From NCBI RefSeq assembly GCF_015159595.1, contig NZ_CP063304.1:2790001-2854000 (forward strand): a stretch of 64,000 nucleotides of DNA. Reading direction: 5' to 3'. The notes beneath the pieces were generated by a model. That model was not told where the DNA came from. It searched no databases and saw nothing but the letters and a program-made list of their open reading frames with translations. This stretch comes from Blautia liquoris. GTDB taxonomy: Bacteria > Bacillota > Clostridia > Lachnospirales > Lachnospiraceae. Made by a program: the position numbers and the translations under genes. Below, in pieces: positions 1 through 64,000 of this stretch; positions within the stretch are counted from its first letter, which is position 1; each line of letters begins with the position of its first letter.

Positions 1-499
1 CAAGCTGATCCCCTGCAGAAAATTTGGGATCCTGCACAAATTGATTTAAAATCCGATCCACATAAGCCGGAACGGTCTCTTTTAGTCTTTCCTCTTGATC
101 AGCTGCTTTTCTCTCTTCATTTCGATGTTTTATTATCTTTTTTTTGACATCATTTATGGTTTCGTTCAGTTCCTGTCGATCTACAGGTTTAAGAAGATAA
201 GCGCATGCCTGCAGACGTAAAGCCTCTCTTGCATAATTAAACTGTGCATACCCACTTAATAAGACAAAAAATATATCTTTGTTTTTTCCTCTTATTTCTT
301 TTAACAATTCAATACCGTCCATCTTTGTCATACGTATGTCACTGATTACGATCTCACATGAAATATGTTCTAATATTTCAAGTGCTTCTATTCCATCGGA
401 TGCTTCCCATACCATATCGCTGGGACATATTTCTTCCAACAGCGAATAAAGTCCCTTTCTATGTAGTTTTTCGTCATCTACGATCAGAATATTATACAT
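1..499 (-). CDS. YesN-like response regulator, N-terminal part (cut by window edge)
   Basis: About 166 residues of a CheY-type receiver domain are visible, and the protein continues past the left edge. The acidic pair is in LIVDDE (residues 8-9), the phosphoacceptor Asp in ISDIRM (near 54) and the conserved Lys in LLKPVD (near 106). After the receiver a charged linker begins. In this family such receivers are followed by an AraC-type DNA-binding domain, but that part is outside the window. It is the last visible gene of the minus-strand sugar operon that starts at 6599, so it probably controls that operon together with a YesM-type kinase further left. This last point is inference. Confidence 0.85.
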   Translation of the reverse strand, partial: MYNILIVDDEKLHRKGLYSLLEEICPSDMVWEASDGIEALEILEHISCEIVISDIRMTKMDGIELLKEIRGKNKDIFFVLLSGYAQFNYAREALRLQACAYLLKPVDRQELNETINDVKKKIIKHRNEERKAADQEERLKETVPAYVDRILNQFVQDPKFSAGDQL

Positions 500-526
500 A
501 TTACCACTCACTTTGTACGTAAATGC

Positions 527-3391
527 TTAATCATGGTACATTATATCATACTTTTTCTTATATGTTTCGCTTTTTAGTATGATAACAGGTATTTCTATAC
601 TTCTTTTTATCTTGCCACCTGCTTCCAGTGTAACCTTTACAGGCGCCAGTTCACGTGTCTGACCGCCCTCTATTAAAAGTTTTGTTTTCTCTTCTAACCT
701 GCCAAATGGAACCTGAAATGGATGAGCAGAGAGCATTACGCCTGCCTCATCTCCCGCAAACTCATCTGGCATACTAATATAAAAACCAGCTACTCCATGC
801 TTTCCTGCTTCAAGATCTCCTATATCAGATGTTGAGGTATCACTTTCAAAAATCGGTTGATAATCCCAGTAGTAAAATTTCTTTTCTGTGACTTTGAACC
901 CATCTGGCACTTGTATAGACACCTTTACGTTTTTCCACATTCTCTCCTGATGTCCCATCACAAAACGGAGCAGGAAAATATTGCAGTCATCCGAATATAA
1001 CTTTGGCATCACAATTCCATAAGGTCCAAAGTACATTTCTTTATTTCCAAGGCTTCTACATTCTGTAGATACTATATTTTCTTCTCGAACAGAAAAGCCA
1101 CGCGGATCCATATGCTTTTTCGCTGATTCCTCAGGCTGCAGCAGAACGGTTTCCTTTTTGAGTTCTCCCTCTGCACCGGTTCCGTAAGGTCTTATATTCA
1201 GCTCTACCTTAAATTCACAGGCATTGTTGTTCTTAACATAAAATTCTGTACCTGTCTTATCCTCATGGTATTCTATATCAAATCGAAAAGCACCAACTTT
1301 TGCATTTTTGAGACTGTAATCAGTAAGTAATCCCTGAGGCTGCAAAATCAATGTCTTTTCTACCCCATGAAGTCTGATCCCCAGCCATTGTTCTGTTGAC
1401 TGCTGAATCCAGGCCCCCTGCCCCTGACTACATCTGGTAAGGCAGCGCTTTTTGTTTGTTGCTCTGGGCCACCAGAATAGTGATCCTGTTTCATCTAATC
1501 TATCATACATAAGCTGTAGAGAATAAAACATTTCTTTTCTTGTATGACTTCCACCCAGACGAAGCGTACACCCCGTTGCAGACGGATGCATACCAAAATG
1601 CAGTTCCCGCATTGTCTGAAATTCAGGGTCATAATTGGTGATCATTACCGACTGAGCATATCGATGTAAATTTACATATGGCTTATAATCAAGATCATAG
1701 AGCCCATACAGAGGAGCCATCACTGTAGCCGTATCTTCTCCTCCATAGTAATACAGATTGTCACCTACATAAAAGTGATCTTCCCTGTTTTCGCCCATGT
1801 TATTGCCACCTGTAATCTGTTTGCCAAAGGGTCCGTCGTCCTCCATATACTCCGCCATGTCGATTGGCATCTGTTTCAGCATTCTGTCAACTTCGTCCGT
1901 GTCTTCTCCCACCGCCTTCAGGATACTCCGGTAACCTTTCAAAGCATAGAAGCATTTCACATTCGCACCATAATCATACTTTTTAAATACAATCAGATCA
2001 CTGGCGTAATGACTGGAAAAAAGAATGTGATCGGGATGTTTTGCTTTCAGCATTCCTTCATATAACTCTTGGAAACGGGAAGTAACATCCCTATTTTCTC
2101 GGAAATAAGATTGATCTGCTGTCAGTTCCAGATATTTTCCCGCAATTACAAGCGGGGCGACATAAAAGAAGATGCTGTGATCCGAATAGATACTGAATCT
2201 GGGCACATTTCTCTTTGCCAGATACTCCATAGCACTTTGGCCAATCTCAGGTATCACATACATCACACTTACAACATCCGGCTCGATATCAATTCCCCAA
2301 AGCCTTGATAAAGAGTGGGACGGTGCCCCCTGCCAGTTAGTGAGCAGATTTCCATGAGAATCGAAAGAAAGACAGTTAAAGTTGTCCAGTATAAATCGGA
2401 TATGCATGTCCCTGTATTTCGCACCCATATCCTTATCTTCACGAATTCCTGTCCTCATATCCCCGAAACGATCTTTCCAAAATTCCGCAGTGATATTCAC
2501 CCATTCTAAGGAAGTATGTTGATAGAGCATACCTAATGCCTCATGGACCTCATCTCTCTTTGGTGTCACAGCAGCAATAGTTGTAAACACCCTGCTTTCC
2601 CCAGCCTTCAATTCAAAAGGCACATACATTCTTGGATTACCAGCATCCCCTTCACACGTTCCATCCAGAAGCTGAATCGCTGCGCAGGCCTCCGGATGCC
2701 ATAATACCAAAAGTTTCTGATCCCACTCCGAACGGTACGGATTCTGTGTATAATCTTCAAAACATTCCCCGTATTTCTCGAATTGATTTACAAACTTCTG
2801 ATCCAGAGACAGCTTTACTCTGCCTTTTAATGTAGTTCCGGAAGTGTTTTTGATCTCCATGCAGTACAGTGCCCCCGCCGGTCCTGGAAGCGGGTGAATC
2901 TTAGACACCTGGAGAGATTCACTTTCAAGAACAGGTGCCAGCGAAAAGACTTTCGTCTCCAGACCTTCTTGCCGGGAAGCCGTAACCGGAAGAAACTGAT
3001 CCAGATACCAAGTATTTGATGATGGATCAGCCCCATGCATCCGAAGTCCATTCGCCAGTTCTATCTCATAATTCATCTTACCCAGCAGTAAAGCGGTATC
3101 ATTCTGATAGTATTGTCCGATATGGCCTTTAAACTGCCCTCCGACATCCGGTCCTCCAGATGGAATTGCATAAATCTTATCGTGAGGCGTGCAGATAAAA
3201 TGAAGGCGCCCTAACGTATCCTGTCCGATCATCGTCCTTCCATTCGACTGTACGAATAATTGTCTGTCACTGATGGACCAGTCCGTCATCTCTGATTTCT
3301 CATCATATGCTGCCTGAAAATATGGGGACTGATATCCTTTTTTCCATAAGTCTTCCCATGTCTCATACAAGGCTCTTTCTCTCAAATACAT
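527..3391 (-). CDS. Large glycosidase-like protein of the ABC sugar operon
   Basis: A 954-residue protein without a signal peptide, so cytoplasmic. It is rich in aromatic residues, with an N-terminal beta-rich part (about 1-310), a central helical part (about 320-700) and a C-terminal beta-rich tail. This order resembles six-hairpin (alpha/alpha toroid) glycoside hydrolases and phosphorylases, in which a beta-sandwich precedes the helical barrel. No family-defining catalytic motif could be assigned with certainty. It is the fourth gene after a binding protein and two permeases, so it probably cleaves the imported oligosaccharide. Family is uncertain; a fold search is needed to place it. Confidence 0.5.
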   Translation of the reverse strand: MYLRERALYETWEDLWKKGYQSPYFQAAYDEKSEMTDWSISDRQLFVQSNGRTMIGQDTLGRLHFICTPHDKIYAIPSGGPDVGGQFKGHIGQYYQNDTALLLGKMNYEIELANGLRMHGADPSSNTWYLDQFLPVTASRQEGLETKVFSLAPVLESESLQVSKIHPLPGPAGALYCMEIKNTSGTTLKGRVKLSLDQKFVNQFEKYGECFEDYTQNPYRSEWDQKLLVLWHPEACAAIQLLDGTCEGDAGNPRMYVPFELKAGESRVFTTIAAVTPKRDEVHEALGMLYQHTSLEWVNITAEFWKDRFGDMRTGIREDKDMGAKYRDMHIRFILDNFNCLSFDSHGNLLTNWQGAPSHSLSRLWGIDIEPDVVSVMYVIPEIGQSAMEYLAKRNVPRFSIYSDHSIFFYVAPLVIAGKYLELTADQSYFRENRDVTSRFQELYEGMLKAKHPDHILFSSHYASDLIVFKKYDYGANVKCFYALKGYRSILKAVGEDTDEVDRMLKQMPIDMAEYMEDDGPFGKQITGGNNMGENREDHFYVGDNLYYYGGEDTATVMAPLYGLYDLDYKPYVNLHRYAQSVMITNYDPEFQTMRELHFGMHPSATGCTLRLGGSHTRKEMFYSLQLMYDRLDETGSLFWWPRATNKKRCLTRCSQGQGAWIQQSTEQWLGIRLHGVEKTLILQPQGLLTDYSLKNAKVGAFRFDIEYHEDKTGTEFYVKNNNACEFKVELNIRPYGTGAEGELKKETVLLQPEESAKKHMDPRGFSVREENIVSTECRSLGNKEMYFGPYGIVMPKLYSDDCNIFLLRFVMGHQERMWKNVKVSIQVPDGFKVTEKKFYYWDYQPIFESDTSTSDIGDLEAGKHGVAGFYISMPDEFAGDEAGVMLSAHPFQVPFGRLEEKTKLLIEGGQTRELAPVKVTLEAGGKIKRSIEIPVIILKSETYKKKYDIMYHD

Positions 3392-3428
3392 TGCTGTCTC
3401 CTCCCGAAATATTCAATCTTTTTAATTT

Positions 3429-4274
3429 TCAGCCTTTCACACCTGACATTGTGATTCCCTCAATCATATATCGCTGTCCAAAAGCAAAAATAATAATAAC
3501 AGGGATTAATACCAGACACGCTGCCGCCATCATCAAATTCCATTCTCCACGATATGAACCCGTAAATAATTGGAGGCCAAGTGCTACTGTGTAGTTTTTT
3601 TCTGAACTTAAATAGACAAGGGGTCCAAGGAAATCATTCCAAGCATTTAAAAACGCAAACATTCCCACAACTGCCATAGCAGGTTTCGTTATTGGCAGTA
3701 TAATTTTCGAAAATATTTGTATATGTGTTGCCCCATCCAGATAAGCCGCTTCATCAAAATCCCTAGGTATTCCCATATAGAATTGTCTCAGTAAAAATAT
3801 GTAAAAAGCTCCGCCCCCAAACCATGCCGGTACGATCAAAGGAATCAGGCTATCTACAATTCCTATTTTTCTCCACATTAAAAATATTGGAATCAGTGTT
3901 ACTGCAAATGGAAGCATCATACTGCTAATTATACATGCAAATACCACATTTCTGCCTTTCCAGTCTATTCGTGCCAGACCATATGCACAAATTGAACTCG
4001 TGAGCATTGTTCCAACAACACAGCCAACTGTAATTACGAAAGAATTTAAAAAATAGCGTCCAAATGGTAAGGTGTCAAAAACCTCTTTATAATTCTCCCA
4101 CATAAATTTAGATGGGATCCATTTAGGAGGCATGGCAAAGATCTCGGTCATATTCATAAGCGAACTTCGTACCATCCAAAGTAACGGAATAATGCAAAAA
4201 GCTGCGCCCAATATTAGAACAAAATAGGTTAAGGTGCGAATAATTACTTTTTTAACGTTTTTATCTTCCTTCAC
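3429..4274 (-). CDS. ABC sugar permease, MalG/UgpE type
   Basis: A 281-residue inner-membrane permease with six predicted membrane segments. The cytoplasmic EAA loop reads EAAYLDGA and is followed by PITKPA, as usual for CUT1 sugar importers. It ends in the typical SGVKG tail. A GTG start fits best, because GGAGGTGAG lies nine bases upstream. It follows the partner permease with only two bases between them. No ATPase is encoded nearby, so it likely uses a shared MsmK-type ATPase, which is usual in this phylum. The sugar is unknown. Confidence 0.9.
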   Translation of the reverse strand: MKEDKNVKKVIIRTLTYFVLILGAAFCIIPLLWMVRSSLMNMTEIFAMPPKWIPSKFMWENYKEVFDTLPFGRYFLNSFVITVGCVVGTMLTSSICAYGLARIDWKGRNVVFACIISSMMLPFAVTLIPIFLMWRKIGIVDSLIPLIVPAWFGGGAFYIFLLRQFYMGIPRDFDEAAYLDGATHIQIFSKIILPITKPAMAVVGMFAFLNAWNDFLGPLVYLSSEKNYTVALGLQLFTGSYRGEWNLMMAAACLVLIPVIIIFAFGQRYMIEGITMSGVKG

Positions 4275-4276
4275 TT

Positions 4277-5188
4277 TTACTCACCTCCATAATAAACCCA
4301 TTTGTTCGAGCCTTTAAAGATAACTACCGTAAGAATCATAATAATGATAAACAAAACCCAGGCAATAGCACAAGCTTTACCCATTCTGCTAAATTCAAAA
4401 GCTTCTCGATAAAGATAATAAACATAAAACAGACTCGCATTATTAGGTCCGCCCTGTGTCATCATATAGGGTTGCGTAAACAACTGGAAACCATTAATGA
4501 TTCCCATAACTGCATTATAAAAAATTGTTGGTGTCATCATAGGGAGAATCACATGGCGGAGTTTTGCCCAGAATCCCCCACCATCAATTTCCACTGCTTC
4601 CAAAAGCTGACGAGGAACGTCCTGAAGTCCTGCCAGAAATATAACCATAATTTGTCCAGTGGTCCACAGATTAACAAAAGCTAAGGTCGGAATCACAGAA
4701 CTCTCTCCGGAAAGCCATTTGCTCGTAGGCAAGTGCACTCCTCTTAATATATGATTTGCCAGACCCATATCAGGATTAAATATCCACATCCATATTGCAG
4801 CAACAGCAACTACTGGAACAACCGTTGGCAGATAAAAAATAGTGCGGAAAATTCCTTTGCCCTTTACATTTGTATTCAACAGCATCGCAATTAAAAAAGC
4901 AACAATCAATGAGGACGGAACAGAAAGTAATACATAAATTGCAGTCACTGATAAAGATTTATAAAAATATGAATCAGCACCACTAAACAGAGTTTTATAA
5001 TTTGATAATCCTGTAAAAGTCCCACCTGTTGTAAAATTATAATCCATAAAACTTAATACCAAGCTGACAATCATTGGTATCAAGGCGAAAAAGAGGAATC
5101 CCAAAATGCAGGGAAGGCTAAATAAAAAGCCCCAACGGTTTTCCTTTTTTTCTCTGACTGACATTGTTTTTCTTCTTTTTGTATTCAT
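4277..5188 (-). CDS. ABC sugar permease, MalF/UgpA type
   Basis: Membrane permease of a CUT1 importer with six predicted transmembrane helices and the EAA loop (EAVEIDGG, then LPMMTPT). The longest open frame begins at 5233, but I place the start at 5188 (MNTKRR), because GGAGG sits directly upstream of that ATG and the longer version would overlap the upstream binding-protein gene. It pairs with the permease at 3429-4274 and the lipoprotein at 5202-6599. Substrate not determined. Confidence 0.9.
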   Translation of the reverse strand: MNTKRRKTMSVREKKENRWGFLFSLPCILGFLFFALIPMIVSLVLSFMDYNFTTGGTFTGLSNYKTLFSGADSYFYKSLSVTAIYVLLSVPSSLIVAFLIAMLLNTNVKGKGIFRTIFYLPTVVPVVAVAAIWMWIFNPDMGLANHILRGVHLPTSKWLSGESSVIPTLAFVNLWTTGQIMVIFLAGLQDVPRQLLEAVEIDGGGFWAKLRHVILPMMTPTIFYNAVMGIINGFQLFTQPYMMTQGGPNNASLFYVYYLYREAFEFSRMGKACAIAWVLFIIIMILTVVIFKGSNKWVYYGGE

Positions 5189-5201
5189 AAAAAGCCTCCG
5201 T

Positions 5202-6599
5202 TTATGAACGTTCGCCAGAATAAGTGCCATCAATCAGAGGATCTGTCTTCGCTTTAACCTCTGTCATTGCTTGTTCTGCTGTCTTTTTTCCAGACCATAC
5301 TTGCTCCAGAGCTGACTTTACCTGTGTATTAATTTCGGTGAAATTTTTCACATCCATCTCCGTTGCAATCACTGCGTTTTCATAAGTTGATTTCACCACT
5401 GCATCCTGAAATCCTTTTGGTCGTGCCGGTAAATCTTCCGACGCCCACATATCCAACTTTTTCTCATCTGTATAATACTCTGACTGCACTGGCATCCATA
5501 GCGTCTGATATAACTCCGTAGTTTTCTTAGAACTTTCGGGATTTGTCAACCATTTGTATAACATCTCTGTTTCTTTTAAATGTTTCGTACTCTTAAATAT
5601 TACAAGTGAACCTCCGTCAAAGAAAGTAGTATAGTTCTGGTCAATTGGCAGAACTCCAACGCCCCAATTGCATCCTGAATTTTTTAAATCCAGATGATTC
5701 CAACTTCCATCTATATACATAGCTGCCTGCTTTGAAGCTAAGGCCGTAGCAGCATCTGGCATCGCATTTTTTTGAACAGCAGTTGGTGAAACATGATATT
5801 TGTTGATCAGATCTGCAAAATTTTGCAATACCTGAGCTGATTCCGGATCATTTAACCCAAGACCATCCATCTGTTCATTTAAATAACCTCCCCCTGCCGA
5901 ATATATAAATGGCATATAGGCATTCCAATCAGTTCCAAACATAACCCCGTATTGTTTAATGTTTTTTTCATCGAACTTAGGATCTTTTGCATTTCTATCA
6001 TTAGTGTCAAGGGTGAGTTCCTGTGCTTTATCCACAAACTCGTCCCAGGACCATGCATTTTCCACTTTGGTAGGTGGTATATCTACATCTGCATCCTTGA
6101 AGCAATCGACATTATACATCAGATTGGTCGTCACATTGGCCTGAACCGGACCTGCAGACTTATCGGGTTCCCAATTCCACCAACAGGTTGAGAGGTAATC
6201 TTCTTTTTTTAATCCCATTTCATCCATCAAATCAAAGAAATTATAGATTAGACCATCCTCCCCAAATTTCAGCTTCCATGGTTCCGAATAACTTATATCC
6301 GGTGTCTCATCAGCTGCAATCATAGCATTTAATTTTGTTATAAAGTCTGGCTGAGGTATATGCATTAGATTTACAGTAATATTAGGATACTTTTCCATGA
6401 AATTATTTACCGATTCTTCTATAGCTTTTTTCTCATCACCACTGCCCCAGTAGGTAAACTTTAATGTTACCTCTTCACCATTTCCACTCTTTGTTTTCTT
6501 TTCTTTTGAGGCATTACTTTCAGATCCTCCGCAGCCACTGAGAAACACAGCCATCACCAAAGAAATTGCAAGCCCTCTTTTAGCTAGTCTACTTTTCAT
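5202..6599 (-). CDS. Extracellular sugar-binding lipoprotein (family 1 SBP)
   Basis: About 465 residues. The start is placed at 6599 (MKSRLAKR), where GGAGG precedes the ATG; the open frame extends 27 codons upstream without a ribosome site. A positively charged N-terminus and hydrophobic stretch end in the lipobox LSGC, so the mature protein should be lipid-anchored on the cell surface. The rest has the look of family 1 solute-binding proteins for sugars, with FTYWGSG near the mature N-terminus. First gene of the operon that runs left to the response regulator at the window edge. Confidence 0.9.
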   Translation of the reverse strand: MKSRLAKRGLAISLVMAVFLSGCGGSESNASKEKKTKSGNGEEVTLKFTYWGSGDEKKAIEESVNNFMEKYPNITVNLMHIPQPDFITKLNAMIAADETPDISYSEPWKLKFGEDGLIYNFFDLMDEMGLKKEDYLSTCWWNWEPDKSAGPVQANVTTNLMYNVDCFKDADVDIPPTKVENAWSWDEFVDKAQELTLDTNDRNAKDPKFDEKNIKQYGVMFGTDWNAYMPFIYSAGGGYLNEQMDGLGLNDPESAQVLQNFADLINKYHVSPTAVQKNAMPDAATALASKQAAMYIDGSWNHLDLKNSGCNWGVGVLPIDQNYTTFFDGGSLVIFKSTKHLKETEMLYKWLTNPESSKKTTELYQTLWMPVQSEYYTDEKKLDMWASEDLPARPKGFQDAVVKSTYENAVIATEMDVKNFTEINTQVKSALEQVWSGKKTAEQAMTEVKAKTDPLIDGTYSGERS

Positions 6600-6762
6600 A
6601 TTTCTTTTACCTCCTTCTTTTAACTCAATTTTATCATTTTGAAGGCTTAAAAATATAAGATAATCTTTAGATTGTAGCACTTTTTTTGTGATTTAATTAG
6701 TAGTAAGAGTTAGTGTAAAATCATAGTTGGCAAAAAGAATAAGACATTTTAGTTATGTAAAC

Positions 6763-6797
6763 TAAAAAGGAAGTAGAAATAAATCTCCACTTCCCAT
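6763..6797 (-). terminator. Rho-independent terminator
   Basis: On the minus strand GGAAGTGGAGA pairs with TTCTACTTCC across a short loop and is followed by TTTTT. It closes the YitT/GntR/frl side and separates it from the sugar operon to its left. Confidence 0.7.
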
Positions 6798-6829
6798 TTT
6801 CATATCTACAGATAGTTTTATCACCCCAG

Positions 6830-7099
6830 TTAAGTAGCTTTGCAAAACCTCTCTGGTAACCCATACTGTTCTCTTATTTTCTTGATTTCCTCCGGAAGCA
6901 AAAGTTTATGCTTTCTACGATACTCATTATATGTATTCACCAGTGTTGTATTGTCTAATTCTTCGCAAAAAAACTCCTCACCACACTCTGCACATACAAG
7001 GATCTGAGCGTCTACATCACTAAAAAAATAGAGCTCCGGTGATTTTAATCTACTTAGGGACTTACAATTCCGTGAACCTGAGCTGCTCGAAAATATAAA
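6830..7099 (-). pseudogene. Fragment of an MqsA/Panacea-type antitoxin
   Basis: A short frame carrying CAECGEEF, a downstream YNEYRRKHK and PEEIKKIREQYG. The same order of features (CAECGSEV, YDQYRRKH-like, LLKIPEKYA) occurs in the N-terminal part of the antitoxin at 21746-22741, so this looks like a decayed second member of that family. It stops right after this segment and lacks the helix-turn-helix core and the C-terminal domain. It also lacks a credible start. No toxin partner is next to it. Treated as a remnant. Confidence 0.55.
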
Positions 7100-7103
7100 A
7101 TCA

Positions 7104-7973
7104 CTATATTTTATCACTGTATAAATCTTTATAACCTTCACCATATATCTCACTGGCACTTCCAATAATCAAAAAAGCTCTGGGATCTAACTTTTTTACA
7201 ATTTCCTCCAATTTAGGATATTGCTGTTTTCTTAGTACACATAAAATTACATTCTTATCTGTATTAGTATAAGCTCCTTGTCCCTTTAGATAAGTTACAC
7301 CTACTTCCAATTCGTTTAAAATACTATTTGTAATATTCTGCGTATAATCACTAACAATAAATACCATGTTAGCTTCATCTTTTCCATATAGTACGAGATC
7401 AAGAATCATGGAGTTTACCATTACAGCAATCCCGGAATACAACGCTATATCAAAATCACGAAATATAATGCCTGATAAAGACACTATAATAGTATCTGTA
7501 ATAAGATATATTTTCCCGGTTTTTAAGTACTTAAGTTTGCCGCGTAATAATTTTACAACAATATCTGAACCACCGGTTGTCGCTCCTGCTTTGAAAATAA
7601 TACCCATTCCAACCGCTACCAAGAATGCCCCACCTATAGCTGCAAGTAAAGAATTTTTTGTAATACTTTCTATTGTTGAAAACAGATTCGTAAACCATGA
7701 GATCATTACGATAGCAAAAGAAGTTGATATTATAAACTTTAACCCGAATTTCCAAAACCCTAGAAGTATCAAAGGAACATTTAATAAGAAAAACCATGTT
7801 CCCGTTTTTACCTTAGTAACATAATTTAAAATGATACATAGACCAGACAAACCTCCAGGTACCAGATTATTAGGTTCTAAAAAGAGACTAACACCCATAG
7901 AATAAATTGCAGCTCCCAAAACTATCCAGATATACCGTACGATTTTATAGGACATTAAACTTTTCATCTTCAT
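7104..7973 (-). CDS. YitT family membrane protein (DUF2179)
   Basis: A 289-residue protein with five to six predicted membrane segments in residues 1-195 and a soluble C-terminal DUF2179 domain (about 200-285). The motifs LFLEPNNLVPGGLSG and GATTGGSDI are typical of the YitT family. Function is not established for the family. It follows the GntR gene at 8017-8757 with 43 bases between, so it may be co-transcribed with the fructosamine locus, but whether it serves that pathway is unknown. Confidence 0.85.
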   Translation of the reverse strand: MKMKSLMSYKIVRYIWIVLGAAIYSMGVSLFLEPNNLVPGGLSGLCIILNYVTKVKTGTWFFLLNVPLILLGFWKFGLKFIISTSFAIVMISWFTNLFSTIESITKNSLLAAIGGAFLVAVGMGIIFKAGATTGGSDIVVKLLRGKLKYLKTGKIYLITDTIIVSLSGIIFRDFDIALYSGIAVMVNSMILDLVLYGKDEANMVFIVSDYTQNITNSILNELEVGVTYLKGQGAYTNTDKNVILCVLRKQQYPKLEEIVKKLDPRAFLIIGSASEIYGEGYKDLYSDKI

Positions 7974-8016
7974 ACTTTCTTCATTTTCTTAAACCCACCA
8001 TCAAAATCTGCGCTAA

Positions 8017-8757
8017 TTAATTCTTTGTTACATTCATTCGAGGACTAATATATTTAAATTTATCCCCTCTTATTATAGATTTCGTTTTATGCAAAGGATT
8101 ATTATTTTGGTCGTACACCACCTCTTCCATAAGAAGGCATGGGCTTCCCCTCTTAATTTGTAAGAGAGACGCTTCCTCAGGTTTAGCTACGCAAACACTT
8201 ATTTCCATTACAGAATTGCCTGAGTAAATTCCATACTTTTCCTGTAAAATTTGATACAATGATGTATCATTTAAATCCTCTGTCATTATTCTATTTAAAT
8301 GTCCGGGAAAATATATATTTTCAAGCATAACTGGTATATTATCCGCTGTACGGATACGCTTTAAATGAATTATTTTCTCATCTTTGTTTAACCCAAGAGT
8401 TCTTTTATCATGCTCTTTAGGTTTTTCCATCACAAATAATAAAGTTTTCCCACCCGGCTCTTTTTTATTACGTTGACATAATTTTGTAAAACTGTTTGGA
8501 CTTGACAAGTCTTCTACCATTTTCTTTTCAAGAACAAATGTACCTTTACCTTGTTTTTTCGCCAAAACACCTTCATCAACCAATTCCGATAACGCTTTTC
8601 TCACTGTCATTCTGCTTATTTTATATTTTTTACTGAACTCCATTTCTGTCGGAATCTTTTGATTTGGTTTCAGCTTTCCCTCTTTAATATCATTCAATAT
8701 TATATTTTTCAATTGTTCATATAACGGTATGATACTTGTAGTGTCTAAAAGTTGCAT
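8017..8757 (-). CDS. frlR: GntR/UTRA transcriptional regulator of the fructosamine locus
   Basis: 246 residues. An N-terminal winged helix (KYKISRMTVRKALSELV, then KKQGKGTF) is followed by a UTRA effector-binding domain, the HutC/FrlR architecture. In Bacillus subtilis a regulator of this type (FrlR) controls the frl genes. Here it sits 369 bases downstream of the frl genes on the same strand. A palindrome of the HutC-type pattern, TGTATATATACA, overlaps the frl promoter at 15271-15282, which is the likely target. The ligand is probably a phosphorylated Amadori compound; that is inference from the family. Confidence 0.8.
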   Translation of the reverse strand: MQLLDTTSIIPLYEQLKNIILNDIKEGKLKPNQKIPTEMEFSKKYKISRMTVRKALSELVDEGVLAKKQGKGTFVLEKKMVEDLSSPNSFTKLCQRNKKEPGGKTLLFVMEKPKEHDKRTLGLNKDEKIIHLKRIRTADNIPVMLENIYFPGHLNRIMTEDLNDTSLYQILQEKYGIYSGNSVMEISVCVAKPEEASLLQIKRGSPCLLMEEVVYDQNNNPLHKTKSIIRGDKFKYISPRMNVTKN

Positions 8758-9126
8758 TTACATACTCCATCCTAATTAAATTTTACAATTCGTTCTGCGA
8801 TCCCTTACCAAAACATGTGCATTGTCTAATCTTCTTAAATATGGAATCCACTTGAAAGAGTTGCTAATTACTATGATACCATACAAAAACCTTTCTTTGG
8901 CAGATATTTTAACCGATTGCTAAAATAAATTCAACATAATAAAGATAAATTTCTCGAGCTTTTCATCTAAAGCATTAACCTTGATGATATTGAACCTGTT
9001 TATTAGTTTTGGAGTTATTAACACTTGTAATAGGATAACCTCTTATACTTGGAATAGCTAGTAAAGATTCATCCTTCCTTTATGATAAGAGGCTCTATCC
9101 TACATTTTGCATTGCGTTGTTACCTA
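8758..9126. other. Gap without a gene; long imperfect hairpin
   Basis: No coding frame is seen. An imperfect inverted repeat at 9032-9101 (AGGATA plus CTCTTAT on one arm, ATAAGAG plus TATCCT on the other) lies just downstream of the last frl gene on the minus strand. It has no T-run, so it could be an mRNA-stabilising structure or processing site rather than a terminator. Confidence 0.4.
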
Positions 9127-10107
9127 TTAATAATTTACATGCCACATGTATCTTCTGACATCAACAGAATGTTTTCTTGAATCCGCTAATCGATGACTAT
9201 ATCGACTAATAACGCCTGTAAATACCAGAGGACTTAAATATTCACATACATGTTTTCCTAATACATCTATACCAAATTCCTTTCCATCTAATACTGTAAC
9301 ACGTCTCCCATATTCTTCCAAAAACTTTACAGCTCTTACATCCATAACTCGCTCTCTTCCAACACCAAGCAAGACTAAAAACGGAACTTCTTTATCTACA
9401 ACTTCAAAAGGCCCGTGAAAAAACTCACCTGAATGTATAGGATTTGAGTGTATCCATTGGCATTCCATTAGGATACAGGTTGCTACAGTATAGGCAACAT
9501 TATAATTTGCGCCTGAAGCCAAAACATGCAACACGTTGTCATTCTTATGTTCCTCTCCAAAACGAATTGCTCCTGGCTCTGCATATTTTCTGGCTCTGTC
9601 AATTACCTCATCTAAAATACTAAATGCATTCTGAAATTCATCATAATATTCATAGCCTTCTGTCTGCTGTAGAAGTTCTACTGAAAATCGTAATGCCAAG
9701 GCCATAGAACAGGTAGAATATTGATACTTTGGTTCGTCGCCATTATAAAATACAAAATCAGCCTGATTAGACAGTTCTGTATCCTCTTTTCCTACAATCG
9801 CAATAGAAACAGCATTTTTTTCTTTTGCATTTTTTGCAGCCTCAACCACTTCCGGCGTCGAACCACTTGATGAAAGTGTGATAACTATAGAATTATTATT
9901 ACATGCTTTCGGCGTACATAGTGCAAATTCTTTTGCAGTATAGACATGGCTTTCAATACAATCCGCCTCGCTATTTAGAAAAAAATCCGAAGTTGTCAAG
10001 CTCGCTTTGGAACCGCCGCATGCAACAAAAAAGATATTACGTATTCCACCTCTTTCTTCTCTGGAATTAATAATTTTAGTTACTACTTCTTTATAATTTA
10101 TCTTCAT
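9127..10107 (-). CDS. frlB: SIS-domain fructosamine-6-phosphate deglycase (FrlB-like), copy 1
   Basis: 326 residues with two SIS sugar-isomerase domains. VACGGSKAS near the start and SSSGSTPEVVEAA match the phosphosugar-binding loops. HSGEFFHGPFEVV and the C-terminal RRYMWHVNY match FrlB, where the last segment closes the active site. FrlB splits a 6-phosphorylated Amadori product such as fructoselysine 6-phosphate into glucose 6-phosphate and the free amino compound. It is the last gene of the frl run, 76 bases after a second paralogue. The exact amino partner is not readable from the sequence. Confidence 0.8.
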   Translation of the reverse strand: MKINYKEVVTKIINSREERGGIRNIFFVACGGSKASLTTSDFFLNSEADCIESHVYTAKEFALCTPKACNNNSIVITLSSSGSTPEVVEAAKNAKEKNAVSIAIVGKEDTELSNQADFVFYNGDEPKYQYSTCSMALALRFSVELLQQTEGYEYYDEFQNAFSILDEVIDRARKYAEPGAIRFGEEHKNDNVLHVLASGANYNVAYTVATCILMECQWIHSNPIHSGEFFHGPFEVVDKEVPFLVLLGVGRERVMDVRAVKFLEEYGRRVTVLDGKEFGIDVLGKHVCEYLSPLVFTGVISRYSHRLADSRKHSVDVRRYMWHVNY

Positions 10108-10183
10108 TATAATTGTCTTCCCTTCTTAATAATAACTTGCTTATGATTGAATATGATTTTCTATTGTATAATTGTATCTGTCT

Positions 10184-11176
10184 TTAATAGTCTAATCTAT
10201 GATAATATCTGCGTATTTCCATCGGATGTCTTCTGACCTTTTCCAAATGTACGTTGATTCTGGCATAAATAGCAGACATTATTAATGGTGTTAAAAGATC
10301 TCTAAATTTCTGGTCAATCCCCTTCATTTGATACTCTTTCGTATCAAAAACAGTAATATTTTCACAAATCCTTGGAAGAAATTTTTCTACCCTTTCTTCT
10401 TGCTCTCTAGCTCCATCTTCACCTTTAAATAAAGTTACATTTGAATCGCGATCAATGATCTCTAAGGTTCCATGAAAGAAATCAGCTGCCGATACCGATT
10501 TAGTTCTCATCCAAAGCATTTCCTCCATATAGCACATGGCATAACTATATGCTGCCCCTTTTAAGCTGCCCCCGCCTATAATATAATGCATTTGATCATT
10601 ACCATGTTTCTTAGCAAAATCCTCGGCTTTACTGTCCACTGATTTCTGAACATCCGCCAATCCCTTAGGTAAATACTCCATTTGATTATAAAAAGAATCA
10701 TATAATTCAAATTCATTATTCTCTTTCATAAAATCCAACATTATTAGCAATATTTTTAAGTATGCACTCCCTGGACCCGCAAACAAACTATCACATAGGT
10801 CTGCTAAAGGAGACTTTTTATCTTGAACAAAGCCAATTATCGTGGACGCTTGATTCTTGCATAATTTTACAGCATCAATCATTTCTTGCGTTCTACCAGT
10901 ATCAGAAGAAATAATTACAATTGATTTTTTCCCTAATTTTGTATTTCCTTCCGCTATCAAATCGGCAGCATTTTCAATATACAAATTGATTTTTGTATGG
11001 CCTTTCATATATGCCATAATTTCTTCAGCTACTGCATAGGTACCCCCAATTCCCATAATGAAAATATTTTCGTATCCATCATTACAGATCTTTGTAACAC
11101 ATTTTTCTATTGCTTCACGCAGATCCAAGACCTCTTTAACTTCCTTTTTAATTTCATCTTCATTGAATTTCAACAT
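10184..11176 (-). CDS. SIS-domain fructosamine-6-phosphate deglycase (FrlB-like), copy 2
   Basis: 330 residues, the same two-SIS-domain plan as its neighbour at 9127-10107 but clearly divergent. It keeps GIGGTYAV, SSDTGRTQEMIDA, ADFFHGTLEIID and the C-terminal RRYYHRLDY. AGGAGGAG precedes the ATG. It lies between the kinase gene and the first deglycase. Two deglycases in one locus suggest either a hetero-oligomer or two substrates, for example fructosamines and glucosamine-type Heyns products. This is inference by analogy with the two deglycases of the Salmonella gfr operon. Confidence 0.78.
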   Translation of the reverse strand: MLKFNEDEIKKEVKEVLDLREAIEKCVTKICNDGYENIFIMGIGGTYAVAEEIMAYMKGHTKINLYIENAADLIAEGNTKLGKKSIVIISSDTGRTQEMIDAVKLCKNQASTIIGFVQDKKSPLADLCDSLFAGPGSAYLKILLIMLDFMKENNEFELYDSFYNQMEYLPKGLADVQKSVDSKAEDFAKKHGNDQMHYIIGGGSLKGAAYSYAMCYMEEMLWMRTKSVSAADFFHGTLEIIDRDSNVTLFKGEDGAREQEERVEKFLPRICENITVFDTKEYQMKGIDQKFRDLLTPLIMSAIYARINVHLEKVRRHPMEIRRYYHRLDY

Positions 11177-11267
11177 TAGAATATCTCCTCCTATAATAAT
11201 AAATTTATGGTTGCAGAGCTTGACAATTAATCAAGTCTCGATCCACCTATCTCTATTCCTTTGTGTC

Positions 11268-12146
11268 TCAAGGTTCTGTAAACTCGATTGGTAAGCCCAT
11301 TCCGAAGGAACCTTCTACCATACAAATTCTTGCCGAATATGCCGAAGCAGCAGAAAATGCATCATAGACTTCTTTGTCCGATAACGATTTATTCTTTTTC
11401 CATCCTTCATTTAACAAAGTCGCAATAAAAGCAGAAAAGAACGAATCTCCAGCTCCCATCGTATCAATCGCTTTAACCAATTTAGCTTTTCCTTCATATA
11501 ATCTGCCTTCGTTCGTCAAAAGTGTTTGGCCATATTTTCCCATTGTCATGAGCACATTTTTACATCCAAATTTTTGTACCCTCTGGGCAAAATTTAATAA
11601 TTCCTTCTTCTTCATCCCTTCGCAAGAGAATAGCGCCAAATCAACCATTGGACAAATTTGAGATAAATACTCATTTGTACGGAATCTTTCCTCTGACGAA
11701 AAATCGAATGAAACCAGCAAATCGTCCAACCTAAGCCTTTTCAGTTGATCTTCAACCTGTGCATAACACGAACTATGAACCAAATCAAATCCTTCTATAT
11801 AACGCAAATCAATCTCACTCAGCATTGGTGGATATAATGTTCCAACCCCATGTTTTCCATTAAAATAGTTTTCTTCAAAAAATCGATCTCCATTTACTAT
11901 ATTAACAGCAGCACGACCTGAATCACCATGTTTAATCGGGCAGTGGGATATATCAACTCCTTTTAATTTGGCACATTTTAAAATGTGATCACCAATCAAA
12001 TCATCGCCAATCGTACCCAAGAAGGCTGTTTCAATTCCATTATCATTTGCATATACGGAGACATTGAACGCATTTCCTCCTGGAAAAGCAAGCTTCTTCT
12101 GGATATAATAATCAACACAGCAATCTCCAAACCCTATTAATTTCAT
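11268..12146 (-). CDS. frlD: FrlD-like fructoselysine kinase (PfkB family)
   Basis: 292 residues of the ribokinase/PfkB fold. GFGDCCVDYY at the N-terminus, FPGGNAFNVSVYA, and IDTMGAGDSFFSAF (near residue 225, with the catalytic Asp) resemble FrlD, which phosphorylates fructoselysine at the 6-position in the cytoplasm. AGGAGG precedes the start. Its product would be the substrate of the two FrlB-like enzymes encoded just downstream. A broken relative lies at 52502-53187. Confidence 0.85.
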   Translation of the reverse strand: MKLIGFGDCCVDYYIQKKLAFPGGNAFNVSVYANDNGIETAFLGTIGDDLIGDHILKCAKLKGVDISHCPIKHGDSGRAAVNIVNGDRFFEENYFNGKHGVGTLYPPMLSEIDLRYIEGFDLVHSSCYAQVEDQLKRLRLDDLLVSFDFSSEERFRTNEYLSQICPMVDLALFSCEGMKKKELLNFAQRVQKFGCKNVLMTMGKYGQTLLTNEGRLYEGKAKLVKAIDTMGAGDSFFSAFIATLLNEGWKKNKSLSDKEVYDAFSAASAYSARICMVEGSFGMGLPIEFTEP

Positions 12147-12159
12147 ATTAATCTTCCTC

Positions 12160-12996
12160 CTATCCTTTAATACTCCCCTGTGATAATCCTCTTATAAATT
12201 GTTTTTGAAATATAAAGTAAGCAATAATTACAACCACCGCAGATAATGTCAAGCCAGATATCAATACCGGATAATCCGTTTTTAAGGCAGCTTGAAGTGT
12301 CACTAACCCAACTGGTATTGTTCTTAATGAATCGCTTTCTATGAAAACTGTTGCAAACATGTACTCATTCCACACATGCATAGTGGTAAAAAGTGCTCCT
12401 GATGAAATTATCGGCTTGCACATTGGAATCACAATATGTAAGAAGCTTTGCATAACCGAACACCCATCCAACAACGCTGATTCTTCTATAGCTTTAGGTA
12501 ATGAAAGCATATACGAACGAAATAGCAAAACTGTAAAGGAGTATTCGAAAACGCAATAAGTAATAATCAATCCCACTCGTGTATTATACAGATGAATGTT
12601 CTGAAGTAATTTAAACAGTGAAACCAAATTCACCTCTGGTGAAATCATCATACCTCCTAAAATAAAAACAAATACGAGGTTTTTTCCCTTGAACTGAAAC
12701 CTGCTTATCGCATAAGCACACAATGCACTAAAAAACACAGTACATAAGACTGATGCAACAGTAATAATAATGCTGTTGATAAAATATTTCCCTACCCCAT
12801 ATTTAAGGGCATATATATAATTGTTAAATTGAAACTTTGCAGGCCATCCCCATGGTTCAGCTAAAAACTCAGTGTTATTCTTAAAACTTGATATGAACAT
12901 CCAGATCAACGGAAATATCACTAATATTGATAGTATCAAAAAGACAAGAAAGATCATAATTCTTCCTATTGATCCATACCATTTTTCATATTTCAT
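12160..12996 (-). CDS. ABC permease of the fructosamine importer, MalG type
   Basis: 278 residues with six predicted membrane helices. The EAA loop reads EESALLDGC followed by PMCKPI. Ends with GSIKG. It overlaps its upstream partner by four bases (ATGA), which indicates translational coupling. Corresponds in position and type to the FrlM/FrlN permeases of Bacillus subtilis. Confidence 0.88.
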   Translation of the reverse strand: MKYEKWYGSIGRIMIFLVFLILSILVIFPLIWMFISSFKNNTEFLAEPWGWPAKFQFNNYIYALKYGVGKYFINSIIITVASVLCTVFFSALCAYAISRFQFKGKNLVFVFILGGMMISPEVNLVSLFKLLQNIHLYNTRVGLIITYCVFEYSFTVLLFRSYMLSLPKAIEESALLDGCSVMQSFLHIVIPMCKPIISSGALFTTMHVWNEYMFATVFIESDSLRTIPVGLVTLQAALKTDYPVLISGLTLSAVVVIIAYFIFQKQFIRGLSQGSIKG

Positions 12997-13883
12997 AGAT
13001 CTGCTTCCTTTCCTGTATTTGATACTTTCATTTGTACTAATGACAACACTAAAGTTATCGTAAAAATAATAACAGCATATGCACTCGCTACTCCCATCTC
13101 ATCATTAACGAACGCTGCTCTATACATGGCTGTTGCTAAAACTTCGGATGCTCTTCCTGGCCCACCTCCCGTCAATACTTGTATTTCTGTAAAAATCTTA
13201 TAGCTTCCAACAAGCGTCAGGATAGATGTGACTAAAATAGATTCTTTTCCCATTGGTAATGTTATGTAAAAAAATTTTTTTATTGATCCTGCACCATCAA
13301 TAACTGCAGATTCATAAATTTCCTGAGGGATTTTTTGAATTCCAATTAAGTCAAGTAAAACGCAATACCCTACATACTGCCATTGTGATATAAATATGCA
13401 GCAGAATATTGCTAACTGCTCATCCCCCAACCATGTAGGCAAATTCGTGACCCCCAAAACACTGATTAAAAATGTATTAATTAAACCATTATTAGGATTA
13501 AATATGCATTTCCATAACAATGCAATAACAGACATTGAAATTAAGGATGGAAGAAATAATACCGTTCGAAAAAACCCTTGAAACTTTCTCATAAACATTT
13601 CTTCAAGACACGCAGCTAATACCATAGAAATCCCCACCTGGCAAATAACAGAGATTACTGCATAAATGCTATTATTGAACAGTATCCTTCCAAAACCTTT
13701 ATTAGTAAAAACTGACACATAATTATGTAATCCTACCCATTTATGCTCTGGTGAATATGACATCCACTCAAACAAGCTGCCTAATATTGTCTGTATCAAT
13801 GGGTAATATACAAATATTGATAATCCAATTATCACAGGCGATATAAATAATAAAACTATCTTTCTGTTTTTATAAATATTCAA
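12993..13883 (-). CDS. ABC permease of the fructosamine importer, MalF type
   Basis: 296 residues with six predicted membrane helices and the EAA loop ESAVIDGAG followed by LPMGKE. The best start is a TTG at 13881-13883, because GGGGG lies nine bases upstream. It forms the membrane channel with the product of 12160-12996. No ATPase gene is in the locus, as is usual for such importers that share one. Confidence 0.87.
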   Translation of the reverse strand: MNIYKNRKIVLLFISPVIIGLSIFVYYPLIQTILGSLFEWMSYSPEHKWVGLHNYVSVFTNKGFGRILFNNSIYAVISVICQVGISMVLAACLEEMFMRKFQGFFRTVLFLPSLISMSVIALLWKCIFNPNNGLINTFLISVLGVTNLPTWLGDEQLAIFCCIFISQWQYVGYCVLLDLIGIQKIPQEIYESAVIDGAGSIKKFFYITLPMGKESILVTSILTLVGSYKIFTEIQVLTGGGPGRASEVLATAMYRAAFVNDEMGVASAYAVIIFTITLVLSLVQMKVSNTGKEADL

Positions 13884-13923
13884 TTATAATTCCCCCATTC
13901 AAAAGCTTCACAAAGGCATCAAA

Positions 13924-15231
13924 TTAATCATCCTTTTCAGTCTGAACTTGTTTAGCAGCTTTTTGAACATCCTTCATCAGTTCTTCAGGAGTTTGTTTAT
14001 CAGATAAAACTTCCTGAAGCCCCGGGATATATATGTCCGCTATTTTACTATGTACGTCCGAATCTAACCAATTTGCAAACCCATCCGCTTGACTATATAT
14101 CTTTACCGCCTCAAGGGTAACCTCGCTGGAATTCTTTTCATTGTGGACATTCTGGACCGATGCAGGGCTAGAAAGTTGTGTAATCATACGTTCCTGCCAA
14201 GGTTTAGAAGTCATTAATTTTAAAAATTCTATAGCAATGTCAGGATGCTTACAATTGCTCGAAATCATAAAGCCATCAGGTGATCCTGTAACAAGATTTT
14301 GGTTCCCCTTTGCATTTTCTGAACTAGGTATTTTAAATACTCCCGCATTGATTCCATTCTCCTCACAACGATTAAACTCAATTGCCTGCATATAAGTCAT
14401 TGCCGCTTTACCTGTAAAGAAATCATTTCTTGCCATATCGAAATCCATACCATTAGTATTTGGTGTAAAATAGCCATTATCATTTATCTGTTTCAACATA
14501 TTAATTGCCTCTATATATCCAGGATCAGTAAAACTTCCTGTCTTATAATTGTTATCTTTTGTTCGTATATCTTCCGGTACACACAAACTATTAAATGTTG
14601 AAATATAATGACCTGCTGCCCACGGATCACTATTGCCAAGAGCAATAGGAATAATATCCTCTTTTTTAAATACATCACATATATTTAAAAATTCATCAAA
14701 TGTAGTAGGAACCTTTAGATTGTATTTATCGAAAAGTTCTTTATTGTATGCCATTAATTTGCAGTCAATTCTTACAGGAACGCCATAAATATCCTCATTA
14801 TATTCAAAAGGTACTAAGGATGCTTGTACAAAACTTTCTTTCCATTTCGTATCTTCCTCATAATATTTTGATAAATCTATGGCTTTATTAGCTCTCGCAA
14901 ATTTATATGCAAATTCTCCGCTCCACGAAAAGAATATATCTGGTGCATCATTTGCTCCAAGCATTACTTTAAGTTTTGACTTATAGTCGGGATCGCCTAC
15001 ATTTTCTATTTTGATATGCACATTAGGATGCGATTTTTCAAACTCCTTTGCAATGTCCTCAAAATAGGGTGCTTCATCCTTATTAATCCAGTTATGAAAC
15101 AATTTTAGTGTAACCTTCTCATCACCTGATGCGTCTTTCTCCTTTAAATTATTATCTTTCTTTTTCCCACACCCAATTAAGCTAATTGTACAACACATAG
15201 CTAATAATAAATATATTGCTTTCTTTCTCAT
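13924..15231 (-). CDS. Fructosamine-type ABC binding lipoprotein
   Basis: About 435 residues, family 1 solute-binding protein. The start is at 15231 (MRKKAIY), where AAAGGAGG precedes the ATG; the open frame reaches further upstream but without a ribosome site. The signal peptide ends in the lipobox LIGC. It is the first gene of the frl transcript, 30-40 bases before the permeases, and equals FrlO by position. Amadori specificity is inferred from the downstream FrlD and FrlB genes. Confidence 0.85.
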   Translation of the reverse strand: MRKKAIYLLLAMCCTISLIGCGKKKDNNLKEKDASGDEKVTLKLFHNWINKDEAPYFEDIAKEFEKSHPNVHIKIENVGDPDYKSKLKVMLGANDAPDIFFSWSGEFAYKFARANKAIDLSKYYEEDTKWKESFVQASLVPFEYNEDIYGVPVRIDCKLMAYNKELFDKYNLKVPTTFDEFLNICDVFKKEDIIPIALGNSDPWAAGHYISTFNSLCVPEDIRTKDNNYKTGSFTDPGYIEAINMLKQINDNGYFTPNTNGMDFDMARNDFFTGKAAMTYMQAIEFNRCEENGINAGVFKIPSSENAKGNQNLVTGSPDGFMISSNCKHPDIAIEFLKLMTSKPWQERMITQLSSPASVQNVHNEKNSSEVTLEAVKIYSQADGFANWLDSDVHSKIADIYIPGLQEVLSDKQTPEELMKDVQKAAKQVQTEKDD

Positions 15232-15270
15232 AAGAAGACCTCCTTTTCTCTTATAAAAATTTAACATTTA

Positions 15271-15310
15271 TGTATATATACAATATAATACATATACATA
15301 CATATGTCAA
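15271..15310 (-). promoter_or_regulatory. frl promoter with a GntR/HutC-type operator
   Basis: On the minus strand TTGACA (15305-15310), a 17-base spacer and TATATT (15282-15287) form a strong sigma-A promoter. The perfect palindrome TGTATATATACA (15271-15282) overlaps the end of the -10 box and the start site. Its core GTATATATAC fits the pattern bound by HutC-subfamily GntR regulators, so repression by the protein encoded at 8017-8757 is likely. Confidence 0.7.
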
Positions 15311-15360
15311 CAACATAATTTTGGAAATGTTCAGCACTGACAGGATGTTTATCTGTATGG

Positions 15361-15455
15361 TCATCTTTCCCGGGATTAACCGTGTATTGGGATATCTGTG
15401 ATACAATGCTGGATACCGAAGAGGAAAAAAGTGATTTGATGGTTTGATGAAACAT
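15361..15455 (-). pseudogene. N-terminal fragment of an IS4-like transposase
   Basis: From an ATG at 15455, with GGAGG seven bases upstream, the first 31 residues (FHQTIKSLF, then YTVNPGKD) resemble the start of IS4-type transposases, whose N-terminal segment carries NPGKDFTR. The similarity ends at the Asp of NPGKD, after which the frame reads through the frl promoter to a stop at 15261. The rest of the element is gone. Probably the scar of an insertion just upstream of the frl promoter. Confidence 0.5.
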
Positions 15456-15465
15456 AAAGATACCT

Positions 15466-15546
15466 CCATGAATTAGAATAAAATATAGTTCTAATTCATG
15501 GGCCGCTCTCGCTACCTCAAAAAAACAATCAGTAGCGAGAGCGGCC
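15466..15546. repeat. Two tandem perfect hairpins before the transposase fragment
   Basis: Hairpin 1 pairs CCATGAATTAGAA (15466-15478) with its complement (15489-15501). Hairpin 2 pairs GGCCGCTCTCGCTAC (15501-15515) with its complement (15532-15546). On the minus strand the GG of the ribosome site of the transposase fragment lies in the hairpin 1 stem. Such fold-back structures are known to keep transposase translation low when read from outside promoters. Confidence 0.6.
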
Positions 15547-15694
15547 GCACATTTTGAATGATGTGTCAACTACTATTTTTAAAACTTATAAGAAAAAAAT
15601 GGTTTGACCCCGTTATAGAAAGTCCAACCATATGCATATGAAAGTTAACTAAATGACATTGCGGAGTGAACAGTAACAAATTCTATACAAATAT

Positions 15695-15800
15695 TTGTAA
15701 AATGAGTAGAGTAATAACTGCAAGAGTTATCTCCCTCCCGTTGAACCACCGTACATACGGGTCCTATATACGGCTCTACAACTTATATTCCAACTTATCT
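15695..15800 (-). ncRNA. 3' end of a group II intron (domains V-VI), remnant
   Basis: A 34-base block at 15743-15776 starts GAGCCGTAT and ends GTTC on the minus strand, the length and end pairs of intron domain V. It is followed by a hairpin and CTCTACTCAT, which resembles domain VI and the 3' splice end. The pairing of the domain V stem is imperfect, so it may be degenerate. No reverse-transcriptase gene lies upstream of it; a PIN/AbrB pair does. See also 16690-17000. Confidence 0.5.
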
Positions 15801-15883
15801 TAGATAATAATTTAAAGGATTGAGCAGACCGTGTTGTACGGGAGAAATGATGGGATTATAAGAGGAGTAGAACCGTAATGGCT

Positions 15884-16282
15884 CTACTCCGCTAATCCTT
15901 CTGATTCTAAAAATCGGGCAACTGTCATGCACTTAGGGTGCTCCATGTCAAGACTTAGAAAGTCTTTGTCGCCAGTCAATATTATGTCAACATCGGCAAC
16001 GATAGCCGCATTTAATATCGGCTGGTCTTTTGCATCACGAATTAATTTCTCCGCATGGTAAGCTGCTGGAATCAATTCATAGGATAGCTCTGCCAGAAGC
16101 ACTTCGGCATCCGGTAAGGCATAAAGTGCTTTACGGTTTAGAACCTTACGAAGTTCGGTTAAGTTCTGGTCGCATAAAACCATCTCATGGTAAGTCGAGG
16201 TATAGATAAGTGCTTTTGATGGTTCCGACTTCGGGAAAAGCAATGCAGAAATCAGGATATTTGTATCTATCAATATCTTCAT
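15884..16282 (-). CDS. PIN-domain toxin (VapC-like)
   Basis: 132 residues of the PIN ribonuclease fold (COG1569-type). Acidic residues that would bind the metal are in LIDTN (Asp6), in TELRKVL, and in DAKDQPIL and TGDKDFL toward the C-terminus. Begins two bases after the stop of the AbrB-type gene, so the two are translated together. Likely an RNase toxin held in check by that partner. The pair lies between two segments that look like the ends of a group II intron. Confidence 0.85.
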   Translation of the reverse strand: MKILIDTNILISALLFPKSEPSKALIYTSTYHEMVLCDQNLTELRKVLNRKALYALPDAEVLLAELSYELIPAAYHAEKLIRDAKDQPILNAAIVADVDIILTGDKDFLSLDMEHPKCMTVARFLESEGLAE

Positions 16283-16284
16283 CG

Positions 16285-16539
16285 CTATTCCTTTCCATAA
16301 CGTATTTCATCTACAAGTGTCTGTACGTCATCTTCGTTCGCTACACCAAGGCTTTCTGCAACACCGGAAAAGGCTTTTTGGGCTTTGTAGATCGCTTGTG
16401 TGGAAGCATTTTCTATTATGATTTCTCCGGTAGGTTTTTGATAAAACAAGATTTTATCGCCGGATTTCAACTCTAGTAAACGACGGATTTCAGCAGGTAC
16501 GGTAATCTGACCGTTAGCAGAAATTTTAGCTAGATTCAT
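16285..16539 (-). CDS. AbrB/MazE-type antitoxin
   Basis: About 84 residues. The swapped-hairpin DNA-binding domain is at the N-terminus (AKISANGQITVPAEIRRLL, then GDKILFY). The C-terminal half is acidic and probably wraps the PIN toxin. The start at 16539 (MNLAK) is chosen because AAAGGAGGG lies just upstream; the longer open frame has no ribosome site. First gene of the two-gene operon. Confidence 0.85.
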   Translation of the reverse strand: MNLAKISANGQITVPAEIRRLLELKSGDKILFYQKPTGEIIIENASTQAIYKAQKAFSGVAESLGVANEDDVQTLVDEIRYGKE

Positions 16540-16587
16540 ATGAACCCTCCTTTCATAAATAAGCTCGAGTATGGAGCGTTTCACTGG

Positions 16588-16653
16588 ATTCTTGAAATCT
16601 CAAGAATTCTTTAGCTCTTAATTCTATTATATACGATATTCCGGAAAAGTAAA
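16588..16653 (-). promoter_or_regulatory. Promoter and likely self-operator of the PIN/AbrB operon
   Basis: Minus strand: TTTACT (16648-16653), 16 bases, TATAAT (16626-16631). An 8-base palindrome, ATTCTTGA-N4-TCAAGAAT (16588-16607), lies just after the start site. Antitoxins of this class usually repress their own promoter, so this is the expected site. Confidence 0.6.
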
Positions 16654-16689
16654 CGCGATTCAAGAAAATTTAACACTTTGGAGGTGCGG

Positions 16690-17000
16690 GTAAGTAAAAA
16701 TTGGAAGTAAAAATCAATAAGGAGATCCTTAACTACACGGAATCTATTTTTTTCGGACCGTCTTTGCGGCAGTTCACATATGTTAACCTTGCATGCCTTT
16801 TCCCTGCAATAACGCAGATGTGCTTTGTGTTCGCAGGCTCAAGAACTTTGCTACACCACTTCCTTCATTCATAGCATTACTGACACCAACTTGTGATTTG
16901 CTACACTTGGCGGTAAATACCCGTGGCTAGACTTTCACCAGCTAGATTAGTGCCATGTCTGGCATACAATGAAAGAGGCAGTTCGAAATTGAACCACCCC
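16690..17000 (-). ncRNA. 5' part of a group II intron (domain I), remnant
   Basis: Non-coding minus-strand sequence with blocks that I recognise from domain I of bacterial group II introns: GCTGGTGAAAGTC with its closing arm, CCACGGGTATTTACCG, and AAGTGTAGCAAATCACAAG. It starts shortly after the stop of a surface-protein fragment. The segment ends where the promoter of the PIN/AbrB pair begins. Recognition is from memory of such introns, not from a covariance search. Confidence 0.5.
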
Positions 17001-17077
17001 CTTCGCTTTTCCTTCTCCCAGCCGCCTGCTGACTGCTGCCGGAAGGAAGTACTCCTTTCCGTACTGCAACCAGAAGC

Positions 17078-17750
17078 TTATTTTCGAAGACGTCTTTTTC
17101 TTACAATGATGAATGTAATACATCCTCCTCCAAGTGCCAGAACCATAAACTCTGCCCACATTGCTATATTGGTTGTATCACCCGTCTTAACCTGCTTATT
17201 TGTAGTCGGTTTACCGCCCACACCTGGTTTATTGCTTTTACTCGGCTTATTGGCTCCGTCCGTTTTATTATCCGTCCGTGCTTTTGTTTTCTCCAGACCA
17301 TCTATAGATTCCTGCAGCCTCTTTTCGGCTGCCTCTACGTCATCCTTCGTTGCATTCGGATCTTCCACTGTTCCCTTTGCAATTGCAAGTGCTGCACGCA
17401 GCGGGCTTACTGTTTGGGCTGTATAGCTGTTCAAATCCAGTTCTTCTGCTTTTTTGATCAGCTCCTCCAGTTTACTCTTATCTGGAATCTCACGTAATGC
17501 GAAGATTGCATTCTGCAGAATTCTATAGGCGGAATCTACGCTTTCCTGTATTGCCTCTTCGTCAGCAGGAACTGCTCTTGCCCCTTCCAATGCTGCTTTG
17601 AAGCTTTCGGCCGTTGCCGGAGTATACTGCTCGAGTTTTGCCTCATATTTTCCGGCTTCCTTCACAAGTTTTTCAAGCATGGACTTGTCAACCGGAATCC
17701 TTTCAAGCGCATCGATTGCATGCTGCAGGTGTAATAATTTTCTGAGCAAC
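17078..17750 (-). pseudogene. C-terminal fragment of a cell-wall-anchored protein with FIVAR repeats
   Basis: About 220 residues. Two to three FIVAR-like helical repeats (IPVDKSMLEKLVKEA, IPDKSKLEELIKKAEE) lead to a Lys/Pro/Gly-rich spacer, a QVKTGDT sorting-like motif, a membrane segment and RKRRLRK. This is the tail of large secreted glycosidases or adhesins anchored to the wall. The N-terminal part is missing; near 17745 the frame runs into an unrelated fragment. No start codon with a ribosome site exists. Confidence 0.75.
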
Positions 17751-17981
17751 CAGACCGGCAATGTCATATATAACATTGGATTTTCTCATTTCAATTCTCA
17801 CACCGGGATGTTTCTTGTCCTTCTTAATATGTTCCTCCAACATCCAGAATCTATCAGATGGATTTTCCTCGTCAGAAGCCAGCAAATCAATATATTCTTT
17901 ATTAAGAGCAGCAATTGCTGCGTATCCAATTGAATTCCAATTGAATTTTATTGTTAAGTCTTTACAATTTCTCCAGTCCAT
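17745..17981 (-). pseudogene. Fragment of an unrecognised gene
   Basis: The segment MDWRNCKDLTIKF to KSNVIYDIAG reads like real protein (about 75 residues, charged, with HIKKDKKHPG), but I do not recognise a family. It loses sense where it meets the surface-protein fragment near 17745. There is no ribosome site before the ATG at 17981, and its 5' end overlaps the promoter of the small RNA at 17996. Probably truncated at both ends. Confidence 0.3.
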
Positions 17982-18109
17982 GCTATTGTATAGATAGATA
18001 AAGAAATAACCATCCAAGGCGATTTAGCCTAGTTAAGTAGAAGATCCACCCAACTCGTCAAAGTTTAAGGGGTGGATTTTCTATGTATCTAATGACTAAT
18101 CATATACAT
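17946..18109. repeat. Copy A of a 160-bp dispersed repeat (small RNA, terminator, toxin 3' end)
   Basis: Nearly identical to 61682-61841 over about 160 bp, apart from a TAGA duplication and scattered changes. It contains a promoter, a short RNA, a terminator-like hairpin and, on the other strand, the last codons of the 29-aa peptide gene. Copy A continues into the full peptide gene, copy B does not. Confidence 0.85.
17961..18082 (+). ncRNA. Candidate antitoxin RNA of a type I toxin system
   Basis: Promoter TTTACA (17961-17966), 17 bases, TATTGT (17984-17989) would give an RNA of about 85 bases from near 17996. It ends at a hairpin (CCACCC pairing with GGGTGG, then TTTTCT) near 18082. It runs against the peptide gene at 18089-18178 and would share its 3' region with that transcript, as in convergent type I pairs such as txpA/ratA. 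Its first part resembles the leader of the peptide mRNA (both contain ATTTAGCCT), so an inverted repeat flanks the gene. Confidence 0.5.
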
Positions 18110-18178
18110 GAATGTCAATAGTGCCAGAATAAATATTCCGAACTGAATAAGATCATTAAAATCAAATGAGTTCTTCAT
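18089..18178 (-). CDS. 29-aa membrane peptide, type I toxin-like
   Basis: A short gene with a strong ribosome site (GGAGGTGG, five to six bases before the ATG). The product is one hydrophobic helix (LIQFGIFILALLTFMYMI) with a charged N-terminus, the form of the small holin-like toxins of Firmicutes. A promoter TTGCGA-N17-TAGGAT lies at 18247-18275, giving a leader of about 65 bases. A convergent small RNA lies at its 3' end. Function is inferred from size, form and the antisense RNA. Confidence 0.6.
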   Translation of the reverse strand: MKNSFDFNDLIQFGIFILALLTFMYMISH

Positions 18179-18246
18179 ATTGCACCACCTCCATTCTTTG
18201 AAAAAATGAAGGCTAAATCCACCTTGGTATGGCTATTTCTATTTAA

Positions 18247-18275
18247 ATCCTATCACAAAATTTAGTCATTCGCAA
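18247..18275 (-). promoter_or_regulatory. Promoter of the 29-aa peptide gene
   Basis: Minus strand TTGCGA (18270-18275), 17-base spacer, TAGGAT (18247-18252). The leader that follows holds a small hairpin built on AAGG and CCTT arms, similar to one in the convergent small RNA. Confidence 0.5.
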
Positions 18276-18395
18276 TTAATAACTGTGAAGTTCTGAATCC
18301 GGTCCAGGCAGATCTGTACATTCCCTATATATTTTTATCCCCCAAAATTTCAAAATCACCTTTAAAGAGATTAACAAAGATTCCACTGGCCTGAG

Positions 18396-18656
18396 ATGAT
18401 GTATAAAGGGCAGCGTTCTGATATGGGATTTGTTAATGGATTACTTGGAAATCGTCCGAAAGACCCCAGACTTCAAGATGCCTTCCGTGAAGCAGAAAGG
18501 CGATATTGATATGTCAGGTATTTTGTCACCCACAGCCGGAAAATCGAAGCTTTTATAAAAGAGAATCTAAACGCATGCCGTGGTGGATTGTGTACAACTC
18601 CTTACGGGAAACGACTTGCCAGGGAACAGGAAGTATGTGATAACTCCAGGGCATGA
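18396..18656 (+). pseudogene. Possible remnant gene with an in-frame TGA
   Basis: A frame from ATG at 18396 reads RSDMGFVNGLLG, DAFREAERRY, then TGA, then continues in frame (THSRKIEAFIKENLN, PYGKRLAREQE) to a stop at 18654. The composition looks coding on both sides of the TGA. I do not recognise the family, and no ribosome site is seen. Could be chance. Confidence 0.25.
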
Positions 18657-18796
18657 ATAGAAACAGGCTGGTAGGTGAGTGACCATGTCAATTTCAAGTC
18701 ACTGAGTAAATTCATCGAACTTTTGTTCGATTTTTATTGCATTTTCTTCTTTCGTATGTTATCATCTGATAAGAACATACATTCGAGGTTTCGCAT

Positions 18797-20269
18797 ATGA
18801 AAATTTTATCAGATGAACTATCCTTGCAGGAAAAACTGAATATTCTCGCAGACGCCGCAAAGTATGATGTGGCCTGTACCTCCAGCGGAGTAGACCGCAG
18901 GGGACAGAAAGGAAGCCTGGGCAATTCCTGTGCTGCAGGAATCTGCCATAGCTTTGCCTCAGACGGAAGATGTATCTCACTTTTAAAGATTCTGCAGAGT
19001 AATGAGTGTGTTTATGACTGCAAATACTGTCTGAACCGCTCCAGTAATGATCGCGTGCGGGCTACCTTCAAGCCGGAGGAAATCTGCCAGCTGGTAATAG
19101 AGTTCTATCGGCGGAATTACATCGAAGGTCTGTTCTTAAGCTCCGGTGTGTGTAAAAATCCCACCTATACCATGGAATTAATGTACCGCACCCTTTATCT
19201 TTTGCGTAACCAATATCATTTCAATGGTTATATCCATGTAAAAGCAATTCCAAATGCTCCCGGAGAGCTTTTGGAACAGGTGGGATATCTGGCCGACCGC
19301 ATGAGTATCAATCTGGAACTTCCTACAGCGGAAGGATTGAAAGAACTGGCACCTCATAAAACACAGACAGCCATATTAAAACCCATGGGGCAGATACAGC
19401 ATCGAATCGCCGATTATCGTCTCTCTATCGGAAAAGACTCCCGTATGGAGCGAAGCAGCCAAAACCGCTATCTTTCCGACAGCATCTTTGATAGCTCTCC
19501 AAAATATATCAAAGAAAATCATCAGTACCCCCAAGTAAGCACTTTCCATCCCCCCCAAGCAGAGAAGCCGGCCCCTTTTGTGCCGGCCGGGCAAAGTACA
19601 CAGATGATTATCGGTGCCACAGAAGAGAATGATTATCAGCTTCTGACTACTTCTCAGCAGCTATATCAGCAATACGACTTAAAAAGAGTTTTTTACTCCG
19701 CTTATGTTCCATTGAACGAAGATGCGAATCTCCCGCCGCTTGACACTCCCCCTCCTCTTTTACGGGAACACCGCTTGTACCAGGCCGATTGGCTGCTACG
19801 TTATTATGGATTTCATGCCGAGGATCTGCTCAGCATGGACCGTCCGAATTTCAATGTCTTCCTAGATCCCAAGTGTGACTGGGCACTGCGTCATCTGGAA
19901 CAGTTCCCGGTGGAAATTAACCGGGCTGACTACGCTGCCCTTCTGAAAGTCCCCGGGATAGGTACCAAGTCAGCAATGCGGATTGTTAAGAGCCGGCGCA
20001 CCGGAGTTCTTACCTTTGATTCTTTAAAAAAAATAGGTGTTGTATTAAAACGCGCGAAATACTTTATTACCTGTCAGGGCAAGATGATGTATCATATAAG
20101 GATTGATGAAGACTTCATCACACGCCAGTTAATTGGTGAGGATTACCAGAAATCCTGGGACATTGATCATCCCGGCTCCTACAGGCAGCTATCTCTGTTT
20201 GATGATCAGATGTTTCAGATACAGCCCGATACGACCGATGTGCAGCAAACAGTTTTCGGGCAGCTTTAA
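18797..20269 (+). CDS. Radical SAM protein linked to DNA repair (TIGR03916-type)
   Basis: 490 residues. The 4Fe-4S motif is CVYDCKYC (Cys71, Cys75, Cys78), which binds S-adenosylmethionine for radical chemistry. GICHSFASDGRC precedes it, as in the putative DNA modification/repair radical SAM family. A helix-hairpin-helix, LLKVPGIGTKSAMRIVKSR, near residues 375-395 points to DNA binding. It is followed 19 bases later by its usual partner, a DUF4130 protein. The chemical reaction has not been established for this family to my knowledge. Confidence 0.88.
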   Translation: MKILSDELSLQEKLNILADAAKYDVACTSSGVDRRGQKGSLGNSCAAGICHSFASDGRCISLLKILQSNECVYDCKYCLNRSSNDRVRATFKPEEICQLVIEFYRRNYIEGLFLSSGVCKNPTYTMELMYRTLYLLRNQYHFNGYIHVKAIPNAPGELLEQVGYLADRMSINLELPTAEGLKELAPHKTQTAILKPMGQIQHRIADYRLSIGKDSRMERSSQNRYLSDSIFDSSPKYIKENHQYPQVSTFHPPQAEKPAPFVPAGQSTQMIIGATEENDYQLLTTSQQLYQQYDLKRVFYSAYVPLNEDANLPPLDTPPPLLREHRLYQADWLLRYYGFHAEDLLSMDRPNFNVFLDPKCDWALRHLEQFPVEINRADYAALLKVPGIGTKSAMRIVKSRRTGVLTFDSLKKIGVVLKRAKYFITCQGKMMYHIRIDEDFITRQLIGEDYQKSWDIDHPGSYRQLSLFDDQMFQIQPDTTDVQQTVFGQL

Positions 20270-20288
20270 CTCCCAGGAGGTATTTTAT

Positions 20289-21041
20289 ATGACAATTTTT
20301 ACATGCTTCGATCAATTTGAAGATATGATGACCTGTATTTATGATGCCTGGGATTCTAAACTTGGACATAAAAATATCCGGCTGCTCACGGAACCAGTCG
20401 GAAATCTGGAATTATTCTGCGACTATCTTCATGTCGATGCAGATAAGAGGAAAACTGTCAGTGTCATCAACTCCATACAACATAAAATATCTTTTGAAGC
20501 CTATCAGATGGTCTTTCGCTGCGCCATGTCTCAAGTTCCAGATAAGTTGGACGTGATATACCGTTTTCTGCTTTTTGGTTTTACTTACGGCAGCAAAGTT
20601 GTGAATATGCTTCAAATTCCGGCTGTTTCCGCAATTTTTGAAGTGAACAGAAGCGTCCTTAATGAATCTCATCAGTTTCAGGAATTTCTGCGTTTCACCC
20701 TTATGCAGGATGGTGTATTGGTGTCCCATATTGAACCTCGTTCTGATATCCTGACTTTTCTGGCACCACAATTTGAGGATCGCATGCCCTCAGAAAACTG
20801 GATGATTATAGATGACAACCGAAAAACAGCTGTCGTTCATCCCAGAAATTCCGAGTTTTATCTTACCTCTCTTTCAAAAGAGGAATTTGACCGTATAAAA
20901 AGCCTGGAAGACAAGTCAGATCCATATGTGGAGCTTTGGAAAGGCTTTTTTGAAACTATTGGAATCAAAGAACGAAAAAACTACAAATGTCAGAGAAACC
21001 ATATCCCCTTATGGTGCCGGAAACACGTAACGGAATTTTAG
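20289..21041 (+). CDS. DUF4130 putative DNA repair protein (TIGR03915-type)
   Basis: About 250 residues. The start at 20289 (MTIFTCFDQFEDMM) has CCAGGAGG upstream; the longer open frame overlaps the radical SAM gene without need. YTCYDGSFEGLL-like beginnings and the C-terminal KNYKCQRNHIPLWCRKHVTEF are typical of the family, whose members often carry a uracil-DNA-glycosylase-like part fused or nearby. Here no glycosylase domain follows. It forms a two-gene operon with 18797-20269. Confidence 0.85.
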   Translation: MTIFTCFDQFEDMMTCIYDAWDSKLGHKNIRLLTEPVGNLELFCDYLHVDADKRKTVSVINSIQHKISFEAYQMVFRCAMSQVPDKLDVIYRFLLFGFTYGSKVVNMLQIPAVSAIFEVNRSVLNESHQFQEFLRFTLMQDGVLVSHIEPRSDILTFLAPQFEDRMPSENWMIIDDNRKTAVVHPRNSEFYLTSLSKEEFDRIKSLEDKSDPYVELWKGFFETIGIKERKNYKCQRNHIPLWCRKHVTEF

Positions 21042-21193
21042 TTATTTTCCAGCAGATATTGATATATCTCGGGCAAATCTTCTGGCAGGCAGCTCTGATA
21101 GAGTAATTGCCGTAAGTGACCTACTCCCACCACTTAAATCTCATGATTTTGAAGTGAGGGCTTCCTGTTCAATAGCCCCAACGGGCTAAGTAT

Positions 21194-21478
21194 CTACAGG
21201 CTATCCCCCGTGTGCCCCACGGTTTTTGCTCGGTTACGGGCCTGCCTATGTATCATCAGAATATAGAGCATTAGCCCTTCGAATGAACACATAACGGTCC
21301 ACGGCTGCGCCTTTTTGACTGCAGTTTCAAAGCTGGATAAATATATTTCTCTAAGTCTTCTTTCATTATTGGTGGTCGAGCCGCCGATTGCAATAGAAAT
21401 GTCCGTAAATCCGCGTTCCAGGGCATCTTTTATCAATTCTCCAGTTTCATAAGTTGTGGTGTTCCCAGGGTTCCTCAA
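21194..21478 (-). pseudogene. Glycerate kinase fragment
   Basis: The stretch [16 protein letters not shown] and [12 protein letters not shown] matches the central part of glycerate kinases (GlxK/GarK type), where it reads GTGELI and IGIGGSATND. The conserved GGSATNDGG is altered and the protein soon loses similarity, so the gene is broken at both ends. A second short frame upstream on the same strand (to 21681, ending [11 protein letters not shown]) is also fragment-like and unrecognised. Confidence 0.55.
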
Positions 21479-21636
21479 ATTCTCCTTTTCTGCATCAGTT
21501 CTTTTGCTTTACTGTATCTCCGTTCGCAAAAATTGTCAAATACATCTCCCTCTTTTAAGCGATTCGCCTTTCCGATTTCTTCGTTGAACCATGTTTTTAA
21601 ACCCCTAAAGTAAGGAAAGATAATAAGAAATGAACA

Positions 21637-21692
21637 TAAAGAGAACCTTGGAAGAATCAGCCTTTTTACCAGATTCCTCAAGGGTTCTCTTT
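21637..21692. terminator. Long terminator hairpin
   Basis: TAAAGAGAACC and GGTTCTCTTTA form an 11-base outer stem that continues inward imperfectly (GGAAGAATC with GATTCC). T-rich on the plus strand after 21690. It lies 54 bases beyond the end of the antitoxin gene on the minus strand, so it may end that operon. Confidence 0.6.
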
Positions 21693-21745
21693 ATTTTTGG
21701 CTATGCGTACCCAAAATGGTCATTACCCGATAAGCACTTTGCGGT

Positions 21746-22741
21746 CTATATTTGCTGAAACATAGTCTGCGCATATTTTTTGATATCATTTGGATTAATC
21801 ATGTTATACTTTTCTTTCACCGCATTAAAATAGTTTCCAATCTGATCTTTCTGAATGGTTCTGTTATATGATACATTCTCTGGCAGTTCTCCTCTGGCTA
21901 ATATCCACGGTGACTCAGAATGTGTAAACTTCTCTAAAACTTTTCCACTATAGCAGCATATGTTTTTAGCAACGCTATCCAAAACAGCTTTTTCTGATGA
22001 GGAAAATTCAGAGTCATCACATCCACCGCTACTTTCAATTGAATCAAATCTATAATCACGATATCTATAATAAATGTCACGATAAACTGGTCCATGAATC
22101 CAGGCTTCACATTCTTCCGGAAATAAAAATGTTTTATAAAATGCATAATAAAACCCCTGAACATAATACAATGCCTTTTGTAACGCCAATGGTGTAATGT
22201 CCTGGCATCGGCAAAGCAAATACTCAATGCTCAGATCTATCTTATTGGCTCCATGTTCTTTCGCGCCCAGCAATGCACCGACAGCTTTTTTACTCTTTTC
22301 ATAAGCTTTTGCAGTTTTTAAATTCTGTTTGTTTTTCTCAAGCAATACATCATAATAGACAGGATCATTATTAATCTGTTTTAATGTGTCAGAATATTGT
22401 TTTGTTGGCATATCCCCATCACAATACCGTGAAAATGTTTGTTCCCCCCAACCCAGCAATAACGAAAGATTTCGTTTTCCAATTGCATATTTCTCAGGTA
22501 TTTTCAAAAGCTCATCCAGAGAAATAATATCATGTTTCTTTCTGTATTGATCATACAGTGCTCTTAAATTATAATCATTTATCTCATCCACATATACTTC
22601 AGATCCACACTCCGCACAATGGGCCTCTTTTCCCATATAAATATACTTCTCATCTTTAATCGTACCTGTCATTTGCTTTTCAATAACAGTATAAGATACA
22701 TCGTTTCTACATTCTTCACAAAATACTATTCTTTCATTCAC
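21746..22741 (-). CDS. MqsA-like antitoxin with C-terminal Panacea (DUF4065) domain
   Basis: About 331 residues. Two CxxC pairs (CEEC near residue 9, CAEC near 47) form an N-terminal zinc-binding part. A helix-turn-helix follows (KRNLSLLLGWGEQTFSRYCDG, near 95-115). The C-terminal half (from SIEYLLCRCQDITPLALQKALYYVQGF) is a Panacea/SocA-like domain. The GTG at 22741 is chosen because GGGAGG lies eight bases upstream. It follows a small MqsR-like gene by 26 bases. Toxin first, antitoxin second is the mqsRA order. Confidence 0.8.
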   Translation of the reverse strand: MNERIVFCEECRNDVSYTVIEKQMTGTIKDEKYIYMGKEAHCAECGSEVYVDEINDYNLRALYDQYRKKHDIISLDELLKIPEKYAIGKRNLSLLLGWGEQTFSRYCDGDMPTKQYSDTLKQINNDPVYYDVLLEKNKQNLKTAKAYEKSKKAVGALLGAKEHGANKIDLSIEYLLCRCQDITPLALQKALYYVQGFYYAFYKTFLFPEECEAWIHGPVYRDIYYRYRDYRFDSIESSGGCDDSEFSSSEKAVLDSVAKNICCYSGKVLEKFTHSESPWILARGELPENVSYNRTIQKDQIGNYFNAVKEKYNMINPNDIKKYAQTMFQQI

Positions 22742-22767
22742 AGTAATGCCTCCCTTCAATTCCCAAT

Positions 22768-23178
22768 TTACCTGAAAAGGTACTCAACCGGCTTGTTACG
22801 TTTATGAAAAGATATTACTACTGTCCTAATGCCACCAGGCAGATCAATCACATTAAACTTAGTATATACGTCCACAGTTTCTTCTTTACCATCCGCATGA
22901 AACAATTGGACCTGGGGAACAAAAACATATAAAACTTCATATTCATAACCGGGTTTTGTATTCTGTAGTGAATGGCAAAAATCCTCTGGTTTAATCTGGA
23001 GCAGAATGCTCTTTTGTCTATCACTTCGAATATTATACTCATTTATGAAGTTTATATTTTCCTGCCTGTTTTGATTTAATGCTATCGTAAACCTATTGTT
23101 ATCAATGCACTTTTTAATCTTATACAGGATTCTATTTATTTCTTCTCTGGTATAATTCTGATTATAATATGGATTCAC
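22768..23178 (-). CDS. MqsR-like toxin candidate
   Basis: 136 residues, unannotated at first sight. The C-terminal half (ILLQIKPEDFCHSLQN, then VDVYTKFNVIDL and TVVISFHKR) lines up with the MqsR mRNA interferase in the order of its helix and last strands. Located directly before an MqsA-like antitoxin gene. I infer a ribosome-dependent or free mRNA endoribonuclease of the RelE/MqsR fold. The similarity is weak, so a structural comparison is needed. Confidence 0.55.
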   Translation of the reverse strand: MNPYYNQNYTREEINRILYKIKKCIDNNRFTIALNQNRQENINFINEYNIRSDRQKSILLQIKPEDFCHSLQNTKPGYEYEVLYVFVPQVQLFHADGKEETVDVYTKFNVIDLPGGIRTVVISFHKRNKPVEYLFR

Positions 23179-23344
23179 TGCATCACCTCTTTGTAATACA
23201 ATGATACTTTATTATATGCTCTTTGTCAATAATTATGTACTAATTGATACATTCATAAAATGAATCTTGTGTCCAGTCCAACAATTGCAGCAATTACGGT
23301 TTCCTCATCTATACGATTACGACTTCCAAGAAGGTCACAGACTG

Positions 23345-23545
23345 TTATATGCCAGATTTCCTGCCACCAGGCCTGTCCCTGTTGTCATAAACCATTGCAG
23401 TACCTAAATCTGATGTTCCAAACAATACAGGCGTTAACAGGATAATTACAACTGATATGATAAAATGTACAATAAAATTATGTTTCAGATTAACTTTCGC
23501 TATCTTCCATATCTGCAAATGTTTTTTTAGCTTTATCATATTCAT
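23345..23545 (-). pseudogene. Start of an ABC-2 type permease subunit, truncated
   Basis: The frame begins MNMIKLKKHLQIWKIAK and enters a membrane segment (FIVHFIISVVIILLTPVLF), the form of ABC-2 exporter subunits. After about 50 residues sense is lost. It overlaps the end of the preceding permease gene, as paired subunits often do. Confidence 0.5.
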
Positions 23546-23897
23546 TCAACTTGCCCCTCCTTTTCCGTTCGTAGATTAAGACTGTTACAAACACCAGTAA
23601 CAAGGCAAATCCCGTAAATAATAGCCTGTTAGCAACAAGATTACTAAAATTGTCAATAAAAACCTGTGTCAGTTGCAATGAATTGTGGCGTGGGGATAAA
23701 CTAAACAGAGGATAACCGCCCTTTATACTTTGAATACCTAAATTCATGTCTATAAACCACCATAATCCTTGAACAGCAATGGCAATCGGTGTATTTGTAA
23801 GCTCGGTTAATAACATTCCTACTGCGGACGAAACCATTACAGATGGCAACACCCACCCAAAGCAATATTTCAAAGGAGCAAAGTAGTCAAGCATCAT
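23490..23897 (-). pseudogene. C-terminal part of an ABC-2 type permease
   Basis: 135 residues with three membrane segments (YCFGWVLPSVMVSSAVGMLL, IAIAVQGLWWF, LLFTGFALLLVFVTVLI) and a charged tail (YERKRRGKLNEYDKAKK). Too short for a whole ABC-2 subunit, which has about 230 residues, and no ATPase is nearby. Probably the surviving end of an export system such as those for peptides. Confidence 0.5.
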
Positions 23898-24055
23898 ACC
23901 GTCCTTCTATAAGAAGCCACATACTATATTCTCCTTCTTTGTTGGAAATAACTTTAGTCATTTCACAAACGACTAAAGCTTCAACTTTTATCTAAATTAA
24001 TTTTTGTTCATCTCTAAATATGCTTTCGTAAGATATCCTGCATTTTCTTCTGTAC

Positions 24056-24097
24056 AAAGAACCGCACCAGAGATGTAATTCTCCAGTACGGTTCTTA
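24056..24097 (-). terminator. Terminator after the first GH31 gene
   Basis: AAGAACCG at one end pairs with CGGTTCTT at the other, and the stem goes on inward (ACTGGAGA with TCTCTGGT). The right-hand repeat at 53188 starts inside the loop of this hairpin, so that copy has only half of it. This shows the left copy keeps the original downstream flank. Confidence 0.75.
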
Positions 24098-24142
24098 TCA
24101 TTACAAACTTTTATGTATGTTCTTTTTAAGGATCAGATAATT

Positions 24143-26395
24143 TTATTCCATTTCTACAGAAATCTCCTGATTTCCCAGTACTTCATAACTCCAGTTTCCA
24201 ATACCGCCTTCCACATGTAGAAAAATCGTTTTGCCTTTTCTTTTGACATGTACAGTCATGACTGCTTTGCCGCTTAAATCTGTAACCTCAGTACTGGCAG
24301 AAGCTCCCTCGTCAAAGATAGAAAGGCACAGCTTTACACCATCACAATAATCATAATCCGGCTTTGTATCGCAGCTTCCCACAGCCAAAATCGAGTTTGG
24401 ACGTACCAACAGCGGCAATGAGAAGTAATCATGTATCTCTTTTTTCCACTTTCCTCCTATGACCACATCCCCAGTCAGCAGGTTCACCCACCTGCCCTCC
24501 GGAAGATAATATTCCACCTCCCCGGACTCCTTAAATACTGGTGCCACCAGAAGAGAATCTCCGAACATATACTGCTTGTCTGGTGTTTCACAGGCCCTGT
24601 CTTCCGGAAATTCTACAAACATGGGGCGCATCATCGGTATCCCCTCCTCGTGAGTCTTCACCGCCTGCCGGTAAAGATAAGGCATCAGCGCGCATTTCAG
24701 TTTTACAAACTTTCGCAGGACATCGCAGGCCTCCTCGTCAAAAAGCCATGGCACCCGGTAAGAAGATGAGCCATGAAGCCGGCTGTGGGAACTTAAAAGG
24801 CCAAACTGACACCATCTCTTGTAGATATCTGCAGGAGCTGTCTTCTCAAATCCGCTGATATCATGGCTCCAGAACCCAAATCCCGCACAGGCCAGGGATA
24901 ATCCGCTGCGGATGGTCTCTGCCATAGATGGATATGTTGCCGAACAGTCACCGCCCCAGTGAGCAGGAAACTTCTGTCCTCCCACGGTTGCGGAACGGGC
25001 AAACAATACAGCCTCGCCTTCGCCACGCTCACGTTCTAACAGCTCGAATACAGCCTGATTATATAACTGTGTATAATAATTATGCATTTTCACAGGCTCA
25101 GATCCATCATAGTAGGCAATGTCTTTTACCGGAATTCGCTCACCGAAATCCGTCTTAAAACAGTCTACTCCCATATCCAGAAGCTTTTTCAGTTTATCCT
25201 GGTACCATGCACTGGCTTTTGGATTTGTGAAATCCACAAGTCCCATTCCAGCCTGCCACATATCGGTCTGCCATACATCACCATTTGATTTTTTAACTAA
25301 ATATCCCAGCTTTGACCCTTCCTGAAACAGCGGTGATTTTTGTCCAATATACGGATTGATCCACACACAGATCCTCAGCCCCCGGTCATGATAACGTTTC
25401 AGCATCCCTTCCGGGTCTGGAAATGTCGCAGGATCCCATGTGAAGTTGCACCATTCATACGCCTCCATCCAATAACAGTCAAAATGAAACACATGTAACG
25501 GAATATCACGATCCGCCATTCCCTGAATAAAGCTGCTGGTTGTATCCTCATCATAGTTCGTCGTGAAGGATGTGGTCAGCCAGAGGCCAAAAGACCAGGC
25601 CGGCGGCAGTGCGGGTTTTCCGGTCAGCTCCGTATATCTGGCAATAGTCCCCTTCGGTGTATGCCCATTGATAACATAATAGTCCAGTCGTTCTCCTTCG
25701 ACCGAAAACTGCACCCGCTCTACTTTCTCACTGGCTATCTCATAGGATGCATCGCCCTCATTGTCCAGCAGCACACCATATCCTTTATTGGTGATATAGA
25801 ATGGAACATTCTTGTAGGCAATCTCACTGGCTGTGCCGCCGTCCTCATTCCACATCTCCACAACCTGTCCATTCTTGATAAATGGTGTAAATCGCTCTCC
25901 TAGGCCATAAACATATTCGTCAACATCCAGCGAAAGCTGATCCACCATATAGCATCGATTGGTCTTATTATTTGTCATATGCGCTATATTGCGAAATCCC
26001 GTGTTTGTAAGTTCTCTCTCTTTATCCATAAAGCGTATGCCCCAGGAATCAGGCCGCTTATCTATGATTGCCTTGGTACTTCCACTCTTATAGATAATAC
26101 TATCTTCTGTTTCTTCGATTGTCACATGTGGAGCGGTATGCTTCACCTGTGCAAAAGGACCCTTGTAGGCGGTTCCTTCAAAGTGGGACACAGATACCTT
26201 GATCACATCCTCCATGGGACTTGTCAGCCGGATGGTAATCATGCCCAGATTCAGGCAGTCTCCTCTGTCGGAAATATGCTTTCCCGGTGCATATACGATC
26301 AGTTCATCGCCGTTTATCCGGCTGTCACAATACTCTACTGCATAAAGCGGTGTAATCTCTTTCTTCACACACCAATATCCATCTGTAAATTTCAT
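24143..26395 (-). CDS. yicI: Alpha-xylosidase, GH31, YicI-like (left copy)
   Basis: About 750 residues, cytoplasmic. The catalytic nucleophile Asp is in KTDFGERIPV (near 415) and the acid/base Asp in HWGGDCSATYPSMAE (near 480). GFGFWSHDISGFE and LLSSHSRLHGSSSYRVPW are nearly as in Escherichia coli YicI, which removes alpha-xylose from isoprimeverose-type sugars. The ATG at 26395 is used; the frame extends six codons to a TTG. Two permease genes lie upstream. This copy differs from the right one at scattered residues, mainly the last 50. Confidence 0.92.
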   Translation of the reverse strand: MKFTDGYWCVKKEITPLYAVEYCDSRINGDELIVYAPGKHISDRGDCLNLGMITIRLTSPMEDVIKVSVSHFEGTAYKGPFAQVKHTAPHVTIEETEDSIIYKSGSTKAIIDKRPDSWGIRFMDKERELTNTGFRNIAHMTNNKTNRCYMVDQLSLDVDEYVYGLGERFTPFIKNGQVVEMWNEDGGTASEIAYKNVPFYITNKGYGVLLDNEGDASYEIASEKVERVQFSVEGERLDYYVINGHTPKGTIARYTELTGKPALPPAWSFGLWLTTSFTTNYDEDTTSSFIQGMADRDIPLHVFHFDCYWMEAYEWCNFTWDPATFPDPEGMLKRYHDRGLRICVWINPYIGQKSPLFQEGSKLGYLVKKSNGDVWQTDMWQAGMGLVDFTNPKASAWYQDKLKKLLDMGVDCFKTDFGERIPVKDIAYYDGSEPVKMHNYYTQLYNQAVFELLERERGEGEAVLFARSATVGGQKFPAHWGGDCSATYPSMAETIRSGLSLACAGFGFWSHDISGFEKTAPADIYKRWCQFGLLSSHSRLHGSSSYRVPWLFDEEACDVLRKFVKLKCALMPYLYRQAVKTHEEGIPMMRPMFVEFPEDRACETPDKQYMFGDSLLVAPVFKESGEVEYYLPEGRWVNLLTGDVVIGGKWKKEIHDYFSLPLLVRPNSILAVGSCDTKPDYDYCDGVKLCLSIFDEGASASTEVTDLSGKAVMTVHVKRKGKTIFLHVEGGIGNWSYEVLGNQEISVEME

Positions 26396-26453
26396 TGCCT
26401 TTCCCTCTCTCAATCTAAGTTAATCATGTGGTCAGTAGATTTTCCGGACGCGC

Positions 26454-27281
26454 TCATCCCTTAACAGAGCCGGCCGATACCCCTCCGACAATGTATTTCT
26501 GTCCCAGTACAAATACCAGAAGGACCGGTGCGAGCGTCAGTATAATGTCTGCAGCAACCAGGTTCCAGGAGTTTTCGAATGCGCCAAAGAAGTTATAGAC
26601 TGCCAGTGTCATCGGCCATTTTTTTGAATTGTTCAGATAATACAAAGGCATGGTGAAATCGTTCCACACCGCCATAAAATCCAGAACAAACAGTGTTGAC
26701 ACAATGGGCTTTAGCAACGGAGCAATTACTTTGACAAAAAGCTGCCACGGCTTGCACCCGTCAATTACAGCCGCTTCATCAATTTCTCTCGGAATCGTCT
26801 CTACAAACCCGTAAGCCAGGAACAAGCTCAGCGGAATATTAATGGCGGCATAAAGCAGTATAATTCCAATTCTTGTATTCACGATATGGAATGACTGCAT
26901 AACCTTCATAAGTGCAACATTGTTAATCGGCATCGCAATACCTGAAATGATGAAATAATAAAGAAAACGGTTAACACCTTTATTGTTTCTCGAAATCACG
27001 AACGCAGCAGCACCTACAACAACAACGATGATGACTACACTACAAGTGGAATATAAAAAACCATTGAGAAATGCGGACACCAGCTTCCCCTGTTCTATGA
27101 CGGTCGCATAATTTTCAAACACCCACTTTGTCGGCAGAGAAAGAGTCATCCTGTTTGCTTCAGCAGAGGTCTTAAACGAGTTCAGGAATAAAACTACAAG
27201 CGGTATAATCACCACAAGGCTGATAAAAACCGATACAATATTACCGATTAGATGTCCAACAATCTTACCTGTTTTTCCCAT
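26454..27281 (-). CDS. ABC xyloside permease, MalG type (left copy)
   Basis: 275 residues with six membrane helices, EAA loop EAAVIDGCK followed by PLLKPI, ending GSVKG. Identical in protein sequence to the right copy at 55570-56397. Start overlaps the stop of its partner by one base. Its partner here is truncated, so this copy probably cannot form a working importer unless it pairs with the product of the right copy. Confidence 0.88.
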   Translation of the reverse strand: MGKTGKIVGHLIGNIVSVFISLVVIIPLVVLFLNSFKTSAEANRMTLSLPTKWVFENYATVIEQGKLVSAFLNGFLYSTCSVVIIVVVVGAAAFVISRNNKGVNRFLYYFIISGIAMPINNVALMKVMQSFHIVNTRIGIILLYAAINIPLSLFLAYGFVETIPREIDEAAVIDGCKPWQLFVKVIAPLLKPIVSTLFVLDFMAVWNDFTMPLYYLNNSKKWPMTLAVYNFFGAFENSWNLVAADIILTLAPVLLVFVLGQKYIVGGVSAGSVKG

Positions 27282-27893
27282 CAGACTTCCACCTCCTTAT
27301 TTTCCATTGACTTGATAATAAAATACAAGAGGGCTAGCACAATGAAGAACAATACACTCGAAAGTGTGGTTCCCATGGCCAGATCTCCTTTGGAAAACTC
27401 TTTATACACAGCAGTGTTAATTACACCGGTGGCATTTCCGGGTCCGCCATTGGTCAGCGAATAAATCATATCAAATACACGAAGCCCATAGGTCACATTT
27501 AATACAGTCACATTGACAAGCACAGGTTTTAAAAGCGGCAGAGTAATGCAGCGCAGTTTCTGAAAGAAGCTGGCACCGTCAATACTGGCGGCCTCGTAAT
27601 ATTCCGGTGATATGGACATCAGCCCCGCAATGACTACCACCATAATGTACCCCATACCTTTCCAGGTATCTACTGTCATAACGGTAGGAAAAACCAGATG
27701 TAGGTCCGTAAGCCAGTTTTTTGCCAGCGCGCCAAGACCGATTTTACGAAGAAAATCATTTAAAAACCCTGTGGTCGGATGAAGCATACTCTTAAATACC
27801 AGGCCCACCACCAAATATGACATTACCTGTGGGGAAAAGATAATCATGCGATGTAGATTCTTACCTTTAATAAATTTCTGCGTCAGCAGCAAT
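27281..27893 (-). pseudogene. ABC xyloside permease, MalF type, 5' truncated (left copy)
   Basis: Lacks the first 89 residues of the 292-residue copy at 56397-57275. The open frame begins with LLTQKFIKGKN, where the repeat ends at 27893, and upstream sequence is unrelated. There is no promoter or ribosome site at the new end. The lost part includes the first two membrane helices, so it should be inactive. Confidence 0.9.
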
Positions 27894-28075
27894 TTACTTG
27901 TTTTTCCTGATTTTCATCCCAGATAAATAAGAATCTACCTTTGTATTCAATATCATTAATAGTCAGTATTGAATCGTTTTGTTCATTATTTTTAGCCAGA
28001 TGCCAGGAGTATACCCTATCAAGTCACTTTACAAACAAAAACTCATTGTACGAATGTCAGAATTCTACAAAAAAC

Positions 28076-28438
28076 TCATTGTATAAATCCTAGAATTCCA
28101 TATCCTTTTCCCTTAGTAATCTCGCCCTTATTCTTCTTCAGCCATTTTCGTTCGTCCGGATATTGAAAGGATGCAAGGTTTGCGGCTCCCTGGTATGAGC
28201 GGATCCCATCCTTATCAAGCGTATGGTAGAAAAGAGTTCTCAAATCCGAGCATGCAAATGGAGCGGATTTTCCGATCCCAAAACTGCCTCCGGATTCTCC
28301 GCTTTTATTGGAAACGCCTGAAGATTTTACCAGATCATTCCACGGAGAGGGTTTCATCTCCATGGAACCGGTAAGGCCTGTCGTATTATAATCGCTGATT
28401 CGCAAAACCCTTATGCTGTCAGCTTGACACAATTTCAC
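28076..28438 (-). pseudogene. Fragment of a GHKL-type ATPase
   Basis: About 120 residues. ISDYNTTGLTGS looks like the first nucleotide-binding motif (DxGxG type) and GGSFGIGKSAPFACSDLR like the Gly-rich ATP lid of histidine-kinase/Hsp90/MORC ATPases. The frame opens only a few codons before this and ends in KGKGYGILGFIQ, so both ends are missing. ATPases of this kind occur in several defence-type genes, but the full protein is not here and its role is open. Confidence 0.4.
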
Positions 28439-28554
28439 TGCTTTTTTGAAAAATGTCTTCAGTATTTATTCATACCTGGATTCTTGCCAAAAAGGAGTTT
28501 TTTACCTGAGACACAACTTTTTTTACACTACTCATGAGATAATTTTGAATTTCC

Positions 28555-29100
28555 CTATGTAATAACAATGTCATCTATCCATTTATATAATTTATAACAC
28601 AACTTATCGCTTTCAGGTACAAAAGTACTCATGTCTTCTTCAAAATCAGAGTAGCTGTTGCGTTCGTGATATAAATGATATCCCTGTTCGGTTGAATTTA
28701 ACGTTATGAAAGAAATCCCAACTATTTTTTGTAACATGGCGATCCGTTTTTCACAATCATGCAATAGGTAATCACCCAAATATACTTTGGTTTTTTCACC
28801 TTTGTAAATGTTTATTCTTTGGTATTCCTTAGCGATTGCAAGATAGTTAATATTTACAGAGCCTCCCATTGGAACATAATAATCCACATTATTTACTCTT
28901 TCAATCTGATCCACTCTGCCAGTGCTGATATTATAATAGCCAATTATCATGTTTTCATTATCAGATAGCATAATATAAGTGACACCCTGATTATCATCAA
29001 GGGCATCACTCGATTTTAAAAAATTATCAATTACAATATTTCCACATGTAAACTTTGATATCAAAGTCTGATAGGCTTGTTCGTATTTTATAATTCTCAT
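28555..29100 (-). CDS. GNAT acetyltransferase, probable toxin
   Basis: 181 residues with the layout of GNAT toxins: TYIMLSDNENMIIGYYNIS as the central strands, then VNINYLAIAKEYQ and LGDYLLHDCEKRI for the acetyl-CoA-binding helix, and FITLNSTEQGYHLYHERNSY near the end. Such toxins acetylate aminoacyl-tRNA and block translation. Its start overlaps the stop of the upstream small gene (ATGA), which suits a toxin-antitoxin pair. Confidence 0.65.
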   Translation of the reverse strand: MRIIKYEQAYQTLISKFTCGNIVIDNFLKSSDALDDNQGVTYIMLSDNENMIIGYYNISTGRVDQIERVNNVDYYVPMGGSVNINYLAIAKEYQRINIYKGEKTKVYLGDYLLHDCEKRIAMLQKIVGISFITLNSTEQGYHLYHERNSYSDFEEDMSTFVPESDKLCYKLYKWIDDIVIT

Positions 29101-29330
29101 TTTTTCTTAGTTACCTTAATTTCAACCTTGTTGTCTTCAAGTATATCAAAGGAGAAATCATGAGATTCCATGAGCTTAATACGTTCAATATTTTCTTTTG
29201 ATGCAGATGTTCTTTTCAATGGTTTTGATGCCACAAATGGACTATTTGGTTTTATTGCATATGCATTCATATTTTCATCCTCCTCTTTGGTATTTTTAGT
29301 ATTTTTAGTGTTCTTATTTTCTTTACACAT
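29097..29330 (-). CDS. Small partner gene of the GNAT protein, probable antitoxin
   Basis: About 77 residues, highly charged, with repeats of KNTKNTK near the N-terminus and FSFDILEDNKVEIKVTKKK at the end. The ATG at 29330 (MCKENKN) has GAGG eight bases upstream; an ATG six bases earlier is too close to it. I do not recognise a DNA-binding domain. Role inferred from size, four-base overlap with the GNAT gene and order. Confidence 0.5.
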   Translation of the reverse strand: MCKENKNTKNTKNTKEEDENMNAYAIKPNSPFVASKPLKRTSASKENIERIKLMESHDFSFDILEDNKVEIKVTKKK

Positions 29331-29587
29331 ATTCATCACCTCAAATGTATTATAACAAGTTCGAAGTGCAAAATGTGTCAATCTGTGTACCTGTAGTTAC
29401 CTCTAATAATTTATTGATTCACGCTGTTCTATGTTTTATATTATACCCTTACCATGGATAAAAATCAAGTCAAACCATGATACAGGTTTGTGTCAAGTAA
29501 ATGTTGGCAACTTTCTCATTGTTTTTCTAAAATGATATTTTTATATTTTTTTGTTCACCAAATAAGCCTGCCATTCAGGTTCTTTTA

Positions 29588-30943
29588 TCAATATCCAAAT
29601 GCTTTTTTAAATGCTTTTCTTGATGCGGTCTGCATTGCTTCAAACAGTGGCATATGATGGTTAAATCGATCCGCATATGGATTTCCTTTTCCATCCTTCT
29701 TTGGAGCTTTTGCCGCGCTTAATGTTTCTACAATTTCCTGCAACTGCAGCGTAAATATAAGCCCATCTGTATAACGATCTATGGTTTCTACTAGCTCCTT
29801 GTTCTCTTTTCGATATAGGGCTTTTGCAAGGTTATTGGCTCCTTTTGCTGACCAGCGCATCCTCCGGTGTTTCATCCGCAACGTGATCACAGTACAGTTC
29901 TGACTTTCCTGTATCCCCATACCCTTATACACAATACCTTCTTCCGGTTCTGGGATTGTAATCCCCCTCTTGTTATATGGCAGCAGACCTTCTTTGTTAT
30001 TACTCAGATATTGATATAGCTCCCTTGCCTTTTTGCTTGATTTATCTGCTACTTCCGGGCTCTCGATACTTGTTGCATAGGTCTGAATATACTCCAGCAT
30101 CTCATCCATTTTTCTTTCATCAAACAAACTTCTGATATCGTTCTGTGCTTTTTTATCTCTGATCTTTCTTAGGATTTCCTGATAAATATGGTATCTGTCC
30201 AGCTGAAAAATTGTTTCGGGGTCATAGGGCTCTTTGATCCAGCTTCCACCATCTCCGTTTAATATTCTCTGTCCAATTTCATCTGCATCGTATTTTTTTC
30301 GAATACAGGCTTCTCTTTTGGCATGAAACTCGGTACTGTTTTCCATTCCTGCAAGCATTGTTTTCCCCACCAACGTACTCCGTTTCTGCTTCTCTTTTTC
30401 AGCATCCCAGCCTTCATACATCGTAAATACCTTCATTTCCTGCTTTTTCATCTTCTTATGCTTTTCATTTTGCATATGGAGCTATATCCCATCCATTTCT
30501 TCAAAAAGAACCGGGATGCTTTTTTGTCCTTCCGTCTGGTCTGCATCCATCTGCTTTACCGCATGACGTTCCTCTTCGTCAATACGTTCTCCCAGACGCT
30601 GCATGATGTTCCAGACTCCACCTGCACTGATATTCTGTCCGCAGATGCTGCTTATGATCTCAGAGGTCACACGGTATGGGGATTCCGTTACTGTAAGTGC
30701 TATCTTCTCGGCATGGTTCTTAGAAATCAATCCTATTTTATCCATATGCATCGATTTATCCAGTAGAAATACGTGTGTGGCCTGCCCATCTTCGTTTACT
30801 GTACGGTATATTTTCCTTGAATACTCAACCGTGCCATATACTGTTTTGATAGAGGTCTGTCGGCTTCCTTTGTCCCGGTAAACAGCTTTGTCCCTCGACT
30901 CTGCCAGCTGTTTGTCATATGATTCCAATAGGATTTTGGTCAT
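29588..30943 (-). pseudogene. ISLre2-family transposase with one amber stop
   Basis: Two in-frame parts make one transposase of about 450 residues. The first ends SIPVLFEEMDGI, then TAG (30482-30484), then LHMQNEKHKKMKKQEMKVFTMYEGW continues in the same frame. Family members have Trp at this place, so TGG to TAG is the simple explanation. The rest appears intact up to the stop at 29588 (DRYHIYQEILRKI, RMKHRRMRWSAKGANNLAK). Inactive unless the stop is read through. Confidence 0.85.
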
Positions 30944-31072
30944 TTCCCTGCCTATCTATTTTGAACTGCTCCCCGTCAAGTAGACAATTGAAAAAATATA
31001 AATTTTTTCTGCCAATAGACAGCCTCTTTTAGAAAATATTGTGTTTTTCTCTGATTTTCCACAGTTTTCTCA

Positions 31073-31101
31073 TTGCCTGTATTTTTTTTTCGTTATATAA
31101 T
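31073..31101 (+). promoter_or_regulatory. Promoter of the AraC-type regulator gene
   Basis: TTGCCT (31073-31078), 17 bases, TATAAT (31096-31101), about 50 bases before the GTG start at 31154. Confidence 0.55.
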
Positions 31102-31153
31102 AAATACATGAATTTTTGCCCTTCAAATAACTTTTCAGAAAAGGAGTATTATT

Positions 31154-32668
31154 GTGTACATTATTCTTGCTGTATCAAAAAATTCAACTTTTTCAGAAAA
31201 TATACGTTCTGCTTTCCAGCATGAACAGGTTACAGTCGACACATTGAAGGACTATAATGAATTTGTGGATTATCTTCCTCAGAATATCCCAGCTCTTATC
31301 ATTACTGACTGTAGTACCAACAGCATTAAAAACTTCCGATTAATGTCTGCTTATCTATCTGCACGATACCACTGCGGATTTGCTTTTACAGGTACACCAA
31401 AACAGCTTCATCCGTTTCATAACCATCTGCAACAGATCGGATGCACCGCACTGTATATTGAAAAATCGGAAATAAACTCTACCAGAAAACTGATAGACTA
31501 TTTTCACTTATATAAAACCACAGAAAATAGCATTTCTTCCGATGATTTATTTTCCGAAAACAATACGAAAGATTTTGAGGCGCTTCTTTTAGATAAATCA
31601 GCCTCTTCTTTCACTTTTAAAAAATATCAATCTATTTTCCCGTTGTTTCAATTCTTTTCATGTGTTGTACAATTGGATTCCCCCTATAAAGCCGACAAAT
31701 ATATTTTTAAACTTTGGAGTATAACAAAAAACTTTTTAATAATGAAATACTCTGATAAAAAGGTGCTGATTCTTTTTTGGACATACATAGACCAATTTCA
31801 AAATCTGATTAGTCTGCGCGAAACACTCATTCACCGCTGTCAGACCAAACAATATCGTGATGTATGGATAGGTTGTATCCACACCGGATTATATGGTGCA
31901 TATAAATCTTTTCTTGAAGCAAAAGAAACATACTATATTGATTATTTATATCATCCGGCCATTTCATTCGACGAAATCAGTTCCAGTGTAAAATCTGCCT
32001 CTAAACCTATCCGCCTTGTTGAAATCGAACGGCAGATCCGTTCTACTCTGGAATACAGAAACGGAGACGGTATTTTAAAATTAACGCACGACTGGTTTGA
32101 TGAATGTCAAAAAATGAACTATACCCTTGAAAACATACAAATGGATCTGCTTAATCTCTACAGCAGTATCAAATATGTTATTTTTGATATGTATACTCTA
32201 CATGCAACACGTATAAAGAACGGATGGGAGGTTTACGAACTCTTTCATATTCATAGCGTTGATGAATTAAAAGAATGGTTTTTTGACTGGTTAAACTACA
32301 CCTTGAATAATATACAAGTAAAAAAAGGACAGGGATTCCAAATAGAAGACGTTCTTGAATTTATTAATCATCACTTGTTAGAAAAAATCACATTGGAAAG
32401 CACAGCGGGTTTTTTTGGTTATAACACATCTTACTTTAGTACAATGTTTAAAAAAGAAACTCAGGAAACTTTTATTTCCTATGTATCAAGACATAAAATG
32501 CAAAAAGCCTTTGAACTTCTTCAGAACGGCAGAAAGGTTGCAGAAGTAGCCGCGCTCCTTGGCTACAGTGACTTAAAATATTTCCGAACGCTATTCAAAC
32601 AGCAATTCCATATTTCTCCCTCTTCCGTCCACCGTTTGGATTCTAAACAAGAAAACAATACACGCTGA
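31154..32668 (+). CDS. AraC-family regulator with a degenerate receiver-like N-terminus
   Basis: 504 residues. GTG start with AAGGAG eight bases upstream. The last 100 residues form the double helix-turn-helix (LESTAGFFGYNTSYFSTMFKKETQ, then VAEVAALLGYSDLKYFRTLFKQQF). The first 120 have the strand-helix rhythm of a response-regulator receiver with Asp in IITDCS, but the acidic pocket and Lys are not kept. It converges on the operon at 33084-37797, whose promoter region has a perfect dyad at 37869-37896. It probably controls that operon. Confidence 0.8.
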   Translation: MYIILAVSKNSTFSENIRSAFQHEQVTVDTLKDYNEFVDYLPQNIPALIITDCSTNSIKNFRLMSAYLSARYHCGFAFTGTPKQLHPFHNHLQQIGCTALYIEKSEINSTRKLIDYFHLYKTTENSISSDDLFSENNTKDFEALLLDKSASSFTFKKYQSIFPLFQFFSCVVQLDSPYKADKYIFKLWSITKNFLIMKYSDKKVLILFWTYIDQFQNLISLRETLIHRCQTKQYRDVWIGCIHTGLYGAYKSFLEAKETYYIDYLYHPAISFDEISSSVKSASKPIRLVEIERQIRSTLEYRNGDGILKLTHDWFDECQKMNYTLENIQMDLLNLYSSIKYVIFDMYTLHATRIKNGWEVYELFHIHSVDELKEWFFDWLNYTLNNIQVKKGQGFQIEDVLEFINHHLLEKITLESTAGFFGYNTSYFSTMFKKETQETFISYVSRHKMQKAFELLQNGRKVAEVAALLGYSDLKYFRTLFKQQFHISPSSVHRLDSKQENNTR

Positions 32669-32671
32669 AGC

Positions 32672-32724
32672 AGAAAACACCAGAAGTACCTTCCGTTTAC
32701 TCCTGATGTTTTCTGTTATTTCTT
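32672..32724 (+). terminator. Terminator after the AraC-type gene
   Basis: AGAAAACA and TGTTTTCT form the outer stem, with AGTA and TACT pairing inside, followed by TTATTTCTTT. Confidence 0.6.
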
Positions 32725-32750
32725 TGTCTATTACCAATACCTTTATTCAC

Positions 32751-33043
32751 TTATAGTTCTCTAATTTTTATTCTGCATAACTCATCATTAAAAACAGAAA
32801 ACTTTAGATTTGTAATTTTCCCTTTTACATCTACCTCCACATTTATTCCGTTCTTTTTGCCTGAATTTCACCACATACCTCTCCACTTTTTCCAACAATC
32901 AATACTTTTTTTGTTACTCTTATTACTATTTTTCCGGCATGCATAACATAATCTTCTTTCGTCTCTCTGACCTCAGCTTCGATTACGTTCTTTCTAAGTT
33001 GAAAACACGGCTTATTAGTATTATATCCCTGAAAATGTGTAAT
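32751..33043 (-). pseudogene. Frameshifted fragment after the ADP-ribosylglycohydrolase gene
   Basis: The minus strand reads FQGYNTNKPCFQLRKN, VIEAEVRETKEDYVMHAGK and VIRVTKKVLIVGKSGEVCG in one frame. After a shift near 32845 it goes on as NVEVDVKGKITNLKFSVFND to a stop at 32751. It looks like the beta-rich tail of an enzyme. It lies about 40 bases after the stop of the gene at 33084, so it may be a decayed next gene of that operon. Family not recognised. Confidence 0.4.
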
Positions 33044-33083
33044 TCATGTTTTCTTCCTCTTCATTTCAATTATTACACAATTT

Positions 33084-34625
33084 TCAGATTCTCGGCATAC
33101 TAATCACTTTTCCACCTTTTATCTTCCGCTCCCATTCAACCGGAACCACTGTTCCTGATTCACTTAACAATACAAAAGGCACTGTCATTACGTGACTGTT
33201 CTTATTTTCTTCAAAACGTATTTCTGCTATAAAATAGTGGATATTTGTCTCTATATTTTCAGTACTGATTTCAAACTCAATTGATTTCATTCCTGAACCC
33301 ATATGTGCCATTGTTAGAAATACAGCCTGCTCATTTGAAGGCATTACCTGATACCCATCTCTGGTATACAAATATACTTTCACTCTGTCCGAATTTATAG
33401 ATTTTGAATTGTTTGACAAGATAATTCTGATTTTTTTTGACTCATCCTTTTTCAAAACAGGATCTCCACAATAATCAAGCCTTACTGTCAAATATGGAAA
33501 CTCGTATTTGACCACGTCTAAATCCTTGTAAATATTTGCGAAATATGATGGTGCCATAAAATCTTCTGCCTTTGCATCCAGTCCAAACTCACTCATAGCT
33601 ACATTATGTATCTTTTCTACCCGTTCTGCCAATTCATCAATCGTATGCGGTATCTTTTTTTCCAATCTGAACGGATCAAGGCTAACTGTTACGATTGCAT
33701 TCCCGATTGGTTTCAGCCATTTTTCATCCATACAGTCCGTACCATACATAATTCCGAACATTGACGCGATTGTTCCCGCTGTACAGTCTGTATCCTCACC
33801 ATAGTGAACTGCCGTACAGATAGATTTATCAAAATCTCCTTTTCCATATAACAAGGAAAATACAATAATCATGATGTTAGATGGAACATCCCATCCCATT
33901 TTTCCCTGATCATATCCTTTTTCCGCATCTTCGACCGCAATTCCGTGCCACTCCAAATGTCCGACATAATCTTTCATTATCATTTCTCTAGAATCTTTCC
34001 AGCTGATACCTTTATCATAAGCCTCGATTGCCTCACGGATACAACAATACAAATCACATTTCTCCGGAATATATGACAGTCCGATTTCTATCAGCCTTCG
34101 TATATCCGTTTCATAAAAAGCAGCACTCTCCATGGCAGCAATAAACACCTCAGCATATACGCCTTCTCCGTTTCCATGGTCTACAACTGCATCCTCATAA
34201 GCATATTTAGCTGCTAATTCCGGATATCCAGGGAATATGCATGCCCAAATTTCCGAACGTATATAAGAACCACAACTGTCTTTAAATTCATTATTAAATG
34301 TTCCTGTAACCGGGGGTTGTAATCCTGCACGTAAATTTGTCTTAGCAGTCCCATATTCTGCATGCGTAAATATCATAAATTCATTAAAGTATTCGCCAAG
34401 AATTTTTGCATCAATATGCAGTCCCTTATCTTCCAATGCAATAAGCCAAAGAATCTGTATATCCAAATCATCATTTGCCAGCGGTTTCCCTTTGCTTTCA
34501 TGTGTGTAATATGTCACATCATTTGCTGCACGCTCCCATTCCATAGGCATACCAAGTGTTCCTCCAACATTCTTGCCCAACCAGCATCCCTGAAGTTTTT
34601 TTCTATATAACTCTCTATCCATCAT
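33084..34625 (-). CDS. ADP-ribosylglycohydrolase-family protein in an ABC sugar operon
   Basis: 513 residues. The N-terminal 340 form the all-helical ADP-ribosylglycohydrolase fold: GCWLGKNVGGTLGMP at the start, LANDDLDIQILWL for the first metal ligands, and HYGEDTDCTAGTIASMFG for the second set. The C-terminal 140 residues are beta-rich. It is the last intact gene after a binding protein and two permeases, so its substrate is probably an imported N- or O-glycoside rather than a modified protein. That is inference from position. Confidence 0.85.
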   Translation of the reverse strand: MMDRELYRKKLQGCWLGKNVGGTLGMPMEWERAANDVTYYTHESKGKPLANDDLDIQILWLIALEDKGLHIDAKILGEYFNEFMIFTHAEYGTAKTNLRAGLQPPVTGTFNNEFKDSCGSYIRSEIWACIFPGYPELAAKYAYEDAVVDHGNGEGVYAEVFIAAMESAAFYETDIRRLIEIGLSYIPEKCDLYCCIREAIEAYDKGISWKDSREMIMKDYVGHLEWHGIAVEDAEKGYDQGKMGWDVPSNIMIIVFSLLYGKGDFDKSICTAVHYGEDTDCTAGTIASMFGIMYGTDCMDEKWLKPIGNAIVTVSLDPFRLEKKIPHTIDELAERVEKIHNVAMSEFGLDAKAEDFMAPSYFANIYKDLDVVKYEFPYLTVRLDYCGDPVLKKDESKKIRIILSNNSKSINSDRVKVYLYTRDGYQVMPSNEQAVFLTMAHMGSGMKSIEFEISTENIETNIHYFIAEIRFEENKNSHVMTVPFVLLSESGTVVPVEWERKIKGGKVISMPRI

Positions 34626-34654
34626 CCTTTTATCTCTCCTATTACTCTAAGTTT

Positions 34655-35443
34655 TTATTCTTTTACAGCTCCGTCATTCATTCCTGATGTCACAAATTTC
34701 TGCAGAATAAAATAGACAATCATTACCGGAATGATGATAATAAACAGTGACGCAAACAATTTACCTGTATTTCCTCCATACATCTGTTGAAACTTAGTCG
34801 GAATAACAGTTATTGTCATCATTGACTCTTCTCTCAGCATAATAGATGCAAATAAATATTCATTCCAACTAGACAAAAAAGTCCAGATAACGGCCATCAT
34901 AATAGACGGTCTGCACATAGGAACTGCAATTTTCCACAATGCTTTGAATGTAGAGCATCCGTCTATCAGTGCCGCCTCTAAAACAGTATTTGGTAGTGCA
35001 TCAAAACCATTTTTAACTGTAAGCAGATTAAACGGTGCAATTAACACAACATAAGGTCCTACCAATGAAATATAAGTATTTAATATTCCCAGCTTGGAAC
35101 TGATCTGAAAAACCGGAACCATAATCGCCGCTGCAGGAAGAAGTAATGCAGATAATAAGAAAACATAAATAAAATTTTTTCCTGGAAACTGTAGTTTCGA
35201 AAGTGCAAATCCTGCCAGAATATCCATAAACACAACCATCACAACAACAATGACTGTAACAAAAATACTATTTTTGAAATACATTTCTATATGATAATTG
35301 GTCAATACGTCAATATAATTTTTTATGCCGCCCCCTTTTAAAGATCCATAAATCAAAATCAAAATCGGAATCAGTATAATGGCGATTAACAGCAGAGTGA
35401 TAAGATAGGTTACTATTTTTTTCATTGCCTCTGTTTTTTTCAT
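34655..35443 (-). CDS. ABC sugar permease, MalG type
   Basis: 262 residues with six membrane helices and the EAA loop EAALIDGCS followed by PMCRPS. Ends with DGAVKE. 15 bases after its partner gene. Belongs to the importer with 35459-36340 and 36454-37797. Confidence 0.88.
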   Translation of the reverse strand: MKKTEAMKKIVTYLITLLLIAIILIPILILIYGSLKGGGIKNYIDVLTNYHIEMYFKNSIFVTVIVVVMVVFMDILAGFALSKLQFPGKNFIYVFLLSALLLPAAAIMVPVFQISSKLGILNTYISLVGPYVVLIAPFNLLTVKNGFDALPNTVLEAALIDGCSTFKALWKIAVPMCRPSIMMAVIWTFLSSWNEYLFASIMLREESMMTITVIPTKFQQMYGGNTGKLFASLFIIIIPVMIVYFILQKFVTSGMNDGAVKE

Positions 35444-35458
35444 TTTTACTTATCCCTC

Positions 35459-36340
35459 CTAATAAAGTGTTTTTGAGTTATACATACGAAGCTGTATAAT
35501 CGTGATAATCATAGCAATGATAAACATGACAACTGCTATTGCACTCGCATACCCCTGTCGATATGTCCCGAATGAAGCCTGATACATGTATGATGCAAAT
35601 GTCTGGGTAGAATTTGCAGGTCCTCCAGCTGTCATAACCGCAACCAGATCATACTGCTTTAACGCTCCTATTACTCCAATAATTGTCAGATTATATGTTG
35701 TTCCGCGGACTAATGGTATTGTAATACTCTTCAATATCTGAAATCCACTTGCACCATCAATCTTAGCCGCCTCATACATATCATTTGAAATTCCCATCAT
35801 CGCCCCATAATAGAGTGTTACAGAATATCCTGTCCACTGCCAGATATTGATAATAATAATCACAAAAAATGCGGTCTTCGGATCTGACAGCCATGCCCCT
35901 GCAAGAAAGTCCAAACCTACAGCTTTAAAAAATGAATTCAAATAGCCTACATTAGGATCCATAATACGGAAAAATATCTGACCAATAATAACGGATGAAA
36001 GAACTGCCGGCATGAAGACAATTGCCTTAGCTATGTCTCTTCCAAAAAACTTCTTTCGAAACAGATTTGCAATCAAAAGCCCGAGAACACATTGAACACC
36101 AACTGTAAAGACTGCAAATAAGGCAAAATTCTTCAATACTGTTTTAAAAATAGGATCACGGAAAAGCTCAATATAATTCTGCAGTCCAATAAATGTTTTT
36201 TCGACCTCAATTCCATTCCAATCATGGAAACTATTCTGTATGTTATAAATAATCGGATAGACCATAAAAACAAATACAAACACGCACAGTGGTATCACAA
36301 ACAAATAACCTAGTTTTTTACTATTTCTATAGTTAATCAT
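35459..36340 (-). CDS. ABC sugar permease, MalF type
   Basis: About 293 residues with six membrane helices and the EAA loop EAAKIDGAS followed by PLVRGT. I use the ATG at 36340 (MINYRNSKK), because AAGAGGTGAG lies right before it; the frame continues 20 codons upstream into the gap without a ribosome site. Second gene of the operon. Confidence 0.88.
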   Translation of the reverse strand: MINYRNSKKLGYLFVIPLCVFVFVFMVYPIIYNIQNSFHDWNGIEVEKTFIGLQNYIELFRDPIFKTVLKNFALFAVFTVGVQCVLGLLIANLFRKKFFGRDIAKAIVFMPAVLSSVIIGQIFFRIMDPNVGYLNSFFKAVGLDFLAGAWLSDPKTAFFVIIIINIWQWTGYSVTLYYGAMMGISNDMYEAAKIDGASGFQILKSITIPLVRGTTYNLTIIGVIGALKQYDLVAVMTAGGPANSTQTFASYMYQASFGTYRQGYASAIAVVMFIIAMIITIIQLRMYNSKTLY

Positions 36341-36453
36341 AAATCTCACCTCTTGTTTTTTATAATCTTTCGGGAAGAATAAAGAGATCCCCGAAAACAA
36401 GTCTTTCCTGCTTTCCTGACCTCTTCACAATTTTCAAAATTTAAATTTCAGAA

Positions 36454-37797
36454 CTATTTTAACGCTTCACAAGCAGTATCCATTGCCAAAGTAGCCTCTT
36501 CAGGTGTAGTTCCGCCTGTTGCCAATAATTGTAGATTATCATACAGTGCGTCACCCATTTCCGGATAGAGTGCTTCTCTGAATCCCACTGTGTTACCACT
36601 TGCAATGATAGCTACAATGGCATCATATGCTTTTTGATATGCCTCTGTTGTTTCCGTTGTCATAGCCGGAGCATCTTTTAGAACACTGAAAAATCCCAGA
36701 CCATCTACTACTGACTGCTGCATATCGTCACACATCCACTTTACAAACTCCCACGCAGCATCTTTCACTTCACTGGAGCCACTGATTGCCCATGATACAT
36801 CAGGTGCTGTAATTGCCATACTGTCTTTTCCTTCTATTGCAGGAAGTGCAGATACTCCGATATCACGTGCTGCATAAGTTTCATAAAAGCTGTTGTTACT
36901 GTTCAATGACCCCAAATCCCATGAACCATTGAAAATCATCGGTACAACGCCCTCACCATTATCATCTTTCCACAGAGAATATCCTTCATTATAAAGTGGT
37001 GTTGTTGTTGCTCCATCCTGCACAATACCATCTGTATATAATTTCTGATAATATTCAAATGCTTTAATTACATCTTCCTGATTCCATTCTTCCTCTAATG
37101 TAAACACCTTATTGCAGACATCCTTATTCAGGCTTGCCAGAAGTGTGATAAACATATCATAATTCTGCCATGTATCTTGTCCGCCGAATTCCAATGGAAT
37201 ACTTCCATTCTCTCTTAATGTCTTTGTTGCATCTTCTAGCTCATCCCATGTAGTTGGCATAGACTCCACACCGCCGGCCTTCAGCTGCTCACCTGCATAC
37301 CAAACTGTGCCTGCTACCGACATCGCACTTGGGAATGCATACGTCTCATCTCCTGACATTCTGATATTTGTAAATGCATCAGGAGCAAATTTGTCTAACC
37401 AATTTTCTCCCCATTCTTCCTCTGCGTATGGTGCTAGCGGTTCCAACTGACTCTTGAATTGCTCCAGCGTTGCCCCCGCTGCAATACCAATAACATCTGG
37501 CGCTGTTCCTGCTGGAAAATCAACTTTTAATTGATTATAATGATCTTCCTGACGTGTCAAAATAATTTCTACATCAATATTCGGATGGCTCTTCTCGAAC
37601 TCTTCCTCGATAGCCTTTTCGATATCATCATCTTCACTGAAACCTTTATAATTTCCTAACGCATACTGCCATGACTGTACCTTTAATTTAACTTTTTCAC
37701 CTTCTGCTGATTTTTCCTCTTTTGATGTCCCGCTTCCACATCCAACAAGTGATGCGGTCATGCACAGAACCAATGCCAATGCCATCTGCTTTTTCAT
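36454..37797 (-). CDS. Sugar-binding lipoprotein (family 1 SBP)
   Basis: 447 residues. Signal peptide with lipobox LVGC (Cys20) and a Ser/Gly/Lys-rich linker, then a family 1 binding-protein body (QSWQYALGN, KSHPNIDVEIIL). First gene of the ADP-ribosylglycohydrolase operon, preceded by AGGAGG. The sugar is unknown. Confidence 0.9.
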   Translation of the reverse strand: MKKQMALALVLCMTASLVGCGSGTSKEEKSAEGEKVKLKVQSWQYALGNYKGFSEDDDIEKAIEEEFEKSHPNIDVEIILTRQEDHYNQLKVDFPAGTAPDVIGIAAGATLEQFKSQLEPLAPYAEEEWGENWLDKFAPDAFTNIRMSGDETYAFPSAMSVAGTVWYAGEQLKAGGVESMPTTWDELEDATKTLRENGSIPLEFGGQDTWQNYDMFITLLASLNKDVCNKVFTLEEEWNQEDVIKAFEYYQKLYTDGIVQDGATTTPLYNEGYSLWKDDNGEGVVPMIFNGSWDLGSLNSNNSFYETYAARDIGVSALPAIEGKDSMAITAPDVSWAISGSSEVKDAAWEFVKWMCDDMQQSVVDGLGFFSVLKDAPAMTTETTEAYQKAYDAIVAIIASGNTVGFREALYPEMGDALYDNLQLLATGGTTPEEATLAMDTACEALK

Positions 37798-37868
37798 ACA
37801 ATATTCCTCCTTGAGACTCGAATTGATTAAGTTGTGAAATCACTTTATTTTCCGGATTTGTTATTAAA

Positions 37869-37896
37869 CATATTACTCTCTTTTACAAGTAATATG
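37869..37896. promoter_or_regulatory. Perfect dyad upstream of the binding-protein gene
   Basis: CATATTACT and AGTAATATG, 9-base arms with 10 bases between (one helical turn from centre to centre). Lies about 75 bases before the gene at 36454-37797. A likely binding site for a dimeric regulator; the AraC-type protein at 31154 is the nearest candidate. Confidence 0.5.
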
Positions 37897-37993
37897 AAGA
37901 GTTTATTTCTTGTTTTTATAGGGGGTTTTTTTTGGGTCCAACACTTATTCTTCGTTTTTCTTTTTATGAACTGTTATTCAGCCAATTAGTAAC

Positions 37994-38330
37994 ATGTGCA
38001 TCTACCGCCGCATCCGAAGTATCAGTGATAAACTGTGTCAGGAGCATAGTCTATCCGTCATACCGGAGAATCCAATCGGAAAATGAAATACAAAGAATGG
38101 CAGGCAAATAAGACTGCGAACAGTTGGAAAACACAGCTTCGTAAGGACATTAACCAAATCATCAAGATCACTTCCACCTATACAGAATTTCTTGCCATCA
38201 TGCGAGCAAAAGGCTACGAAATAGGCAATGATGCTCTGGACGAAACGGGTGGAAAATACATCACTTTTCTTCCAGTTGGCAGAGAACGTGTAATCGGGGG
38301 AAAGGAATTTAAAAAGAATAAAAACATGGA
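37994..38330 (+). pseudogene. Relaxase (mobilization nuclease) fragment with a frameshift
   Basis: The first part reads SISDKLCQEHSLSVIPENP up to a stop; the next frame carries on with MKYKEWQANKTANSWKTQLRKDIN and FLAIMRAKGYEIGND to KYITFLPVGRERV. This is the segment after the catalytic domain of MobP-type relaxases from Firmicute mobile elements. A one-base shift separates the two parts and both ends are missing. It marks a former conjugative or mobilizable element. Confidence 0.65.
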
Positions 38331-38408
38331 CGAAAAGAAACTGATAGACAGTAGAAAATATTTTATTTTCAAAATACGTGATTTAGTCAACAAATTGAAC
38401 TGTTTGAT

Positions 38409-39389
38409 ATGTGGCAGGGAACTAAAAACTGCATTCGTGATGACTTATGGTACTTCTGGCAAGAAAAATCCTATTATCACAGAATCAGTCTGAACAGCAT
38501 CAATAATGCGAAAATGCTGAATTATATCGACATAAACTATAAGAAACAAATGGAACGTTTCCTGCAGCTAAGAAATGGTATGGGAAATGAAAATACCAGA
38601 ACCTTAGAACGTGTACTTTATACACTAAATTCTGCCAAATCCTTCACTGTCCAGAATCGTTTTCTTAACTTTTGGTCTTCCCTTGAATATATTTTGCATC
38701 CATTTCCACGCTTCACTATTATAGAAAAAGCAAGGGTTGTGGTTCCTGAAGTTTTTGGATTGTTTTACTTGAAAAATAAAATGAATATCTTCTGGGCACG
38801 CCTTACTTACTGCATAGAAAAGAAAGGATATTCTGAAAAATATCCTACTTTACAATCATTTGTAACGGATTGCCAAGACAAAAAGGACTATTCCACTCCA
38901 AAGATGATTTCATATCTGTGCAGTGATGAAAAGTATAATGATATTTTATCTGAACTTTCTTTCCATATTGTATTGGAACGAGAGTGTCGTGAACTAATTA
39001 TGCTTTTGACTGAGCCTGCAAAGGCAAATAAGGCAATACAAGAATATTTTGACAGCATTAAGCATGACCTAAACTATATTTATCGTCTTCGCAACCAGTT
39101 AATTCACTCTGCGAAAGACATTGACGAATCATTGGAATATATCAGTTTTCGTCTATATCGCTATGTTAATTCTGTTCTCTCCACAATTCTGTATTATGAA
39201 GAAAAGAACAGTTTATACAATATTACAGATATATTGGGGTCGATAGATGCCACCTATCAGGATTACAGTGCAAAATGGTCAGAGGATAGCAAAAAGAAAA
39301 AAAACAATTCTTCTGAGACTCCGAAAAAAACTGTTTCCACAACAGAAATTTACCGTATTGTAAGACCCAAATACTTGTTTATCGAGTAA
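38409..39389 (+). CDS. HEPN-type protein, possibly N-terminally truncated
   Basis: Up to 326 residues. Near the C-terminus YRLRNQLIHSAKD gives the RN-x3-H motif of HEPN ribonucleases (Arg, Asn, His). The upstream helical part (FLNFWSSLEYIL, KARVVVPEVFGLFYL) resembles Apea-like HEPN proteins. The ATG at 38409 has no good ribosome site, and relaxase debris lies directly before it, so the N-terminus may be lost. A defence or RNA-processing role is possible for the family. Confidence 0.55.
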   Translation: MWQGTKNCIRDDLWYFWQEKSYYHRISLNSINNAKMLNYIDINYKKQMERFLQLRNGMGNENTRTLERVLYTLNSAKSFTVQNRFLNFWSSLEYILHPFPRFTIIEKARVVVPEVFGLFYLKNKMNIFWARLTYCIEKKGYSEKYPTLQSFVTDCQDKKDYSTPKMISYLCSDEKYNDILSELSFHIVLERECRELIMLLTEPAKANKAIQEYFDSIKHDLNYIYRLRNQLIHSAKDIDESLEYISFRLYRYVNSVLSTILYYEEKNSLYNITDILGSIDATYQDYSAKWSEDSKKKKNNSSETPKKTVSTTEIYRIVRPKYLFIE

Positions 39390-39412
39390 CATATTAACAC
39401 TCTTTATCTTTC

Positions 39413-39452
39413 CCTATGCCTGATCCATTGACAAATCAGGTATAGGCTTTTT
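39413..39452 (+). terminator. Terminator after the HEPN gene
   Basis: CCTATGCCTGAT pairs with ATCAGGTATAGG and is followed by CTTTTTATT. Confidence 0.75.
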
Positions 39453-39487
39453 ATTAAAAGCAAAATGCTCCTTTACTCTTTATTTTC

Positions 39488-39527
39488 TTGAACCAAATCA
39501 CGCACTAGTGTGCGTGATTTGGTTCAA
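39488..39527. repeat. Long near-perfect inverted repeat
   Basis: TTGAACCAAATCACGCA and its complement, 17-base arms with a 6-base centre. No T-run follows on either strand. It lies between convergent genes, so it may still act as a bidirectional terminator. Confidence 0.6.
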
Positions 39528-39557
39528 TACTTAATAAGTGTCAAAGACAGAAATATA

Positions 39558-40067
39558 CTATTTTTTCTTTCGTGTCCAGATAAGTCCAATAACGGCTCCA
39601 ATCAGGATAACTGGTGCGATTCTGACAAACAGCCACTCTAATGCGTGAAAGCCAACTCCGACAACTGCGGTTTCAGGGACACTATAATCCCAACCTAAAT
39701 ATGGACTTTTCAATACAGTTAAGACCGCAAAAACAATTACTATAATCGTACACAAGGCGATGCAAAAACCGTGAAGTGTTCTTCGTCTTGTTTCTTTCCT
39801 TTGTGCGAGCTGTAAGTTTATAATCTCAAGCTTTTCGGAAATTACTTTTAAATCATCAATCTTCGACTCAGCAATTGTTTCTCCAAGCAAGGTGCTTACG
39901 GGTGTTTCCAGCACTTCCGAAATGGAAATCAGCATATCAGAATCGGGTACCGACAATCCTTGCTCCCATTTAGAGATTGTTTGCCGTACCACATTCAATT
40001 TAATAGCGAGTTCTTCTTGTGAAAGTCCTTTTGATTTTCTGATAGCTTTCATATTTTCGTTTAGCAT
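39558..40067 (-). CDS. XRE-family regulator with a membrane C-terminus
   Basis: About 169 residues. Helix-turn-helix at residues 5-60 (SQEELAIKLNVVRQTISKWEQGLSVP), a short coiled segment, then two membrane helices (ALCTIIVIVFAVLTVL and APVILIGAVIGLIW). The ATG at 40067 is used because AAGGAG lies ahead of it; the longer frame adds eight residues without need. Membrane-linked XRE regulators of this form are common in Clostridia; targets unknown. Confidence 0.8.
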   Translation of the reverse strand: MLNENMKAIRKSKGLSQEELAIKLNVVRQTISKWEQGLSVPDSDMLISISEVLETPVSTLLGETIAESKIDDLKVISEKLEIINLQLAQRKETRRRTLHGFCIALCTIIVIVFAVLTVLKSPYLGWDYSVPETAVVGVGFHALEWLFVRIAPVILIGAVIGLIWTRKKK

Positions 40068-40319
40068 TATGGATAATCTCCTTCCTATCAATCGTTACCC
40101 TTATTTTATGTGGAACTACTCGTTGCTGCAAGCAACGCAAATTAACATTCAGGGCTTTAGCCGTGATTTGCTGTTGAAGAAGGTAAAAAGTTTGTTGTAA
40201 AGCAAAAAGGACGATGTCCACATATTCAGACACCGCCCTTATAAATCTTATTGTATCGCCTACACTCCGAAATATGCGATTTTCCACCTCTACACTCTTT
40301 TTAAAAAATGCAGTACATT

Positions 40320-40690
40320 TTAATACAACTTCGAACCCGCCGGAATCCGGTCATCCACCATCAGAAGATTCAGTCCTTCGTGACCGTCAGCCTCATGAAC
40401 AGCACTAATCAGCATACCGCAGGAATCAATGCCCATCATCGGTCTCGGCGGCAGGTTTGTGATTGCAATACAAGTCTTTCCTACCAGTTCTTCTGGCTCG
40501 TAATACTCATGAATACCGCTTAAAATCACCCGATCCATGCCTGTTCCGTCATCCAGTACGAACTTTAAAAGCTTTTTGCTCTTCTTTACTGCTTCACATT
40601 CTTTGACCTTTACTGCACGGAAATCTGACTTGGAGAATGTGTCAAAATCAACCATTTCTTCAAAGAGTGGCTCGATTTTGACTTCTTTCC
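40320..40690 (-). pseudogene. metG: C-terminal tRNA-binding domain of methionyl-tRNA synthetase, fragment
   Basis: KIEPLFEEMVDFDTFSKSDFRAVKV to MVDDRIPAGSKLY is the OB-fold dimer/tRNA-binding domain at the end of MetRS (about 120 residues). The catalytic part is absent: upstream, at about 40690, the sequence changes to an IS110 transposase in another frame. A whole metG is probably elsewhere in the genome. Internal start at 40655 would give 111 residues, but no ribosome site is seen. Confidence 0.8.
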
Positions 40691-41218
40691 GCCATTCTGA
40701 ATCTTCTTCTCAAGATAGGCCTTCTCTCTTGTAATGCATTCAGCCAGATGAAGCCGGTGTCTGGTCAATCGTTTTAGTGCAAGGAACTGGCTGCCGCGCC
40801 ATGCCTCACATTTTTTAATGCGGCCGACTCTTGCGAAATCAGCGATCAAATAGGCATCCATGGGATCGGTCTTGTCCATTGCCACGTAAGACTTGCGATA
40901 ATTGGCCGTTGCTTTCGGGTTTAGGCAGAAAACATAGGCCTTATAAGGCATAAGTGACTCACAGGTAGACAGATAATTGGCGATATGTATGCTGTAAACG
41001 GAAGTAGATTCCAGAGCAGCAACAATCATATTGAGATTGGGATGATCTTTCATACAGTCCTGGATCATCCCGGCAAGTTCATCAGCCCCCGGCTGATTGT
41101 TACGAAATGAGGGTGACAGCAGCTTGTTTTCATCGAAATCCATGGCATAAACAACGTTGGATTTTGAACTTACATCAATACCAACAAACAAAGTGGACAT
41201 ATAGTTGATCTTAATCAT
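40691..41218 (-). pseudogene. IS110-family transposase, N-terminal part
   Basis: About 175 residues of the RuvC-like DEDD domain: FVGIDVSSKSNVVYA (Asp), ALESTSVYS (Glu) and KTDPMDAYLIADFARVG (two Asp). The gene then breaks into metG sequence near 40690, so the C-terminal Tnp20 domain with the catalytic Ser is missing. GGAAAGGAG precedes the start at 41218. Confidence 0.85.
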
Positions 41219-41520
41219 GTTATCACGCTCCTTTCCGATCTGGATTTATGAAGTCTTAGGTGAAGGTTGATCCTCTGCTGCATATGGTGACCGAAACCTC
41301 GCGTAATGAGCATTCACCCAGTCAGCCTTTTTTGCTGGTGCTACGGCTGGGGATGCAACTTCTGTGTTAGCGGAATGTGCCATATGTGCCAGACTGGATG
41401 CTCCGGAAGCAGTCACGGACTAAGCCGGCTGAAAGGTGAAAAAGCAGTGCCTTCGGACATCAGACTCTGCTGATATCATACCACAGGATTGACCTTATAA
41501 AAAATGTAACTGAAGGCTGT
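41219..41520 (-). other. Non-coding leader of the IS110 remnant (possible bridge-RNA region)
   Basis: About 300 bases without a gene, upstream of the truncated transposase. In IS110-group elements this stretch encodes the bridge RNA that pairs with target and donor DNA. Several short inverted repeats are present, but the RNA fold cannot be proven by eye. Confidence 0.35.
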
Positions 41521-41639
41521 ATAGATGGTAATAGAATGAGGGGAGTCCCTCTTAGATGTTCTTACCACTATACTAAAAAGAAATAAGTCTGTAAGCGGAT
41601 TATTGATGCTTACAAACTTATTATACGAGGTGAAGGCGT

Positions 41640-41960
41640 ATGATCCGTTATCGAGTTGACAGTCAGAATAAACGGATGGATCCGAGCACCTGGGAAGGAA
41701 GCATTAATTACATCTATGACAAAGGTTTTTATGAATGCGGGGTAACATCCAGAGGAAGTACGTTTCGACTGATGATTGGAAAGCATAAAGATGAAAATTT
41801 TCTGTGTATTCCCAACTGGAATGTTGGAATTGAACTATCAAAGCTGAAAGACAGGTTCTGGAATTATGAACAGCTGACACAGTATGGGAAAATGGGAAAG
41901 GTGGACGCACATAGCGTTGCGGATGCACTCGTCACATTGGACAAGTATATTAAACTATGA
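41640..41960 (+). CDS. Small DUF6618-like protein
   Basis: 106 residues with PSTWEGSINYI, FYECGVTSRGSTFRLMIGKH and FLCIPNWNVGIEL, matching what I recall of the DUF6618 family found on mobile elements of Clostridia. GAGGTGAAGG lies before the ATG. Function unknown. Stands alone between the IS110 remnant and the BMP operon terminator. Confidence 0.6.
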   Translation: MIRYRVDSQNKRMDPSTWEGSINYIYDKGFYECGVTSRGSTFRLMIGKHKDENFLCIPNWNVGIELSKLKDRFWNYEQLTQYGKMGKVDAHSVADALVTLDKYIKL

Positions 41961-41988
41961 AATTGTGGCAGGCGCTGCCTGCTACAAT

Positions 41989-42026
41989 CAAAAAAACCTG
42001 CTCTTGACATAAACATGAGCAGGTTT
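41989..42026 (-). terminator. Terminator of the BMP/amidohydrolase operon
   Basis: Minus strand: AAACCTGCTC pairs with GAGCAGGTTT and is followed by a run of seven T. It lies about 105 bases after the amidohydrolase gene. Confidence 0.8.
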
Positions 42027-42131
42027 GTGACAGAATATAGAAGCAGCTTTGTGACAGGAGCCAAGATCATTAACAAAAGGAATGCTATATCTGTTCCTAT
42101 TTCACGCGAAAACGGATCAAGATAAGAACTT

Positions 42132-43508
42132 TTATTTTATAATCTTATTCTGCTTAGGTATATAGGTTCCATACCCCCCTTCTTTTAGAATTTTTCCATT
42201 ATCATATACCAGCTGCCCTCTTACCCAAGTCTGTTTTACTCTTCCTTTCATGTGCTGATGATGATAAATATTATTTACTGTTTTCGTCTTCGACAGACTC
42301 TTTGTACCATCAAAAATCCATTGTTCATTTAAATCTACAACTAAAATATCAGCATCTACCCCAGGCATTAAACTTCCCTTTTTTGGTGCCAAGCCCATAA
42401 TTTTGGCTGTGTTTCCGGCCGTGATTGCCGAGAGCGTTGTTAATGGCAAATCCCGTTTATGGACTCCTTCCGTCAACATACCAGAAAGCATTGCATCGAA
42501 ACCGCCAAAACCACTATATTCCAAAAAGAAATTCCCTTCTTTTACTTTTTCTTCATCAGAATATGGCCCATGATCAGATCCTAGAGTATCAATGGTTCCA
42601 TCGAAAACATAGTTCCATAATTTATCGACATTCTCTCGACTCCGAAGCGGTGGATTACATTTTGCATATGACCCTTTTTCATCCATAATATTCTTATCAA
42701 ACAATAAATAATGCGGGCATGTCTCAACATTAACTTTAATTCCCTTAGCTTTTGCTTCTTTAAGATACTGAGCTCCCTCGGCTATTGTCATATGGCATAT
42801 ATATAATCTTGATCCCGTTGCCTTAGCAAAAAGAGTTGCTCTCTCTATAGCTTCCAGTTCAACCCACCAGGGTCTCGCTTCATCGTGCATCCTATTTGGA
42901 ATATTTTTCTGTTTCGCCATGCTTTTACTACCAAAGTCCGCCACTTCTGCATTTTCAGCATGAACACCAATAAGTCCATCAAATTTACTGGCATTTTTCA
43001 TTCCCTGTACTAGATATCCATCTGTAATTTGTGGATAGTCTGGATTCGCAAAACTCATAAACCCTTTATAGGCCACACAGCCTAATGCGTTCAACTTCTC
43101 CAGGTTATCTACGCACCCTGGTGTAAGTCCACCCCAAAACGCAAAATCAACACAAGAATCTTTTTTCGCCACATCATACTTTATTTTAAATCCTTTTTCA
43201 TCAGTTACCGGTGGAACGCTAAGTGGCATATCAACAATTGTGGTAATCCCACCCGAAGCAGCACACTGAGATCCACATTTCCAGTCTTCTCTATAGTTTT
43301 GCGGAGAAGGATCCCACATATGTACATGGGAATCAATTACACCTGGCATTAATATTTTTCCTTCTACGTTAATTTCCTGGTATTCCGAATTCAAGTGAAT
43401 ACCAGGCTGTAATATTCCAATAATTTTATCATCTTCTACAACTAAACTTCCATTTTTAACCTGATCTGGAAGAACTATCATTCCTCCATAAAATATCTTT
43501 TTGCTCAT
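42132..43508 (-). CDS. Allantoinase/dihydropyrimidinase-like cyclic amidohydrolase
   Basis: 458 residues of the amidohydrolase barrel. Metal ligands are in DSHVHMWDP (His-x-His), the carboxylated-Lys position in AYKGFMSF (near 148), and HAENAEV, ICHMT and GSDHGPY supply the other His and the catalytic Asp. Hydrolyses a cyclic amide such as allantoin or a hydantoin in the family. Last gene of the operon with a BMP-type importer. The natural substrate may differ, because an SDR and a sialidase-fold enzyme share the regulon. Confidence 0.85.
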   Translation of the reverse strand: MSKKIFYGGMIVLPDQVKNGSLVVEDDKIIGILQPGIHLNSEYQEINVEGKILMPGVIDSHVHMWDPSPQNYREDWKCGSQCAASGGITTIVDMPLSVPPVTDEKGFKIKYDVAKKDSCVDFAFWGGLTPGCVDNLEKLNALGCVAYKGFMSFANPDYPQITDGYLVQGMKNASKFDGLIGVHAENAEVADFGSKSMAKQKNIPNRMHDEARPWWVELEAIERATLFAKATGSRLYICHMTIAEGAQYLKEAKAKGIKVNVETCPHYLLFDKNIMDEKGSYAKCNPPLRSRENVDKLWNYVFDGTIDTLGSDHGPYSDEEKVKEGNFFLEYSGFGGFDAMLSGMLTEGVHKRDLPLTTLSAITAGNTAKIMGLAPKKGSLMPGVDADILVVDLNEQWIFDGTKSLSKTKTVNNIYHHQHMKGRVKQTWVRGQLVYDNGKILKEGGYGTYIPKQNKIIK

Positions 43509-43543
43509 ATTGCTAACCTCCTAAAAATTATAACTATTGCTTT

Positions 43544-44284
43544 CTACATGTTTCTTACTCCTGAAATGTCACCACCATCAATTACAAGCTCTGTGCCTGT
43601 CATAAATTGTGCTTCATCGCTCAAAGCATAGACAATTCCCGAAGCAATCATGTCTGGCTGAGCGATTCGATTTAAAGGATTAGATTTTGTGATTTTCATT
43701 CTAGCATTTTCCTTATTTACTTGATTATCTATATCTTTTTCTAACATTGGTGTTTCCGTAGGTCCGGGACAAATGCAGTTTACACGAATTCCGTCTTTTC
43801 CCAGTTCTAACGCCATACTACGTGCCATGATAATCAGACCGCCTTTTGACACATTATATGCCAGACTACCGGTAGACCCACATAGACCTTTTTGTGAAGA
43901 CACAAATACAATACTTCCTCCTGATTTCATCAATTTTTCCGCTTCTTTACTTGAATAAAAAGCTCCTCGCAAATTCACAGAAATCACTTTATCGAAATGT
44001 TCTAAAGTTGTATTCTTAAAGTCATTTGATGATCCAATACCAGTACTATATACAAAACCATCTAGACTTCCTATATCATGTTTGATTTTTATAAACATTT
44101 CTTCTATAGAGACAGGATCCGAAACATCACATTTCATATACCAAACATCTTTATCCTTAAATTCATCTTGTACATCAGATGCTATAACGACTGTTCCCAT
44201 GGATTTGAGCATATTTACCAGTGCATATCCAATTCCTCCTGAAGCACCTAAAACAAGAATTTTTTTATTCTTTAAGCAAAACAT
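43544..44284 (-). CDS. Short-chain dehydrogenase/reductase
   Basis: 246 residues, classical SDR: NAD(P)-binding GASGGIG near residue 14, active-site Ser in FVSSQKG, YNVSK (Tyr and Lys) near 155, and PGPTETPM. Oxidises or reduces a hydroxyl of an imported compound. Lies between the importer permeases and the amidohydrolase with short gaps, so it acts in the same pathway. Confidence 0.88.
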   Translation of the reverse strand: MFCLKNKKILVLGASGGIGYALVNMLKSMGTVVIASDVQDEFKDKDVWYMKCDVSDPVSIEEMFIKIKHDIGSLDGFVYSTGIGSSNDFKNTTLEHFDKVISVNLRGAFYSSKEAEKLMKSGGSIVFVSSQKGLCGSTGSLAYNVSKGGLIIMARSMALELGKDGIRVNCICPGPTETPMLEKDIDNQVNKENARMKITKSNPLNRIAQPDMIASGIVYALSDEAQFMTGTELVIDGGDISGVRNM

Positions 44285-44292
44285 AATTATTC

Positions 44293-45216
44293 CTAGGCCT
44301 CCGCTATATTTTTGTGGATTTTAAGCTTTGTTTTAATTTCTTTGATTCGATCCGGCTGCAAAATCAAGATTAAGATAACTGTAATATATGGAATCATTAA
44401 AACCAAATAAGAGGAGATCGAGGTAAGCTGCAAAACATTTGCCAATGCTTCAGCAAATCCAAACAGTACCGCTGTAAACATAACCCCTATTGGAGTGGCA
44501 TTTGATAACATGACGGCTGCTAATGCAATAAATCCTCTTCCGCCTACCATATCTTCGGAAAATTGTGTCAGATTGCCAAGAGACATCTGAGCACCACCTA
44601 GTCCACAAAGTATACCCGTGATTGTAATGCTAATCCATCTGTTCTTCGTTACATTTATGCCCACTGCAGTTGCCGCCATCGGATTTTCACCACATGCACG
44701 TATATTCATTCCAAATTTCGTGCGTTTTAAAATCAATTGAGTAACAAAAACCATGATAAACGCAATGTAAACCAATAATGTCTGGTCTGTAAAAAAATAT
44801 TTTATTACGGGAATATCTTTTAATATGGGCACTGATATTTTATGCAGCCCCTGAATCTTGGGATCTGATAATGTTCCACTGGTCTTAAATAATGTACGTA
44901 ATAAATATGTAGTTGCTCCAAGGGCAAAAGAATTGATCGCAAAACCACAAACAACGTTATCTCCGCCCATCTGCAATCTTAAAACTCCATAAAATATGTT
45001 AGTGAATACACCTCCGAGTAACGCACATAAAACTCCAATAATCGAGCTTCCGGTAAAATAGCTTCCTACAACTCCTGTAAATGTTGCCATTAACATACTT
45101 CCCTCATAAGTAATGTTTCCTGTGCCTGAACGTTCGCTATATACTCCACCTAAAGCGCATAGTAATATTGGAGTGCTTACCCGTAAAGTCGGCGAAATGA
45201 TACTTGCTGAAATCAT
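44293..45216 (-). CDS. BMP-type ABC importer permease 2 (NupQ/YufQ type)
   Basis: 307 residues, eight to nine hydrophobic segments, of the BPD_transp_2 family used by nucleoside and ribose importers. GGVYSERSGTGNITYEGSMLM and VGINVTKNRWISITITG are typical. Overlaps its partner by four bases. Confidence 0.87.
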   Translation of the reverse strand: MISASIISPTLRVSTPILLCALGGVYSERSGTGNITYEGSMLMATFTGVVGSYFTGSSIIGVLCALLGGVFTNIFYGVLRLQMGGDNVVCGFAINSFALGATTYLLRTLFKTSGTLSDPKIQGLHKISVPILKDIPVIKYFFTDQTLLVYIAFIMVFVTQLILKRTKFGMNIRACGENPMAATAVGINVTKNRWISITITGILCGLGGAQMSLGNLTQFSEDMVGGRGFIALAAVMLSNATPIGVMFTAVLFGFAEALANVLQLTSISSYLVLMIPYITVILILILQPDRIKEIKTKLKIHKNIAEA

Positions 45217-46292
45217 ATCTTTTTTCTCCTTTCCTCTATAGAATTTTTTCTTGGCAATTTTATCGGAACATTAAAAATGTTAAATGATTTTATTGATATA
45301 AAACAAATAATTAACGCTTGTATAATTACCGCCAATGCTCTGGATATTCCAGCACTTCTTTCCAGAGTCAGTGATCCTGCTTTCAGCATTCCCATAAACA
45401 GGGATGAAATCAATATACCAATGCCATTGCTATTACCGAGTAAAGCTACCAGCATGCCATCTGTACCAAAGTCAGGTGAAAACTCAGACAAGAATCGTCC
45501 CTGAACTCCCATAATTTCAGAGGCTCCGGCAAGTCCAGCAATAGCTCCACTTAACAACATTACGGATAGTCTCACATGATTAACACTAATACCACTGTAT
45601 TTTGCAAATTCCGGATTAAAACCTGACACCTTTATTTCAAAGCCTTTCGTTGTCTTATCAAAAAATATTATAAATAATACGATCAACGTAATGCCAAGAA
45701 TAAAACCAAAAGAAATTGGACTGTTTCGAAATCTGGGAAATTGTGCCGTAGGAAGTAATTCGTCTGTCGTCAAAGAATCACCAAAATCTCCTTTAGTCAA
45801 AAAGAACTCTTTTACTAAAAAACTCGTAAAATGAATTGCAATATAGTTCATCATCAACGTTACAACAATCTCATTTGTGTTCCAATATACTTTTAATATT
45901 GCAGGCAGTAATGCCCAAGTCATACCAGCTAACATCCCAACCAGCATACATAGGGGAATATGAATAAACACAGGCAGACTCTTCACATAAATTCCAACCA
46001 ACGTTGCTGCCATTGCCCCCATGTATAGCTGACCTTCCGTTCCCATATTAAATACGCCACCCTTAAAGGCAATACCTGAAGCTATACCACAAATCAGATA
46101 AATTGTGCTCCAACGTATTGTAGATGTCAGAGCCGGTAGGCCCCCTAAAGATCCCTTAATCAGAAAGGAATATACATTAACAACATCGAATCCACCTAAC
46201 AGAATAAACAAAGATCCTAGCAAAAGTCCAAGGAAAACAGCTATAAAAATCGTCGAAGGTTTAATCTTTCTCTGCTTAAATTCAAAATTCAT
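45213..46292 (-). CDS. BMP-type ABC importer permease 1 (NupP/YufP type)
   Basis: 359 residues, BPD_transp_2 family with many membrane segments; FKGGVFNMGTEGQLYMGA and SGFNPEFAKYSGISV are typical. Overlaps both neighbours by four bases, so the importer genes are translationally coupled. Confidence 0.87.
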   Translation of the reverse strand: MNFEFKQRKIKPSTIFIAVFLGLLLGSLFILLGGFDVVNVYSFLIKGSLGGLPALTSTIRWSTIYLICGIASGIAFKGGVFNMGTEGQLYMGAMAATLVGIYVKSLPVFIHIPLCMLVGMLAGMTWALLPAILKVYWNTNEIVVTLMMNYIAIHFTSFLVKEFFLTKGDFGDSLTTDELLPTAQFPRFRNSPISFGFILGITLIVLFIIFFDKTTKGFEIKVSGFNPEFAKYSGISVNHVRLSVMLLSGAIAGLAGASEIMGVQGRFLSEFSPDFGTDGMLVALLGNSNGIGILISSLFMGMLKAGSLTLERSAGISRALAVIIQALIICFISIKSFNIFNVPIKLPRKNSIEERRKKI

Positions 46293-47827
46293 TGTATTGC
46301 CTCCTTATTACAGTCGTCTTCTTTAATACCTGCCATTAACAATCCTATTTTTTCCTCATTTGCCTCATTTCGATTAAGCTCTCCTATAATTTCCCCCTTA
46401 TAAATAATAAGTATTCGATCACTCAATGCAAGTATTTCTGATAATTCATTAGAAATCAGTAGTACAGCATTCTTTGAATCGCGGTGTTTAATGATTTGCT
46501 GATAGATAAATTCCTGTGCACCAACGTCGACTCCACGTGTGGGCTGGCTTGCAATCAATAAGGAAGGCTTCAAAAACATTTCTCTGGCAATAATCAGTTT
46601 CTGCATATTTCCACCTGAGAGAGAGCTGATACTATCTGTGATTTTTCCTATCTTCACTTTATATTTTTTAATATTCTTTTTTACATAATCGTCTGCTTTA
46701 GAATATTTTAAAATTAGCCCCTGTTTTACCTTAGATGTTCTATATATAGTAGCCAGAAAATTATCCCTTATAGACATATCACTTGCAGTTGCAACACCGA
46801 CACGATCATCATGTATATGCCCCATTCCATTTTTTCGACAAACTAAAGATGGGTTTTTCCCTGTTATCTTTTTCCCATTCAAAACTATCTCACCTGTTAA
46901 CAGAGGTATCAATCCGGATATAGCATCTGCCAGTTCATGCTGTCCATTTCCTTGTACTCCTGCAATGCCTACAACTTCTCCTTCATGTACCTGTAACGAA
47001 ATGTTTTTTACCGCAGGCAATCCGATTTTATCAAGACATGAGATATTATGTACATCCAAGACAACCTTTCCCGGATTATAACTTTCTTTCTCTACATCTA
47101 AGACAACTTCTCGACCAACCATCATATTAGTAATTCTCTTCTCGTCCGTATCCTTTGTATCAACATTTCCAATAATGGTCCCGTTTCTTAATACTGTTAT
47201 TTTATCAGTAACCATTTTTACTTCGGCCAGTTTATGAGTAATTAAAATTATACACTTACCCTTGTTTTTCAAATCTATTAATGTCTTCATCAACTGTTTT
47301 ATCTCTTGAGGCGTCAAAACAGCCGTGGGTTCATCCATAATAAGTATCTCCGCTCCTAAATACAGAGCCTTCAAAATCTCCACACGTTGTTGAAGTCCGA
47401 CCGTGAGGTCGCTGATTTTATCCTTGGGATTAATATTCAATCCGTATTCCTTGCTCAGCTTTTTGACAATCTCAATACTCTCATCTAAATTAATCAATCC
47501 TCTTTTTGACGGAGGCTTTCCTATAACAACGTTCTCCGCGACTGTCATACTGGGAACTAAGCTAAAATGTTGGTGAACCATACCAATTCCCTGCGCTATT
47601 GCATCTTTAGGAGATGAAAAAGAATGCTTTTCTCCATTAATACATAACTCTCCATCATATTCTGTGTACATGCCATATAGCACTCTCATTAACGTTGTTT
47701 TCCCAGCACCATTTTCGCCTACAAGGCCATGTATTTCACTCCACCCGGCATGAAATTCTACTGCACTATTTGCCACAACTTGTCCAAAACGAACAGTTAT
47801 ATCATGCATATCCACTGCATTTTTCAC
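46289..47827 (-). CDS. BMP-type ABC importer ATPase (NupO/YufO type)
   Basis: 512 residues with two ABC domains. The first has Walker A GENGAGKTT (near 36-44) and VGLQQRVEILKAL; the second has GVQGNGQHELADAI and the signature LSGGNMQKL. The second Walker A is degenerate, as usual in the RbsA/NupO group. Energises the importer formed with the two permeases. Unlike the CUT1 loci in this window, this importer has its own ATPase. Confidence 0.9.
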   Translation of the reverse strand: MKNAVDMHDITVRFGQVVANSAVEFHAGWSEIHGLVGENGAGKTTLMRVLYGMYTEYDGELCINGEKHSFSSPKDAIAQGIGMVHQHFSLVPSMTVAENVVIGKPPSKRGLINLDESIEIVKKLSKEYGLNINPKDKISDLTVGLQQRVEILKALYLGAEILIMDEPTAVLTPQEIKQLMKTLIDLKNKGKCIILITHKLAEVKMVTDKITVLRNGTIIGNVDTKDTDEKRITNMMVGREVVLDVEKESYNPGKVVLDVHNISCLDKIGLPAVKNISLQVHEGEVVGIAGVQGNGQHELADAISGLIPLLTGEIVLNGKKITGKNPSLVCRKNGMGHIHDDRVGVATASDMSIRDNFLATIYRTSKVKQGLILKYSKADDYVKKNIKKYKVKIGKITDSISSLSGGNMQKLIIAREMFLKPSLLIASQPTRGVDVGAQEFIYQQIIKHRDSKNAVLLISNELSEILALSDRILIIYKGEIIGELNRNEANEEKIGLLMAGIKEDDCNKEAIQ

Positions 47828-47851
47828 ACTATTTGAACCTCCTATTGAGCC

Positions 47852-48883
47852 TTATTCTTCAGGTACTTCAGACACATTTATTTTTCCATCAATAATATCC
47901 TTTTTTGTGTCTTTTAACAGGTTTACAACCTCATCATCTGTCTTATAGGTTGAATCTTTTGGCAAAACAAAATCTAATCCATTATTATCTAAACCATAGG
48001 TATACGGACCAAATTTTAATCCTGTATCATTCTCTTCTTGAAAGCATTGATATACCCAACTACCATAATCTATAACCATAGATCCGATTACCTGTCCCGG
48101 AACAAGATCATTTTGATCAACATCACAGCCAACAACCTGCCCACCTGTTTCCTTTGCTGCATCAAAGACTCCTGTAGAAGAAGCTGCCGCGGCAACATAA
48201 ATGATGTCAGCTCCTTGATCATACAACATCAGAGCCAAATCTTTTGCTTTTGCTGGATCTGTAAAGCTGCCCACCCATGTTGCGTCTATATTAATATCTG
48301 GATTAATTGATCGAGCTCCAGCCTCAAATCCAGCTCTAAACTGATTAATAGTTGGATTATCAGATCCACCCATAAAGGCGATATGATTTGTTTTTGTTGT
48401 TTTTGCCGCATCAACTCCTGCCAAATATGATCCCTCTTCTTGTTTACTCATTAATGATTTAACATTTGGCAAATCTATTTTTGAATAAACTAGAATAAAT
48501 TTACTATCAGGGAAATCTGCAGAGACTTTTGAACAGGCATCCTCTAATGCTCCCCAACAGGGCATAATTATGTCGTATTTTTCTTGTGCAAGTGAGCGAA
48601 GTGTCTCTTCATATTCTCCCTCTTTCACTTCAATCACGGTTGGATCATAACCAAACTCTTCGCATCCTTTTTTGAATCCTTCATATGTATTATCTGTAAC
48701 CCCTTTATCCCCCAGAGGCTGAGCCGTAACCATAGCTGCTTTCCTTCCGGTACTATTTGAGCTGGTAGAAACTTTAGATTTTGATTCTTCTTTTGTTCCT
48801 GATCCTTCAGGCACAGTTTTTCCGCAAGCAGTCATCGATATAGTCATAATACTTGCTACTAATACAGCCAACATCTTCTTCAT
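47852..48883 (-). CDS. BMP-family substrate-binding lipoprotein
   Basis: About 343 residues. ATG at 48883 (MKKMLAVL) with TGGAGGG upstream; lipobox MTAC. The body is PnrA/Med-like (KAAMVTAQPLGDKGVTDNTYEGFKKGCEEFG, AFMGGSDNPTINQFRAGFEAGA, YVAAAASSTGVFDAAKE). Family members bind purine nucleosides, but related loci import other small compounds. First gene of the operon, with an operator overlapping its promoter. Confidence 0.9.
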   Translation of the reverse strand: MKKMLAVLVASIMTISMTACGKTVPEGSGTKEESKSKVSTSSNSTGRKAAMVTAQPLGDKGVTDNTYEGFKKGCEEFGYDPTVIEVKEGEYEETLRSLAQEKYDIIMPCWGALEDACSKVSADFPDSKFILVYSKIDLPNVKSLMSKQEEGSYLAGVDAAKTTKTNHIAFMGGSDNPTINQFRAGFEAGARSINPDINIDATWVGSFTDPAKAKDLALMLYDQGADIIYVAAAASSTGVFDAAKETGGQVVGCDVDQNDLVPGQVIGSMVIDYGSWVYQCFQEENDTGLKFGPYTYGLDNNGLDFVLPKDSTYKTDDEVVNLLKDTKKDIIDGKINVSEVPEE

Positions 48884-48914
48884 TGTAAAACCCTCCATAT
48901 TGTATTTTTTATTG

Positions 48915-48966
48915 CTCATCTTTGATGAGTCGCATACATTATAACGTATTCTCTTGAATCTGTCGA
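48915..48966 (-). promoter_or_regulatory. Promoter and operator of the BMP operon (site 1)
   Basis: Minus strand TCGACA (48961-48966), 17 bases, TATAAT (48938-48943). The perfect dyad CTCATC-TTT-GATGAG (48915-48929) begins about ten bases after the -10 box, over the start site, a place that suits a repressor. Same dyad as at 50297 and 50438. Confidence 0.7.
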
Positions 48967-49106
48967 TATGGCATTTTTAAATAAATATTGTCCTTTTTTT
49001 TGTGCCTTTTTACCATATACCAGTATCTTTTTATTATTTGCTTTGCAAATCTATTTTCTATTTTTCTTTTTCATTCATCATTGTTAATCAAGAGCATTTC
49101 AAAATG

Positions 49107-50270
49107 TCAGCTTACATCCGGTTGGCCTTTAGCCTTATTTACAATATGTTTAATCATCCCATCACGGGACTTAATTTTTCCGCAAATAATATCTTCCTCT
49201 GTAATTTTTGCTAATAAAATCTCTCTTTGACGTACTCTTTCCCAATCATACGTTATATAAATATACCCATCTTCACATTCTTTGGCGTCTGGATAAGCAG
49301 CTTCATTTCTTTCATCCAATAACAGCGTATGGGGCCACGTTTTACCGTCATCCTCACTTAACATTGCTGTCAAATGACTTCTTCCTTTCCATGCTTTAAC
49401 ATTTCCCTGTTGCATAATGTTACTTAGGTCAATTTTTTCATCAAAGTTCAAATGGTTTACCATAAGTAACCTTCCAGACTTTAACCGACGTATATGGAAT
49501 CTTGAGCAAGGGCCATCTATGTGTGATTTTTTTCCTTCTGTCCAAGTATAGCCTTCATCATAAGAAAAGCTTTCACCAATTCCATCAAAAGTACGTACTA
49601 ACATCCAAAGTGATTTATCTTCTTTTTCTACAACCATATGCTCATCAAAGCTGCGGTTTGGTATATCCGCAGATCCACGCAGTCTAAAAGTTTTTCCTTG
49701 ATCTGAGGAAGCATAGATATTAGAAAACTGTTCTTTTTCCAATCCATGTCTTTCTGTTGGAAAAGCTCCACATTCATCGCGCCAGATTGCACAAGGGAAT
49801 AACCAATCTCCTGTTGAAATTATTGTTGGTTTATTAATCATTATCCCATTTGCAATTCTTCGTGGTGTCGTCCAAACCAGTGTATCGGTGTCTGGGTGCT
49901 TACATATAACAGCCCATACTCCACTTCTACAGTCATTAAATCCATGCACCTGATTATAAATCATCCAAAGTTCTCCTTTAGGAGACAGCCATAAGCATGG
50001 ATCATAGATGCGACATTCCGGATCTGGATGTTCAACAACCGTGACACACGATTTAAAAGTATGTCCTTTGTCATCGCTGACGCAAAGTACTAAAAAGTTA
50101 CCTCCGATTTCTGCTCCATCCCCTGAAAAGAAATCAACAAAAATACGACCTTTAGCTGTTACTTCGATCGATGGGACACCCTGCCATCTCCTGTTAACAT
50201 CTCTAAATCGATTATCTACAGGATTTACCAGTACATTGGCTGGTGTAAGTGCTGAGTTAGATAAGTTCAT
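49107..50270 (-). CDS. Sialidase-fold (BNR-repeat) enzyme, cytoplasmic
   Basis: 387 residues with four Asp-box motifs: SDDKGHTF (65-72), SSDQGKTF, SYDEGYTW and SEDDGKTW, spaced as in six-bladed sialidase propellers. RRWQGVPSIEV supplies an early Arg. No signal peptide or membrane segment, so it would act on an imported compound. It is a single-gene unit with its own promoter. Sialidase activity is not certain; the fold also serves other glycosidases and lyases. Confidence 0.78.
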   Translation of the reverse strand: MNLSNSALTPANVLVNPVDNRFRDVNRRWQGVPSIEVTAKGRIFVDFFSGDGAEIGGNFLVLCVSDDKGHTFKSCVTVVEHPDPECRIYDPCLWLSPKGELWMIYNQVHGFNDCRSGVWAVICKHPDTDTLVWTTPRRIANGIMINKPTIISTGDWLFPCAIWRDECGAFPTERHGLEKEQFSNIYASSDQGKTFRLRGSADIPNRSFDEHMVVEKEDKSLWMLVRTFDGIGESFSYDEGYTWTEGKKSHIDGPCSRFHIRRLKSGRLLMVNHLNFDEKIDLSNIMQQGNVKAWKGRSHLTAMLSEDDGKTWPHTLLLDERNEAAYPDAKECEDGYIYITYDWERVRQREILLAKITEEDIICGKIKSRDGMIKHIVNKAKGQPDVS

Positions 50271-50296
50271 CTTTAACCTCCTATTGTTTGATATTG

Positions 50297-50347
50297 TTCA
50301 TCATTGATGAGTCATTAGAGTATAGCATAGTTGGTCATTTCTTTCAA
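50297..50347 (-). promoter_or_regulatory. Promoter and operator of the sialidase-fold gene (site 2)
   Basis: Minus strand TTGAAA (50342-50347), 17 bases, TATACT (50319-50324). Dyad TTCATC-ATT-GATGAG (50297-50311) follows at the same distance from the -10 box as in site 1. Confidence 0.7.
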
Positions 50348-50394
50348 TATATTTTGTTTACTTTATGTTTTTTAGTATTAATTTATAATTTCTC

Positions 50395-50452
50395 TTGACA
50401 TTCTCGGCTTTTAAAAGTATCATGTTTCTATACACGAATCATATTTGATGAG
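50395..50452 (+). promoter_or_regulatory. Promoter and operator of the epimerase gene (site 3)
   Basis: TTGACA (50395-50400), 17 bases, TATCAT (50418-50423). A weaker form of the dyad, ATCATATTTGATGAG (50438-50452), lies over the expected start region. Confidence 0.65.
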
Positions 50453-50488
50453 CTTATGGATTTTAGTTATTAAAAGGAGGATTTCTTA

Positions 50489-51385
50489 ATGACAACATTA
50501 ATAATCGGAGGGAATGGTTTGATAGGTTCTCATCTGGTAAAGAATATGGCTGGGTCAGGAGAAAGCGTAATCAGTTTCAGCGGCCATGAAGCAAAAGAAA
50601 AGATTCCAGGGGTAACATATATTCAGGGTGATGTAACTGAGTATGGAACTCTTAATCAAATATTACATACAAATAAGATAGATCGTATTATACATAATGC
50701 AGCTGTTTCACACCCCAAACTTTATTTGGAAAACCCTTATAAGATCTATAGGATTAATGTTCTAGGCACACTTACAGCCTTAGAGGCTGCAAGAAATTAC
50801 GGTATTTGCCGTTTTATTTACATTAGTTCTGGAGCTGTTTATGGTAACGTTAGTCTTAATTCTGTTGCAGAAGATGTACCGCTTCACGGAGAAAGTCCAT
50901 ATGGTGCATCTAAGGTAGCTTGCGAAGAATTAGTTAGAAACTACGGTCTGGATAGCGCCTCATTACGTATAGGATTTGTATACGGTCCAGGGCGTAAATT
51001 CGAATGTCCAATTCATATGCTTCTCAGCGATTGTATAAATAAAGGAGAAGTTAATTGGGAACACGGAATGGATCAAATTATGGACTACATCTATATAGAT
51101 GATTGTGTTGATGCAATCGCTACAATAGCGACTGCAGAAAAATTGCCACATACAGAATATAATATAGGTGGTGGTGAAAACGTTCCCTATTCAAGAGTTG
51201 TAAAATGTATAAATAACCTTTATCCAGATGTACCATTTAAAATTGGGAATGGAACGTTGGGATATGATAATCTTGGAGCTATGAATATGGAACGTTCATT
51301 AAATGATTTTAATTGGAGACCTAGGGTGCCTCTTGAAAAGGGCATCTCATTGTATAATGATTGGATTAAATCACACGAAAAATAA
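50489..51385 (+). CDS. NAD-dependent epimerase/dehydratase
   Basis: 298 residues, extended SDR. IIGGNGLIGSHLV gives the nucleotide-binding Gly motif, SSGAVYG the active Ser, and SPYGASKVACE the Tyr and Lys. FVYGPGRKFECPI follows. Acts on a sugar or sugar acid, perhaps nucleotide-linked. AAAGGAGG precedes the ATG. Regulated by the same dyad as the importer and the sialidase-fold gene, so it belongs to their pathway. Confidence 0.85.
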   Translation: MTTLIIGGNGLIGSHLVKNMAGSGESVISFSGHEAKEKIPGVTYIQGDVTEYGTLNQILHTNKIDRIIHNAAVSHPKLYLENPYKIYRINVLGTLTALEAARNYGICRFIYISSGAVYGNVSLNSVAEDVPLHGESPYGASKVACEELVRNYGLDSASLRIGFVYGPGRKFECPIHMLLSDCINKGEVNWEHGMDQIMDYIYIDDCVDAIATIATAEKLPHTEYNIGGGENVPYSRVVKCINNLYPDVPFKIGNGTLGYDNLGAMNMERSLNDFNWRPRVPLEKGISLYNDWIKSHEK

Positions 51386-51411
51386 ATTTAATTGACAGAT
51401 TGCAATTAAAC

Positions 51412-51490
51412 TTGTAAACAAACACAAAATCAAGTATACTCATAATTGTAGGAGTCCTGCAGCATGAGAAGCAAAGCTTCAGCTGTGGGA
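51412..51490 (+). promoter_or_regulatory. Promoter and structured leader of the FCD regulator gene
   Basis: TTGTAA (51412-51417), 17 bases, TATACT (51435-51440). The leader forms a hairpin: TCCTGCAGC (51455-51463) with GCTGTGGGA (51482-51490), and GAAGC with GCTTC inside. No T-run follows. Over 100 bases remain before the gene, so a post-transcriptional control is possible. Confidence 0.45.
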
Positions 51491-51608
51491 TTTCTTACTC
51501 TAATACTCGCTCTCTGTAAGCCAAACAATAGTATTACACTGGAATAGCCAAATTTAAAGAACCATCAGACTTAAAATTTGGTTTAATATGGAAAAGGATA
51601 TATAGTTT

Positions 51609-52403
51609 ATGACAGATATTGATAACACTCAAAAGCGCTTAATGCAGACAGGACTTTTTCGCACTGAAAATGATGCTGTTAAATTTATGATAGCACGTAT
51701 TATTAATGACAACATTTCTCCAATCGGTGCTTGGACCTTAAAAGAAAAGTTAACAAGGCAGGGGCTCGATTACGGTACAGCGACTGTAGGCAGATATCTA
51801 AAAGAATTAGATTCACAGAGTTTAACAATTCAGCAAAGTAATCAAGGACGTATTTTAACTGAACACGGAAAGCACTGGTTATCTGATATTTCCAATAATG
51901 TTGCGCGAGCACAAATACACAATAAAACCTCTAAAGCATTAAAAATTGATAATTATTCGGATCTAATTGATTTAATACAGGCGCGTAAGGCTATTGAGGT
52001 TACAGGTGTATCACTTGCTGTCAATCAGGCCACAGAAGAAGATCTTTCTAGGTTAAAGCAGTCTGTTATTAACCATTATCGTTGTGTGGCCGAAAAGCAG
52101 GACCCCACTGAGTCAGCATTAAATTTCCACCTAACCTTAGCCGAAATCAGTCATAATCGCTTTATTAAGGCGATCCTTGATATGCTTGTGTTTGAGGAAG
52201 AATCTATTGAAAATAATATGAATCAGCTAATTACCAGAGATAGAGGAGATATTTACGTTGTGGAACATGACGATATTGCCACTGCCATTGTTGAAAGAAA
52301 TGAAAAAAAGGCCACTTCATTAATGACTCATCACATGGATGCACTTTTATCAGCTGTTCGCGAACAAATAGAGTTAATGTCTAATGAAGACCATGTTTCA
52401 TAA
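51609..52403 (+). CDS. FCD-domain regulator with an RNase R/NrpR-type winged helix
   Basis: 264 residues. The N-terminal winged helix (GAWTLKEKLTRQGLDYGTATVGRYLKELDSQ, then GRILTEHGKHWL) resembles the HTH_12 domain of NrpR and RNase R rather than a GntR helix. The C-terminal part (LIQARKAIEVTGVSLAVNQA, FHLTLAEISHN, HHMDALLSAV) is an FCD effector-binding bundle with metal-binding His and Asp. Next to the three dyad-controlled units, so it is the likely repressor of this regulon. Confidence 0.75.
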   Translation: MTDIDNTQKRLMQTGLFRTENDAVKFMIARIINDNISPIGAWTLKEKLTRQGLDYGTATVGRYLKELDSQSLTIQQSNQGRILTEHGKHWLSDISNNVARAQIHNKTSKALKIDNYSDLIDLIQARKAIEVTGVSLAVNQATEEDLSRLKQSVINHYRCVAEKQDPTESALNFHLTLAEISHNRFIKAILDMLVFEEESIENNMNQLITRDRGDIYVVEHDDIATAIVERNEKKATSLMTHHMDALLSAVREQIELMSNEDHVS

Positions 52404-52430
52404 ATCAAGCGTCACACATATTTAGCATAT

Positions 52431-52473
52431 AAAACCGATGGTTAATTTGTCAGGCATTTAATCCATCGGTTTT
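52431..52473. terminator. Bidirectional terminator
   Basis: AAAACCGATGG and CCATCGGTTTT, 11-base perfect stem with A and T tracts at both ends. Closes the FCD regulator gene on the plus strand and faces the FrlD-like pseudogene on the minus strand. Confidence 0.75.
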
Positions 52474-52501
52474 ATGGCAATCTAAGCTGCATATATCTCA
52501 T

Positions 52502-53187
52502 TCAATATTCTTTCAAGATTTCCATATCTTCCTCAGTCAATTCTATTGGTTTTCCAAATCCGAATGAACCTTCTCTCAAGCATTGCTCAGCGGAAAATAC
52601 TGCTGCACAGTATAGGCAGATTTTCATCAGCAAATCCTGATATTCAGCAATTAAAAGAATTCCCGGGACATGACTTTCTTTAAAATCCACGGCCATTTTC
52701 ATTTCTTCCAAGTAATTGAACAAAAAGCAAGCAATAAATGAATCCCCCGCTCCCATAGTGTCTTTCGCATTTATTAAATACGGACTTTGTTCATAAATTT
52801 TTCCGCCAATCATAAGGCATGCCCCTTTGGATCCCCTGGTTGCAAGAACTATTTGTCTGCATCCAAAATCAAAGATAGTTTCCATAACTTCATAAACTTC
52901 CTACTTTTCCATGTTTCCACAAGATATCTCGGCACAGTCAGCATAGAGACAGCATTTCTTTAAATATGCAGTATCATAACAATCAGAAAAATCCATTGAC
53001 AAAAATTTTGATACTTTATGCATCAAAGGTAATTGATCCTCTATGTAGCTATGAATGCTGGTATGAAGCAAATCAAATTCTTGTATATACTGCAAGTCAA
53101 TATTATTCAATTCCGGAGGATTCGTTTTCGATACTCCACCCCCATTGCCTTTTAAAAACTTTCTGTCACCATTGATCAATAAAACCC
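52502..53187 (-). pseudogene. Broken FrlD-like kinase
   Basis: Related to the kinase at 11268-12146: INGDRKFLKGN, EFDLLHTSIHSYIEDQL, FLSMDFSDC, then KDTMGAGDSFIACFLFNY and REGSFGFGKPIELTEE. An in-frame TAG near 52901 (after SCGNMEK) stands where a Lys codon would fit, and reading goes on in the same frame. The first 95 residues or so are missing because the 3.8-kb repeat begins at 53188. Dead by two separate events. Confidence 0.85.
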
Positions 53188-53258
53188 GATGTAATTCTCC
53201 AGTACGGTTCTTATCATTACAAACTTTTATGTATGTTCTTTTTAAGGATCAGATAATT

Positions 53259-55511
53259 TTATTCCATTTCTACAGAAATCTCCTGATCTCCCAGTACTTC
53301 ATAACTCCAGTTTCCATTACCGCCTTCCACATGAAGAAAAATTGTTTCACCTTTTCTTTTTGCATGTGCAGTCATAATTACTTTGCCATTTAGATCCGTA
53401 ACCTCAGTACTGGCGGAAGCACCCTCACTAAAGACAGAGAGGCAGAACTTCACACCATCACAATAATCATAATCCGGCTTTGTATCGCAGCTTCCCACAG
53501 CCAAAATCGAGTTTGGACGTACCAACAGCGGCAATGAGAAGTAATCATGTATCTCTTTTTTCCACTTTCCTCCTATGACCACATCCCCAGTCAGCAGGTT
53601 CACCCACCTGCCCTCCGGAAGATAATATTCCACCTCCCCGGACTCCTTAAATACTGGTGCCACCAGAAGAGAATCTCCGAACATATACTGCTTGTCTGGT
53701 GTTTCACAGGCCCTGTCTTCCGGAAATTCTACAAACATGGGGCGCATCATCGGTATCCCCTCCTCGTGAGTCTTCACCGCCTGCCGGTAAAGATAAGGCA
53801 TCAGCGCGCATTTCAGTTTTACAAACTTTCGCAGGACATCGCAGGCCTCCTCGTCAAAAAGCCATGGCACCCGGTAAGAAGATGAGCCATGAAGCCGGCT
53901 GTGGGAACTTAAAAGGCCAAACTGACACCATCTCTTGTAGATATCTGCAGGAGCTGTCTTCTCAAATCCGCTGATATCATGGCTCCAGAACCCAAATCCC
54001 GCACAGGCCAGGGATAATCCGCTGCGGATGGTCTCTGCCATAGATGGATATGTTGCCGAACAGTCACCGCCCCAGTGAGCAGGAAACTTCTGTCCTCCCA
54101 CGGTTGCGGAACGGGCAAACAATACAGCCTCGCCTTCGCCACGCTCACGTTCTAACAGCTCGAATACAGCCTGATTATATAACTGTGTATAATAATTATG
54201 CATTTTCACAGGGTCAGAGCCATCATAGTAGGCAATGTCTTTTACCGGAATTCGCTCACCGAAATCCGTCTTAAAACAGTCTACTCCCATATCCAGAAGC
54301 TTTTTCAGTTTATCCTGGTACCATGCACTGGCTTTTGGATTTGTGAAATCCACAAGTCCCATTCCAGCCTGCCACATATCGGTCTGCCATACATCACCAT
54401 TCGATTTTTTAACTAAATATCCCAGCTTTGACCCTTCCTGAAACAGCGGTGATTTTTGTCCAATATACGGATTGATCCACACACAGATCCTCAGCCCCCG
54501 GTCATGATAACGTTTCAGCATCCCTTCCGGGTCTGGAAATGTCGCAGGATCCCATGTGAAGTTGCACCATTCATACGCCTCCATCCAATAGCAGTCAAAA
54601 TGAAACACATGTAACGGAATGTCACGATCCGCCATTCCCTGAATAAAGCTGCTGGTTGTGCCCTCGTCATAGTTTGTTGTAAAAGATGTTGTCAACCAGA
54701 GACCAAAAGACCAGGCCGGGGGCAGTGCAGGTCTTCCGGTCAGTTTTGTATATCTGGCAATGGTTCCTTTCGGTGTATGCCCATTGATAACATAATAGTC
54801 CAGTCGTTCACCCTCGATGGAGAACTGCACCCGCTCTACTTTCTCACTTGCTATCTCATAGGATGCATCACCCTCATTGTCCAGCAGCACACCATATCCT
54901 TTATTGGTGATATAGAATGGAACATTCTTGTAGGCAATCTCACTGGCTGTGCCGCCGTCCTCATTCCACATCTCCACAACCTGTCCATTCTTGATAAATG
55001 GTGTAAATCGCTCTCCCAAACCATAGACGTATTCGTCAACATCCAGCGAAAGCTGATCCACCATATAGCATCGATTGGTCTTATTATTTGTCATATGCGC
55101 TATATTGCGAAATCCCGTGTTTGTAAGTTCTCTCTCTTTATCCATAAAGCGTATGCCCCAGGAATCAGGCCGCTTATCTATGATTGCCTTGGTACTTCCA
55201 CTCTTATAGATAATACTATCTTCTGTTTCTTCGATTGTCACATGTGGAGCGGTATGGTTCACCTGTGCAAAAGGACCCTTGTAGGCGGTTCCTTCAAAGT
55301 GGGACACAGATACCTTGATCACATCCTCCATGGGACTTGTCAGCCGGATGGTAATCATGCCCAGATTCAGGCAGTCTCCTCTGTCGGAAATATGCTTTCC
55401 CGGTGCATATACGATCAGTTCATCGCCGTTTATCCGGCTGTCACAATACTCTACTGCATAAAGCGGTGTAATCTCTTTCTTCACACACCAATATCCATCT
55501 GTAAATTTCAT
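53259..55511 (-). CDS. yicI: Alpha-xylosidase, GH31, YicI-like (right copy)
   Basis: Same length and catalytic residues as the left copy (KTDFGERIPV, HWGGDC). Differences include Asn for Lys in QVNHTAP, Ile for Val in FSIEGERL, TKLTGRPAL, YDEGTTSS, SDPVKMH and several of the last 60 residues. The ATG at 55511 is used. This is the third enzyme gene of a complete operon (binding protein, two permeases, GH31), so it should work on xylosides brought in by that importer. Confidence 0.92.
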   Translation of the reverse strand: MKFTDGYWCVKKEITPLYAVEYCDSRINGDELIVYAPGKHISDRGDCLNLGMITIRLTSPMEDVIKVSVSHFEGTAYKGPFAQVNHTAPHVTIEETEDSIIYKSGSTKAIIDKRPDSWGIRFMDKERELTNTGFRNIAHMTNNKTNRCYMVDQLSLDVDEYVYGLGERFTPFIKNGQVVEMWNEDGGTASEIAYKNVPFYITNKGYGVLLDNEGDASYEIASEKVERVQFSIEGERLDYYVINGHTPKGTIARYTKLTGRPALPPAWSFGLWLTTSFTTNYDEGTTSSFIQGMADRDIPLHVFHFDCYWMEAYEWCNFTWDPATFPDPEGMLKRYHDRGLRICVWINPYIGQKSPLFQEGSKLGYLVKKSNGDVWQTDMWQAGMGLVDFTNPKASAWYQDKLKKLLDMGVDCFKTDFGERIPVKDIAYYDGSDPVKMHNYYTQLYNQAVFELLERERGEGEAVLFARSATVGGQKFPAHWGGDCSATYPSMAETIRSGLSLACAGFGFWSHDISGFEKTAPADIYKRWCQFGLLSSHSRLHGSSSYRVPWLFDEEACDVLRKFVKLKCALMPYLYRQAVKTHEEGIPMMRPMFVEFPEDRACETPDKQYMFGDSLLVAPVFKESGEVEYYLPEGRWVNLLTGDVVIGGKWKKEIHDYFSLPLLVRPNSILAVGSCDTKPDYDYCDGVKFCLSVFSEGASASTEVTDLNGKVIMTAHAKRKGETIFLHVEGGNGNWSYEVLGDQEISVEME

Positions 55512-55569
55512 TGCCTTTCCCTCTCTCAATCTAAGTTAATCATGTGGTCAGTAGATTTTCCGGACGCGC

Positions 55570-56397
55570 TCATCCCTTAACAGAGCCGGCCGATACCCCT
55601 CCGACAATGTATTTCTGTCCCAGTACAAATACCAGAAGGACCGGTGCGAGCGTCAGTATAATGTCTGCAGCAACCAGGTTCCAGGAGTTTTCGAATGCGC
55701 CAAAGAAGTTATAGACTGCCAGTGTCATCGGCCATTTTTTTGAATTGTTCAGATAATACAAAGGCATGGTGAAATCGTTCCACACCGCCATAAAATCCAG
55801 AACAAACAGTGTTGACACAATGGGCTTTAGCAACGGAGCAATTACTTTGACAAAAAGCTGCCACGGCTTGCACCCGTCAATTACAGCCGCTTCATCAATT
55901 TCTCTCGGAATCGTCTCTACAAACCCGTAAGCCAGGAACAAGCTCAGCGGAATATTAATGGCGGCATAAAGCAGTATAATTCCAATTCTTGTATTCACGA
56001 TATGGAATGACTGCATAACCTTCATAAGTGCAACATTGTTAATCGGCATCGCAATACCTGAAATGATGAAATAATAAAGAAAACGGTTAACACCTTTATT
56101 GTTTCTCGAAATCACGAACGCAGCAGCACCTACAACAACAACGATGATGACTACACTACAAGTGGAATATAAAAAACCATTGAGAAATGCGGACACCAGC
56201 TTCCCCTGTTCTATGACGGTCGCATAATTTTCAAACACCCACTTTGTCGGCAGAGAAAGAGTCATCCTGTTTGCTTCAGCAGAGGTCTTAAACGAGTTCA
56301 GGAATAAAACTACAAGCGGTATAATCACCACAAGGCTGATAAAAACCGATACAATATTACCGATTAGATGTCCAACAATCTTACCTGTTTTTCCCAT
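55570..56397 (-). CDS. ABC xyloside permease, MalG type (right copy)
   Basis: 275 residues, identical to the left copy. Six membrane helices, EAAVIDGCK loop, GSVKG end. Adjoins the complete MalF-type gene, overlapping by one base. Confidence 0.9.
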   Translation of the reverse strand: MGKTGKIVGHLIGNIVSVFISLVVIIPLVVLFLNSFKTSAEANRMTLSLPTKWVFENYATVIEQGKLVSAFLNGFLYSTCSVVIIVVVVGAAAFVISRNNKGVNRFLYYFIISGIAMPINNVALMKVMQSFHIVNTRIGIILLYAAINIPLSLFLAYGFVETIPREIDEAAVIDGCKPWQLFVKVIAPLLKPIVSTLFVLDFMAVWNDFTMPLYYLNNSKKWPMTLAVYNFFGAFENSWNLVAADIILTLAPVLLVFVLGQKYIVGGVSAGSVKG

Positions 56398-57275
56398 CAG
56401 ACTTCCACCTCCTTATTTTCCATTGACTTGATAATAAAATACAAGAGGGCTAGCACAATGAAGAACAATACACTCGAAAGTGTGGTTCCCATGGCCAGAT
56501 CTCCTTTGGAAAACTCTTTATACACAGCAGTGTTAATTACACCGGTGGCATTTCCGGGTCCGCCATTGGTCAGCGAATAAATCATATCAAATACACGAAG
56601 CCCATAGGTCACATTTAATACAGTCACATTGACAAGCACAGGTTTTAAAAGCGGCAGAGTAATGCAGCGCAGTTTCTGAAAGAAGCTGGCACCGTCAATA
56701 CTGGCGGCCTCGTAATATTCCGGTGATATGGACATCAGCCCCGCAATGACTACCACCATAATGTACCCCATACCTTTCCAGGTATCTACTGTCATAACGG
56801 TAGGAAAAACCAGATGTAGGTCCGTAAGCCAGTTTTTTGCCAGCGCGCCAAGACCGATTTTACGAAGAAAATCATTTAAAAACCCTGTGGTCGGATGAAG
56901 CATACTCTTAAATACCAGGCCCACCACCAAATATGACATTACCTGTGGGGAAAAGATAATCATGCGATGTAGATTCTTACCTTTAATAAATTTCTGCGTC
57001 AGCAGCAATGCGAGTGCAAGACCAAGGACTGTCTTCATCGCAGTCGTGACCACCGTAAAGAGAACCGTGTTGCCTATATATTTTAGATATTCTGAATTAC
57101 CAGTAAAAATCGCCTTGTAATTCTTAAGACCCACGAAATGTATTTCGTCAGTAAAATTATTCCAGTCGGTGAAGGAATAGGCGATACCAAGAATTCCCGG
57201 AAGGAAGCACAGCAAAAAAAACAGAAGTGCTGCACCACTGGCAAAGTACCAGGGATATAATTTCTTTTTATTCAT
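56397..57275 (-). CDS. ABC xyloside permease, MalF type, complete
   Basis: 292 residues with all six membrane helices (first: WYFASGAALLFFLLCFLPG) and the EAA loop EAASIDGAS followed by PLLKPV. GGAGGTGAG precedes the ATG. The repeat ends inside this gene at 57009, so its first 89 codons are unique to this copy. Confidence 0.92.
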   Translation of the reverse strand: MNKKKLYPWYFASGAALLFFLLCFLPGILGIAYSFTDWNNFTDEIHFVGLKNYKAIFTGNSEYLKYIGNTVLFTVVTTAMKTVLGLALALLLTQKFIKGKNLHRMIIFSPQVMSYLVVGLVFKSMLHPTTGFLNDFLRKIGLGALAKNWLTDLHLVFPTVMTVDTWKGMGYIMVVVIAGLMSISPEYYEAASIDGASFFQKLRCITLPLLKPVLVNVTVLNVTYGLRVFDMIYSLTNGGPGNATGVINTAVYKEFSKGDLAMGTTLSSVLFFIVLALLYFIIKSMENKEVEV

Positions 57276-57318
57276 TTTCTCACCTCCAGATTATATGGCG
57301 ATTCGTCAGTGCGAATCG

Positions 57319-57364
57319 CAAAAAAGGTGCCCCATAAAATACTTCTTTAGACGAGGCACCTTCC
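57319..57364 (-). terminator. Attenuating hairpin between binding protein and permeases
   Basis: Minus strand AAGGTGCC pairs with GGCACCTT followed by TTTTT. Located just after the binding-protein gene; such partial terminators let the binding protein be made in excess over the permeases. Confidence 0.75.
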
Positions 57365-57378
57365 TGTTCATCAGACTG

Positions 57379-58713
57379 TTATTTTGTCCATGCCGGATCT
57401 TTTTGAAGCTCAGCCTGCTCCGTACGCCTATTCATAATTGTATCCAGAACGTCTTTCGGCTTCATGGCCCCGGTATACATGGATTCCAGATCTTTACCGA
57501 CATCCATCCACTGACTGTCTATATAGTTGACAGACGTCTGAACCACATTTTCCTTTTTCAGTGAATCCAGAAATGCCTGATCCTCTTCTGAATATTTGCT
57601 CTTGATTTCCGGCCAGCATAATGCACTTATTTCAGGTTGTCCATCCAGACGTTTCTGCAGATTCTCCGGTTTTGCAAGAAACTCAAAGAATTGCTTTGCT
57701 TCCTCAACATGTTTGCTGTCTTTATTGATAAAGTAGGCATTGCTTGCAGGATTTACACCGACGGTCTGATTATCTCCCCAGGGCATTACAAACGCTTCCA
57801 GTTTTTCTGTCGCCTTGAAATCAGGATAATCCGACTCTATCTCACCGCGGAATCCAAGTTCCCCTATTGTCATTGCGCAACTCTCCGTAGCCATGGCTTC
57901 CTTGGCATTTTCCCATGCATTGCTCAGATAATCATCACCAAAATACCCGGCTTTCGCACACTCATCCAGTTCATCTAGAATTGTCAGCAACGATGGAATC
58001 TGATCTAAATCCGTTTCATTCTTATTGAGTTTTTCATATATATCCGGATCCTGCTCCAGCCACAGACCGCCAGTCTCAAATAGAGGCAGAACCTGATGCC
58101 ATCCATTCGTAGTAGCTTCAAAAATCGGAGTCGTGCCGGAATTCTGAATTTTCTGGCATACATCTTTAAACTCTTCGTATGTCGTCGGAACTTCCAGATT
58201 TAACTTACTGAAAATGTCTTTGTTATAGAGGTAAAAGTACATCTTGGCCCCGGGAAATGTAATACCATACACTTTGTCATCCACAGAAACAGCAGAACGT
58301 GCACTCTCCTCCAAACGACCTGTCCAATCCTGATCGGTGAGATCTACACAATACTGATCTACATGTAGACTGGAAGCTAGGCCGACAGGAGTATCCGCAC
58401 AGATAATATCAGGGGCTTCACCCGAATCCAGTTTCACTTTCACTAAGTCTCTCCACTGTGCATCTGGGGAGATCTGGAAATCAATCTTGATACCCGTCTC
58501 CTTTTCAAACTCCTTTGCCAGTTCCTGCACAACTCCTGAATTGGGAAGTCCACTCTGGTGACTTCCGAAAGTGAGGGTTACATTCTTTTTCCCACTTTCA
58601 CCTTTCCCACTGTCTTTTCCTGATCCCGATCCGCATCCGGCAAGTAAGCCAGCTGTCATTGCCGCCGCCAGCGACAGGCCGAGAATTTTTTTCAAATTCT
58701 TTTTCACCATCAT
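57379..58713 (-). CDS. Xyloside-binding lipoprotein (family 1 SBP)
   Basis: 444 residues. Signal peptide (LGLSLAAAMTAGLL) with lipobox LAGC, Ser/Gly/Lys linker, then a family 1 binding protein (LTFGSHQSGLPNSG, FPGAKMYFYLYNKDIF). AAAGGAG precedes the ATG. First gene of the xyloside operon, divergent from the kinase gene at 58940. Substrate inferred from the YicI-like enzyme. Confidence 0.9.
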   Translation of the reverse strand: MMVKKNLKKILGLSLAAAMTAGLLAGCGSGSGKDSGKGESGKKNVTLTFGSHQSGLPNSGVVQELAKEFEKETGIKIDFQISPDAQWRDLVKVKLDSGEAPDIICADTPVGLASSLHVDQYCVDLTDQDWTGRLEESARSAVSVDDKVYGITFPGAKMYFYLYNKDIFSKLNLEVPTTYEEFKDVCQKIQNSGTTPIFEATTNGWHQVLPLFETGGLWLEQDPDIYEKLNKNETDLDQIPSLLTILDELDECAKAGYFGDDYLSNAWENAKEAMATESCAMTIGELGFRGEIESDYPDFKATEKLEAFVMPWGDNQTVGVNPASNAYFINKDSKHVEEAKQFFEFLAKPENLQKRLDGQPEISALCWPEIKSKYSEEDQAFLDSLKKENVVQTSVNYIDSQWMDVGKDLESMYTGAMKPKDVLDTIMNRRTEQAELQKDPAWTK

Positions 58714-58751
58714 TTTGCTCCTTTTATTGATTGGCTTGTAATTTTCACCTG

Positions 58752-58786
58752 TATTTTATCGATAAAATAACTATAAATTTATTATA
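58752..58786 (-). promoter_or_regulatory. Promoter region and perfect palindrome before the xyloside operon
   Basis: TATTTTATCGATAAAATA (58752-58769) is an 18-base perfect palindrome. A -10 box TATAAT on the minus strand is at 58781-58786. The palindrome lies after the start site, where a repressor would block transcription. Confidence 0.55.
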
Positions 58787-58854
58787 TCACGTCACTTATA
58801 CACACAAAATAGACAATTCAGAACACAGAACTGCACTTTTCTGAACACACATAA

Positions 58855-58882
58855 TTGCATTTTTTTAACAAAATGGTATAAT
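58855..58882 (+). promoter_or_regulatory. Promoter of the two-component system
   Basis: TTGCAT (58855-58860), 16 bases, TATAAT (58877-58882), followed by GAAAGGAGG and an ATG at 58903. Confidence 0.6.
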
Positions 58883-58939
58883 AGTTCCACGAAAGGAGGT
58901 GCATGAACTATAAAAAAATCGAAATATTATTCTCAAAAA

Positions 58940-60805
58940 ATGTACCTTTTTGTAATTTACGGAACTTTTATTTTGATTTTACTCGGTATATTCTTCATCT
59001 TTACCTATAGACACTATCAGAAGAACACATTGGAGGAAAACTCACGGGATTTGGAAAATGTATGTTCCTCTGTCGGAAATTCTGTCGAAACACAGTTAGA
59101 TAATCTTTCTTCGATCTCCATGAACCTGGTATGTTCTAAAGCAATCAGAACCAATTTCAGGGAATTTTCAGATCTGTACCAGAACAGCGATACTTCTCCA
59201 TCGGATCTGGTCGCTTCTCAGAAGAAAGCTCGGGAAATACATGACATTATTACCTCAATGATTGGTGCCTACCAGAACGCATCGGCAATCAATCTTTATA
59301 CACTGGATGGCTCCTATGTGGAATCCGGGTATTTTGAACTCACCGATGCTGTAAATCTTGCCAAGCAGCCCTGGTATACACCAGTTATGAAACTTAACGG
59401 ACATAAATATATCAGCAATCCCACTGTGCATATGGATCTCCCGGCACAAGGAGACAATCAGCATGCTCAGAAGTTTATTTCTATCGTTCGCCTGTTTCTG
59501 GACTCCAACAGCCAGCCGGAGGGAATTGTGGAAGTTATTCAGGATTGCGGGAAAATTTTTTCACTTACCTCCCGGCTAGAAAGTCAAAATCCCGGCACTA
59601 GTGTATATATCTACAACTCCCGGCACGAACTGGTCTATCCGTATCAGAGTCAGGCTCCAACAGTAAATTTTTATACACTGATCGCAGATAAACATGCGCA
59701 TGAAAAAGCGAGCCGGATTGTCGCCACTGATGATGGACAGCAGCTATTGTCCACATATCAGGAAATTCCGGATTATGACTGGACCGTAGTACTCACAAAA
59801 CCAAGAGCGTCTGTCTATGACTCTCTGAACAATTTCCGTTTATTTTTTGGGCTGATTGGTTCCCTGTCCATTCTTCTCACCCTGTTCATCTGTTTTTACA
59901 TATCGGAGCGTCTGACAGCACCACTGCAGAAACTGACCAATGCTACGGGTAAAATTACTATCGATCGGGTACTGGATGAAAAAAAGGTCAATCTGACCAG
60001 TGCAGACAGCAATATAAAGGAAATCTCACAGCTTTGTGAGTCCATCCGGAACATGTATGAAAAGCTGCGTTCCACTTCTCAGGAAGCGCTTTTATCTCGC
60101 TCCGAGGAGACCAGGGCCAAGCTGCAGGCAACACAGTTTGTGATCAATCCACACTTTCTCTATAATTGTCTGACTAACATCAGTGTCATGGCGGAGGAGT
60201 CTATGAATGCAGATATTATCCACATGTGTGAATCGCTCTGTGACTATTTCCGATATATTTCCTCTTCGCGGGATATGTTTGTAACGCTCGATGAAGAAAT
60301 ATTCTACACACGTTGTTATCTGGAATGTATGCAGATGCGCTATTCCTCTGAACTGGAATACACCCTTGATATTGCAGAGAAAACCAGACAGTATTATATT
60401 CCCAAGCTGATCATACAGCCCTTCGTGGAAAATTCCTTTAAATATGCGTTCAACATCGCACCACCCTGGAAGCTTCAAATCTCATCCTCCAGAGAAGGTA
60501 ACAACTGGATTCTTCGGGTTCAGGATAATGGCGGGACTCTAAGTAATGAAAAAAAGCAGGAATTGATGGACTTGTACAAAAAATTAGATATGAATAAAGA
60601 ACTAAAGTCCATGCAGGTTGGAGGAATGGGGCTTAAAAATGTCTATCTCAGACTAAAACTTCTATACGGAGACAAAGCCATATTCAAGATTGAAAATACC
60701 CTGCCGCAGAGGACGATATTTATTTTTGGCGGTCCGATTATGACTGAACCACCGCACAGCTTTTTAATTTCTCAGAATACTGATACAGGAATGACAGGAG
60801 GATAA
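58940..60805 (+). CDS. YesM-like sensor histidine kinase
   Basis: 621 residues as read from 58940. A membrane helix (YGTFILILLGIFFIFTY), an extracellular Cache-like sensor (about 30-285), a second helix (FFGLIGSLSILLTLFICFYI), HAMP, the phospho-His motif QFVINPHFLYNCL, and the ATP-binding parts NSFKYAF, DNGG and GGMGLKN. The ATG at 58940 has no ribosome site. The strong site GAAAGGAGG serves an ATG at 58903 that is out of frame by one base in a run of seven A; with six A the frames join. Next gene is its response regulator. Confidence 0.85.
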   Translation: MYLFVIYGTFILILLGIFFIFTYRHYQKNTLEENSRDLENVCSSVGNSVETQLDNLSSISMNLVCSKAIRTNFREFSDLYQNSDTSPSDLVASQKKAREIHDIITSMIGAYQNASAINLYTLDGSYVESGYFELTDAVNLAKQPWYTPVMKLNGHKYISNPTVHMDLPAQGDNQHAQKFISIVRLFLDSNSQPEGIVEVIQDCGKIFSLTSRLESQNPGTSVYIYNSRHELVYPYQSQAPTVNFYTLIADKHAHEKASRIVATDDGQQLLSTYQEIPDYDWTVVLTKPRASVYDSLNNFRLFFGLIGSLSILLTLFICFYISERLTAPLQKLTNATGKITIDRVLDEKKVNLTSADSNIKEISQLCESIRNMYEKLRSTSQEALLSRSEETRAKLQATQFVINPHFLYNCLTNISVMAEESMNADIIHMCESLCDYFRYISSSRDMFVTLDEEIFYTRCYLECMQMRYSSELEYTLDIAEKTRQYYIPKLIIQPFVENSFKYAFNIAPPWKLQISSSREGNNWILRVQDNGGTLSNEKKQELMDLYKKLDMNKELKSMQVGGMGLKNVYLRLKLLYGDKAIFKIENTLPQRTIFIFGGPIMTEPPHSFLISQNTDTGMTGG

Positions 60806-60809
60806 TCAA

Positions 60810-61595
60810 ATGAACCAAAGCTATAATTACCTTGTCGCGGAAGACGAGAGTCTGATCCGGCGGAACCTGATAAAAAAGATTGCCTCTTTGGATCTTCCCC
60901 TTCATTTGGCGGGAGAAGCATCCAATGGCATGGATGCCATACTTCTGGCCGATAAGTTCTGCCCGGAACTTGTCATCACCGACATCCGGATGCCTCAGTG
61001 TGACGGTCTGGAGGTAGCTGCATATCTCCAGAGAAATCATCCGGATGTCAAAATAATCATTATCAGTGGGTTCGATGATTTCTCTTATGCACAGTCTGCA
61101 ATTCGATATGGCGTAAAAGACTATTTGCTGAAACCCATTAAACTGGAGACCCTTTCTGAGTCATTACATAAGCTGCTGATTACAGTGCAGAAAGAATCTG
61201 AAGATCTGGAAGCCTACTCCACAGACAGCAGCAGCCTAGACCAGGAATCTATCTGCAAACTGATGGAGAAGTATCTGCAGGAAAACTATTGCAATGATAT
61301 TTCCTTTCAAGTCCTGAGTGACCGTTTTGGTTTTACTCCTGAATATCTTACCAAAAACTTCAAGAAATACACAGGAGAAACTCCATCCAAGTATCTGACC
61401 AGATTAAGGATGAACGAGGCAAAACATCTGCTCCTGGGAAATCCGGAACTTGAAATACAGAAAATCGGGGAACTTGTCGGCTATAAGGATGCCTTCTACT
61501 TCAGCCGTGCCTTCAAAAGTTATACTGGAATGCGGCCCAGTGAATTCCGCAGTAATTTCAAAGTAAAAGGCAATCCTACTTCAATTGACACTTAG
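60810..61595 (+). CDS. YesN-like response regulator with AraC domain
   Basis: 261 residues. Receiver: acidic pair in VAEDES, phosphoacceptor Asp in ITDIRMPQCDG (near 56), Lys in YLLKPIKLE. Short linker, then the AraC double helix-turn-helix (FQVLSDRFGFTPEYLTKNFKKYTG, IQKIGELVGYKDAFYFSRAFKSYTG). AGGAGG precedes the start, four bases after the kinase gene. Probably turns on the divergent xyloside operon on sensing extracellular sugar. Confidence 0.92.
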   Translation: MNQSYNYLVAEDESLIRRNLIKKIASLDLPLHLAGEASNGMDAILLADKFCPELVITDIRMPQCDGLEVAAYLQRNHPDVKIIIISGFDDFSYAQSAIRYGVKDYLLKPIKLETLSESLHKLLITVQKESEDLEAYSTDSSSLDQESICKLMEKYLQENYCNDISFQVLSDRFGFTPEYLTKNFKKYTGETPSKYLTRLRMNEAKHLLLGNPELEIQKIGELVGYKDAFYFSRAFKSYTGMRPSEFRSNFKVKGNPTSIDT

Positions 61596-61681
61596 GGCTT
61601 CTTTTCCTTATCCTCAACTAAGTATAATGGAACTCCGTTTTTTGAAATGCCTGTAAGAAGCACTTACAATTTACACTATCA

Positions 61682-61841
61682 TTTTACTGTTAAACCTTTA
61701 CAATTTCGCAAGTCCATGATATTGTATAGATAAAGAAATAACCATCCAAGGCGATTTAGCCTAGTTAAGTAGAAGATCCACCCAACTCGTCAAAGTTTAG
61801 GGGGTGGATTTTCTATGTATCTAATGACTAATCATATACAT
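61682..61841. repeat. Copy B of the 160-bp small-RNA repeat
   Basis: Matches 17946-18109. It keeps the TTTACA-N17-TATTGT promoter, the small RNA and the hairpin terminator (CCACCC with GGGTGG). Of the 29-aa peptide gene only the last seven codons remain; unrelated sequence follows at 61842. So the RNA could still be made without a toxin. Confidence 0.85.
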
Positions 61842-61921
61842 CCAGTAGATGTCATTTCTTGTTTGAGTCTAACATATAATATTCGAAATGACAACTAGTA
61901 AATGTCAATTTGGAGGATATT

Positions 61922-62176
61922 ATGTTTAAGAATCTATCTAAAGATGGTAAACGAAATATATGTGGGAAGAAAATTAGAGAAATAAGAAAGAATCTTCCTA
62001 AGAAAACCTCACAAAACTATTTATCATCTATGTTGCAGATAAACGGCCTGGATATCGATAAAAATGCAATTCAGCAAATCGAAAGCGGTCAGAGATTTGT
62101 TACTGATATCGAATTGAAGGCAATTGCAAAAGCCCTAGATGTAAGCTATGAAGAGCTGCTGGATTATGATGAATAA
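61922..62176 (+). CDS. Small XRE-family DNA-binding protein
   Basis: 84 residues, almost entirely a Cro/CI helix-turn-helix (GKKIREIRKNLP, YLSSMLQINGLDIDKNAIQQIESGQRF, LKAIAKALDVSYEELLDYD). Start at 61922 because TTGGAGG lies directly before it. Stands alone; it may be a phage- or element-derived regulator. Confidence 0.8.
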   Translation: MFKNLSKDGKRNICGKKIREIRKNLPKKTSQNYLSSMLQINGLDIDKNAIQQIESGQRFVTDIELKAIAKALDVSYEELLDYDE

Positions 62177-62265
62177 TCTATTCGCAATCAATATTTGAAT
62201 CTATATGTAAGTGCTTCAAAAGATGACGTCGTGTAATTCTACCGCAATGCTGCTATCTAAACCTA

Positions 62266-63285
62266 TCATTTCTTGAGGCATTTTTTATGCTTATGAATCA
62301 ACCTACATTCTTCTGGCAATTCTTTTGACCAGGGCAGGTATTTATCCAGTATCTCTGGATGATTCAGATAGTCGTTATTGGGCATGCTTTCCAGGATGTA
62401 TTTCAGGTATTCATAAACATCCAGATCATTGGCCCTGGCGGACTCTACTAATGTATAGAGAACGGCATTGGCCGTTGCACCTTTAGGTGTGTCTGCAAAA
62501 AGCCATGCACGTCTTGCTGTGGCAAAAGGTTTTATATTTGCCTCGCATAAATTATTCGAGATTGGCAGCCTGCCATCTTCTAAAAATGTTTCTAGATATT
62601 TTTTCTGGTTTTTAGAGTATCCCAGCGCAGTTGTCAGTTTTTCATTCGTAGTAGAAAGAGCCGCTGTTTCTTCCACTCACGACCAAAAGGCATCAAGGAT
62701 GGGACGTGACGCATCCTGACGCTTCTGTTTCTTTTCTTCATAAGGCAGATCCTTAATCTCTTTCTCAACTTTAAAGAGAAGATTGATGAACTCCCTGCCT
62801 TCCGCTCCCTTGGACCCGGGGATTTCCTTCCCTTGATTATCCAACGGGATGCTTTCTATATAGTAACGCCGGCAATGGGACCAGCATAAATTTCTTTTGA
62901 TGTCTTCCACCTTTTCATACCCTATGTATGCATCCGTGGTCAGATATCCGTGAAATCCCCCTAATAGGTCTTTTGCAACGTCACCGCTTCTGGTGCGGGA
63001 GTAATGGAAGAAGGCGGCCTGAATGTCTTCACAGGCACCGCTGCGAATTACCCACATATAGGACTCGCTGCTTGCCTTTTTCCCCATTTCCTTATTACAC
63101 TGGATTCGGGTTTCGTCCATGTGCAGGATCTGGCAGTTCAACAGCACCTCATGAATCCTGTTATAAATGGGGGTCAGCCATTCCTCGCTGCAGCGAATGG
63201 TCCAATTGGCCATGTTTCCTCTTGGCAACACCAATCCCATCCGATACCAGTCCTTCTCCTGGCGGGCAAACGGCTCGAGGGTCAG
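62266..63285 (-). pseudogene. IS66-family transposase, truncated and with an opal stop
   Basis: Reads FARQEKDWYRMGLVLPRGNMANW, LHMDETRIQ, GYLTTDAYIGYEKV and CWSHCRRYY, then a TGA after DAFWS (62677-62679), then in the same frame VEETAALSTTNEKL, GRLPISNNLCEANIKPFATARRAWLF. TGG to TGA fits a Trp codon. The N-terminal third is missing beyond about 63285, where other frames take over. Not functional. Confidence 0.85.
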
Positions 63286-63437
63286 AAGACACCTTTACCA
63301 GAAACAAGCGCTGTATCAAAGACAAAGGATTGGGGTGATGATAAAGACCTGCTGGGATGGTTGAATTCTCTGGGACGTTGAATTATGTAAAGGGAAGAGG
63401 ATTGAAAGACCTTATTTATTAGGAATATCCTCCTTCC

Positions 63438-63493
63438 CTTGTCATAATATCTTGCTTGTCATTATGGATATTATGTAAAGCTTGTCATAATAT
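63438..63493. repeat. Direct repeats at the IS66/IS91 junction
   Basis: CTTGTCATAATAT occurs at 63438-63450 and 63481-63493, with a partial copy (CTTGTCATTAT) at 63455. ATTATGTAAAG stands before the second copy and also near 63383. They may be element-end or recombinase sites. Confidence 0.5.
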
Positions 63494-64000
63494 GCACTGT
63501 ATTGTTTCTGGTGGAGGGTTGACCGTAAACCACAAGCTTCGAAAATCCAAGAGCAAGTTTTTTATTCCGGTAAAGGTATTGCGTGATAAATTCAAAGGAA
63601 AATATCTCGCACTTCTAGAAATATACCATAACAGCGGAAAACTTTCTTTTTCTTCTTCCTGTAAGAAACTTCAGAATTCTTACCACTGGAAGGAATGGAA
63701 AAATCATCTTTATGAAAAAGACTGGTGTCCCTATATTAAGGAGACCTTTAACGGTTTTGGCAATGCGATTGAATACCTGGGAAAATACACACATAAGATT
63801 GCCATATCAAACAGCAGAATCTTATCTGTCACACCGACAAAAACAACCTTTTCTGCAAGAGGGAAAAGGCCAGATGAACCCAATCGTGAAATCATTCTGC
63901 AAAACACGGAATTCATTCGTCGCTTTTTGATGCATGTGCTGCCATCTGGATTTCAGAAGATCCGCTATTATGGATTTCTGAATAAACGGATGAAAACCAG
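63492..64000 (+). CDS. IS91-family transposase, 5' truncated, runs off the window
   Basis: An open frame without a stop up to the window end: MHCIVSGGGLTVN, KFFIPVKVLRDKFKGKYL, ETFNGFGNAIEYLGKYTHKIAISNSRIL, then EFIRRFLMHVLPSGFQKIRYYGFLNKR. These are the middle and later parts of the HUH Y2 transposase of IS91-type elements; EYLGKYTHK is near the catalytic Tyr region. The N-terminal zinc-binding part is absent before 63492, so it may be a remnant. Confidence 0.8.
   Translation, partial: MHCIVSGGGLTVNHKLRKSKSKFFIPVKVLRDKFKGKYLALLEIYHNSGKLSFSSSCKKLQNSYHWKEWKNHLYEKDWCPYIKETFNGFGNAIEYLGKYTHKIAISNSRILSVTPTKTTFSARGKRPDEPNREIILQNTEFIRRFLMHVLPSGFQKIRYYGFLNKRMKT

What the first reader, a model, noticed from the sequence alone, without database searches (positions are those of the whole stretch)
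21746..23178. MqsR-like toxin with an MqsA-Panacea fusion antitoxin
The antitoxin joins a zinc-binding, helix-turn-helix MqsA-type front to a Panacea domain, known as a general antitoxin module. The upstream 136-aa gene keeps only the C-terminal pattern of MqsR, so it may be a divergent toxin family.
Basis: partly seen in the sequence, partly recalled or inferred. Interest (0 to 1): 0.5.

Follow-up and report, generated by a model that had tools for sequence, protein, structure and literature searches.

The report
Bacterial self-poison pair, MqsR type
Two neighbouring genes look like an intact toxin-antitoxin pair, a probable RNA-cutting toxin of the MqsR kind and an antitoxin that adds a Panacea domain to an MqsA front; that combination has been tested before, but this toxin branch is diverged and the pair shares a likely DNA control site with its relatives.

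Summary
Window 22768-23178 (-) encodes a 136-aa toxin; 21746-22741 (-) encodes a 331-aa antitoxin with an MqsA zinc front, an HTH and a Panacea domain. Pfam does not recognise the toxin alone, but its model covers all 97 residues of E. coli MqsR (3hi2_B, Z 10.9; next row 6.2), and its family profile finds 11 of 13 MqsR-scoring loci. The antitoxin adjoins the toxin in 63 of 65 loci; nine have a broken toxin beside a full-length antitoxin frame. The architecture is already tested: Bacillus fungorum MqsR_D2:PanA (Ernits 2023, passages). Additions here: E. coli's catalytic Lys56 is His69, while an invariant His125 stands where E. coli has Lys96; a candidate operator, TGYAYYAATTRRTRCA, precedes the -35 box and occurs once in the genome, its core recurring at 17 of 29 distant loci; natural domain variants (one antitoxin without HTH, one with a nucleotidyltransferase instead of Panacea). 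Most likely a type II module: RNase toxin, zinc-front neutralisation, HTH autoregulation, Panacea as sensor. Function is inferred, not tested. New member of a known kind.

The parts
22768..23178 (-). toxin gene, GTG start, 136 aa, MqsR fold; codons of Y105 (22864-22866), H125 (22804-22806), H69 (22972-22974)
   Evidence: ORF; model pLDDT 83; 3hi2_B Z 10.9, 97 of 97 residues; profile links; residues
21746..22741 (-). antitoxin gene, probable GTG start, 331 aa (longer TTG frame to 22759)
   Evidence: model pLDDT 89.7, pTM 0.54
22547..22741 (-). antitoxin residues 1-65, zinc-binding front with C8, C11, C42, C45 (inferred neutraliser)
   Evidence: cysteines invariant in 18 of 18; loose fits to MqsA: 3ga8 Z 5.2, rmsd 4.9, 66 aligned; 3hi2_A Z 4.9, rmsd 5.5
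22334..22534 (-). antitoxin residues 70-136, HTH (inferred autorepressor)
   Evidence: HigA2 5j9i_B Z 9.8, MqsA C-terminal domain 3fmy Z 8.0, rmsd 1.8, 65 aligned
21905..22183 (-). antitoxin residues 187-279, Panacea (SocA) domain
   Evidence: PF13274 E 2.4e-17; only PF13274 match at E <= 0.001 in the genome
23236..23251 (+). 16-bp dyad TGTACTAATTGATACA, candidate operator
23201..23229 (-). sigma-70-like promoter: -35 TTGACA 23229-23224, 17 nt, -10 TATCAT 23206-23201
   Evidence: 11 of 12 consensus matches, the best of 12 sites found in the region where shuffles give 9.5 sites; a TTGAC box follows the dyad in most close relatives
23184..23190 (-). ribosome-binding site AGAGGTG of the toxin
   Evidence: read from the sequence
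22749..22754 (-). ribosome-binding site GGGAGG of the antitoxin
   Evidence: read from the sequence
21633..21697 (-). inverted repeat (26-nt arms, 85%) after the antitoxin, possible terminator
   Evidence: not picked up by the terminator scan

Best explanation
A type II toxin-antitoxin operon of the MqsR:PanA kind, probably laterally acquired and apparently intact. Shown by computation: two-gene order, MqsR fold of the toxin, ZBD-HTH-Panacea antitoxin, conserved pairing with close antitoxins, conserved dyad at the promoter. Inferred: the toxin is an RNase whose active site centres on Tyr105 and, in this branch, probably His125 rather than the Tyr/Lys pair of E. coli MqsR; the zinc-binding front of the antitoxin covers the RNA-binding surface and keeps it inactive; the HTH dimer binds TGYAYYAATTRRTRCA just upstream of the -35 box and represses the operon; Panacea does not neutralise but senses a trigger (possibly phage infection) and releases the toxin, which stops translation.
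For: Fold: 3hi2_B (E. coli MqsR) Z 10.9, rmsd 2.3, 97 of 97 residues, next row Z 6.2. Homology: the A1 profile finds 11 of 13 loci with a PF15723 match at E <= 0.001 (8 of the 13 over Pfam's cut-off), at E 6.6e-10 to 0.0082, best unrelated frame 0.96; hhalign probability 98.6 against 8 MqsR sequences. Tyr105 aligns with E. coli Tyr81 and is invariant in 33 of 33 and 18 of 18; Y81 and K56 are essential in E. coli and Y97 in B. fungorum MqsR. Antitoxin domains. Pairing: 63 of 65 toxin loci; 20 of 20 viral antitoxin loci, 14 of them contigs already seen with the toxin. Toxin broken with a full-length antitoxin frame in 9 loci. Dyad: 49 of 67 upstream regions within 1 mismatch, shuffles 0.01%; one place in the genome. 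B. fungorum: ZBD alone neutralises, Panacea alone does not.
Against: No toxicity, RNase or binding test was possible. The window toxin has no Pfam hit, and only 7 of 33 relatives touch PF15723 at E <= 1, best 0.0034, in a list with chance families. Foldseek alone did not show MqsR among its top 50 rows. Against E. coli MqsR alone hhalign gives probability 9, E 0.0037. The E. coli catalytic Lys56 is absent. The ZBD fit to MqsA is loose (3ga8 Z 5.2, rmsd 4.9). Beyond close antitoxins the pairing fades: of 30 antitoxin-like loci from the order, 9 of 11 with E < 1e-50 but only 3 of 19 weaker ones (many of them sharing one domain only) have a toxin found by the A1 profile. The dyad is absent or weak at 11 of 67 loci (four or more mismatches), and its core at 12 of 29 distant ones (two or more).
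Confidence: 0.85

Rival explanations
1. The toxin keeps the MqsR/RelE fold but has another target (for example tRNA, the ribosome or a protein), so it is an MqsR-fold toxin rather than a GC-type mRNA interferase.
For: Catalytic Lys56 is replaced (His69 here; other residues in distant relatives) and Lys96 is His125; an insert of about 10 residues (around 92-101) is absent from E. coli MqsR and from the PF15723-scoring relatives aligned; the RelE/ParE fold can serve RNA cleavage or gyrase inhibition (passage).
Against: Tyr105, which aligns with the catalytic Tyr of E. coli MqsR, is invariant, and a Tyr is also needed in B. fungorum MqsR; 10 of the 11 PF15723-scoring frames found by the profile share the SFH motif, the other having SVH.
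Confidence: 0.2
2. Panacea, not the zinc front, neutralises this toxin, or both are needed.
For: Panacea neutralises directly when it stands alone (abstract passage); L010 keeps ZBD and Panacea but lacks the HTH.
Against: In B. fungorum ZBD-HTH-Panacea the ZBD alone suffices and Panacea alone fails; L076 has a nucleotidyltransferase domain in place of Panacea beside an MqsR-like frame.
Confidence: 0.12
3. The pair is a relic: the toxin is inactive and the antitoxin survives as a plain repressor.
For: 9 of 64 toxin loci (doubtful L012 left out) have broken toxins; a gene fragment lies beside the pair; the genome holds another MqsA remnant at window 6830-7165.
Against: Both window frames are full length, and pN is below pS in all comparisons, which speaks for the family more than for this copy.
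Confidence: 0.07

Closest known systems
Bacillus fungorum and Lactobacillus rossiae MqsR_D2:PanA (Ernits et al. 2023, PMC10440598; passages seen)
   Same: MqsR toxin with a PanA partner; B. fungorum PanA has ZBD-HTH-Panacea; predicted catalytic Tyr (Y97) required for toxicity
   Different: Their sequences were not compared here; no operator for this pair was seen in the passages; the window toxin alone is below Pfam detection
E. coli MqsR:MqsA (3hi2, 3gn5)
   Same: Toxin-first operon, toxin fold over the full length, catalytic Tyr, zinc front, HTH
   Different: Panacea added; Lys56 to His69 and Lys96 to His125; insert of about 10 residues; candidate operator TGYAYYAATTRRTRCA instead of AACCT-N3-AGGTT (start of abstract of PMC4894380 in a listing)
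PanAT network (Kurata et al. 2022, PMC8832971; passages seen)
   Same: Panacea antitoxin; MqsR-like was the commonest recognised toxin domain (n = 90 of 1,268 putative toxins)
   Different: Herbaspirillum MqsR there was not rescued by its PanA; membership of this family in their clusters could not be checked (supplements not readable)

Membership tests
MqsR:PanA (Panacea-containing MqsRA) | Toxin with MqsR fold and homology | tested here: met
   3hi2_B Z 10.9, 97 of 97 residues; profile links. Direct Pfam search of the window toxin found nothing.
MqsR:PanA (Panacea-containing MqsRA) | Antitoxin ZBD (CxxC...CxxC) followed by HTH | tested here: met
   TIGR03830 over cut-off; four Cys invariant in 18 of 18; HTH 3fmy Z 8.0; zinc binding itself not tested
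MqsR:PanA (Panacea-containing MqsRA) | C-terminal Panacea domain | tested here: met
   PF13274 64.3 vs 25.7 bits
MqsR:PanA (Panacea-containing MqsRA) | Two-gene operon, conserved pairing | tested here: met
   63 of 65 toxin loci; 20 of 20 viral antitoxin loci and 9 of 11 close antitoxins of the order
MqsR:PanA (Panacea-containing MqsRA) | Catalytic Tyr of the toxin | tested here: met
   Y105 invariant in 33 of 33 and aligned to E. coli Y81
MqsR:PanA (Panacea-containing MqsRA) | Toxicity and neutralisation | not testable with these tools
   needs experiment
Classical E. coli-type MqsRA | Catalytic pair Tyr81/Lys56 | tested here: not met
   Tyr kept, Lys56 is His69; not filed here
Classical E. 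coli-type MqsRA | Antitoxin of ZBD and HTH only | tested here: not met
   Panacea present
Type VI SocAB (proteolytic adaptor) | SocA equivalog score | tested here: not met
   NF047745 39.6 bits against a cut-off of 190

The most novel reading that the evidence does not exclude
This is a distinct MqsR branch that has moved from the noncanonical Tyr/Lys chemistry of E. coli MqsR to a Tyr/His site (Tyr105 with invariant His125, Lys56 lost). It is governed by an MqsA-type HTH whose half-site (TATCA/TGATA) is preserved across Bacillota MqsR modules, while the C-terminal sensor domain is exchangeable (Panacea or nucleotidyltransferase) and the HTH itself can be lost.
Probability: 0.4. Interest if true: 0.5.

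Novelty: new member of a known kind. Interest (0 to 1): 0.3.

Why it matters
A toxin that Pfam misses on its own turns out to be a full-length MqsR fold, so other 'hypothetical' partners of MqsA-Panacea proteins may be nameable the same way. It supplies a test of what Panacea does when it is not the neutraliser: the toxin, the neutralising front, the likely repressor site and natural domain variants are all defined, so the postulated sensor role can be tested by swapping or removing domains. The dyad gives a cheap way to recognise these operons and to measure autoregulation.

Tried and rejected
Direct searches with the single toxin gave nothing in Pfam, NCBIfam and PADLOC, a chance ribosomal L29 row in PDB sequences (E 1.2), and nothing in viral contigs or phages. 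The A1 profile against PDB sequences found nothing. Foldseek against PDB listed NTF2-like and CaMKII hub folds at E 0.06 and worse, without MqsR among the 50 rows shown of 917; rejected as a common helix-plus-curved-sheet arrangement because the VIA re-alignment of the same candidates puts MqsR first by a wide margin. BFVD gave one row under E 0.001, A0A8S5T535, named HTH-type regulator, TM 0.59/0.63; not followed. phiKZ gp29PR matched 7 of 33 members at best 0.0026, as many as MqsR; treated as chance, since the fold search and the partner gene do not support it. L012 (22 bits, 287-aa frame, no antitoxin) was treated as not a relative. An 11-bp palindrome TTGTATTACAA at the start site was dropped: 4 of 47 upstream regions have that form. 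For one search I gave 67 upstream regions; L006 and L012 were left out. Its shuffles, like those, keep single-base composition only, and the pattern was read off 47 of the 67; of the other 20, 9 are within 2 mismatches (three of these near-identical). pS exceeded 1 in some pairs, a sign of saturation, so no dN/dS value is quoted.

Full report
WHAT IS THERE. The minus strand carries a 136-aa gene (22768-23178, GTG, AGAGGTG ahead of it) followed 26 nt later by the antitoxin gene, whose probable start is GTG 22741 (331 aa) rather than TTG 22759. A sigma-70-like site with 11 of 12 consensus matches lies at 23229-23201, the best of 12 found where shuffles give 9.5, and a 26-nt inverted repeat follows the antitoxin. 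The region is AT-rich (32-36% GC in the bins of 21500-23999, 36-52% in the other bins of 18000-26999). It sits between a putative DNA-repair radical-SAM pair (TIGR03916/TIGR03915) with a glycerate kinase fragment on one side and a GH31 gene on the other. By DNA similarity none of the other 5 genomes of the genus has the pair; two of these five are under 80% complete.

ANTITOXIN. It passes the MqsA subfamily cut-off (63.5 vs 61.8 bits), though Pfam's MqsA model is just under its own (28.3 vs 30), and it passes SocA_Panacea clearly. The AlphaFold model (pLDDT 89.7, pTM 0.54) has MqsA 3gn5 as its only Foldseek matches under E 0.001. It re-aligns to the MqsA C-terminal HTH (3fmy Z 8.0) and HigA2 (Z 9.8), loosely to the MqsA zinc domain (3ga8 Z 5.2, rmsd 4.9), and over the Panacea part to chain B of the DarTG complex 7yk3 (Z 7.3, rmsd 4.8, 125 aligned), which for a helical domain may mean only a common arrangement. 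C8, C11, C42 and C45 are invariant in 18 of 18. It is the only PF13274 match in the genome.

TOXIN. Alone it matches no Pfam or NCBIfam model. Relatives: 12 of 295 genomes of the order, own included and L012 doubtful; 35 loci in species genomes; 14 in viral contigs; 4 in plasmids. The closest (up to 82% identity) are in records labelled Lachnospiraceae, Eubacteriales or unclassified, and others at 65-68% in records labelled Gardnerella, Spirochaetales, Pelotomaculum and Desulfotruncus. This points to lateral spread, although several are metagenome assemblies. The model (35 sequences, pLDDT 83) re-aligns to E. coli MqsR 3hi2_B with Z 10.9, rmsd 2.3, 97 of 97 residues, the next row being Z 6.2; plain Foldseek did not show MqsR in its top 50. 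PF15723 searches matched 3 of 245 genomes of the class and 9 of 398 of the phylum at E <= 0.001, 13 loci in all, 8 of them over Pfam's cut-off. The family profile recovers 11 of the 13 (E 6.6e-10 to 0.0082; best unrelated frame 0.96), each beside a frame that matches the antitoxin profile; the two misses, L070 and L078, are two halves of one locus. Profile-profile comparison with 8 MqsR sequences gives probability 98.6; with E. coli MqsR alone only 9.

ACTIVE SITE. In E. coli MqsR Tyr81 and Lys56 are essential for cleavage, and Lys96 is among the residues needed for toxicity (PMC9636575, PMC2791442; passages). Tyr81 aligns with Tyr105, invariant in 33 of 33 and 18 of 18. Lys56 aligns with His69, which varies in relatives (His in most close ones; Tyr, Gly, Glu, Lys and others elsewhere). 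Lys96 aligns with His125, invariant in 33 of 33 and present in 17 of 18, E. coli being the exception. A Tyr/His site is therefore plausible; this is inference from alignment.

PAIRING AND DECAY. Of 65 loci with a toxin match (own copy and near-duplicates included), 63 have the antitoxin adjacent; L003 ends at a contig edge (an antitoxin lies at the edge of another contig of that genome) and L012 is doubtful. All 20 viral loci found with the antitoxin alignment have the toxin; 14 of these contigs were already and 6 are new, three of the six sharing the same toxin score and upstream sequence. In the order 59 of 295 genomes have some antitoxin-like match. Of the 30 loci taken, 9 of 11 with E < 1e-50 have the toxin (misses: L105 at a contig edge, L114 truncated), but only 3 of 19 weaker ones, many of which share only one domain. 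So the pairing holds for close antitoxins, while Panacea and MqsA domains travel with other genes too. Nine toxin loci (L005, L006, L036, L038, L040, L042, L045, L046, L047) have stops, frameshifts or truncation in the toxin while the antitoxin frame is full length, which fits a gene that is costly without its partner. Two distant antitoxins show modularity. L010 has ZBD and Panacea but no HTH, in frame (an assembly error is not excluded). L076 has a ZBD-HTH front fused to a nucleotidyltransferase domain (Polbeta 7.6e-9; MntA model below its cut-off) beside an MqsR-like frame (PF15723 25.0 vs 26.2 bits).

OPERATOR. Upstream of the -35 box lies TGTACTAATTGATACA (23236-23251). Of 67 upstream regions, 35 match TGYAYYAATTRRTRCA exactly, 14 with one mismatch, 6 with two, 1 with three and 11 with four or more; in shuffles 0.01% reach one mismatch. 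Many of the 67 are close relatives and some near-identical (41 distinct sites among 56). The pattern was read off 47 of them; of the other 20, 9 are within two mismatches, as 0.5% of shuffles are. In the 3.52-Mb genome the motif occurs at this one place, and the reversed control at none. In 29 more distant loci the core TATCA-NN-TGATA is found with at most one mismatch in 17, against 2.1% of shuffles; part of this set suggested the core, so the test is not fully independent. E. coli MqsA reads AACCT-N3-AGGTT (start of an abstract). Five exact forms of the dyad occur in no paper of the searched library; supplements were not searched.

PRECEDENT AND MECHANISM. Ernits et al. 2023 tested B. fungorum MqsR_D2:PanA: ZBD-HTH-Panacea, ZBD sufficient, Panacea insufficient, Y97 needed, and proposed Panacea as a sensor; L. 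rossiae MqsR_D2:PanA was also validated (passages). E. [quoted passage not shown] The same scheme is the best reading here. A library search for MqsR with Panacea returned 5 papers, of which Ernits 2023 and Kurata 2022 are central.

VERDICT. An ordinary kind of system with three useful additions: a diverged toxin branch assigned to MqsR by fold and profile, a conserved candidate operator, and natural domain variants.

Noticed in passing
   Followed up: partly
   Followed up: partly
window 6830-7165 (-): Remnant of a second MqsA-type front (TIGR03830 1.5e-9, 37.7 bits, below the cut-off of 61.8); the genome has no second copy of this toxin.
   Followed up: partly
window 21194-21478 (-): Frame starting with a glycerate kinase fragment (PF02595 1.9e-9, residues 2-37), the rest without a Pfam match; looks like gene debris next to the pair.
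   Followed up: no
window 23350-23398: 49-bp stretch identical in one genome of the genus and 80% identical in another, while the rest of the 2.4-kb query has no match there.
   Followed up: no
L050, L051 (Clostridioides difficile plasmids): Distant copies of the pair follow a very large gene of unknown function (about 6.2 kb) on plasmids of 127-132 kb.
   Followed up: no
window 18797-21041 (+): Radical SAM protein TIGR03916 with its DUF4130 partner TIGR03915, named as putative DNA repair proteins.
   Followed up: no
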